From Candidatus Omnitrophota bacterium (lineage in GTDB: Bacteria > Omnitrophota > Gorgyraeia > Tantalellales > Tantalellaceae): a stretch of DNA of 32,111 nt. Position numbers and translations under genes: made by a program. The first letter of the stretch is position 1; the number at the start of each line of letters is the position of its first letter. The stretch covers positions 1 to 32,111 of the forward strand of contig WJMG01000046.1 in the NCBI GenBank assembly GCA_014728075.1, written 5' to 3'. The notes under the pieces are model-generated. The model searched no databases. It saw only the letters and a list, made by a program, of their open reading frames with translations, and was not told the DNA's origin. Shown in pieces: positions 1 through 32,111 of this stretch.

Positions 1-1
1 G

Positions 2-415
2 GCGAGCGTACTGCATCTGGCGGGGGAGAACCTTTTCGCTGTTTGTATCGTTATCCTCTGGAGTTCCGCCGTTTTTTCCTCCGTGCTTGACAATATCCCT
101 TTCGTTATAGTAATGATACCCATCGTAAAACATTTCGTGGAATATTTCGCGGGAAGCATGGGACTTGCCGATCCGCTACTAATAAGCGCACAGATCGCCC
201 AGCCTCTCTGGTGGTCCCTGGCTCTCGGGGCATGCCTGGGAGGCAACGGTACTCTTGTCGGGGCTTCCGCCAACATCGTCATGTCGCGGATAAGCGAAAA
301 GAACGGATATCCTATAAGTTTCATGAAGTTCTCAAAATACGGCGTTGTCTTCATGTTCCAGTCAATGGTATTATGTACGGTATACATATGGGTCAGGTAT
401 TTTCTTGCCCGGTGA
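2..415 (+). CDS. NhaD/ArsB-type ion transporter, C-terminal part (5' end outside window)
   Basis: The reading frame is open from the first bases of the window and gives about 137 residues before TGA at 413-415, so the start lies upstream. The chain is hydrophobic with several membrane segments. It contains the pattern SSVLDNIPFV near the beginning and LGGNGTLVGASANIV in the middle, both typical of the C-terminal half of the ion transporter (IT) superfamily that includes NhaD Na+/H+ antiporters, ArsB arsenite pumps and P-protein-like transporters. The GNGTLVGASANIV loop is the re-entrant, substrate-site region in this superfamily. The substrate cannot be decided from this fragment; Na+/H+ exchange is a reasonable guess because an osmotic channel gene (MscS) follows 39 bases later. 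Family assignment is strong, specificity weak. Confidence 0.85.
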   Translation, partial: ASVLHLAGENLFAVCIVILWSSAVFSSVLDNIPFVIVMIPIVKHFVEYFAGSMGLADPLLISAQIAQPLWWSLALGACLGGNGTLVGASANIVMSRISEKNGYPISFMKFSKYGVVFMFQSMVLCTVYIWVRYFLAR

Positions 416-454
416 CCGTTTTTTTGAAAATGAAAATAAAAGGAGAAATTGTCC

Positions 455-1882
455 ATGAAAAGAGGATGCATCAAGATCGGGCCGTTTATGGTGTTGGCTT
501 TCCTGCTTGTCCTGTTCCTTTCTTCCGGAGCCGGAGCGCAGGAGGCGGGGACGGCTTCCGAAAACACTACCGCAGCTTCGTCTAACGGCGCGGAAGCGGT
601 AAAAGAAGAATTGAAACAGCTGGAACAGGAAGAAGCCCAGACGAAAGAGGAGCTCGAGAAGACAGAGGAATCGATAGAAAAGGTGCAGGAAGAGGCCGCC
701 CAGGTAGCGGAGGAGAAGCAGAAAGCGGAAGCCGAAGCCCTGCTCCTGGAACAGGAAGCCAAGCTTGCCAGGGAAAAAGCGGAAGCGCTCAAGGCCCAGG
801 CCGAGGCCGAGGACGACAGAAGGGCCCTGGAGGAGGCGGAGAAGCTGGAGGCTGAGGCGGCCAGGCTCAAGGAAGAAGCGGATGTCTCGAAGCAGAAGCT
901 CGAGATGATATCGGTACAGGAAAAACTCGCCCAGGAGAGGATCGCCGCCAACCAGGCAAAGATAGACGAACTTAAGGAAGCGATACAGGGTATCCGCAAA
1001 GAGAAGACAGCTAAGCGAAGTATACTGGAAAAGCTCGGCATAGCCGGAGGGAGCGTCCTTATAGGTCTTGTGCTTTTCTTCCTCATGAATTACGGGATAA
1101 ACAGGGTAGAGAAGATGGTGGTCAAGACCGACGAGATAAGGGAGGACGAGTTCTCGCTCAGGATCAGGACCCTTACCAAGCTGTTCAGGTGGCTCGGCGG
1201 GATAGTAATAACCGGTATAGTCGTCTTCATGGTCCTTGAGACATTCGGGTTCAGCCTCGGGCCGCTTCTAGCCGGTGCCGGTATCATAGGTTTAGCCTTC
1301 GGTTTCGGGGGACAATACCTGATAAGGGATCTCATAAACGGGATATTTATACTTCTGGAAGGACAGTACAGGGTCAACGATGTCGTCAAGATAAACGACC
1401 TCGGAGGGCTGGTCGAGGATATAAACCTCAGGATAACCACGCTCAGGGACCTGGCGGGAAGGGTCATTATAATCCCTAACGGGGAGATAAAGATAGTGAT
1501 AAATTTCACCAGGGGTTACGCGCAAGCGCTAATGGATATAGGTGTGGCCTACAAGGAGAATGTAGACAAGGTCATGGAAGTGATAAAAGAGGTCGGGGCC
1601 GGGATGAGGAAAGACCCGTATTTCGGCAGGCTGATACTGGACGATCTCGAGATGCTCGGTGTGGACGAATTCGCGGATTCCGCGGTCATGATAAAATTCC
1701 GCATAAAGACACGGCCCATAAAACAGTGGGAAGTCTCCAGGGAATTCAGAAGGCGCATCAAGAACAGGTTCGACGAGCTGGACATAGAGATCCCGTTCCC
1801 CCACAGGACGGTTTACTGGGGCACCGGATCGGACAACGACTGGTTCAAGGGTTCTATGAACGGTATGGCGGGGGCCAGGTAA
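455..1882 (+). CDS. MscS-family mechanosensitive channel with long coiled-coil N-terminus
   Basis: A 475-residue protein that probably opens under membrane tension to release solutes on osmotic downshock. The start is taken as ATG 455 because AGGAG at 441-445 lies 9 bases upstream; the TTG at 449 is too close to it. Residues 1-28 form a Sec signal peptide ending in GAGAQ. Residues about 50-185 are a Glu/Lys/Ala-rich coiled coil, presumably periplasmic. Membrane segments follow at about 193-214, 247-267 and 268-298. The last is the glycine/alanine-rich pore helix (LLAGAGIIGLAFGFGGQ), and the typical MscS beta domain (RVNDVVKIN, PNGEI) and alpha/beta C-domain complete the chain. The three-helix core matches small MscS; the added coiled coil recalls MscK/YbdG-like variants. 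Function by family is well supported; the role of the coiled coil is unknown. Confidence 0.92.
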   Translation: MKRGCIKIGPFMVLAFLLVLFLSSGAGAQEAGTASENTTAASSNGAEAVKEELKQLEQEEAQTKEELEKTEESIEKVQEEAAQVAEEKQKAEAEALLLEQEAKLAREKAEALKAQAEAEDDRRALEEAEKLEAEAARLKEEADVSKQKLEMISVQEKLAQERIAANQAKIDELKEAIQGIRKEKTAKRSILEKLGIAGGSVLIGLVLFFLMNYGINRVEKMVVKTDEIREDEFSLRIRTLTKLFRWLGGIVITGIVVFMVLETFGFSLGPLLAGAGIIGLAFGFGGQYLIRDLINGIFILLEGQYRVNDVVKINDLGGLVEDINLRITTLRDLAGRVIIIPNGEIKIVINFTRGYAQALMDIGVAYKENVDKVMEVIKEVGAGMRKDPYFGRLILDDLEMLGVDEFADSAVMIKFRIKTRPIKQWEVSREFRRRIKNRFDELDIEIPFPHRTVYWGTGSDNDWFKGSMNGMAGAR

Positions 1883-1883
1883 G

Positions 1884-1918
1884 AGCGCAAGCGAACAGCG
1901 TACAGGGTGCAGCGTGTA
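1884..1918 (+). repeat. Degenerate 7-bp tandem repeat
   Basis: Immediately after the MscS stop the sequence reads as successive heptamers gcgaaca, gcgtaca, gggtgca, gcgtgta (1891-1918), with a fifth weaker unit agcgcaa just before. The unit is close to GCGTRCA. This looks like a slipped microsatellite in non-coding DNA. No function is evident. Confidence 0.5.
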
Positions 1919-2047
1919 GAGGATAGGATCTAGCCGTTTAGCCTTTGTTGGTTACAGGCGCGCGGGGCACCGCCTGCAAGTTGAGAGCTGTGAAAAAGGC
2001 ACAGGTATAGGTAGAGGTAAAGAGAACCAGGGAACAGGAAAGCTGGT

Positions 2048-2083
2048 GATTGCTTCGTCGTCCCTTCGTTCCTCCGCGCAATG
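2048..2083 (+). repeat. Possible dispersed intergenic hairpin repeat (GATTGC...GCAATG type)
   Basis: The segment begins gattgcttcgtcg and ends ccgcgcaatg, so ATTGC at 2049-2053 pairs with GCAAT at 2078-2082. The reverse complement (cattgcg...cgaagcaatc) resembles a short repeat that I recall being scattered in intergenic DNA of many unrelated bacteria. Only one copy is seen in this window, so the repeat call rests on resemblance alone. Confidence 0.35.
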
Positions 2084-2288
2084 GCGCCTCTGTGCACGGC
2101 CCCGGGCGCTGGGGATGTTTCAGGCTGCGCCTGAAAGGAAAAATTCCAGGGGAAAAGAAAAGCAAGGGGCGAAGCGACGCGGGATCCCCAAGTTCCGGAA
2201 GCTATCTGGCCGTACCGAGCCGCGCGCACCGCGCCTTTAGCCTTTCGCCTGCCGCCCGCCGCAGCCCGGAACCATTTAGCCTTTGAAT

Positions 2289-2320
2289 TTGATTTGCATG
2301 GCTTTTAGATGTACAATATA
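2289..2320 (+). promoter_or_regulatory. Sigma70-like promoter upstream of the nitronate monooxygenase-like gene
   Basis: TTGATT (2289-2294) and TACAAT (2312-2317) are separated by exactly 17 bases. The -10 lies inside the 17-mer at 2304-2320, which recurs without mismatch at 22188-22204 upstream of the SYLF-domain gene. The predicted leader would be about 140 bases. A second AT-rich stretch, TATATTATAG near 2346, could be an alternative -10. Confidence 0.5.
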
Positions 2321-2461
2321 CGGGTTACTTTTGATTGATCGCTTTATATTATAGCAGCCGGTGAAACGCCGGTGATCGTCCAGCCGCTACTTTATCAAGC
2401 TTTCTCTCAAAATCTTTCTTAAAGATCTTTTCTTTGTTGTTTTAAACCGGAAGGCATTTAG

Positions 2462-3595
2462 ATGAGCAGTAAAATAGGGCCGCTGATCGCAGGCGGCCTG
2501 GAGATAAAAGTACCCATTATACAGGGAGGGATGGGGGTGCGGGTATCTACCGCTCCTCTGGCCGCCGCCGTCGCGGAATGCGGGGCGGCGGGGACCATCG
2601 CGAGCGTGGGCCTTCCTCCGGATACCCCGGAGAACAGGGCCGATGTTCCGAAGTCTTCCCGGGAACACCTGAAAAAGCAGATCAGGCAGGCTAGAAGCCT
2701 GACAGACGGTGTGATAGGCGTGAATATCATGGTCGCCCTCAGCAATTATGAGGATATGGTAAGGACCGCCGCTGGCGAAGGGGCCGATTTCATCATATCC
2801 GGTGCCGGCCTGCCCGTAAGCATGCCCGAATTCGCCGAAGGAAGCGAAACCCGGCTCATACCTCTTATAGCTTCCGCCAGGGGGCTGAAGGTCCTGCTGC
2901 GTACATGGGAAAGAAGGTATAAGCGCCTTCCGGACGCCGTGATAGTGGAAGGCCCGCTTTCCGGGGGCCACATAGCGGGATATAGTCTGGAGGAACTTAA
3001 GGACCCCGGGCATAAAATGAGAAAAGACAATGTCCTGGAAAAGGCTTTGCAAGATGTTATTGAACTGGTAGGGGAATACGGAAAGAGGTTCAATAAACAT
3101 ATCCCCGTGATAGCCGCCGGAGGTGTTTTCGACGGAAAGGACATGGCCCGGTTTTTCCGCCTCGGAGCCGAAGGGGTCCAGATAGGCACGCGCTTCGTGG
3201 CGACGGACGAATGTTCGGTCGCGGAGGAGTTCAAACAGCTTTACCTGGCCTCCGGGGAGAAGGACCTTGTTTTCGTGCAAAGCCCGGTAGGAATGCCGGC
3301 CCGGGTTATAAAAACAAAATTCCTTGAAGATGTTTTACGCGGGGAGAAAAAGGACTTTAACTGTAATTACAGGTGCCTCAGGACATGTGACCCGTCTACC
3401 GTCCAGTTCTGTATAGCCAAGGCGCTTATAGACGCCGCGGAGGGAGATATCGATAACGCGATAGTCCTCGCGGGGGCCAACATAGAAAGGGTTACCCGTA
3501 TAATGCCGGTCAGGGAGCTTATAAGTGAAATAATGGCCGAAGCCGGGGAAGCCCTGCAGGCAACAGAGCAAAAGACCGATCGGACTTTCGGATAA
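2462..3595 (+). CDS. Nitronate monooxygenase-like (2-nitropropane dioxygenase family) flavoprotein
   Basis: A 377-residue TIM-barrel flavoprotein. The N-terminus KVPIIQGGMGVRVS is the hallmark of the NPD/FabK family, where it contributes to FMN binding. Further family features are GVNIMVALSNYEDMV, the FIISGAGLP strand, the HIAGY segment after a GGH motif, IPVIAAGGVFDG (phosphate-binding Gly-rich loop) and GAEGVQIGTRFVATDE. These enzymes oxidise alkyl nitronates or, in FabK, reduce enoyl-ACP; which applies here cannot be told. Near the C-terminus the pattern CNYRCLRTCDPSTVQFC gives four closely spaced cysteines (residues about 301-318), seen in some NPD-like proteins and possibly metal- or cluster-binding. 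The start uses ATG 2462 with a weak GGAAGG 7 bases upstream. It appears to be a single-gene unit with its own promoter. Confidence 0.85.
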   Translation: MSSKIGPLIAGGLEIKVPIIQGGMGVRVSTAPLAAAVAECGAAGTIASVGLPPDTPENRADVPKSSREHLKKQIRQARSLTDGVIGVNIMVALSNYEDMVRTAAGEGADFIISGAGLPVSMPEFAEGSETRLIPLIASARGLKVLLRTWERRYKRLPDAVIVEGPLSGGHIAGYSLEELKDPGHKMRKDNVLEKALQDVIELVGEYGKRFNKHIPVIAAGGVFDGKDMARFFRLGAEGVQIGTRFVATDECSVAEEFKQLYLASGEKDLVFVQSPVGMPARVIKTKFLEDVLRGEKKDFNCNYRCLRTCDPSTVQFCIAKALIDAAEGDIDNAIVLAGANIERVTRIMPVRELISEIMAEAGEALQATEQKTDRTFG

Positions 3596-3625
3596 TGATT
3601 CGATGCTTCCTTAATGTTGAGCTTG

Positions 3626-3640
3626 TGATATAATAACACC
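3626..3640 (+). promoter_or_regulatory. Extended -10 promoter giving a possibly leaderless otsA transcript
   Basis: TGATATAAT (3626-3634) is a perfect extended -10 element: TG, one base, then TATAAT at 3629-3634. No good -35 is visible, as expected for an extended -10 promoter. Normal spacing puts the transcription start at about 3641, the A of the otsA ATG. There is no Shine-Dalgarno sequence between the -10 and the ATG. Confidence 0.5.
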
Positions 3641-5104
3641 ATGAGTTCCCGTAAAAAAGCACAGCCTAAACTTGTGGTTGTTTCCAACAGGCTTCCTTTC
3701 AGCAAGGTCCACGACGATAAAGGCGAGTTCCGCTGGGAAAGGTCCACAGGAGGCCTTATAACCGCCATGGACCCCATCCTGAGGTCCACGGGGGGGATGT
3801 GGATCGGCTGGGACGGCCACACCGTAAGCAATATCCACGATTCGTACGCGCAGTTCGATATCGCGGACATCAATTCCGCGGAAAAACACGCCAAAGGCTC
3901 CTACGGGATAGCGGTCGTACCTTTGACCTCGAAAGAATACAGGGAATATTACATAAAGTTCTCGAACGGGGTCCTGTGGGCCCTTTTCCATTATTTCTTC
4001 GAAAAAAGCTCGATAGACATCAAAGCCTGGAAAGTCTACGAGACCGTGAACAAGCGGTTCGCTCATTACATAAACGATGTCACTTCCGAGGACGATATCG
4101 TCTGGGTCCAGGATTTTCACCTTTTCATGGTGCCGTATTTTTTAAGAAAAATGCGGCCGGAGTCCAGGATACATTTCTTTTTGCATACGCCTTTTCCCCA
4201 CATAGATATCTTTTCCATTCTCCCCTGGCAGAGAATAATACTCGAGTCGCTGCTGTGCTGTAATTCCATAGGCTTCCATCACAAGCAGTACCTCAGGAAT
4301 TTCAGGGGGGCAGTGGAGGCCTACCGGAGGGAAAAAAGATCCTCCGGCGAGAGCTCGGTTGAGGAATCCGTCGTCACCAATATATACGCGAACCCCATCA
4401 GCGTTGATTTCGAACTTCTGGACAGGACATCCCGCCTGGAGCGGGTCAGGAAAAGGGCCGGCGAGATCAAGGAAAAAGCCGGATGCTCCAAGGTCATACT
4501 GGGCGTGGACCGGATAGATTATTCCAAGGGGATAAAAGAAAGGCTGCTGGCCCTGGAACTGATGCTGGAGGAGGAGCCCGGCCTCAGAGAAAAGTTCTTT
4601 TACTATCAGCTGGTCGTGCCGAGCCGCGAGGAGCTTGACGCTTACTCGGGCCTCAAGAAGGAGATCGACGAGATCATCGGCAGGATAAACGGCAGGTTCT
4701 CCACCGGGTTATGGACCCCGGTGCATTATAATTACGGTAAACTTCCTTTCAAGGAACTGGTCTCTTTTTACCTCGCCGCCGACATAGCGCTTGTCACTCC
4801 TCTCAGGGACGGGATGAACCTGGTCTGCAAGGAATTCGTAGCCGCGCATTCCGACGAAGACGGGGTGCTGGTGCTTTCCAAGTTCGCGGGGGCGATCGCG
4901 GAGATAAAGAACTGCATAGCGGTCAACCCTTATAATATCGAGGACATAGCGTCGGCCCTCAAGTGGTCGATGAACATGCACGCCCCGGAGCGCAGGAAAA
5001 GAATGCGCAAGATGCGGAAAAAAATAAAACACAACAACATAAACACCTGGCTGGACCGGTGCATGGAATACATGCATGACCGGGAAGACGGCATGCCGGC
5101 CTGA
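3641..5104 (+). CDS. otsA: Trehalose-6-phosphate synthase (GT20 family)
   Basis: A 487-residue retaining glycosyltransferase that joins a nucleotide-activated glucose to glucose-6-phosphate to give trehalose-6-phosphate in the cytosol. Family motifs run in the expected order: [10 protein letters not shown] at residues 11-20, [32 protein letters not shown] (the VWxxDYHL motif with its catalytic-site Asp), [10 protein letters not shown] at about 288-297 (the Arg and Lys bind the donor phosphates), [17 protein letters not shown] and LVLSKFAGA near the C-terminus. Length matches bacterial OtsA. It is separated from the phosphatase gene by 161 bases containing a second promoter, so the two are probably transcribed separately. 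There is no ribosome site before ATG 3641, and the promoter position suggests leaderless translation. Donor specificity (UDP- or other NDP-glucose) is not determined. Confidence 0.95.
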
Positions 5105-5171
5105 CAGCCGTCGAGTTCTCTGTTCCCTCAGTTTTCTGACCAACTGTCACGCGATACTCTGGATGTATTAT

Positions 5172-5200
5172 TTGGGACTTTGGCTAAAATGTGTTATTAT
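5172..5200 (+). promoter_or_regulatory. Sigma70-like promoter for the otsB/GH65 operon
   Basis: TTGGGA (5172-5177) and TATTAT (5195-5200) are 17 bases apart in an AT-rich stretch following the otsA gene. The leader to ATG 5266 is about 58 bases and contains a small GGCC-GGAA-GGCC stem (about 5217-5229). Confidence 0.5.
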
Positions 5201-5265
5201 TATTAATATTAATTAGGCCGGAAAGGCCATCTATCGTTTTAATCCCATTATAATAAGGAGAGAAG

Positions 5266-6882
5266 ATGAGCGACTTTGCTTTCGAAGCCATAATATTCGA
5301 TATGGACGGGGTCATAACCAAGACCGCTCTGGTGCACGCGCGCGCCTGGAAGAAAACCTTTGACGAATATCTTCAGAAACGCGAAAAGGAACACGGAGAG
5401 CCTTTCAGGGAATTCACCCACGACGACGATTACCTGCCTTTTGTTGACGGAAAACCCCGGTATAAAGGGGTCCAGAGCTTTCTTGAGTCCAGAGGTATAG
5501 AGCTTCCCTTCGGGTCTCCCGCGGATACCGGCGAAAAAGAGACCGTATGCGGGCTCGGCAACAGGAAGAACGAGCTTTTCAGGGAAGTGCTGGAAGAGGA
5601 CGGTGTCGAGAGGTACGAGCCGATGATAAAGTTCATAGAGGAGGTGAAGAGCCGCGGGGTAAAGGTCGGGGTAGCCTCTTCCTCGAAGAACTGTGAGCTT
5701 ATACTCGAGAAAGCGGAGGCGATCGACCTTTTCGAGACAAGGGTTGACGGCGTGGTCTCGGAGGACCTCGGCCTCGAAGGAAAACCCGAACCCGACATAT
5801 TCGTGACCGCCACGAGGAACCTGGGCGCGGACCCGGCGCGGACCATAGTGGTGGAGGACGCGACTTCCGGAGTGGCCGCCGGAAGGAACGGAGGTTTCGG
5901 GCTGGTGCTGGGCCTGGCCAGGAAGGATAATGTGGACGCTCTACTGGCAAACGGGGCCGATATAGTGATGAAAGACCTTTCCTATATGAAGATAGACTGG
6001 CTTGAAAGGTGGTTCCAGAGGAAGCCCCAGCATCTTCTTTCCCGATGGGACGAGATAGACAGGCTTACCAAAGTGCAGCTCTGGGAGTTCAGGGACGATG
6101 TTCCCATTTATCTTAACCCGTATTACCTCAGGCCGGGAAGGGATATGTTCGAAAAAGAAAAGACCGTATTCTTTCTTGATTACGACGGGACGCTTACCCC
6201 TATAGTGGACAGGCCCGAAGACGCGGTCATATCCGGCCGCATGAAGGATACCGTGGAGAGGCTCGCGAAGAAGTTCCGGGTATCGATCGTTAGCGGCCGG
6301 TTCAGGGAGGATGTCGAGAAGCTTCTGGGCATAAAAGACCTCCTCTATGCCTGCAGCCACGGTTTTGACATCAGGGGAGAGGGGCTTACGATGATGCATC
6401 CCAAGGCCAAGGAGGTCATACCCGTGGTGGACAACGCGATAGACAGGCTGGAGAAGAAGCTGGGGCACATCGAAGGAGTGCTCATCGAGAAGAAGAAGTT
6501 CAGCGTAGCGGTCCACTACCGTCTTGTCGATGAAGACAAATACCTTGACGAGATAAAAAAGGAAGTTGAGGCTATAAAAGATGAGAACGACGAGCTGCGC
6601 CTCATGAGCGGGAAAAAGGTCTTCGAGCTCTTGCCCAATATCGAATGGGACAAGGGAAAAGCCATAAGATGGATACTGGAGGCCATAAAGCTGGACTGGA
6701 AAGACGCCAATATTATCTATATAGGGGACGATGTGACCGACGAATTCGCTTTCAGGATGATAAGGACAAGAGGCACCGGGATAATAGTATCCGACGAGGA
6801 GCATGTATCCGCGGCGGATTTCCGCCTTAAAGACCCGGAGGAAGTGAGGGAGTTTTTTGAGCAGGCGATCAAAGACATCTAA
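5266..6882 (+). CDS. Fusion: beta-phosphoglucomutase-like HAD domain + trehalose-6-phosphate phosphatase
   Basis: A 538-residue two-domain protein. Residues 1-245 are a HAD enzyme with FDMDGVITKTALVHARAW (nucleophile and acid Asp in DMDG, residues 12 and 14), VASSSKN and KPEPDIF...VEDATSGV...GGFGLV, the pattern of beta-phosphoglucomutase. It would convert beta-glucose-1-phosphate to glucose-6-phosphate. Residues about 298-538 form an OtsB-type trehalose-phosphatase with its own DYDGT nucleophile motif (305-309), VSGR and GDDVTDEFAF (from about 487). The linker 246-297 is rich in aromatic and charged residues. The start is ATG 5266 with AGGAGAG upstream. Its end overlaps the GH65 gene by 26 bases. 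This domain order, continued by GH65, matches what I recall of mycobacterial OtsB1 (Rv2006), where all three are one chain. Phosphatase identity is strong; the mutase assignment rests on motif and context. Confidence 0.92.
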   Translation: MSDFAFEAIIFDMDGVITKTALVHARAWKKTFDEYLQKREKEHGEPFREFTHDDDYLPFVDGKPRYKGVQSFLESRGIELPFGSPADTGEKETVCGLGNRKNELFREVLEEDGVERYEPMIKFIEEVKSRGVKVGVASSSKNCELILEKAEAIDLFETRVDGVVSEDLGLEGKPEPDIFVTATRNLGADPARTIVVEDATSGVAAGRNGGFGLVLGLARKDNVDALLANGADIVMKDLSYMKIDWLERWFQRKPQHLLSRWDEIDRLTKVQLWEFRDDVPIYLNPYYLRPGRDMFEKEKTVFFLDYDGTLTPIVDRPEDAVISGRMKDTVERLAKKFRVSIVSGRFREDVEKLLGIKDLLYACSHGFDIRGEGLTMMHPKAKEVIPVVDNAIDRLEKKLGHIEGVLIEKKKFSVAVHYRLVDEDKYLDEIKKEVEAIKDENDELRLMSGKKVFELLPNIEWDKGKAIRWILEAIKLDWKDANIIYIGDDVTDEFAFRMIRTRGTGIIVSDEEHVSAADFRLKDPEEVREFFEQAIKDI

Positions 6883-9316
6883 CGGCTCAAAGGAGCTGAA
6901 GCCGTCCGAATGGACCCTTGAATACAAGGGTTTTGAGCCCTCGGAAGAGAGCTTGAGAGAAGCCCTCTGCACTCTTTCGAACGGCTATTTCGGCACCAGG
7001 GGAGCGGCCAACGAGGCCTCGGCGTCCAGGATAAGCTATCCGGGCACTTACATCGCCGGGGTCTACAACAAACTGGCCACCGAAATAGCCGGCAGGAAGA
7101 TATACAACGAGGATCTCGTGAACTGCCCGAACTGGCTGCCCGTGACCTTCAGGCTGGCCGGCGGCGAATGGATCTCCCTTGAGGACAGCGAAGTGCTTTC
7201 AAATACCAAACGCCTTGATTTTCGCAGAGGCATCCTTTTCCGTGAGATAGTCTTTTCCGATAACAAGGGAAGAAAGGTTAGGGTGCTGTCCGAGAGGATC
7301 GTACACATGGAATATCCTCATATCGGGGCCATAAGCTATGAGATCCGCCCCGAGGATTACGAAGGGAACCTGTACATACGGTCCTCGCTTGACGGGACGG
7401 TAGAGAACACCGGCGTAGCCAGATACCGTAAGCTGAGGTCCAGACATTTGAAAGCGGACGGACAGGGATTTACCCGCGACGGTATAGCGTGGCTTTCGGT
7501 CGTGACCTCGCGGTCCGATGTCACCATAGCCCAGGCTTCTAAGACCGTTCTTTACAGTAACGGAAAGAAGTTCTCCCCGGAACAGACGAAGTTCAGGAAA
7601 AAAAAGAAAATGGTCCGGCGCGATATAAAGATAAAAGCTTCCAGGGGGGATTCCTTCAGGATAGAGAAGACGGTAGCCATATACACTTCCAGGGACCGGG
7701 GGGTAAAGGACCCGGCCGCCGAGGCGAAAAAAAGCGTCAGGAAGGCTCCGTCCTTTGCCGTGCTCAAGAGAAAACAGGTCAAGGCCTGGGAAGATATCTG
7801 GAAGACCTGCGGGTTCAATGTTGATGACGGCAACGATGTACAGAAGATAATAAATTTCCATACTTTCCATCTCCTTCAGACGGCGACCCGGCATAACAGG
7901 AAAATAGACGCCGCCCTCCCGGCCAGGGGGCTTCACGGGGAATCCTACCGGGGGCACATTTTCTGGGACGAACTGTTCGTGATGCCTCTTTACGATTACC
8001 AGATGCCCGTCGTGTCCCGGGCGCTTCTGAAATACAGGTTTGAGCGTATCGGTAAAGCCAGGGAATACGCGGATGAGGAAGGCTACAGAGGCGCCATGTT
8101 CCCCTGGCAGAGCGGTTCCACCGGGGAGGAAGAGACACAGGTGCTGCATCTTAATCCGATGTCCGGTAAGTGGGGCCCCGATTACAGCAGGAACCAGCGG
8201 CACATTTCTTTCGCGATAGCGTATAATGTGTGGAAATACTGGGAAAGGACCGGAGATAAGGCTTTCATGGACAGATACGGCTCCGAGATATTCCTGTCGA
8301 TAGCCGAATTCTGTTCAAGCCTGGCCGAATTCTCGGAAAAGGACGGGAGGTTCCATACTCACGGGTTGATGGGGCCCGACGAATTCCACGAAAAAATGCC
8401 TTTTTCTGACGAAGCCGGTTATACCGACAACGCTTATTCCAACGCTTTCATAGTGTGGATATTGCTAAAGGCCGAAGAGCTCCTCAATTCAATGTCTCCC
8501 TATAAACGCAGAAGGCTGATGGAAAAGTGCGGGCTGAAGGAAAGCTCGCCGGAGCTTTGGAAAGAGATAACCCGCGCCATGAACCTGATTATCCGTGAAG
8601 ACGGTATAATCGCTCAGTTCGAGGGATATTTCAAACTGAAAGAGCTCAACTGGAAATATTACAGTAACAAATACGGGGATATACACAGGATGGACCGCAT
8701 ACTTAAAGCGGAAGGTAAGAGCCCGAACGCCTATAAGGTGGCCAAGCAGGCTGATGTTCTCATGCTTTTCTATGTCTTTTCGCTGAGAGAGGTGCGTTAC
8801 ATTTTCAGGTCCATGGGATATGATTTCCGCCCCGGAATGCTCCGGAAGAATTACGATTATTACATAAAGCGGACCAGCCACGGCTCAACGCTTAGCAAGG
8901 TAGTCCATTGCTACCTTGCGCATGTCATGGGCAGGAAGAAAGAAGCCTGGAGATGGTATCTGGATGTCCTGGACTCGGACATCAACGATGTGCAGGGAGG
9001 GACTACCCCGGAAGGCATACATACGGGCGTAATGGGAGGTTCGCTTGACATTATCATGAGAGGGTTCGCGGGTATAGACGACGGCGACGGTAAGCTCAGG
9101 ATAGCGCCAAAGCCGCCTTCCCGGATAAGTAAGATCGATTTTACTATGAATTACAGGGAAAAAGAGATTTCCGTGTCCATAAAGGAAAAGTCTTTCTTTA
9201 TGGAACTGAAGAAAAGCGGAGGCGGAAAAGAGCCGTTCGTAATAGAGGTTTACGGGAAAAAGAAAGAGCTTGTCCCGGGAAAACAGTACAGGTTCTCCCT
9301 GAAAAAAGGGGGATAA
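6857..9316 (+). CDS. Glycoside hydrolase family 65 protein (likely trehalose phosphorylase or trehalase)
   Basis: An 819-residue GH65 enzyme. The N-terminal beta-sandwich begins at WTLEYKGFEPSEESLREALCTLSNGYFGTRGA, the family's usual opening. The (alpha/alpha)6 barrel holds RGLHGESYRGHIFWDELFVMP, the general-acid motif GPDEFHE with Glu509, and RTSHGSTLS, which in phosphorylases contacts phosphate. Members act on trehalose, kojibiose or maltose, mostly by phosphorolysis giving beta-glucose-1-phosphate; some mycobacterial and eukaryotic members are hydrolases. Context with OtsA, OtsB and a beta-phosphoglucomutase domain points to trehalose and phosphorolysis. No ATG exists near the domain start: the only usable start is TTG 6857 inside the upstream gene, preceded by GAGGGAG, or else the frame is entered by a frameshift at the T-run 6853-6858. 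Family certain, substrate inferred. Confidence 0.93.
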   Translation: MSRRSKTSNGSKELKPSEWTLEYKGFEPSEESLREALCTLSNGYFGTRGAANEASASRISYPGTYIAGVYNKLATEIAGRKIYNEDLVNCPNWLPVTFRLAGGEWISLEDSEVLSNTKRLDFRRGILFREIVFSDNKGRKVRVLSERIVHMEYPHIGAISYEIRPEDYEGNLYIRSSLDGTVENTGVARYRKLRSRHLKADGQGFTRDGIAWLSVVTSRSDVTIAQASKTVLYSNGKKFSPEQTKFRKKKKMVRRDIKIKASRGDSFRIEKTVAIYTSRDRGVKDPAAEAKKSVRKAPSFAVLKRKQVKAWEDIWKTCGFNVDDGNDVQKIINFHTFHLLQTATRHNRKIDAALPARGLHGESYRGHIFWDELFVMPLYDYQMPVVSRALLKYRFERIGKAREYADEEGYRGAMFPWQSGSTGEEETQVLHLNPMSGKWGPDYSRNQRHISFAIAYNVWKYWERTGDKAFMDRYGSEIFLSIAEFCSSLAEFSEKDGRFHTHGLMGPDEFHEKMPFSDEAGYTDNAYSNAFIVWILLKAEELLNSMSPYKRRRLMEKCGLKESSPELWKEITRAMNLIIREDGIIAQFEGYFKLKELNWKYYSNKYGDIHRMDRILKAEGKSPNAYKVAKQADVLMLFYVFSLREVRYIFRSMGYDFRPGMLRKNYDYYIKRTSHGSTLSKVVHCYLAHVMGRKKEAWRWYLDVLDSDINDVQGGTTPEGIHTGVMGGSLDIIMRGFAGIDDGDGKLRIAPKPPSRISKIDFTMNYREKEISVSIKEKSFFMELKKSGGGKEPFVIEVYGKKKELVPGKQYRFSLKKGG

Positions 9317-9326
9317 GGAGGTAAAA

Positions 9327-9692
9327 ATGGCTAGGAAAAAGATTCTGGTCGTGGACGGCGATATCAACCAGGGAGAACAGCTGGCCCATAAGTTCCAGGA
9401 AAAGGATTTTCAGGCGCGTTCCGTTCCCAGCGGGGAGGAAGCCGTAAAGATACTGCGGGACGAATGGATGGACCTTATTATACTCGCTATAAAACTGCAG
9501 GGGGAGATAGACGGCTTCCAGCTGCTTAAGACCATAAAAAAGGACGAAAAGCTTTCGGAGATACCGATAGTTATAGAGTCCGACAAGCCGGGGGTCAAGG
9601 ATGTGTTCAAGGATATAGGGGCCGTGGATTTTTTCGTAAAACCCTGTCCGGCCTCCGATCTTATAAAAAAAGTCGAGGAGATATTATCATAG
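9327..9692 (+). CDS. Receiver-fold protein lacking the phosphoacceptor aspartate
   Basis: A 121-residue stand-alone CheY-like receiver. The fold pattern is clear: KKILVVDGD at 4-12 (acidic pocket), DLIIL at 49-53, IPIVIES at 79-85 and FFVKP with conserved Lys105. The position that normally carries the phosphorylated Asp, just after DLIIL, is Ala54 (LAIKLQGEIDG instead of LDIxLPGxDG). Phosphorylation in the normal way is therefore not possible, and it is likely a pseudo-receiver acting by protein binding. No output domain is present. It follows the GH65 gene by 10 bases with AAGGAGG, so it belongs to the trehalose operon and may regulate or scaffold something within it. The partner is unknown. 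Confidence 0.88.
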   Translation: MARKKILVVDGDINQGEQLAHKFQEKDFQARSVPSGEEAVKILRDEWMDLIILAIKLQGEIDGFQLLKTIKKDEKLSEIPIVIESDKPGVKDVFKDIGAVDFFVKPCPASDLIKKVEEILS

Positions 9693-9738
9693 GAAAATAC
9701 CGCCGCGCCTCATGCGCACGGTGTCCGGGGAGGTAATT

Positions 9739-10212
9739 ATGAGGGAAAAGAAAGACCGCGTGAAAGACCTCAGCAAAATGCTGAAATCCGTAAAGGCGTC
9801 CGACATCATGACAAAAGATGTGATCGTGACGAAAAAAAGCGCCACGCTGTCGGAAATAGCCGAAATAATGATAGAGAAAAGAATAAGCGGACTTCCGGTG
9901 ATGAGCTCTTCGGGGAAGGTCCTGGGGATAATCACCGAGAACGATCTTTTCATGGTAATGGATATGGTGCGCTCCGGAGATATTCCCCACTCCGGCAGGA
10001 ACGCCAAAAAAGGTCCTACCGTTGATTTTGCCATGTCGACCAAGGTCCATAAGATAAAGACCAATACCAACCTTGAGGATATCATTGTCCTGATGAAGTA
10101 CAAGAACGCCCATACTCTGCCGGTGATGAAAGGCAAAAAGATGGCCGGGGTTATCGGCAGGCGCGATGTTTTCAAGAAATTCTACTCTATCGTCAAGAAA
10201 CTTCACCTGTAA
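9739..10212 (+). CDS. CBS-pair domain protein
   Basis: A 157-residue protein consisting of two CBS motifs and little else. After a basic N-terminal stretch, the first begins SDIMTKDVIVTKKSATLSEIAEIMIEKRISGLPVMSSSGKVLGIITENDL. The second contains VHKIKTNTNLEDIIVLMKYKNAHTLPVMKGKKMAGVIGRRDVFK. CBS pairs bind adenine nucleotides (AMP, ATP, SAM) and sense energy state. The start is ATG 9739, with GGAGG at 9729-9733, rather than an earlier in-frame ATG at 9712. It lies 46 bases behind the pseudo-receiver and is probably the last gene of the trehalose operon, where nucleotide sensing of an enzyme is an attractive but unproven role. Confidence 0.85.
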   Translation: MREKKDRVKDLSKMLKSVKASDIMTKDVIVTKKSATLSEIAEIMIEKRISGLPVMSSSGKVLGIITENDLFMVMDMVRSGDIPHSGRNAKKGPTVDFAMSTKVHKIKTNTNLEDIIVLMKYKNAHTLPVMKGKKMAGVIGRRDVFKKFYSIVKKLHL

Positions 10213-10238
10213 ACAAAGGAGCGGGCTCACTTTCTCTT

Positions 10239-10271
10239 TGCGGCGCGGGACCGGAACATTCTCGCGCCGCA
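10239..10271 (+). terminator. GC-rich hairpin after the CBS gene, probable terminator
   Basis: TGCGGCGCGGGA (10239-10250) pairs with TCTCGCGCCGCA (10260-10271) with one G-U pair and a 9-base loop. A run of seven T follows at 10294-10300, but 20 bases away, so this is not a textbook intrinsic terminator. Rho-assisted termination or RNA protection is possible. Confidence 0.45.
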
Positions 10272-10300
10272 ATAGCGCAGGCGAAGAGAGCGGTTTTTTT

Positions 10301-10325
10301 GGTGAAAAATTTCACAAAAATCACC
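10301..10325 (+). promoter_or_regulatory. Upstream Rex-box-like palindrome
   Basis: GTGAAA-AA-TTTCAC at 10302-10315 is a palindrome matching the core of Rex operators (TTGTGAAA-like arms around an AT centre). It is followed by extra TCACC half sites at 10321-10325 and 10330-10334. It lies about 125 bases upstream of the second palindrome at the rex promoter. Confidence 0.6.
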
Positions 10326-10411
10326 AAAATCACCGTTATGTTTAAATTTTTTCCTTATATGGATTTACATTAAAAAGCCTTGATCTGATAAAAAAATATG
10401 GAAAATAATAC

Positions 10412-10455
10412 TTGACAGAAGATGGATAAGGGTGTATATTAGTGAAAAAATTCAC
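10412..10455 (+). promoter_or_regulatory. rex promoter with an overlapping Rex-box-like operator
   Basis: TTGACA (10412-10417) and TATATT (10435-10440) are 17 bases apart, a strong sigma70-type promoter. GTGAA-AAAA-TTCAC (10442-10455) lies directly over the predicted start of transcription (about 10447). A repressor bound there would block initiation, consistent with autoregulation of rex by the cellular NADH/NAD+ ratio. Confidence 0.7.
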
Positions 10456-10489
10456 CAATGGCACTTTTAGGGGGGTCTCAAGGATAATT

Positions 10490-11104
10490 ATGGATCTTTC
10501 GAATAACACCATAGAAAGGCTTTGCAGGATATTCGGGCATCTGGGAGCCATCGAAAAGACCGGGGTCGAATTCGTTTCTTCGGCTGAGCTCGCCGGCGCT
10601 TTAGGGGCTACTTCGTATACAGTAAGAAAAGACCTCAGCCTTTTGGGAATAACCGGGTTTACCAGAAAAGGGTATGAGGTCAGTTCGCTTAAAAAAGAGC
10701 TCGGGTCAAAACTTCGGCTTGCCGGTAGAAGAAAAGCCTGTATCGTTGGCCTGGGCCGGTTGGGTTCCGCGCTTCTCGACTACGAAAAATTCCAGGAGGA
10801 CGGCTTTGAGATAGTGGCCGGTTTTGACAGAAGCGTAAATAAGCTTGAAAGGATACGGACGCACATAGAGGTTTACCCGGTAGGCTCGATGAAAGATGTA
10901 ATAAAGGAAAAAGGGATAGAGATGGGAATAATAACCGTACCGGGCGAACATGCCCAGGAAGTTGCCGATAGACTGACGGGATGCGGAGTAAGAGGCATAC
11001 TGAATTTTTCTCCGGTAGAGGTAAGTGTTCCGGATAAGGTGGTAAGCGTCAACATGGACTTTACCAACGCCCTGAGGTTCATAGCGGCGAAGCTCGGAGG
11101 ATAA
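10490..11104 (+). CDS. rex: Redox-sensing transcriptional repressor Rex
   Basis: A 204-residue repressor. Residues 1-70 form a winged helix (VSSAELAGALGATSYTVRKDLSLLG is the recognition region). Residues about 80-200 form a Rossmann domain with GLGRLG at 87-92 and an acidic residue at the end of the second strand (GFD), fitting NAD(H) binding. The family represses fermentation and respiration genes when NADH is low and leaves DNA when NADH rises. ATG 10490 is chosen because AAGGA lies 5 bases upstream; a GTG at 10442 in the same frame falls inside the operator and has no ribosome site. serC starts 87 bases after the stop without a clear terminator between, so rex and the serine genes may be co-transcribed. 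Identity is supported by both the protein pattern and Rex-box-like palindromes in its promoter region. Confidence 0.9.
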   Translation: MDLSNNTIERLCRIFGHLGAIEKTGVEFVSSAELAGALGATSYTVRKDLSLLGITGFTRKGYEVSSLKKELGSKLRLAGRRKACIVGLGRLGSALLDYEKFQEDGFEIVAGFDRSVNKLERIRTHIEVYPVGSMKDVIKEKGIEMGIITVPGEHAQEVADRLTGCGVRGILNFSPVEVSVPDKVVSVNMDFTNALRFIAAKLGG

Positions 11105-11191
11105 CAGGCCTGAACAGGTCCATGGTCATCAGGCAGACGACAACTCGCGATATCGCGGTCCGCGATCCGCGGCAGAAAAAAGGAGGACACA

Positions 11192-12271
11192 ATGGCTAGA
11201 GTTTATAATTTCAGCGCGGGCCCGGCTATGCTGCCCGAGGAGGTCTTAAAGAAGGCCGCCGACGAACTCGTTGATTACAGGGGGGCGGGTATGAGCGTAA
11301 TGGAGATGTCTCACAGGGGCAAAGAGTTCAAGGGCATAATAGAGGCGGCCGAGGCGGACCTGAGGGAGATAATGGACATCCCCGGGAACTACAAGGTGCT
11401 TTTTCTGCAGGGAGGCGCTTCACTGCAGTTCGCTATGGTACCTCTCAACCTCATGAAGAACAAGAAAGCGGACTATGTCCATACCGGTCAGTGGACCAAA
11501 AAGGCCATAGCCGAAGCTAAGAAGCTGGGAGATGTCAATATAGTGGCCTCGAGCGAGGACGAGACCTTTACTTATATCCCGGAACTCGATCCCCGCAAGT
11601 TCAGCAAAGACGCGGATTACTTTTACATCTGCACCAACAACACCATATACGGGACAAGGTACGCCGAGCTTCCCGAAACGGGCGAAGTGCCCCTGGTCGC
11701 GGATATGTCGTCCAACATCCTTTCGGAACGGACGGATGTTTCGAAGTTCGGCATCATCTTCGCCGGAGCGCAGAAGAACATAGGTCCCGCTGGGGTTACC
11801 ATAGTCATTATCAGGGAAGACCTGATCGGCAACGCGCCGGAAGAACTGCCGACCCTGCTTAACTACAAGACCCACTCGGAGGCCTTTTCCATGTTCAATA
11901 CCCCGCCCACTTATTCCATCTATATGGCAGGCCTGGTGTTCCGGTGGATAAAAGAGCGGGGAGGGATAAAGGCCATTGAGGAAAAGAACCTGAAGAAAGC
12001 TTCCATGCTTTACGACCATATTGACGGATCAGACCTTTTCAAGAGCCCGGTCAGGAAAGAGGACAGGTCGATAATGAATGTTCCTTTCGTTACCGGGGAC
12101 GCGGAGATGGACGCTAAATTCATAGCCGGGGCTTCCGAGCGGGGCTTGAAAACACTTAAAGGCCACAGAACGGTAGGCGGAATGAGGGCGAGTATTTACA
12201 ACGCTATGCCGGTCGAAGGCGTAGAGGCCCTGGTCAAGTTCATGGAAGAATTCGAGAAAAACAACGCCTGA
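11192..12271 (+). CDS. serC: Phosphoserine aminotransferase
   Basis: A 359-residue class V PLP aminotransferase that converts 3-phosphohydroxypyruvate and glutamate to phosphoserine. The N-terminus YNFSAGPAMLPEEVL is the SerC signature. LQGGASLQFAMVPLNL binds PLP phosphate, TNNTIYGT is typical, ADMSSNILS carries the Asp that contacts the pyridine nitrogen, and AGAQKNIGPAG holds the Schiff-base Lys195. Length is normal for SerC. ATG 11192 is preceded by AAAAGGAGG. serA follows 25 bases later with its own GGAGG, so serC-serA form an operon. The order SerC then SerA provides steps 2 and 1 of serine synthesis; the phosphatase SerB is not in the window. Confidence 0.96.
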   Translation: MARVYNFSAGPAMLPEEVLKKAADELVDYRGAGMSVMEMSHRGKEFKGIIEAAEADLREIMDIPGNYKVLFLQGGASLQFAMVPLNLMKNKKADYVHTGQWTKKAIAEAKKLGDVNIVASSEDETFTYIPELDPRKFSKDADYFYICTNNTIYGTRYAELPETGEVPLVADMSSNILSERTDVSKFGIIFAGAQKNIGPAGVTIVIIREDLIGNAPEELPTLLNYKTHSEAFSMFNTPPTYSIYMAGLVFRWIKERGGIKAIEEKNLKKASMLYDHIDGSDLFKSPVRKEDRSIMNVPFVTGDAEMDAKFIAGASERGLKTLKGHRTVGGMRASIYNAMPVEGVEALVKFMEEFEKNNA

Positions 12272-12296
12272 GGGCACCGGAATAAAGGAGGTAATT

Positions 12297-13472
12297 ATGA
12301 GGAAGATACTTAAACTCAACAAAATAGCCAAAGAGGGACTTGATATATTCCCGCTGGATGAGTACGAGATAGGCACCGAGATCGCGAATCCCGAGGCGAT
12401 AATCCTGAGAAGTTTCAAGATGCACGACATGGAGATACCGGGAACGCTGCTTGCCGTGGGACGGGCCGGGAGCGGAGTGAACAACATCCCCATAGAAAAA
12501 TGCTCCGAAAGGGGAATAGTGGTCTTTAATACCCCGGGAGCCAACGCCAACGCCGTTAAGGAACTGGCCATAGCGGGGCTTCTCCTGGCTTCGCGGGATA
12601 TCGCGAAAGGGATAGCTTACGCCGAATCCCTGAAGGGAAAAGGAGAGGAAGTACCCGGTCTTGTCGAGGCGAACAAAAAGACTTTTGCCGGACAGGAGAT
12701 AATGGGTAAGACCCTGGGGGTCATAGGCCTCGGCAAGATAGGGGTCATGGTAGCGAACAGCGCCATGGAACTCGGAATGGAGGTCGTCGGTTACGACCCC
12801 TTCATTTCCGTGGAAGCCGCATGGGGGCTTTCCAGGGCCGTCAGAAGGGCGGAAGGTTTCGATTCCCTTCTTTCCAGGGCCGATTACATAACGATACATA
12901 CTCCGCTCATCGACGAGACCAGGGGAATGATCAACAAGGAAAAGTTCGGGCTTATGAAGAAAGGCGTGAGGATATTGAACCTTTCCAGGGGCGGAATAGT
13001 GAACAACGACCATCTGAAAAAAGCCATAGAAGAAGGTGTGGTCGAGCGTTATGTGACCGACTTCCCGGACGATGAGGTCCTGAACATGGATAAGACCATA
13101 GCCATACCCCATCTCGGGGCTTCGACCGCGGAAGCGGAAGGCAACTGCGCGCGTATGGCCGCGAAACAGCTCAAGGATTTTCTGGAAAAAGGCAATATCA
13201 AGAACTCGGTCAACTACCCGGATTGTAAACTCGAGCAGAATTCCGATTACCGGCTTCTGGTCATGAACAGGAATATCCCTAACATGGTAGGCCAGATCTC
13301 CGCCATACTCGCAAAAAGCGACATAAATATAGTCGAGATGCTCAACAAGAGCAAGAAGGATTACGCTTATACCATAATAGATGTGGAACAGGAGCCGAAA
13401 GAAGCCCTGGTAGAGGAAATATGCGGCATCGAGGGAGTTGTCAAGGTAAGGTCCCTCAAACTGGCTAAATAA
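12297..13472 (+). CDS. serA: D-3-phosphoglycerate dehydrogenase with C-terminal ACT domain
   Basis: A 391-residue D-2-hydroxyacid dehydrogenase that oxidises 3-phosphoglycerate with NAD+. GVNNIPIEKCSERGIVVFNTPGANANAVKEL is characteristic of SerA, GLGKIG (in the Rossmann domain) binds NAD, and the catalytic set is Arg231 (NLSRGG), Glu260 (DDEVL) and His272 (PHLGAST). After the catalytic domain about 70 residues (NRNIPNMVGQISAILAKSDINIVEML) form an ACT domain, the usual serine feedback site. There is no intervening ASB domain, so this is the shorter E. coli-like layout. Start ATG 12297 has AAGGAGG upstream. A very stable terminator follows 22 bases after the stop. Confidence 0.95.
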   Translation: MRKILKLNKIAKEGLDIFPLDEYEIGTEIANPEAIILRSFKMHDMEIPGTLLAVGRAGSGVNNIPIEKCSERGIVVFNTPGANANAVKELAIAGLLLASRDIAKGIAYAESLKGKGEEVPGLVEANKKTFAGQEIMGKTLGVIGLGKIGVMVANSAMELGMEVVGYDPFISVEAAWGLSRAVRRAEGFDSLLSRADYITIHTPLIDETRGMINKEKFGLMKKGVRILNLSRGGIVNNDHLKKAIEEGVVERYVTDFPDDEVLNMDKTIAIPHLGASTAEAEGNCARMAAKQLKDFLEKGNIKNSVNYPDCKLEQNSDYRLLVMNRNIPNMVGQISAILAKSDINIVEMLNKSKKDYAYTIIDVEQEPKEALVEEICGIEGVVKVRSLKLAK

Positions 13473-13494
13473 GAAGAAAAAGAGACATCCGCTC

Positions 13495-13533
13495 AAGAAG
13501 AAGGGGGGCGGCCTGCCGTCCCCCCTTCTTCTT
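13495..13533 (+). terminator. Terminator of the serC-serA operon
   Basis: AAGAAGAAGGGGGG (13495-13508) pairs with CCCCCCTTCTTCTT (13520-13533); the stem continues with CGG/CCG past a one-base bulge, leaving a CCTG loop. The pyrimidine-rich 3' arm substitutes for a separate T-run. Confidence 0.75.
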
Positions 13534-13554
13534 ATGTAATACTTTATTCCGGCG

Positions 13555-13584
13555 TGTACAACTACCCTTCACCTGGTGTATAAT
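13555..13584 (+). promoter_or_regulatory. Promoter of the CorA gene
   Basis: A perfect TATAAT at 13579-13584 is preceded directly by GGTG. A weak -35, TGTACA (13555-13560), lies 18 bases upstream. The leader of about 43 bases contains a tandem ACCGTTA and ends in GGGGAGA before ATG 13634. Confidence 0.55.
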
Positions 13585-13633
13585 AAATAACGGACCGTTA
13601 ACCGTTATCCCACCGAACCCACCGGGGAGACAT

Positions 13634-14698
13634 ATGTCAAAACTTATAAAGAGAGTTTCCCGAATGGCCGGAGCGGCCCCCGGCACTTTGATCCATATCG
13701 GCAAGGAAAGGCACGAAGAGGTCAGGATAACCCTGATCCGCTACGACGAGGCTTCGTCGGGAACTGAAGCGATAAAGGATCCCGCCGACCTCATACCTGA
13801 AGACGCCAATGGTAAAGTTTCCTGGATAAATGTCAACGGGGTGCACGATGTGTCCGTTGTCGAAAAGATAGGGGAGGTTTTCGGCATACACCCACTTGTT
13901 CTCGAGGATATCCTCAATACATCCCAGCGCCCGAAAACGGAAGAGTTCGAGGGCTATATGTTCACCGTACTTAAGATGATCTATTACGATCCCGGGAGCG
14001 AGCAGACCATAATAGAGCAGGTGAGCCTGATACTGGGAAAAAACTATGTTATCTCTTTCCAGGAGCAGGAAGGCGATGTTTTCGATCCGCTGAGAAAAAG
14101 GATACGGGACGGGGTGGGCCGTGTAAGGAAAAAAGGCCCGGATTACCTGGCTTACTGCCTTATGGACTCGGTGGTCGATAATTATTTTTCCGTACTGGAG
14201 AAATTCGCCGAGGACCTTGAGGTGATAGAGGAAGAGCTGGCGTCCTCTCCCGGCGAAAAGACCCTGATGAAGATCCATAAACTTAAAAGGGACGCGGTGC
14301 TTATACGCAAGGCCGTATGGCCCCTGAGGGAGATCATAAGCGTTTTTCAGAAAGAAGGGGCGGTGCTGATAGAAACAAAAAATAATGTTTTTTTCAGGGA
14401 TGTGTACGACCATACCATACAGGTCATAGATACGGTGGAAGCCCTGCGCGACATGGTCTCGGGGCTGCTGGACATATATCTTTCCAGCGTAAGCAATAAG
14501 ATGAACGAGGTGATGAAAGTACTTACGGTGTTCGCCTCGATATTCATCCCCCTTACCTTTATCGCGGGTATATACGGCATGAATTTCAAGTACATGCCCG
14601 AGCTTGAATGGCACTGGGGTTATTTCGGTGTGCTGGGATTCATGGCGGCGGTGGGTATTTCGATGCTGATATTTTTCAAACGCAGGAACTGGCTTTGA
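13634..14698 (+). CDS. corA: CorA-family magnesium/cobalt transporter
   Basis: A 354-residue CorA channel for Mg2+ (also Co2+, Ni2+). It has a long cytoplasmic alpha/beta N-domain (HPLVLEDILNTSQRPKTEEFEGYMFTVLKM) and a helical stalk. Two C-terminal membrane helices carry the selectivity signature YGMNF in the loop after the first (FIPLTFIAGIYGMNF), and the chain ends in a basic tail (FKRRNWL). These are full CorA features, and the acidic loop after YGMNF (MPELEW) is also typical. ATG 13634 has GGGGAGA 3 bases upstream. The gene has its own promoter and is followed after 64 bases by the amino-acid antiporter gene with no clear terminator between, so read-through into the acid-stress pair is possible. 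Confidence 0.95.
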   Translation: MSKLIKRVSRMAGAAPGTLIHIGKERHEEVRITLIRYDEASSGTEAIKDPADLIPEDANGKVSWINVNGVHDVSVVEKIGEVFGIHPLVLEDILNTSQRPKTEEFEGYMFTVLKMIYYDPGSEQTIIEQVSLILGKNYVISFQEQEGDVFDPLRKRIRDGVGRVRKKGPDYLAYCLMDSVVDNYFSVLEKFAEDLEVIEEELASSPGEKTLMKIHKLKRDAVLIRKAVWPLREIISVFQKEGAVLIETKNNVFFRDVYDHTIQVIDTVEALRDMVSGLLDIYLSSVSNKMNEVMKVLTVFASIFIPLTFIAGIYGMNFKYMPELEWHWGYFGVLGFMAAVGISMLIFFKRRNWL

Positions 14699-14762
14699 GC
14701 CGTGGGCGGGGGATCCGCGGTCACGGCCGAAGCGGCGTAGTTAAAAGTCAGGGAGGTTGGAT

Positions 14763-16187
14763 ATGAGCGCTCAAGGACCGTCTCGCCACCAGCTCAGTGT
14801 TTTCGTGCTGGCGATGATGAATGTTGCCATTATCATGAACCTGAGAGGGCTTCCGATGATGGCCAAGGAAGGATTGCCCATGATATTCTTCCTTCTTTTC
14901 TCGACCTTTATATTTCTTCTGCCTACTTCCCTCGTTTCCGCGGAACTCGCCACCGGATGGCCCGGGGGAGGCGGGGTCTACACCTGGGTCAAGGAAGCTT
15001 TCGGCGGACGGTTCGGTTTCATGGCCATCTGGATCCAGTGGATACAGAACCTTATCTGGTACCCTACCATACTGGCTTTCGCGGCGGGGGCTTTATCCTT
15101 CCTGTTCCTGGACCCGGCTCTCGCCAACAGCAAGGTTTTTAATGTATGCGTGATACTAGCTATATACTGGGGGGCTACGCTGATGAACTTCAAGGGGATG
15201 AAGACATCGGGCTGGCTAACGACAGCCGGAGTGATAGGGGGGACCATACTTCCTGCCGTACTGATAATAATCCTGGGCCTCCTGTGGTGGGGCAAGGGCA
15301 ATCCCCTCGAATTCATGAAGTCATCGCACGGCATCTTCCCGGACTTCAGTAATTTTGATAATATTTCCTTCCTGGCGGGTGTCGTTCTGCTTTTTGCCGG
15401 AATGGAGGTTTCCGCCGTACACGCCCTCGAGGTGAAAGACCCCAAGAAAAATTATCCCCGCGCGATCTTCCTGGCCGCCGGGATAATAATCGCGATATTT
15501 ACCCTGAGCTCTCTTTCAATCGCCGCCGTGATACCTGAGGAGAAGATCAATCTTACCATAGGCCTTATGCAGGGGTTCAAGGACCTGCTCAGCCTTTACG
15601 GGATAGACTGGCTTCTCCCGGTCATAGGGGCCTTGATAGCTTTCGGGGCCATAGGCGCGGTCACGGCCTGGATAGTAGGGCCCAGTAAAGGGCTTCTCGC
15701 TACGGCAAAAGAAGGGGACCTGCCGCCTTTCCTCGCGCGGACCAACGACAACGGTATGCCTACCCATATACTCATCGTCCAGGGAATGATCGTTACGGCG
15801 GTCACGCTGGTTTACCTTTTGATGCCTAATGTCTCAAGCGCTTTTTTTCTGCTGACGGCGCTTACGGCCATTCTCTATCTTATAATGTACATAATGCTTT
15901 TCATCACGGCGATAAGGCTCAGGTACCTGTGTCCGGAAGTTCACAGGACCTACAAGGTCCCTGGAGGGAATGCCGGCATGTGGATAGTCTCCGGCGTGGG
16001 TATACTCGGGGCGATTTTCGCCATAACGGTAGGATTTTTCCCGCCCGCTCAGCTGACTGTAGGAAGCCCGGCTTTTTATGTGCTGTTCCTGACCGCCGGA
16101 ACCGTGCTCTTCGCTGGAGCCCCGCTTCTGATACATCTTTTTAAACGCCCCGATTGGGCCGTGTCCCGGGAGGAGGAAACGAGATGA
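14763..16187 (+). CDS. APC-family amino acid antiporter, glutamate:GABA (GadC-like)
   Basis: A 474-residue, roughly 12-helix permease. The first helices contain NLRGLPMMAKEGLPMIFFLLFSTFIFLLPTSLVSAELATGWPGGGGVYTWVKEAFG, the pattern of the glutamate:GABA antiporter branch. The gene overlaps the glutamate decarboxylase start (ATGA, 16184-16187), so translation is coupled and the partners are almost certainly functional ones: glutamate in, GABA out, one proton consumed per cycle. ATG 14763 is preferred over TTG 14757 because GGAGG (14752-14756) is 6 bases before it. The protein stops soon after the last helix (HLFKRPDWAVSREEETR). E. coli GadC has about 40 further residues forming a pH-dependent C-plug, so this one may lack that gate. 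Precise substrates are inferred from context. Confidence 0.85.
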   Translation: MSAQGPSRHQLSVFVLAMMNVAIIMNLRGLPMMAKEGLPMIFFLLFSTFIFLLPTSLVSAELATGWPGGGGVYTWVKEAFGGRFGFMAIWIQWIQNLIWYPTILAFAAGALSFLFLDPALANSKVFNVCVILAIYWGATLMNFKGMKTSGWLTTAGVIGGTILPAVLIIILGLLWWGKGNPLEFMKSSHGIFPDFSNFDNISFLAGVVLLFAGMEVSAVHALEVKDPKKNYPRAIFLAAGIIIAIFTLSSLSIAAVIPEEKINLTIGLMQGFKDLLSLYGIDWLLPVIGALIAFGAIGAVTAWIVGPSKGLLATAKEGDLPPFLARTNDNGMPTHILIVQGMIVTAVTLVYLLMPNVSSAFFLLTALTAILYLIMYIMLFITAIRLRYLCPEVHRTYKVPGGNAGMWIVSGVGILGAIFAITVGFFPPAQLTVGSPAFYVLFLTAGTVLFAGAPLLIHLFKRPDWAVSREEETR

Positions 16188-17587
16188 TATCGAAAAAAGT
16201 AAAACTTAACAAGTTAAAGGATGAGGACAGGGTAATTAACCCGACTTACGCTTCGAGAGAGCTTAACGATGTCGTGCCCAAATACGAGATGCCTGAAGGA
16301 GAGATGCTCCCGAGGACCGCGTATAACCTGGTACACGACGAGCTTATGCTTGACGGGAATTCCAGATTGAACCTCGCGACATTCGTGACGACCTGGATGG
16401 AGCCGGAAGCGCGGCAGCTCATGTCCGAGACTTTCGACAAGAACATGATAGATAAGGACGAATACCCCCAGACGGCAGAACTGGAGATGAGGTGCGTTAA
16501 CATGCTTTCCCGGCTTTACAACGCGCCCGAGGAAGAGAACGGCTGCGGTTGTTCCACCACGGGTTCTTCGGAAGCCGCCATGCTCGGAGGCATGGCCCTT
16601 AAATGGAAGTGGCGGGAAAGGATGAAAGCGAAAGGCAAGCCGGCCGATAAACCCAACATGGTGCTGGGTATAGATGTGCAGATCTGCTGGGAAAAATTCT
16701 GCAGGTACTGGGAGATAGAGCCCAGGTACATACCCATGGAAAAAGGCAGGTATGTGGTTAGCGCGGAGGAGGTGCTGAAAAGGGTCGACGAGAACACTAT
16801 AGGCGTTGTCGCCATCATGGGGACCACCTTTACGGGCCAGTACGAGCCGGTGAAGGAGCTTAATGACGCCCTTGACAAACTTAACGGGGAAACCGGCTGG
16901 GATGTTCCTATACATGTCGACGCGGCGAGCGGGGGGTTCATAGCGCCCTTCATACAGCCCGATATCGAATGGGATTTCAGGCTAAAGTGGGTGAAATCCA
17001 TAAATGTTTCAGGCCATAAGTACGGCCTTGTTTATCCGGGTGTGGGATGGGCCATATGGCGCGACTGGGAAGAGCTTCCGGAAGATCTGATCTTCAGGGT
17101 CAATTACCTCGGAGGGGACATGCCGACTTTCGCGCTTAACTTCTCGAGGCCCGGGAACCAGATAGTGGCCCAATACTATAATTTCCTGAGGCTGGGCAAG
17201 GAAGGCTACCGCAGGATAATGAGTTCGCTTCACGATACCGCTCTTTACCTTTCGGAGAAAATAGCGGAACTCGGCCCGTTCGAGATCGTGAGCGACGGTT
17301 CGGATATCCCGGTCCTGACCTTCAAGCTCAAGAAAGAGGATAACTATACCGTTTTCGACATTTCCGAAATGATAAGGGACAGGGGCTGGCTTGTCCCTGC
17401 CTATACGATGCCCGAGGATATACAGGACCTGGCGGTATTGCGGGTCGTGGTCAAGGAAGGCTTCAGCCGGGACATGGCCGACCTTCTGATAGCGGACCTT
17501 AAAAGAGTAATAGACCATTTCGAGGACCAGCCCGGCCATAAGCCGAAAAAACCGGAAAAGAAGGGAAAATACCGTAAACACTGCTGA
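16184..17587 (+). CDS. gadB: Glutamate decarboxylase
   Basis: A 467-residue PLP enzyme that decarboxylates glutamate to GABA, consuming an intracellular proton. It matches bacterial GadB in length and along its whole sequence. NPTYASRELNDVVPKYEMPEGEM lies near the N-terminus, GCSTTGSSEAAMLGGMALKWKWR binds PLP phosphate, HVDAASGG carries Asp246 for the pyridine ring, and SINVSGHKYGLVYPGVGW holds the Schiff-base Lys279. FSRPGNQIVAQYYNFLRLG follows as usual. The C-terminal tail is very basic and ends KYRKHC. Start ATG 16184 has GGGAGGAGG upstream and overlaps the antiporter stop. Together they form a standard glutamate-dependent acid resistance unit. Confidence 0.96.
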   Translation: MISKKVKLNKLKDEDRVINPTYASRELNDVVPKYEMPEGEMLPRTAYNLVHDELMLDGNSRLNLATFVTTWMEPEARQLMSETFDKNMIDKDEYPQTAELEMRCVNMLSRLYNAPEEENGCGCSTTGSSEAAMLGGMALKWKWRERMKAKGKPADKPNMVLGIDVQICWEKFCRYWEIEPRYIPMEKGRYVVSAEEVLKRVDENTIGVVAIMGTTFTGQYEPVKELNDALDKLNGETGWDVPIHVDAASGGFIAPFIQPDIEWDFRLKWVKSINVSGHKYGLVYPGVGWAIWRDWEELPEDLIFRVNYLGGDMPTFALNFSRPGNQIVAQYYNFLRLGKEGYRRIMSSLHDTALYLSEKIAELGPFEIVSDGSDIPVLTFKLKKEDNYTVFDISEMIRDRGWLVPAYTMPEDIQDLAVLRVVVKEGFSRDMADLLIADLKRVIDHFEDQPGHKPKKPEKKGKYRKHC

Positions 17588-17610
17588 TAGCAGCAGCGGT
17601 ATTTCCGTTG

Positions 17611-17633
17611 CCCCCGCCGGAAGGAAGCGGGGG
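17611..17633. terminator. Hairpin between convergent genes
   Basis: CCCCCGC (17611-17617) pairs with GCGGGGG (17627-17633) around a 9-base loop, in the 53-base gap between the stop of gadB and the stop of the opposing PHP gene. No T-run follows on either strand, so it is a possible bidirectional barrier rather than a classic intrinsic terminator. Confidence 0.4.
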
Positions 17634-17640
17634 ATACAGG

Positions 17641-18372
17641 TCAGCTTATGGTTTCGGAGGCTTTCCTGTTGCGCAGAAGGTAAAGGGAGACATTTTCGTT
17701 GAGGCTTATGGCTTCCTTTACGGCTTCCGTGTTCTTTTCGGACCTTATTAGGCTTTTCCAGGAATATACATGCCTTTCCTCATGGAAGTCGGACCCGGCC
17801 AGGTAATTGAATTTTTTTAATCCCACGACATTGAAAAGGTCGTCCCTGTTGGCTACTTCCCACGCGTCAAAGGCCGCCGCGTACTTTTCGTGGTTATCCC
17901 AGAGATGCATGAAAGGCATCTCTTCTTCCGAATCCTTTCGGTGGGGATGGCACGCCACCGCTATTCCGGACTGCGCGTGTATCTCGTCTATGATGTTAAG
18001 GACGGAATCGTTGGGGTCAATATATTCCTTTATGTCCAGGGCCAGCAGGTGAAAAAGGTCGTGATTGTTGGTTATCTCCACGCCGGGGATCACCAGCATG
18101 CGGTACTCTTTCCATGCTTTTTTCGCGGCCGTCCATATATCGTGCATGTACTCTTCGAATTGTTCTTTTTTTATGGTGCAGGGCCGCTCTCCGTTGTCTT
18201 CCCATAGCTTTACGGTGTGCCTGTCGTAAACATGGTCGGTTATGCTTATGACATCGAAATTGTTATTGCCGTAAAGGTCGATTATCTCATCGAGGCCCAT
18301 TTTGCCGTCGCTTTTATCGGTGTGTATATGGAAGTCGCATAACAGCCACCGGGGTTCGGGGTCGTTAACCAT
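17641..18372 (-). CDS. PHP-domain metal-dependent phosphoesterase
   Basis: A 243-residue stand-alone PHP protein. All four metal-site motifs are present: CDFHIHTDKSDG (motif I), ISITDH (II), VIPGVEIT followed by ACHPHR (III), and AGSDFHE (IV). Such proteins hydrolyse phosphate esters, for example histidinol phosphate, 3',5'-bisphosphates or short oligonucleotides (trpH/YciV type). The interval between motif II and VEIT is longer than in TrpH and rich in aromatic and acidic residues, so the substrate is open. On the minus strand ATG (18370-18372) is preceded by AAGGAGG. It is the only clear minus-strand gene, convergent with gadB and divergent from the ThyX-like gene. A TGGTAAAAT extended -10 lies upstream on its strand near 18422-18430. 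Confidence 0.85.
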   Translation of the reverse strand: MVNDPEPRWLLCDFHIHTDKSDGKMGLDEIIDLYGNNNFDVISITDHVYDRHTVKLWEDNGERPCTIKKEQFEEYMHDIWTAAKKAWKEYRMLVIPGVEITNNHDLFHLLALDIKEYIDPNDSVLNIIDEIHAQSGIAVACHPHRKDSEEEMPFMHLWDNHEKYAAAFDAWEVANRDDLFNVVGLKKFNYLAGSDFHEERHVYSWKSLIRSEKNTEAVKEAISLNENVSLYLLRNRKASETIS

Positions 18373-18611
18373 TTACGCCTCCTTTTTTTCTGTTGGGATT
18401 TTTTGCCGCCCGCGTAATACATTTTACCAGCAAATCCGGAAAAAGAATGTTAAATTTTGGAAAATAATATTACCGGAGACTCCTGTAAGCGTAACCGTGT
18501 TTTCGGGGATCCGCGGAAATACGGGGCGCGGAGCTTTTCTTGATTTAAAAGCTTTTGGTTTTGTGCTATCATGCTACTATTCCGTAAAGTAATTGGAGTT
18601 TTCCGTTCCCG

Positions 18612-18632
18612 GCCGGGTTTTCCGGCCCTTTG
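18612..18632 (+). promoter_or_regulatory. GC-rich hairpin upstream of the ThyX-like gene
   Basis: GGCCGG and CCGGCC pair around a GTTTT loop, followed by CTTTG. It lies in the probable leader about 45 bases before ATG 18674. It could be a leader structure; there is no long T-run, so termination is doubtful. Confidence 0.3.
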
Positions 18633-18673
18633 ACACGATAGTTATCGCTTTTAAGAACCAAAGGATGGCAGAT

Positions 18674-20185
18674 ATGAAGATCCATTTAGCTGGATTTAAT
18701 GTGGATACCGGTGTTTTAAGGGAAATGGAAGCTTTTTCGGGCAAAAGGGAGGACCTGACCCCGGAGGTGCTTTCCGCGGCTTACGCCAGGATAAGCCGGG
18801 ACCCTCGGCCTATAAGCGAGATCAGAAGGGACGCCAGGGCGGAGGTGGAGAGGACCAGAAGGTCCAATTCCACGATAATCTTCAAAATGGGGCATCATTC
18901 CGTTGCCGAACACGCCGTCTTCAACATCGATATAATAGGAGCCTCGAGGCTCGCCATGGAGGAAATAGAGAAGTTCAGGCTTTGTTCCTATACGGAAAAA
19001 TCACAGCGGTACATAACCCTGGATAAGGATTTCGTGGTGCCGGAGGAGATAAAGGGTACCCCCCTGGAGAAAGAGTACACCGCGATGATACATTCCCAGA
19101 ACGAGGCGTATTTCACTCTTTATGGGTCTCTCAAAGAGCATGTTTTCAGGAAAAACCCCGAACTGGCCTCGGATCCCCGGAAACATAACCTTCTCGAGGG
19201 ATGGGCAAAGGAAGACGCGAGATATGTTACTGCGCTTGCTACAGAAGCACAGGTCGGACAGACGATAAACGCCCGCAGCCTGGAGCTCCTTTTGAGGCGT
19301 TTCGCTTCACATCCCCTTGAAGAGGTGAAAACTATAGGAAGAGAAATATACTCGCAGGTCTCGGAAGTCGCTCCCTCCATAGTGATCTTCAGCGAGGCCA
19401 ACGACAGGGACCTTAAGACCTATCCGGAATTAAAGGAAAAAGTTTCGGGTTTTCTCGGCGGTTACGGTGAAAAGGCCAGGGACCGGGGAGAGGTAAGCCT
19501 GGCGGACCATACGCGGGATGGCGATGACGCTGTCGCCGCGGCGCTGGTCCACACCTCGTCAAGCCTGCCTTACGGGGACTGCCTTGAGGTGGTGAGAGGC
19601 ATGAAAGAAGACGAGAAGAGGCAACTTTTCAAGTCTTCCTGGCGCAACCTCCAGTTTTACGATACCATGCTCAGGGAATTCGAGTACGCCAGCCTCACTT
19701 ACGATATAGTGCTTTCCGCGGCCTGTTTCGGACAGCTGAAAAGGCACAGGATGTCCACGATCACTTCCCAGGGGTACGACCCGTCCCTGGGGCTGACGGT
19801 GCCGGAAAATATAAGGGAAATAGGAAAGGAAGAATATTTCAGGGAAATAGCCGGCCGTTCGGCCGAGGTCTACGATAAGATCAAAAAGGTCCGGCCTCAC
19901 GCCGCCCCGTATATACTTACCAACGCGCACAGGAAAAGAGTGCTTATGCGCCTGAACGCCCGTGAACTATACCATATATCCCGGCTCAGGGAAGATGCGC
20001 ACGCGCAATGGGACATAAGGAATATTGCCGGGGCAATGTCGAATGAGGCCAAAAAGGTAATGCCAATGACCTTCTCTCTGCTGGGCGGAAAGGACCGTTA
20101 CGGCGAGGTATATAAAGAGATCTTCGGGAACGGGCCGAAAGTCAGGGAAACCGTACTGCCGGGTGCCAGAAAAATAAGGAGCTGA
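18674..20185 (+). CDS. ThyX-like protein with two tandem ThyX domains
   Basis: A 503-residue protein containing two flavin-dependent thymidylate synthase (ThyX) modules. Module 1 (about 65-240) has GHHSVAEHAVFNIDIIGASR, then KFRLCSYTEKSQRY (100-113) where ThyX has RHRxxSxNExSxRY, and INARSLELLLRRF. Module 2 (about 335-470) has YASLTYDIVLSAACFGQLKRHRMSTITSQGY (RHR at 357-359) and LNARELYHISRLREDAHAQWDIR (428-449), the dUMP-binding part. Each copy keeps a different part of the ThyX signature. ThyX methylates dUMP to dTMP with methylene-THF, NAD(P)H and FAD. ATG 18674 is chosen because AAAGGA lies 8 bases upstream; earlier in-frame starts (18593, 18665) lack one. Whether it is an active thymidylate synthase is uncertain; related long ThyX proteins exist in other bacteria. 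Confidence 0.82.
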   Translation: MKIHLAGFNVDTGVLREMEAFSGKREDLTPEVLSAAYARISRDPRPISEIRRDARAEVERTRRSNSTIIFKMGHHSVAEHAVFNIDIIGASRLAMEEIEKFRLCSYTEKSQRYITLDKDFVVPEEIKGTPLEKEYTAMIHSQNEAYFTLYGSLKEHVFRKNPELASDPRKHNLLEGWAKEDARYVTALATEAQVGQTINARSLELLLRRFASHPLEEVKTIGREIYSQVSEVAPSIVIFSEANDRDLKTYPELKEKVSGFLGGYGEKARDRGEVSLADHTRDGDDAVAAALVHTSSSLPYGDCLEVVRGMKEDEKRQLFKSSWRNLQFYDTMLREFEYASLTYDIVLSAACFGQLKRHRMSTITSQGYDPSLGLTVPENIREIGKEEYFREIAGRSAEVYDKIKKVRPHAAPYILTNAHRKRVLMRLNARELYHISRLREDAHAQWDIRNIAGAMSNEAKKVMPMTFSLLGGKDRYGEVYKEIFGNGPKVRETVLPGARKIRS

Positions 20186-20237
20186 CGCTTATCGATACAT
20201 GAAATGAGCCGAAGTAGAGCATAATGTGACGCTTTTT

Positions 20238-20277
20238 TACATTTTTTCTTGTTAAAATGTAGCAGTAGCGATACAAT
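20238..20277 (+). promoter_or_regulatory. Promoter with overlapping inverted repeat upstream of the glutamate synthase-like gene
   Basis: TTGTTA (20249-20254) and TACAAT (20272-20277) are 17 bases apart. An inverted repeat TACATTTT (20238-20245) / AAAATGTA (20254-20261) overlaps the -35 and looks like an operator. A second pair, GCGATACA (20269-20276) / TGTATCGC (20325-20332), spans the -10 and the early transcribed region. Confidence 0.5.
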
Positions 20278-20283
20278 ACTACA

Positions 20284-20389
20284 TGCTGAGAGAGGCTTTG
20301 AGAGCAAAAACAGTATGTTATGATGTATCGCGGAAAAGACAGTTTTTCAAAGAGGCGGGACCTTTTACGGAAAGGTAACGCCTTTTTTT
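20284..20389 (+). ncRNA. Short terminated leader RNA (candidate attenuator or small RNA)
   Basis: From the predicted start at about 20284 to the terminator T-run (20383-20389) is about 105 bases with no reading frame of note. CTTTGA (20296-20301) can pair with TCAAAG (20347-20352), closing a domain immediately before the terminator stem, and GAAAA/TTTTC forms a small inner hairpin. The layout (closing stem, structured middle, terminator, then gene 38 bases later) is that of a riboswitch or attenuator. The sequence does not match the TPP, SAM, glycine, glutamine, guanidine or T-box consensus as I know them. A free-standing small RNA, or a terminator belonging to the upstream ThyX-like gene, are the alternatives. 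Confidence 0.45.
20353..20389 (+). terminator. Intrinsic terminator inside the leader of the glutamate synthase-like gene
   Basis: AGGCG (20353-20357) pairs with CGCCT (20379-20383) and ACCTTT (20360-20365) with AAAGGT (20371-20376), separated by a GG/AA internal loop and capped by TACGG. Seven T follow at 20383-20389. It ends 37 bases before the start codon at 20427. Confidence 0.75.
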
Positions 20390-20426
20390 GTTCTGGACAA
20401 GACAGGATCAAAAAGGAGGAGGCAGG

Positions 20427-22070
20427 ATGAGTATTCAGTGGCCAAAAACTAATGACGCTATCGGAGCGGTCAACAGAGGAGACGCGGCGGAGTCCGGACT
20501 CTGCACACTCTGCACGGCAGCCTGTAAAGGAAAGTGCGAAACATGGCTTTCAAGCATGATAGGGAGGAAGCTTCTGTACCCCCGGGATTTCGGAACTATA
20601 ACTTCCGGGAGCAGGAATACGACCCATCTGGGGATCTCCTACAACTCCCTGAGGATACAGGGGTACAATTACGGCGCCAAAGGCCTTCCCAACGGACTTT
20701 CGGATTCAGCGGACGACTGTATATTCCCCAATGTGAATATAGGAGGGGAATTCGGCCGGGAGATAAAGACGAAATACAGTATACCCATAATGACAGGGGC
20801 TCTCGGTTCGACCTTCATCGCGGCCAAATACTGGGATTCATTCGCCATAGGGGCTTCTCTGGTCGGTTTTCCCATAGTGGTGGGGGAGAATGTGGTAGGC
20901 ATTGATAAAAAGGCCGAGCTGAAGGACGGGAAGATAACCAAGGCGCCGGAACTCGACAGGCGTATAGATACTTTTCTGAAATATTACGACGGGAACGGCG
21001 CTATAATAGTGCAGCTCAATGTAGAGGACACCCGTAACGGCGTCGCCGAATATGTGATAGACAAATACGGCGATAAGGTCGTTATAGAGCTCAAGTGGGG
21101 ACAGGGCGCAAAGGACATAGGAGGAGAGATACAGGTCACCAGCCTGGATTACGCGTTGTTCCTCAAGGAAAGAGGGTATGTGGTGGACCCGGACCCGACA
21201 AAGCCCGAAATACAGGAAGCTTTCAAGCACGGCGCGATCAAGTCCTTCGCCAGGCACAGCAGGCTGGGCTATACGAATCTTTCCTCGACCGACAAGGTCA
21301 AGGAAGATTTCATGAAAAGCGTGGATTATCTCAGGAAACTCGGGTACAAGAGAATATCCCTGAAGACAGGGTCTTACGGAATGGAAGCCCTGGCCATGTC
21401 CATTAAATACGCCACCGAGGCAAAACTCGACCTTTTAACCATCGACGGGTCGGGGGGCGGCACCGGCATGAGCCCGTGGAACATGATGGAGACCTGGGGA
21501 GTTCCCTCGATATACCTCCACGCCAAAGCGTACGAATACGCGAAAATGCTCGCCGATAAGGGCGAGGATGTCGTTGATATGGCCTTTGCCGGCGGCCTCG
21601 CCAGGGAAGACCACATCTTCAAGGCGCTAGCCCTTGGAGCGCCGTTCACCAAGCTCGTCTGCATGGGCAGGTCGGTCATGATACCGGGATTCGTGGGGTC
21701 CAACATCGAAGGAGTTCTGCATCCGGACAGAAGGGAAAAGCTGAACGGTAACTGGGATGAGCTTCCCAAGACCGTATCGGGGCTCGGGAAAGACGCGGAC
21801 GATATTTTCGCGGGCTACTACGATGTAAAGAAAAAGGTGGGGACAAAGGAGATAGAGAAAATACCGTACGGCGCCATAGCGGTATGGACCCTTTGCGACA
21901 AGCTCGCCGCCGGGCTTCAGCAGCTGCTCGCCGGGGCGAGGAAATTCGATGTGGACCAGATCTCGAGGGAAGATCTTTTCTCGGCCAACAGGGATACCGA
22001 GAAGGAGACGGGCATACCCTTTATAACGGATGTCGCGGACGATAACGCGAAAAAGATACTGAAAGGGTAA
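20427..22070 (+). CDS. FMN-dependent glutamate synthase-family protein (GltB central domain homologue)
   Basis: A 547-residue protein resembling the FMN/glutamate-synthesis domain of GOGAT. The barrel contains PIMTGALGSTFIAAKYWDSFAIGASLVGFPIVVGENVVG, IELKWGQGAKDIGGEIQ, LLTIDGSGGGTGMSPWNMMETWGVPS and FAGGLAREDHIFKALALGA. These are the FMN- and 2-oxoglutarate-site patterns of the family. It lacks the glutaminase and GXGXG domains, so it cannot be a complete GltB. The N-terminus has CTLCTAACKGKC (four cysteines, residues 26-37), possibly an Fe-S or zinc site replacing the 3Fe-4S cysteines that normally follow the FMN domain. The start is ATG 20427 with AAGGAGGAGG; the earlier in-frame start at 20388 falls at the terminator. 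Reaction unproven: stand-alone homologues occur in archaea and anaerobes. A strong terminator follows. Confidence 0.85.
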   Translation: MSIQWPKTNDAIGAVNRGDAAESGLCTLCTAACKGKCETWLSSMIGRKLLYPRDFGTITSGSRNTTHLGISYNSLRIQGYNYGAKGLPNGLSDSADDCIFPNVNIGGEFGREIKTKYSIPIMTGALGSTFIAAKYWDSFAIGASLVGFPIVVGENVVGIDKKAELKDGKITKAPELDRRIDTFLKYYDGNGAIIVQLNVEDTRNGVAEYVIDKYGDKVVIELKWGQGAKDIGGEIQVTSLDYALFLKERGYVVDPDPTKPEIQEAFKHGAIKSFARHSRLGYTNLSSTDKVKEDFMKSVDYLRKLGYKRISLKTGSYGMEALAMSIKYATEAKLDLLTIDGSGGGTGMSPWNMMETWGVPSIYLHAKAYEYAKMLADKGEDVVDMAFAGGLAREDHIFKALALGAPFTKLVCMGRSVMIPGFVGSNIEGVLHPDRREKLNGNWDELPKTVSGLGKDADDIFAGYYDVKKKVGTKEIEKIPYGAIAVWTLCDKLAAGLQQLLAGARKFDVDQISREDLFSANRDTEKETGIPFITDVADDNAKKILKG

Positions 22071-22102
22071 TGCTTTCCGGGAAACCGGGAACGCGAACAC
22101 CT

Positions 22103-22137
22103 GAACAGCCGGATATTTTTATCCGGCTGTTCTTTTT
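22103..22137 (+). terminator. Terminator of the glutamate synthase-like gene
   Basis: GAACAGCCGGAT (22103-22114) pairs perfectly with ATCCGGCTGTTC (22121-22132), plus one A-T pair, with a TTTT loop and a T-run after it (22133-22137). Confidence 0.9.
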
Positions 22138-22172
22138 ATACGGTCCCGGCGATCGGGACGAGCAGAATAAAG

Positions 22173-22204
22173 TGGTTTAATTTAAAATTTAGATGTACAA
22201 TATA
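22173..22204 (+). promoter_or_regulatory. Promoter of the SYLF-domain gene
   Basis: TACAAT at 22196-22201 sits within the 17-mer (22188-22204) that is identical to the one at 2304-2320. The -35 position (22173-22178, TGGTTT) is weak. The leader to ATG 22247 is about 40 bases. Confidence 0.45.
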
Positions 22205-22246
22205 AAAAGTTAACGGTGAAAGTTACAGAAAATCAAGGAGGGAAAA

Positions 22247-22795
22247 ATGAAAAAGGCACTTGTTCTGGGGACAGCTCTTACTATGCTTTTCTCCGTAGTT
22301 CTTGCCGGGGCCGCATTCGCGGATTCCGCAGCGGTCCTGGATACCAAGGCGAAAGCCACTCTGGACCTTTTCAGGGAGACCAAGGGGGCCAGCTCTGTAC
22401 TGGAGGAAGCAAAGGGGCTTCTTGTGTTCCCGAGCGTAAAGAAAGCCGGGTTCGGTATAGGCGGCGAGTACGGGGAAGGCCCGCTTATCATCGACGGGGA
22501 ATCGGTGGCTTATTACAATACGGTTGCCGCGTCTTTCGGGTTTCAGATAGGAGTACAGGCGAAATCCATTATTCTGGCTTTTATGACCGATCAGGCGCTT
22601 GAGAACTTCCGCAACGCCTCCGGATGGGAAGTCGGGGCCGACGCTTCGGTCGCGGTAATTGCCGTTGGGGCCAACGGGAGCCTGGACACTACCGTTACCA
22701 ACAAGCCCATAGTCGCTTTTGTCTTCGACCAGAAGGGGCTGATGTATAATCTCACCCTCGAAGGCGCAAAGATGACGAAGATCAATAAAAAATAA
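22247..22795 (+). CDS. Exported SYLF (Ysc84-type) lipid-binding domain protein
   Basis: A 182-residue protein. Residues 1-25 are a signal peptide (MKKALVLG...LAGAAFADS). The mature part is a single SYLF domain: ATLDLFRETKGASSVLEEAKGLLVFPSVKKAGFGIGGEYGEGPLI, SFGFQIGVQAKSIILAFMTDQAL and GSLDTTVTNKPIVAFVFDQKGLMYNLTLEGAKMTKI. In eukaryotes the domain binds phosphoinositides; bacterial exported versions probably contact outer-membrane or envelope lipids. AAGGAGG precedes ATG 22247. It is flanked by its own promoter and a long inverted-repeat terminator, so it is monocistronic. Domain assignment is firm, role unknown. Confidence 0.9.
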   Translation: MKKALVLGTALTMLFSVVLAGAAFADSAAVLDTKAKATLDLFRETKGASSVLEEAKGLLVFPSVKKAGFGIGGEYGEGPLIIDGESVAYYNTVAASFGFQIGVQAKSIILAFMTDQALENFRNASGWEVGADASVAVIAVGANGSLDTTVTNKPIVAFVFDQKGLMYNLTLEGAKMTKINKK

Positions 22796-22808
22796 GAGCC
22801 GGCCACTT

Positions 22809-22849
22809 TTAAAAGGGCATTTCCCTTATCCGGGGAAATGCCCTTTTAA
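22809..22849. terminator. Seventeen-pair inverted repeat, probable terminator
   Basis: TTAAAAGGGCATTTCCC (22809-22825) pairs perfectly with GGGAAATGCCCTTTTAA (22833-22849) around a 7-base loop. CCCTTTTAA supplies a T-run within the 3' arm and the other strand is equivalent, so it could terminate both ways. Confidence 0.75.
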
Positions 22850-23007
22850 GGCAGGGGCGGGATCCCGGTGTGCAGGCTATTTTCGCTTCGGAAATAAGCA
22901 CGGCAAAAAAGCTTATAGATATGATAATTGAGTTCTGCGTCCTTTCCCGCAGAGGGATATACACATTTTCAGGGATGAGAAATGAATAGAAGGTAAAAGG
23001 AGGAAAT

Positions 23008-23319
23008 ATGAAGGCCGTGATAATATTTGCAGTTATACTGATGGCTTTCGGAACGGTGGACGGGATAGCGGCGCCCGGTGAAAAGGGCGCAAGTTCGACC
23101 GCGATGGAAAAAGCCAGTGACGAAGCCGTTTTTCACAGGATAGGCGACTGGTTTGCCACTATAGGTAAAAGCGACCAGGAAAAACAGGAAATAATAGGGG
23201 AAAGAAAAGCGAAAAGGGCCGCTGAAAGAGCCGACAGGCAGGCCGAGCGGGCGCGTGAAAAAGCCCGCAGACAAGCGGAAAAAGCTAACAGGAAGATGAA
23301 AGGCGCCGGAAAAAAATAG
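23008..23319 (+). CDS. Small exported basic coiled-coil protein, function unknown
   Basis: A 103-residue protein that I do not recognise. Residues 1-21 are a signal peptide (MKAVIIFAVILMAFGTVDGIAA). After a short linker (VFHRIGDWFATIGKSDQEKQEII) the last 45 residues are almost only Lys, Arg, Ala and Glu with repeated AERA/RQAE/KAR units, predicting one long, positively charged helix. AAAGGAGG precedes ATG 23008. The WFATIGKS stretch is the only segment with defined character. It could bind the cell wall, lipopolysaccharide or another acidic partner in the periplasm. It stands alone, with a strong terminator after it and no clear promoter motif before it. Confidence 0.7.
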   Translation: MKAVIIFAVILMAFGTVDGIAAPGEKGASSTAMEKASDEAVFHRIGDWFATIGKSDQEKQEIIGERKAKRAAERADRQAERAREKARRQAEKANRKMKGAGKK

Positions 23320-23363
23320 AACGGGATATCGATGCCCCCGGCGGTAATAAAAGCGCTCTTTCA

Positions 23364-23398
23364 GCCCGGCTTGAGAGGATCTCAAGCCGGGCGTTTTT
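23364..23398 (+). terminator. Intrinsic terminator after the small exported protein
   Basis: GCCCGGCTTGAGA (23364-23376) pairs perfectly with TCTCAAGCCGGGC (23380-23392), loop GGA, then G and a run of five T (23394-23398). Confidence 0.9.
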
Positions 23399-23402
23399 AT
23401 AG

Positions 23403-23459
23403 TTGACAGATGCCTGGAAAAATGTTAGTTTAAGCTAACAATGAAAGGATAAGCTAACA
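23403..23459 (+). promoter_or_regulatory. Metal-regulated promoter/operator of the dtxR-feoA-feoB operon
   Basis: TTGACA (23403-23408) and TAGTTT (23426-23431) are 17 bases apart. TGTTAG-TTTAAG-CTAACA (23423-23440) is a near-perfect palindrome lying on the -10. The half site TAAGCTAACA recurs at 23450-23459, 19 bases downstream of the first copy (23431-23440). This is the layout of a DtxR/MntR-type site that shuts the operon when metal is plentiful. Confidence 0.75.
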
Positions 23460-23477
23460 TTTAATTTTTGCCGTAAT

Positions 23478-23912
23478 ATGATATACGAAAAAATGAAGAA
23501 AAAGCACAAGCTGACTTCCAGTATGGAAGATTACCTTGAGGCGATCTCCGTTCTGGGAGAAGAGAAAGGCATAGTCCGTGTCAGGGATATAGGGAAGGTC
23601 ATGAAAGTGAAGGCCCCCAGTGTGACGGGTGCGCTCAAGATACTTTCTTCCAAGGGCCTTATACTGCACGAAAGGTACGGATATGTAGACCTGACGGAGG
23701 AAGGCAAAGAGATGGCGGGGCGTATACGCAAGAGGCACGATACGCTCATCGAATTTCTTACGCAGGTGCTCGGGGTCGACGAGAAGACCGCCGAAACTGA
23801 TGCCTGCCGCATAGAGCACGCCATAAGCCCCATGACCTTCATGAACCTGGTTAAGTTCGTAAAAGAAGCCGCGAAAGGAAAAAAGAACAGAACGCGAAAG
23901 GCGGATAAATGA
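23478..23912 (+). CDS. DtxR/MntR-family metal-dependent regulator
   Basis: A 144-residue regulator. Residues about 10-75 form the winged helix (SSMEDYLEAISVLGEEKGIVRVRDIGKVMKVKAPSVTGALKILSSKGLI). Residues about 80-130 form the dimerisation/metal domain with ETDACRIEHAIS, matching the ExxxCxxEH metal-ligand motif of MntR/DtxR, and an N-terminal Asp/Glu pair (MEDYLE) that supplies other ligands. There is no SH3-like third domain. Position with feoA and feoB suggests Fe2+ as the effector. Two starts are possible, ATG 23478 and ATG 23493; neither has a good ribosome site. Its stop overlaps the feoA start by four bases (ATGA). It probably represses its own operon through the palindrome at 23423-23440. 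Confidence 0.9.
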   Translation: MIYEKMKKKHKLTSSMEDYLEAISVLGEEKGIVRVRDIGKVMKVKAPSVTGALKILSSKGLILHERYGYVDLTEEGKEMAGRIRKRHDTLIEFLTQVLGVDEKTAETDACRIEHAISPMTFMNLVKFVKEAAKGKKNRTRKADK

Positions 23913-24133
23913 AGCTGACCGAATTAAAAAACAGGCAGTCAGCCCGGGTTGCCGGCATCGAAGGAGGCACCGGCGTTGAGCGAAGGCTCGAAGCGCTCGG
24001 CATAAAACCGGGGATCGAGGTGACGGTAATAAGTTCGCATTTCTGGGGAGGCCCCGTGACCATACAGGTAGGAAAGTCCAAGATATCCGTCGGCCGCGGT
24101 ATGGCCGGTAAAATAACCGTGGAGAAACACTGA
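23909..24133 (+). CDS. feoA: FeoA ferrous iron transport accessory protein
   Basis: A 74-residue SH3-like protein with the FeoA pattern: RVAGIEGGTGVERRLEALGIKPGIEVTVISSHFWGGPVTIQVGKSKISVGRGMAGKITV. FeoA is a small cytoplasmic partner of FeoB needed for Fe2+ uptake. It overlaps the regulator's stop by four bases and ends one base before the feoB ATG, so the three genes are translationally coupled. Confidence 0.93.
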   Translation: MKLTELKNRQSARVAGIEGGTGVERRLEALGIKPGIEVTVISSHFWGGPVTIQVGKSKISVGRGMAGKITVEKH

Positions 24134-24134
24134 G

Positions 24135-25871
24135 ATGGCGAAAAGAATACTTCTTATGGGAAACCCCAATGTGGGAAAAAGCGCCATATTCTCCCGTCTC
24201 ACGGGAGCCAAGGTGACCATTTCCAATTACCCCGGAACTACAGTAGGGTTCACCCAGGGCAATATAAAGCTTTCCGAAAAAGAGATGGGGATCGTTGTGG
24301 ATGTTCCCGGGGTCTACAATATGGAGCCGCTTTCCAGAGCGGATGAAGTAGCGGTAAATATGGCCGAAGACGGTGATATACTGGTCAATGTGGTTGACGC
24401 AACCAATCTTGAAAGGAACCTTTTCCTGACGCTTGACCTCCTTGAAAAACAGAAGCCCCTGATAGTCGTGCTTAATATGTGGGACGAGACCAGGCACAAG
24501 GGTATAACCATAGACATCGAAAAGCTGGGCCGCGAGCTGGGAGTCCCTGTAGTGGCCACCTGCGGGCTGTCCGGGGAAGGCATAAAGGAGCTTATAGAGA
24601 AAATAAGGCAGATAAAGGACTCCGGCGGTACGCAAAGAAAAACCCTCTCCAGGGAGCTGAAATGGGAGGAGATCGGCCGCATAACCGCTTCCGTGCAGAC
24701 CATCAGGCATCATCATCATACTGTCCTCGAGGTTTTCGAGGACATCAGCATCAGGCCTCTTCTGGGGCTTCCGCTTGCGGCGCTGGTCATATATTTGTCT
24801 TTCCAGGTGATACGGGTCATGGGTGAAGGTATGATCAAATACATATTCGAACCCTTTTTCGAAAGCGTATGGATGCCGCTGATGAACGCGGTAAGCGGTT
24901 TTCTCGGCGGAAGCGGACCGGTCCACGATGTCATCATAGGAAGGCTCATAAACGGGGAAATAGACTACAGCGCTTCTTTCGGGCTTCTTACGACGGGTCT
25001 TTTCGTGCCGTTCGCCGCGGTTCTTCCTTACATCCTCAGTTTCTATTTTATCCTCGGCCTGCTTGAAGATGTCGGTTACCTTCCCCGGCTGGCTACGCAG
25101 GTGGATAACCTCATGCATAAACTCGGGCTTCACGGATACGCCATTATACCGATGATCCTGGGCCTCGGCTGTAATGTTCCGGGAGCCCTGGCCATACGCC
25201 TCATGGAAAACCGCCGTGAAAAATTCATAGCGGCCACCCTTATGGCCATATCTGTTCCCTGTATGGCCCAGATAGCCATGATAGTGGGTCTGGTAGGGCA
25301 GAGGGGCGGAAGATATGTCATGATGATCTTCGGGACGCTTTTTATCCTTCTAGTGGTCAAGGGGTTGATAATGAACCGGGTCATGAAAGGCAGCAGCCCG
25401 GAAATATTATGGGAAATCCCCCCATACAGAAGGCCGCATCCCGCGGCCGTGGCGAAAAAACTCTGGATGAGGGTATCGGAATTCCTCAAAGAGGCCGTAC
25501 CTTTCGTCCTGCTGGGTGTTTTCGTGGTCAATATACTTTACGCTTCGGGAATAATAGACTTTATAGCACGCCTTTTCGCGCCGGTATTGAGCGGTCTCTG
25601 GGGACTTCCGAAAGAGACCATCTCGGCCATGCTCATAGGCTTTTTAAGGAAAGATGTCGCTGTCGGGATGCTCGGCCCCCTGGGGCTTACTAACAAGCAG
25701 CTGGTGATAGCTTCTACGATCCTTGCTATATATTTCCCCTGTATAGCGACCTTCACCGTGCTGGTAAGAGAACTCGGAGCTAAAGATATGGCAAAGTCCG
25801 CGGTCATAATGCTGATCACTACCGTGATCGTGGGAGGGCTTATGAGCCTTATGTTGCCGGCGAACATATAA
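24135..25871 (+). CDS. feoB: FeoB ferrous iron transporter
   Basis: A 578-residue Fe2+ transporter of the inner membrane. The N-terminal G domain has GNPNVGKS (G1, residues 9-16), NYPGTT (G2), DVPGVYNM (G3) and NMWDE (G4). After a short helical spacer come the membrane helices, with the two Gate repeats: LGLGCNVPGALAIRLMENRREK (conserved Cys in the pore) and AISVPCMAQIAMI, then SEFLKEAVPFVLLGVFVVN and FLRKDVAVGMLGP. It is shorter than E. coli FeoB (773 aa) and lacks the long C-terminal part and FeoC, which is common in this family. No obvious terminator follows; a large nested palindrome lies 49 bases after the stop. Confidence 0.95.
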   Translation: MAKRILLMGNPNVGKSAIFSRLTGAKVTISNYPGTTVGFTQGNIKLSEKEMGIVVDVPGVYNMEPLSRADEVAVNMAEDGDILVNVVDATNLERNLFLTLDLLEKQKPLIVVLNMWDETRHKGITIDIEKLGRELGVPVVATCGLSGEGIKELIEKIRQIKDSGGTQRKTLSRELKWEEIGRITASVQTIRHHHHTVLEVFEDISIRPLLGLPLAALVIYLSFQVIRVMGEGMIKYIFEPFFESVWMPLMNAVSGFLGGSGPVHDVIIGRLINGEIDYSASFGLLTTGLFVPFAAVLPYILSFYFILGLLEDVGYLPRLATQVDNLMHKLGLHGYAIIPMILGLGCNVPGALAIRLMENRREKFIAATLMAISVPCMAQIAMIVGLVGQRGGRYVMMIFGTLFILLVVKGLIMNRVMKGSSPEILWEIPPYRRPHPAAVAKKLWMRVSEFLKEAVPFVLLGVFVVNILYASGIIDFIARLFAPVLSGLWGLPKETISAMLIGFLRKDVAVGMLGPLGLTNKQLVIASTILAIYFPCIATFTVLVRELGAKDMAKSAVIMLITTVIVGGLMSLMLPANI

Positions 25872-25919
25872 TGAGCGTTGCCGTCAGGTTTCGGTCTTTG
25901 GCGGGCCAGAGTCGAATTT

Positions 25920-25968
25920 CCTATCCGGGACCGGAACCTATCCGGGATAGGTACCTATCCCGGATAGG
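25920..25968. repeat. Nested palindrome built of CCTATCC-G-GGATAGG units
   Basis: CCTATCCGGGATAG (25937-25950), GTAC, CTATCCCGGATAGG (25955-25968) is a perfect 32-base palindrome. Each half is itself a palindrome (CCTATCC around a central base). A further partial copy, CCTATCCGGGA, precedes it at 25920-25930. There is no T-run, so it is not a standard terminator. It may be a REP-like element or a protein-binding site. Confidence 0.7.
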
Positions 25969-26111
25969 AAGGCGCGCGCCTGCCGGTCGGCCGGGCCTTT
26001 CCGCTTCGCCCGGTCTAATCGGAAGCGAGTCGGAGGAACAGGCCGCCTTCACGCGGCCAGCCGCGTGGGGACAGATGGCCCCCCGGTATCGATCCGATAA
26101 AAACAGCTGTT

Positions 26112-26501
26112 ATGAACAAAGATAAAGTGAGAATAGACAAATGGTTGTGGGCGGTACGCGTTTTCAAGACCCGCAAGATCGCCTCTGAGGCCTGTGGCAG
26201 GGGGAATGTGAAGGTAGGCGGCCGGAAAGTAAAGCCTTCCCGGACGGTAACAGTGGGTGACAGGATCACAGTCAAAAAGCAGGGATTTGAATGGGACTAC
26301 GAGGTCACCGGATGTATAGAAAAGAGGGTCGGGGCCAAACCGGCAGAAAAATTCAGAAAAGACCTTACCCCGGAGGAAAGGATCGAGGAGTTCAGGGCCG
26401 TTAAAAAGTTCAACGCGCGGACCTTTACCCGACCCCGGGGAGCCGGAAGACCTACAAAGAAAGAACGGCGTGAACTGGACAAATTGAAAAGGGGCGCTTA
26501 G
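26112..26501 (+). CDS. S4-domain RNA-binding protein, Hsp15-like
   Basis: A 129-residue protein. Residues about 7-70 are an S4 domain: RIDKWLWAVRVFKTRKIASEACGRGNVKVGGRKVKPSRTVTVGDRITV. This is the pattern of Hsp15 (HslR), which binds 50S subunits carrying stalled nascent chains. The C-terminal third is basic (RPRGAGRPTKKERRELDKLKRGA), as in HslR. No ribosome site is seen before ATG 26112, so the start is the weakest part of this call. It stands between two gene-free stretches of about 240 bases, so it may be a single-gene unit. RlmJ-like or pseudouridine-synthase S4 proteins are excluded by the lack of a catalytic domain. Confidence 0.87.
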   Translation: MNKDKVRIDKWLWAVRVFKTRKIASEACGRGNVKVGGRKVKPSRTVTVGDRITVKKQGFEWDYEVTGCIEKRVGAKPAEKFRKDLTPEERIEEFRAVKKFNARTFTRPRGAGRPTKKERRELDKLKRGA

Positions 26502-26524
26502 CGCATAAAGGCGGGGCCCATAGG

Positions 26525-26558
26525 CTGTGGACAAGAGGCCATGGACCATTGACCACAG
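26525..26558. repeat. Imperfect palindrome in the spacer before larE
   Basis: CTGTGG (26525-26530) and CCACAG (26553-26558) are the ends of a 34-base imperfect palindrome centred on CCATGG (26540-26545). It lies in a 245-base spacer (26502-26746) with no other clear element apart from an AT-rich patch near 26571-26600. Confidence 0.4.
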
Positions 26559-26746
26559 TTTACGGACCGCATATTTTGATCTTAAATAGTAAAAATTGTC
26601 CTCCTCGGAACGCGCTTGATCGGAGGTCATATAAAAGTTATAGCCGGTGCCAGGCTCCCTGTTATAGTTGCGTCCTGCAGCCGGGTCTTGCTCTGACACT
26701 TTACCGGGCCACTGATCTCTGGTGCGCTCACTTGACGCTATACGCT

Positions 26747-27562
26747 ATGATGGACAAATACAAAAGACTTCTGGAGATATTAAGGCCCATGGAAAAGGTC
26801 CTGGTCGCTTTTTCCGGCGGGGCGGATAGTTCTTTCCTGCTTTTCGCGGCCGTGGAAGCTCTTGGAAAGGGAAATGTCACGGCGGCTACGGCCGTTTCTC
26901 CAGCTAAGCCCGCAAGGGAAGCCGCTTCGGCTGAAAAGCTGGCGGGCGCACTGGGGGTAGACCACATTATCTTCGAGGTGGACGAGCTTTCCCTGGACGA
27001 GGTAGCGGGTAACAGGAAAGACAGGTGCTATCATTGCAAGAAACACATTTTTTCCAGATTAAAGGAAAAGGCGGGAAAAAAGAAAGCGGTCCATGTGCTG
27101 GAAGCTTCCAATACCGACGATGAGGCGGCATACCGGCCCGGGGAAAAAGCAGTGAGAGAGATGGGTATAAAGAGCCCCCTTAAAGAGGCGGGGCTTTCAA
27201 AAAGAGATATCGTAGAGTTATCGGGAGCTTGCGGCCTGGAGACAGGCGGTATACCGCCGGAATCCTGTTATCTCACAAGATTTCCTTACGATACCGAAAT
27301 AACACCGGGAAAGATCAAAAAAGTGGAGGATATAGAGAATGTGGTAAGGTCATTCGGGCCCGTACAGGTAAGGGCCAGGGTATATGGAGAAAGAGTAAGA
27401 ATAGAGGTTCCCCGGAAAGATATAGGCAAGCTCATACGGAAAGAGGCTTATAACACTATTGAGGGTGTTTGCGCGGCGCACGGCTTCGAAAATGTAACAA
27501 TAGACCCCGAAGGATACCGTTCGGGAAGAATGGATGAGGAACATGGACAGAAAAAAACTTGA
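26747..27562 (+). CDS. larE: LarE-like ATP-dependent sacrificial sulfur transferase
   Basis: A 271-residue PP-loop enzyme. AFSGGADSSF (21-30) is the ATP pyrophosphatase loop, CYHCKKHIF (94-102) the conserved Cys pair region, and PPESCYLTRFPYDTEIT carries Cys174. That Cys corresponds to the sacrificial cysteine of lactobacillar LarE, whose sulfur is given to the nickel-pincer nucleotide. The family AMPylates the P2CMN substrate and converts its carboxylates to thiocarboxylates. The start is set at ATG 26747 (ATG 26750 is equally possible), because the open frame upstream has no family similarity; no ribosome site is visible. The end overlaps larB by 29 bases. LarE plus LarB are two of the three enzymes for the nickel-pincer cofactor; LarC is not in the window. 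Confidence 0.9.
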   Translation: MMDKYKRLLEILRPMEKVLVAFSGGADSSFLLFAAVEALGKGNVTAATAVSPAKPAREAASAEKLAGALGVDHIIFEVDELSLDEVAGNRKDRCYHCKKHIFSRLKEKAGKKKAVHVLEASNTDDEAAYRPGEKAVREMGIKSPLKEAGLSKRDIVELSGACGLETGGIPPESCYLTRFPYDTEITPGKIKKVEDIENVVRSFGPVQVRARVYGERVRIEVPRKDIGKLIRKEAYNTIEGVCAAHGFENVTIDPEGYRSGRMDEEHGQKKT

Positions 27563-28307
27563 AAAACTTCTGAACGATGTAAGCACGGGCAAAGTCTCCC
27601 CGGAAAAAGCGATGAAAGCTTTGAAAAAGATGCCTTTTGACGATATAGGTTTCGCCAAGATCGATACACACAGGGACTTGAGGAAAGGATTTCCCGAAGT
27701 GATCTTCTGCCGGGGCAAGACAGTGAAGCAGATAGCGGAGATCGTAAAGAAGCACGGGCCTTCGGCCTGTGTGATGGCGACCAGGGCGGACAAAAAGATG
27801 TTCAGGGAAGTGAAAAAAGTGCGCGGGGACTCGGTCTTTCACGAAGAGGCCGGGATAATAGTTTCGGGAAAAGGCCGGGAAAAGGCCGGGAAGGTGACGG
27901 TCATATCCGCCGGGACCTCGGATATTCCCGTCGCGGAAGAAGCCGCGGTGACGGCCGAAACGATAGGCGTGAAGGTCGACAGGATATACGATGTAGGTGT
28001 AGCGGGGCTTCACAGGCTTATAGCTCATCACGACAGGATGGTCAACGCCGACGCGCTGGTGGTCGCGGCAGGCATGGAGGGAGCCCTCGCGAGCGTAGTG
28101 GGCGGGATCACGGGAAGCCCCGTGATAGCCGTTCCCACGAGTATAGGTTACGGAGCCAGTTTTGAGGGTATAGCGCCGCTGCTTACCATGCTTAACAGCT
28201 GCGCTCCGGGTGTTACGGTGGTAAATATCGATAACGGTTTCGGTGCCGGATATTTCGCCGCTCTTATAGTCAGGAGGAAACATGAAGATCAAAAAGGTAA
28301 GGCTTGA
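27534..28307 (+). CDS. larB: LarB-like nickel-pincer cofactor biosynthesis protein
   Basis: A 257-residue protein. The C-terminal 130 residues form a PurE-like (AIR carboxylase) domain: VTVISAGTSDIPVAEEAAVTAETIGVKVDRIYDVGVAGLHRL, DALVVAAGMEGALASVVGGITGSPVIAVPTSIGYG and NIDNGFGAGYFAAL. The N-terminal half (LEKLLNDVSTGKVSPEKAMKALKKMPFDDIGFAKIDTHRDLRKGFPEVIFC) is the LarB-specific region. LarB carboxylates and hydrolyses nicotinic acid adenine dinucleotide to give pyridinium-3,5-biscarboxylic acid mononucleotide. ATG 27534 with GGGAAG 5 bases upstream is used. It overlaps larE by 29 bases and the cupin gene by 26 bases, so the three are tightly coupled. Confidence 0.93.
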   Translation: MRNMDRKKLEKLLNDVSTGKVSPEKAMKALKKMPFDDIGFAKIDTHRDLRKGFPEVIFCRGKTVKQIAEIVKKHGPSACVMATRADKKMFREVKKVRGDSVFHEEAGIIVSGKGREKAGKVTVISAGTSDIPVAEEAAVTAETIGVKVDRIYDVGVAGLHRLIAHHDRMVNADALVVAAGMEGALASVVGGITGSPVIAVPTSIGYGASFEGIAPLLTMLNSCAPGVTVVNIDNGFGAGYFAALIVRRKHEDQKGKA

Positions 28308-28599
28308 GGGAGAACAAAGATATAAACGGCTGCTCGGAGGCCCTCCGGAAACATCGGGATTGAAGTCCGGATATGTACAGCTGATGCCCGGTGAGAATGT
28401 GGGAGAACACAGGACGGAAGGAAAAGAAGAAGCTATCGTCTTTTTGGAGGGTATCGCGGAAGTCGTATGCGAGGAAAGCGGGAATATTTCAGCAGAGGCG
28501 GGCATGCTCGTTTACATGCCCCCGGAAAAACTGCATGATGTGAAAAACACGGGAGATACGCCCCTGAAATACATTTACCTGACCGCTCCGGTGAAATGA
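28282..28599 (+). CDS. Small cupin-domain protein
   Basis: A 105-residue single-domain cupin. The two motifs are recognisable: YVQLMPGENVGEHRTEGKEEAIVFLEG (motif 1) and GMLVYMPPEKLHDVKNTGDTPLKYIYL (motif 2). Metal ligands would include His46 and Glu50/51 of motif 1 and His of KLHDV. Small cupins act as isomerases or metal-dependent sensors, or simply bind ligands. AGGAGG lies just upstream of ATG 28282, inside the end of larB. Its coupling to LarE/LarB suggests a link to the pincer cofactor or its target enzyme, but no function can be assigned. Confidence 0.85.
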   Translation: MKIKKVRLEGEQRYKRLLGGPPETSGLKSGYVQLMPGENVGEHRTEGKEEAIVFLEGIAEVVCEESGNISAEAGMLVYMPPEKLHDVKNTGDTPLKYIYLTAPVK

Positions 28600-28667
28600 G
28601 GGGGGGGAGCCCGCGGATAATAAGAGGCCATGGCGCCTAAGGCCAATACCAGGTTATTGAATATCCC

Positions 28668-29534
28668 ATGAAAAAAACCTACGCGACCGAATTTCATTGC
28701 TCCGATGTGTTAATGGCGGAACAGGCAAAGATCGATCTTCTGATGTCCGGAATGGACCTTTCCGGGTGTGTCGAGTCTTATGAAAAAGATAAGGTGACGC
28801 TGTCTTTTTTCGAGAAAACCAAAAAGTCCTCAGCTAAAAAAGTTCTTCGTATCAGAAAAGCAACAGGGTTATCTCCTGAGATAAAGGTGCTTTATGACAG
28901 CGAGTGGAAGGGTAAATGGAAAGAAGGCCTGAAGCCGTTCTATCTTACGGAGAATATACAGATCATTCCCGGTAAAGCAAAAAGTAAAAAGGTAAAAGCA
29001 AAAAGGGAAGGCATAGTTCTTTATATCGATACCGACATAATCTTCGGCTCGGGGCTACATCCCACGACCAGGATGATGGCGGAGTTCATAGAGAGCAAGG
29101 CAGGAAAAATATCGAACTTTTTCGATATAGGTACGGGGACGGGTATTCTCGCCTTGATCGCCGCAGGATACGGGGCCGGAGAGATCTGGGCCATAGATGT
29201 GTCGGAAGATGCTGTGAAGAACGCTTCAGCGAATTTCAGGATGAACGGAGTAGATCCGGACCTGCTGGAGCCGGTGAACCTTTCCTCTTTCCACCGGAAG
29301 AAGGTTTTTGACTTTGTCTCCGCCAATCTGCTTACGGCGGACCTGGTAAAGATGAAAAACAAGATCGTTCCTTTTGTCGCCCCGGGAGGATACCTTGCCG
29401 TTTCGGGGGTATCGAAAACGAATTATAACTGGTTCAGGGAACATTTCAGGGACGCTTCGATCAGGTGCGTCCGCGTCAGGAGCGAAGCAGGCTGGTCCGG
29501 CCTGCTTTTCAAGAAGAACAGAGCTAGAAGCTGA
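28668..29534 (+). CDS. PrmA-like methyltransferase (ribosomal protein L11 methyltransferase family)
   Basis: A 288-residue SAM-dependent methyltransferase. The catalytic half begins FGSGLHPTTRMM (the PrmA signature FGTGxHPTT), followed by FFDIGTGTGILALIAA (SAM motif I), IWAIDVSEDAVKNASANFRMNG, FVSANLLTADLV (motif IV-like ANLL) and FVAPGGYLAVSG. The N-terminal 130 residues correspond to the L11-recognition domain but are divergent and basic in the linker (KAKSKKVKAKREG). PrmA trimethylates L11. The divergence leaves room for another target. No ribosome site precedes ATG 28668. Confidence 0.88.
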   Translation: MKKTYATEFHCSDVLMAEQAKIDLLMSGMDLSGCVESYEKDKVTLSFFEKTKKSSAKKVLRIRKATGLSPEIKVLYDSEWKGKWKEGLKPFYLTENIQIIPGKAKSKKVKAKREGIVLYIDTDIIFGSGLHPTTRMMAEFIESKAGKISNFFDIGTGTGILALIAAGYGAGEIWAIDVSEDAVKNASANFRMNGVDPDLLEPVNLSSFHRKKVFDFVSANLLTADLVKMKNKIVPFVAPGGYLAVSGVSKTNYNWFREHFRDASIRCVRVRSEAGWSGLLFKKNRARS

Positions 29535-29547
29535 TACGGTCCATGTA

Positions 29548-29597
29548 TTGACATGAGCGTGATTTATGATAAACTATATGAGCATATGTTCATATAG
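29548..29597 (+). promoter_or_regulatory. Promoter and ArsR/SmtB-type operator
   Basis: TTGACA at 29548-29553 with TAAACT (29570-29575), spacing 16, is the likely promoter. CTATATGA (29574-29581) and TCATATAG (29590-29597) are perfect arms around GCATATGT, giving a 24-base palindrome with a single mismatched base pair. This is the size and composition of SmtB/ArsR sites (ATATGA...TCATAT) and lies on the transcription start, 21 bases before the regulator's ATG. Confidence 0.75.
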
Positions 29598-29618
29598 AAA
29601 TAGAGGAGAAGAATAACG

Positions 29619-29972
29619 ATGCGGATCAAAAAGGCCCGTCAGATACTCAAGACACTCGCGGACGATACCAGGCTGAGGATAATAAATCTTCTCAAATACG
29701 GGGCTATACCGGTAGGCGAGATCTGTGAAATACTGGAAAAGGAGCAGTCAAATGTCTCAAAACATCTCGGCAGACTGAGACTTACGGGTATAGTGGAGGA
29801 CAAAAGGAGAGGCAACAGCGTGCTGTACCGTCTCGCCAAGCCGTCAAACCTGGCGCACAAAGAACTTATTACCGCTATTGTCAAAGGATTGTCGGATATA
29901 GAAGTGTTCAAGGAAGATGTTAAGACGCTAAAGAAAAAAAGAGGGGCAAAAACAAGGAGGAAGAAGAAATGA
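29619..29972 (+). CDS. ArsR/SmtB-family transcriptional repressor
   Basis: A 117-residue winged-helix protein. ARQILKTLADDTRLRIINLLKYGAIPVGEICEILEKEQSNVSKHLGRLRLTGIVEDKRRGNSVLYRLAKP spans the whole HTH and wing (SNVSKHLGRLRL is the recognition helix). The classical alpha3 metal site (ELCVCDLC) is replaced by EICEILE, with one Cys, and alpha5 has no His/Asp set, so metal sensing is doubtful; it may sense another signal. The C-terminus is a basic tail (KKKRGAKTRRKKK). GAGGAG precedes ATG 29619. Its stop overlaps the next gene's start (ATGA). It probably represses its own operon via the palindrome just upstream. Confidence 0.9.
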   Translation: MRIKKARQILKTLADDTRLRIINLLKYGAIPVGEICEILEKEQSNVSKHLGRLRLTGIVEDKRRGNSVLYRLAKPSNLAHKELITAIVKGLSDIEVFKEDVKTLKKKRGAKTRRKKK

Positions 29973-30292
29973 ATATTTTTCTTAGAGCCGCGACAGCCGT
30001 TCTTCTGGTCTTCACGCTGGCGGGACCGGCGTCGGCACAGGACACCGAATATGTGTACGGAAAGGTCGCCGGCTCGGACGGGGAAGTCATTGTGGTCATT
30101 GAGATGGTCCCCGAGGACCTTGCCGGTGATATCGAAGCCCAGGAATTTGAGATAGTCATAACGGAAGAAACAGAAATAGAGAACCTTGACCCGGATACGG
30201 AAGTAGTCGAGGGTATGGAAGTGGATGTGGAATATGTGTCTGAAGGAGGGGTCAACAGAGCCGAGTATATCTATATAATAAGGGAGGAGTGA
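29969..30292 (+). CDS. Small exported acidic protein, function unknown
   Basis: A 107-residue protein that I do not recognise. Residues 1-23 are a signal peptide (MNIFLRAATAVLLVFTLAGPASA). The mature part is strongly acidic and beta-rich: YVYGKVAGSDGEVIVVIEM, FEIVITEETEIENLDPDTEVVEGMEVDVEYVSEGG. Spacing resembles small OB- or beta-barrel exported domains that contain repeated VxGxV and VxVxY strands. The start overlaps the arsR stop (ATGA), and a LysW-like gene starts one base after its stop, so the three are co-translated. Confidence 0.8.
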   Translation: MNIFLRAATAVLLVFTLAGPASAQDTEYVYGKVAGSDGEVIVVIEMVPEDLAGDIEAQEFEIVITEETEIENLDPDTEVVEGMEVDVEYVSEGGVNRAEYIYIIREE

Positions 30293-30293
30293 A

Positions 30294-30518
30294 ATGTCCG
30301 AAGAAAGAAAGGCCAGATGCCCGGAATGCGGGGCTCCTGTCGAGATCGAAGATTACGATGAGGTCGGTGATGTTATTGTCTGCGAAAATTGCGATAACGA
30401 TCTGGAGCTGGTGCAGCTTTTGCCGCCGAGGTTAAAGCTTGTCGCCCGGGAAGAGGGCGATGAGGAGGACGAGGACGGCGTGCTGGATTTTCCCGGTAAA
30501 GACGATGACTGGGAATAG
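30294..30518 (+). CDS. LysW-like amino-group carrier protein
   Basis: A 74-residue zinc-ribbon acidic protein. CPECG (Cys9, Cys12) and CENCD (Cys31, Cys34) bind zinc in the pattern of LysW/ArgW. The C-terminus is very acidic and ends DDDWE, closely resembling the EDWGE end of LysW, whose terminal Glu gamma-carboxyl is joined to alpha-aminoadipate or glutamate by LysX. The usual LysW is about 54 residues; here the acidic linker is longer (REEGDEEDEDGVLDFPG). No lysX, lysZ, lysY or related gene is near. It sits one base after the exported acidic protein. A carrier or tag for another small molecule is possible; the family resemblance is good, the function open. Confidence 0.75.
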   Translation: MSEERKARCPECGAPVEIEDYDEVGDVIVCENCDNDLELVQLLPPRLKLVAREEGDEEDEDGVLDFPGKDDDWE

Positions 30519-30544
30519 TACCTCAAAAAGCAAAGGAGGAGGAA

Positions 30545-30742
30545 ATGGCAAAGTGCGCGAAAAAGGCAGCAGCTAAAGCGGCTCCGAAAAAGAAAGGCGT
30601 TAAGAAAACCGCTGTTAAGAAGGCTGCCGTGAAAGCGGTAAAAAAAGCCGTAAAAAAGAAAGCCCCAAAAAAAGCGGCCCCGAAAAAGACGGTAAAAAAA
30701 GCCGCTAAGAAGACGGGCAAGAAAAGCGCTAAAAAAAAGTAA
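30545..30742 (+). CDS. Histone H1-like lysine/alanine-rich protein
   Basis: A 65-residue protein that is about half lysine, the rest mainly alanine, proline, valine and threonine, in repeats such as KKAAPKK, VKKA and KTVKKAAKK. This is the composition of bacterial H1-like nucleoid proteins (chlamydial Hc1/Hc2, AlgP tails). AAAGGAGGAGG precedes ATG 30545. It would coat DNA or RNA. It follows the LysW-like gene by 26 bases and is the last gene before a strong terminator. Low-complexity composition means other roles cannot be excluded. Confidence 0.8.
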   Translation: MAKCAKKAAAKAAPKKKGVKKTAVKKAAVKAVKKAVKKKAPKKAAPKKTVKKAAKKTGKKSAKKK

Positions 30743-30761
30743 TTTTGTAAGACCGAACATC

Positions 30762-30799
30762 AAGGCGGAGCACTCTTCAAGGAGTGCTCCGCCTTTTTT
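30762..30799 (+). terminator. Intrinsic terminator of the arsR operon
   Basis: AAGGCGGAGCACTC (30762-30775) pairs perfectly with GAGTGCTCCGCCTT (30782-30795) around a 6-base loop, with T-run 30794-30799. Confidence 0.95.
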
Positions 30800-30831
30800 C
30801 TTAAGACATTCAGGGAATTCGGATAATATTG

Positions 30832-30860
30832 TTGCTATCCGGGCATTTAAGGAGTAGAAT
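30832..30860 (+). promoter_or_regulatory. Promoter of the AsmA-like gene
   Basis: TTGCTA (30832-30837) and TAGAAT (30855-30860) are 17 bases apart. CGGATA / TATCCG (30820-30825 / 30836-30841) form an inverted repeat over the -35. The leader is about 98 bases. Confidence 0.5.
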
Positions 30861-30964
30861 GCGGTTTATACGAGACATAAGCTTTTGACGCCGGGATAAC
30901 GGGTGAAATACTTTCCCTTTAAGGCCTGTGCCGGACCGTAATATTTTCCAACAAGGAGGCGATG

Positions 30965-31819
30965 ATGAGTTCTAAAGCCATAAAGATCATAACGGCTGTA
31001 CTGGCGGTTTTTGTGCTCCTGGTCTTTACCAAGAACACGATCGTGAAAATATCCGTCGAAAAAGGAGTGCAGGCGGTTACAGGGCTAAAGCTGGGGATAA
31101 AAAGCCTTGATGTAGGTCTTGTAAAGACACTTGTGGATGTGAAAGGCCTGAGACTTTATAATCCGCCCGCGTTCAGGGACAAACTCATGATGGATGTGCC
31201 CGAGATATATGTGGATTATGACCTGCCGGCCATAATGAAGGGAACCATACATCTTTCTGAAATGCGCCTTGACCTTAAGGAGTTCGTTGTCGTCAAGAAC
31301 GAGGAAGGGGTTTTAAACCTGGACTCGCTGAAAGTCGTCCAGGAGGAAGTAGAGGACCAAAAGGCCCCGGCCCGGGAAAAAGCCGGAGAAATGCCTGAGA
31401 TACAGATAGATAGTCTCCGTCTCAAGATCGGCAAGGTGGTCTATAAGGATTATTCCAAGGGAGGTGAGCCTTCCGTCAAAGAGTTTAACATTAGCCTGGA
31501 TGAGACATATAAGAATATAGATGATCCTAATAAGCTGGTCAGCCTGATAGTGGTCAGAGCCCTGATGAATACCACCATATCGAACCTCGCGAATTTTAAC
31601 ATAGGTCCGCTTAAGGATCTCTCGTCGGAGACCCTTGCTACCGCCCAGAAAATGATGGGTAAGATGGGAGAGACCGGGGGACAGATCCTGCAGCAGGCCG
31701 CTCCGGCGGCCGAAACAGCCACTCAGACCGCCGGAGATGCTGTCTCAAGCACGGCTGACGCCATAGGAGGGGCTCTTGGAGGGATCTTCGGGGATCCGTC
31801 CGGGGATCAGGAAAAATAA
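30965..31819 (+). CDS. AsmA/DUF748-like membrane-anchored envelope protein
   Basis: A 284-residue protein with one N-terminal membrane helix (AIKIITAVLAVFVLLVFTKNTI). An AsmA-like beta-strand domain follows: VQAVTGLKLGIKSLDVGLVKTLVDVKGLRLYNPPAF, VPEIYVDYDLPAIMKGTIHLSEMRLDLKEFVVVKNEEGVLNLDSL and QIDSLRLKIGKVVYKDY. These repeats resemble the N-terminal part of AsmA, TamB and DUF748 lipid-transfer-type proteins, but the whole protein is short. The C-terminal 60 residues are Ala/Gly/Thr-rich and look disordered. ATG 30965 has AAGGAGG at a 5-base spacing; ATG 30962 is only 2 bases away. It has its own promoter. Confidence 0.8.
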   Translation: MSSKAIKIITAVLAVFVLLVFTKNTIVKISVEKGVQAVTGLKLGIKSLDVGLVKTLVDVKGLRLYNPPAFRDKLMMDVPEIYVDYDLPAIMKGTIHLSEMRLDLKEFVVVKNEEGVLNLDSLKVVQEEVEDQKAPAREKAGEMPEIQIDSLRLKIGKVVYKDYSKGGEPSVKEFNISLDETYKNIDDPNKLVSLIVVRALMNTTISNLANFNIGPLKDLSSETLATAQKMMGKMGETGGQILQQAAPAAETATQTAGDAVSSTADAIGGALGGIFGDPSGDQEK

Positions 31820-32025
31820 GCCGGGGCGGGATCAGTCGATAAACGGTCCGGTTGTGCTCGTGATCACAGGCGCAGGGTATAAAATGGGAAACGCGCGATG
31901 AGAGATGAGTGTAGCCCGGAACCTGACACCAGGGACCCGAAAAGCCTAACCCCCCGCCCCTAATACCTGAGAGCGCCGGGCTAATCGCTGAATGAAATAT
32001 ATTTGACGCCGGAGAAGGGAAGAAC
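31820..32025 (+). other. Gene-free spacer with an 8-base inverted repeat
   Basis: Nothing codes here with conviction. TAGCCCGG (31912-31919) and CCGGGCTA (31976-31983) form an inverted repeat 56 bases apart, and TATAAAAT occurs near 31879, without a matching -35. The last 60 bases carry the ribosome site of the next gene. Confidence 0.4.
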
Positions 32026-32111
32026 ATGAAATTTATTTGCCCCGTATGCGGGAAAGAAATGCCGCGAGAGGTCGAGATCATATTTCCTCACACCGAAGAG
32101 CACATCATAGA
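32026..32111 (+). CDS. Zinc-ribbon protein, N-terminal fragment (3' end outside window)
   Basis: ATG 32026 is preceded by GGAG and AAGGGA. The 28 visible residues begin MKFICPVCGKEMPRE, with a CPVCG zinc-ribbon half site, followed by VEIIFPHTEEHII. The frame is open to the end of the window. No family can be named from this length. Confidence 0.6.
   Translation, partial: MKFICPVCGKEMPREVEIIFPHTEEHII

Follow-up and report, generated by a model that had tools for sequence, protein, structure and literature searches.

The window, a stretch of 32,111 nucleotides from a Candidatus Omnitrophota bacterium, carries genes for an OtsA-like protein, a fusion of β-phosphoglucomutase (β-PGM) with OtsB, and a GH65 enzyme, and raises the question of which direction of trehalose metabolism these genes serve. 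An earlier note had proposed a closed cycle, in which trehalose is made by OtsA/OtsB and phosphorolysed by GH65. In our analysis of sequence motifs and genome content, the fusion and the GH65 appear instead to be a trehalose-synthesis module independent of UDP-glucose, a reading to which we give a probability of about 0.62.

Table 1. Features of the locus, in positions of the window
Feature	Position	Strand	Length	Basis
OtsA-like GT20, trehalose-6-phosphate synthase, nucleotide-glucose dependent	3641-5104	+	487 aa	PF00982, 442 bits; motifs
Fusion, N-terminal β-phosphoglucomutase domain and C-terminal OtsB domain	5266-6882	+	538 aa	
Fusion residues 1-262, β-phosphoglucomutase, proposed G6P <-> β-G1P	5266-6051	+		TIGR02009; 8h5s; 13/13 sites
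Fusion residues 291-538, OtsB-type trehalose-6-phosphate phosphatase	6136-6879	+		TIGR00685 and PF02358 over cut-off; motifs
GH65, trehalose-6-phosphate phosphorylase type	6857-9316	+	819 aa	PF03632/PF03636/PF03633; DQGQDE; 9lb6
Stand-alone pseudo-receiver, possible regulator	9327-9692	+		PF00072, 62 bits; phospho-Asp replaced by Ala
CBS-domain pair protein, possible nucleotide sensor	9712-10212	+		PF00571, two copies

Gene content and the fusion protein

Profile searches and motifs confirmed all the parts that the earlier note had named: OtsA, the fusion, the GH65, a degenerate receiver, and a CBS protein (Table 1). The E-values of the gene and domain matches range from 1e-17 to 1e-132. In a sample of 334 Candidatus Omnitrophota genomes, mostly incomplete MAGs related to one another, the GH65 lies immediately 3′ of the fusion in 41 of the 42 fusion-bearing genomes, usually with a gap of ~20 nt; the survey of relatives thus shows that this gene order persists. 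Given the E-values and this recurrence, chance is ruled out as the source of the gene content and of the fusion-GH65 order. The GH65 begins with TTG and overlaps the fusion by 26 nt. OtsA is 161 bp away from the fusion. Because this gap contains promoter-like sites, which are weak evidence, OtsA may lie outside the transcription unit of the fusion.

The N-terminal half of the fusion is a β-PGM-type HAD domain, scoring 160.9 bits against the TIGR02009 cut-off of 153.35 and 110 bits against the 189.4 of the stricter bPGM equivalog TIGR01990. Its closest PDB match, 8h5s, is named β-phosphoglucomutase. Moreover, all 13 of the 13 catalytic and ligand positions compared with Lactococcus lactis β-PGM are kept (DDTHRKSSKNKED), including the catalytic Asp pair, Arg49, Ser114/Lys117, Lys145, Glu169/Asp170, and other ligands. 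This conservation bears out the β-PGM identity proposed for the domain and rules out that it is degenerate, a state that may apply to the N-terminal HAD part of mycobacterial OtsB2. The C-terminal half reaches 175.8 bits with the trehalose-phosphatase profile TIGR00685 (cut-off 68.05). DYDGT lies at residue 305, and the OtsB motifs DYDGT, SHG, EKK..HYR, and GDDxTDE are almost invariant across 52 aligned domains.

The OtsA product contains the typical motifs and clearly belongs to GT20, with a score of 487.7 bits against the cut-off of 564.85 of the NCBIfam equivalog TIGR02400. It is a second, conventional source of trehalose 6-phosphate (T6P) in the window genome and would also supply T6P to the phosphatase of the fusion.

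Downstream of the GH65, the receiver has Ala at the phospho-Asp position (LIILAIKL) and is therefore a pseudo-receiver, as previously suggested. Its orthologues lie 3′ of the same GH65 in seven other genomes, most of which have also lost the Asp. In other lineages, orthologues of the CBS protein with 47-62% identity follow the module. The pseudo-receiver is a possible regulator, and the CBS pair protein could be a nucleotide sensor.

Specificity of the GH65 enzyme

The GH65 has the three-domain architecture of its family, with PF03636, PF03632, and PF03633 all above their cut-offs, and it keeps the general acid Glu and the phosphate-binding Ser/Ser(Thr) and His (GPDEFHE, HGSTLS, and GIH). Near the phosphate site, the window enzyme and other bacterial relatives have Arg where CsKP has Lys. 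At the six published specificity positions (CsKP 64, 392, 394, 402, 416, and 585) the enzyme reads DQGQDE, which is the motif of trehalose-6-phosphate phosphorylase (T6PP), whereas TRIGPP is that of trehalose phosphorylase (PMC8537180). All alignments agree on the DQGQ part; D442 and E619 (positions 416 and 585) fall in gappy loops and vary with the alignment, but they match PDB 9lb6 and are invariant in 80 of 80 named loci. A Caldithrix abyssi enzyme with the identical motif makes T6P from β-G1P and G6P (PMC8537180). In addition, all 89 T6PP-type rows carry Arg189, Arg448, Arg611, and Arg614, four residues that the kojibiose, maltose, and trehalose types lack and that are plausible ligands of the extra phosphate. 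The window GH65, judged by this motif, is of the T6PP type; identities as trehalose phosphorylase (EC 2.4.1.64), kojibiose phosphorylase (EEAPxx), and maltose phosphorylase are rejected on the same basis.

DQGQDE is common to the window GH65, its orthologues, and 9lb6, while the other GH65s of the class carry EEAP (kojibiose type) or TRI (trehalose type). Several of the kojibiose-type enzymes adjoin a stand-alone β-PGM. The phylum also has a trehalose phosphorylase-like GH65 with TRI, in another gene context.

These features bear directly on the closed cycle. The cycle takes the GH65 as a trehalose phosphorylase, so that OtsA/OtsB together with GH65/β-PGM would form a closed store or a futile cycle. 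The gene content agrees with it, and the link that it draws from inverting GH65 phosphorylases through β-G1P to β-PGM is right. However, the motif is DQGQDE rather than TRIGPP, the TRI-bearing enzyme of the phylum stands in a different context, and OtsA is absent from most module-bearing genomes of the phylum. Activity of the GH65 on trehalose was therefore not borne out. In the window genome, a search for consumers of free trehalose limited to GH37, GH65, and PTS EIIC found no GH37 trehalase, no GH65 besides the single T6PP-type one, and no PTS EIIC. Phosphorolysis by this enzyme would draw on the T6P that OtsB also uses and would leave stored trehalose untouched. Collectively, the motif and the search do not support a closed cycle, which we regard as very unlikely.

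The top PDB match, 9lb6, scores 500 bits, compared with 338 for kojibiose phosphorylase, and is named by its depositor as acting on T6P. This name would suit a T6P hydrolase that yields glucose and G6P, but 9lb6 itself combines the T6PP motif with a phosphorylase-like site. The window enzyme keeps HGSTLS and His722, and has Gln713 where FjGH65A has the hydrolase-type Glu nine residues before the His, a position assigned by offset (PMC8626586). A hydrolase would also have no need of a constantly linked β-PGM, and we regard this reading as very unlikely. Another sugar phosphate could serve as acceptor, with the OtsB-like phosphatase releasing a compatible solute other than trehalose; the GH65, OtsB-like, and GT20 families do include other substrates, and the window OtsA lies under its equivalog cut-off. 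Against this, the motif is that of an enzyme using G6P (PMC8537180) and the phosphatase domain exceeds the cut-off for T6P phosphatases, which makes such a product highly improbable.

Direction of the pathway and distribution of OtsA

In the proposed synthesis, the β-PGM domain would convert G6P to β-G1P, as its conserved residues suggest. The GH65, acting as T6PP in reverse, would then join β-G1P and G6P to T6P and Pi; the enzyme class here follows from the specificity motif and the direction from genome content. Finally, the OtsB domain, with its conserved motifs, would hydrolyse T6P to trehalose and Pi and thereby make the pathway irreversible. The net reaction would be 2 G6P to trehalose and 2 Pi, with one nucleoside triphosphate less than OtsA/OtsB. 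With the first and last enzymes fused and the middle one translated directly behind, the unfavourable β-G1P would be held locally. In vitro, L. lactis T6PP run towards synthesis gave T6P in 93% yield (PMC13121652).

The distribution of OtsA points in the same direction. A T6PP-type GH65 occurs in 54 of the 334 Omnitrophota genomes, and OtsA is present in 11 and absent from 43 of these. By comparison, OtsA is found in 162 of 165 genomes with a β-PGM/OtsB match and no T6PP-type GH65 (nominal Fisher p = 1e-31), and in 179 of all 280 T6PP-lacking genomes (p = 3e-9). Median completeness of the 43 OtsA-less genomes, which belong to 14 families, is 92%; fewer than 4 misses in 43 would be expected, which rules out that OtsA was overlooked through incompleteness. 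In OtsA-less module genomes, no other supply of T6P for OtsB is obvious, and uptake by the known route is excluded because 59 relatives yielded no PTS EIIC. That the module is so often kept without OtsA thus favours synthesis over a closed cycle.

Displacement of OtsA is not universal among module carriers: 10 of 16 module-bearing genomes sampled via named loci, mostly of other phyla, have OtsA, which in six of these ten lies in ORFs of 731-822 aa, long enough for OtsA-OtsB bifunctional proteins. Modicisalibacter luteus, Chelativorans intermedius, and Marinobacter sp. HL-58 are cultured bacteria with the module. TreY is present in 5 and absent from 14 of 19 tested OtsA-less genomes, and is ruled out as a general substitute. 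In a sister lineage (Bacteroidota, Desulfobacterota, and Chlorobiota), β-PGM and a T6PP-type GH65 occur without OtsB, and this pair looks degradative or regulatory. The OtsA of the window genome and of these ten genomes, the OtsB-less sister lineage, the degradative role of L. lactis T6PP, and the five genomes with TreY count against synthesis.

Some of these observations suit a different role, that of a drain or overflow valve, in which the GH65 phosphorolyses excess T6P made by OtsA and the fused β-PGM returns β-G1P to G6P. OtsB would turn part of the T6P into trehalose, and the module would set the T6P level or recycle T6P. Such a valve resembles L. lactis TrePP, whose known direction is degradative (PMC12125463), except that its T6P would come from within the cell. 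Within the phylum sample, OtsA adjoins the module in the window genome and in five others, and some of the β-PGM and T6PP pairs without OtsB are divergent from OtsA/OtsB. However, 43 of the 54 genomes with this GH65 are without OtsA, the relatives yielded no known T6P importer, and a competing phosphatase fused to β-PGM would be wasteful for a pure drain. We therefore consider a drain unlikely.

Comparison with known systems

TrePP and β-PGM of L. lactis (EC 2.4.1.216 and 5.4.2.6) likewise pair a GH65 T6P phosphorylase with β-PGM. In L. lactis, T6P is imported by a PTS and broken down, whereas no PTS was found for the Omnitrophota module and its β-PGM is fused to a T6P phosphatase, an arrangement that fits synthesis. 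The OtsA/OtsB route shares with the module the T6P intermediate and the OtsB phosphatase, and OtsA itself lies upstream in the window; in contrast to that route, the module could form T6P without UDP-glucose or OtsA, which most related module genomes lack. The inverting trehalose phosphorylase pathway (GH65, EC 2.4.1.64) also couples β-G1P to β-PGM, but with TRIGPP in place of DQGQDE. A designed in vitro synthesis of T6P likewise reversed T6PP with β-G1P and G6P, but drew β-G1P from maltose, had no phosphatase step, and was called new-to-nature (PMC13121652). A recent review enters T6P phosphorylase solely as a degradation enzyme (PMC12125463). We found no description of the module in the open-access literature.

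Should the module serve synthesis, it would add a trehalose pathway that is free of nucleotide sugars and spends one NTP less per trehalose. Such a pathway would account for OtsB-bearing genomes without OtsA and caution against labelling such genomes trehalose-degrading or trehalose-negative. We lean slightly towards the broader view of a natural route free of nucleotide sugars (UDP/ADP-glucose) that occurs in several phyla, replaces OtsA in many Omnitrophota, forms one polypeptide in Actinobacteria, and would supply a role for the orphan OtsB1 of mycobacteria.

In Actinobacteria, β-PGM, OtsB, and GH65 with the T6PP motif are joined in that order in single polypeptides of 1222-1399 aa. We take Mycobacterium tuberculosis OtsB1 (Rv2006) to have the same domain order, with three domains in one polypeptide compared with two genes in the window; in size it equals the three-domain actinobacterial ORFs found here. 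OtsB1, of 1327 aa, is listed without known function, and a mutant lacking it reportedly shows no obvious phenotype (PMC11046441, PMC12090744). The proposed synthesis, if true, would give this 1327-residue protein a testable function.

Substrate specificity of the GH65 enzyme

As reported, six co-evolving positions distinguish the GH65 specificities, and predictions made from them were verified by expression (De Beul et al. 2021, PMC8537180). The motifs are TRIGPP for trehalose phosphorylase, EEAPxx for kojibiose phosphorylase, KV[MF]NES for maltose phosphorylase, and DQGQDE for trehalose-6-phosphate (T6P) phosphorylase (T6PP) (PMC8537180). We aligned the window GH65 to the Caldicellulosiruptor kojibiose phosphorylase, with the numbering verified by W391, E392, and T417. 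Positions 1–4 are DQGQ in all alignments, and positions 5 and 6 (D442, E619) lie in gappy loops and are D and E if aligned via T6PP-type rows. The best known-structure match is PDB 9lb6 (500 bits vs. 338 for kojibiose phosphorylase), which is named as a T6P-acting enzyme and has motif letters equal to those of the window GH65. Moreover, Arg189, Arg448, Arg611, and Arg614 are invariant in 89/89 T6PP-type rows and absent from other GH65 types, and the phosphate site is of the phosphorylase type. Based on this evidence, the substrate is most likely T6P rather than trehalose, on which the earlier note had the enzyme act.

PDB 9lb6/9lb7 were deposited as trehalose-6-phosphate hydrolase despite the DQGQDE motif and a phosphorylase-like site, and this name may be wrong. 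The remaining GH65s of the same class carry EEAP, apart from one TRIA; this kojibiose-phosphorylase type is common there (L064:6869-9229, L065, L067, L068, L069), several adjoining an unfused, stand-alone beta-PGM.

Gene cluster and partner enzymes

The gene set described earlier, from OtsA to the CBS protein, is present in the window, including the pseudo-receiver. The host genome comprises 2.1 Mb in 93 contigs and is 94% complete.

Genes of the window cluster and a neighboring pair
Feature	Position	Strand	Remarks
FabK/NMO-like gene	2462-3595	+	upstream of OtsA
OtsA	3641-5104	+	GT20 motifs; score under curated equivalog cut-off
Beta-PGM-type HAD domain + OtsB domain (fusion)	5266-6882	+	538 aa
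GH65	6857-9316	+	26-nt overlap with fusion gene
Stand-alone receiver	9327-9692	+	Ala at phospho-acceptor position
CBS-pair protein	9712-10212	+	
Rex-like gene	after CBS-pair gene	+	own promoter-like site
APC-type transporter, then glutamate-decarboxylase-like gene	14757-17587		apparent likeness to acid-resistance pair

All 13 positions that serve catalysis or ligand binding in L. lactis beta-PGM are conserved in the beta-PGM domain, and the OtsB motifs are nearly invariant (52 aligned domains); judged by these residues, both partners of GH65 look active. Receiver orthologues behind T6PP-type GH65 have mostly lost the phospho-Asp: Asp-less stand-alone receivers (A, G, or S) occur in several lineages (window, L073, L082, L056/L074, L051, L052, L081), followed across lineages by the CBS-pair protein. 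The exception to the Asp loss is locus L054, whose receiver retains Asp. The Asp-less receiver is a possible phosphorylation-independent regulator of the module.

Distribution and the proposed route

Gene content and co-occurrence were read directly from 334 genomes of the phylum, with T6PP-type GH65 called at ≥550 bits. It occurs in 54 genomes and OtsA in 190, both in only 11. A beta-PGM/OtsB match occurs in 219 genomes; of these, 162/165 without T6PP have OtsA vs. 11/54 with T6PP (Fisher p = 1e-31, nominal because the genomes are related). The T6PP-positive, OtsA-negative genomes have a median completeness of 92%, with <4 OtsA misses expected. They span 14 families, several of which also have T6PP-negative, OtsA-positive members, which suggests that the module repeatedly replaced OtsA. 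The gene order persists in relatives, the check that the earlier note had proposed: GH65 lies directly 3' of the fusion in 41/42 fusion-bearing genomes, mostly ≤60 nt away. In several genomes (G143, G171, G284, G313), the three activities are separate adjacent genes, and one relative, G004, has both the fusion and OtsA but no T6PP-type GH65. TreY is present in 5/19 OtsA-less genomes; searches of the window genome yielded neither TreY nor GH37 trehalase, and no PTS EIIC was found among 59 relatives.

The module parts and the missing OtsA fit a proposed three-step trehalose route. Glucose-6-phosphate (G6P) would be converted to beta-glucose-1-phosphate (beta-G1P), beta-G1P and G6P would yield T6P and Pi, and T6P would yield trehalose and Pi. 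For the second reaction, L. lactis T6PP reached a yield of 93% in vitro (PMC13121652), and the C. abyssi enzyme has also been shown to catalyse it (PMC8537180). In terms of stoichiometry, trehalose from glucose costs 2 NTP via the module vs. 3 via OtsA/OtsB. Substrate, direction, flux, and regulation are what we infer from the observed gene content, motifs, and co-occurrence. The main rival, in which GH65 phosphorolyses excess T6P from OtsA and beta-PGM returns beta-G1P to G6P, appears unlikely. For the synthetic route, two T6P sources may operate in the window genome, since OtsA is also present there.

Comparison with known systems

All enzyme families of the module are already known. In the searched literature, we found no description of this arrangement as a synthetic route, and a 2025 review places T6P phosphorylase under degradation only (PMC12125463). 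In a scan of named genomes, all 80 loci carry DQ[GAS]QDE or a one-letter variant. The lineages in which most loci are OtsB-linked comprise Omnitrophota, Atribacterota, Spirochaetota, Elusimicrobiota, halophilic Pseudomonadota (e.g., Modicisalibacter luteus, Chelativorans intermedius, Marinobacter sp. HL-58), and others; a separate lineage with beta-PGM and without OtsB covers Bacteroidota, Chlorobiota, and Desulfobacterota. OtsA was found in 10/16 T6PP-type genomes reached via these loci and not in 6/16. In Bacteroidota (L137, L149, L119, L124), the OtsB-less pair of beta-PGM and T6PP-type GH65 is divergent from OtsA, which OtsB adjoins in L137 and L149; this pair suggests a T6P-recycling version.

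Furthermore, Actinobacteria encode beta-PGM, OtsB, and GH65, in this order, in single ORFs of 1222-1399 aa (L189-L194, L199-L203). Their specificity motif is that of T6PP or close to it, the beta-PGM part being degenerate in some. M. tuberculosis OtsB1 presumably has the same domain order. At 1327 aa, this protein, whose function is described as unknown (PMC11046441, PMC12090744), matches the actinobacterial three-domain polypeptides in size.
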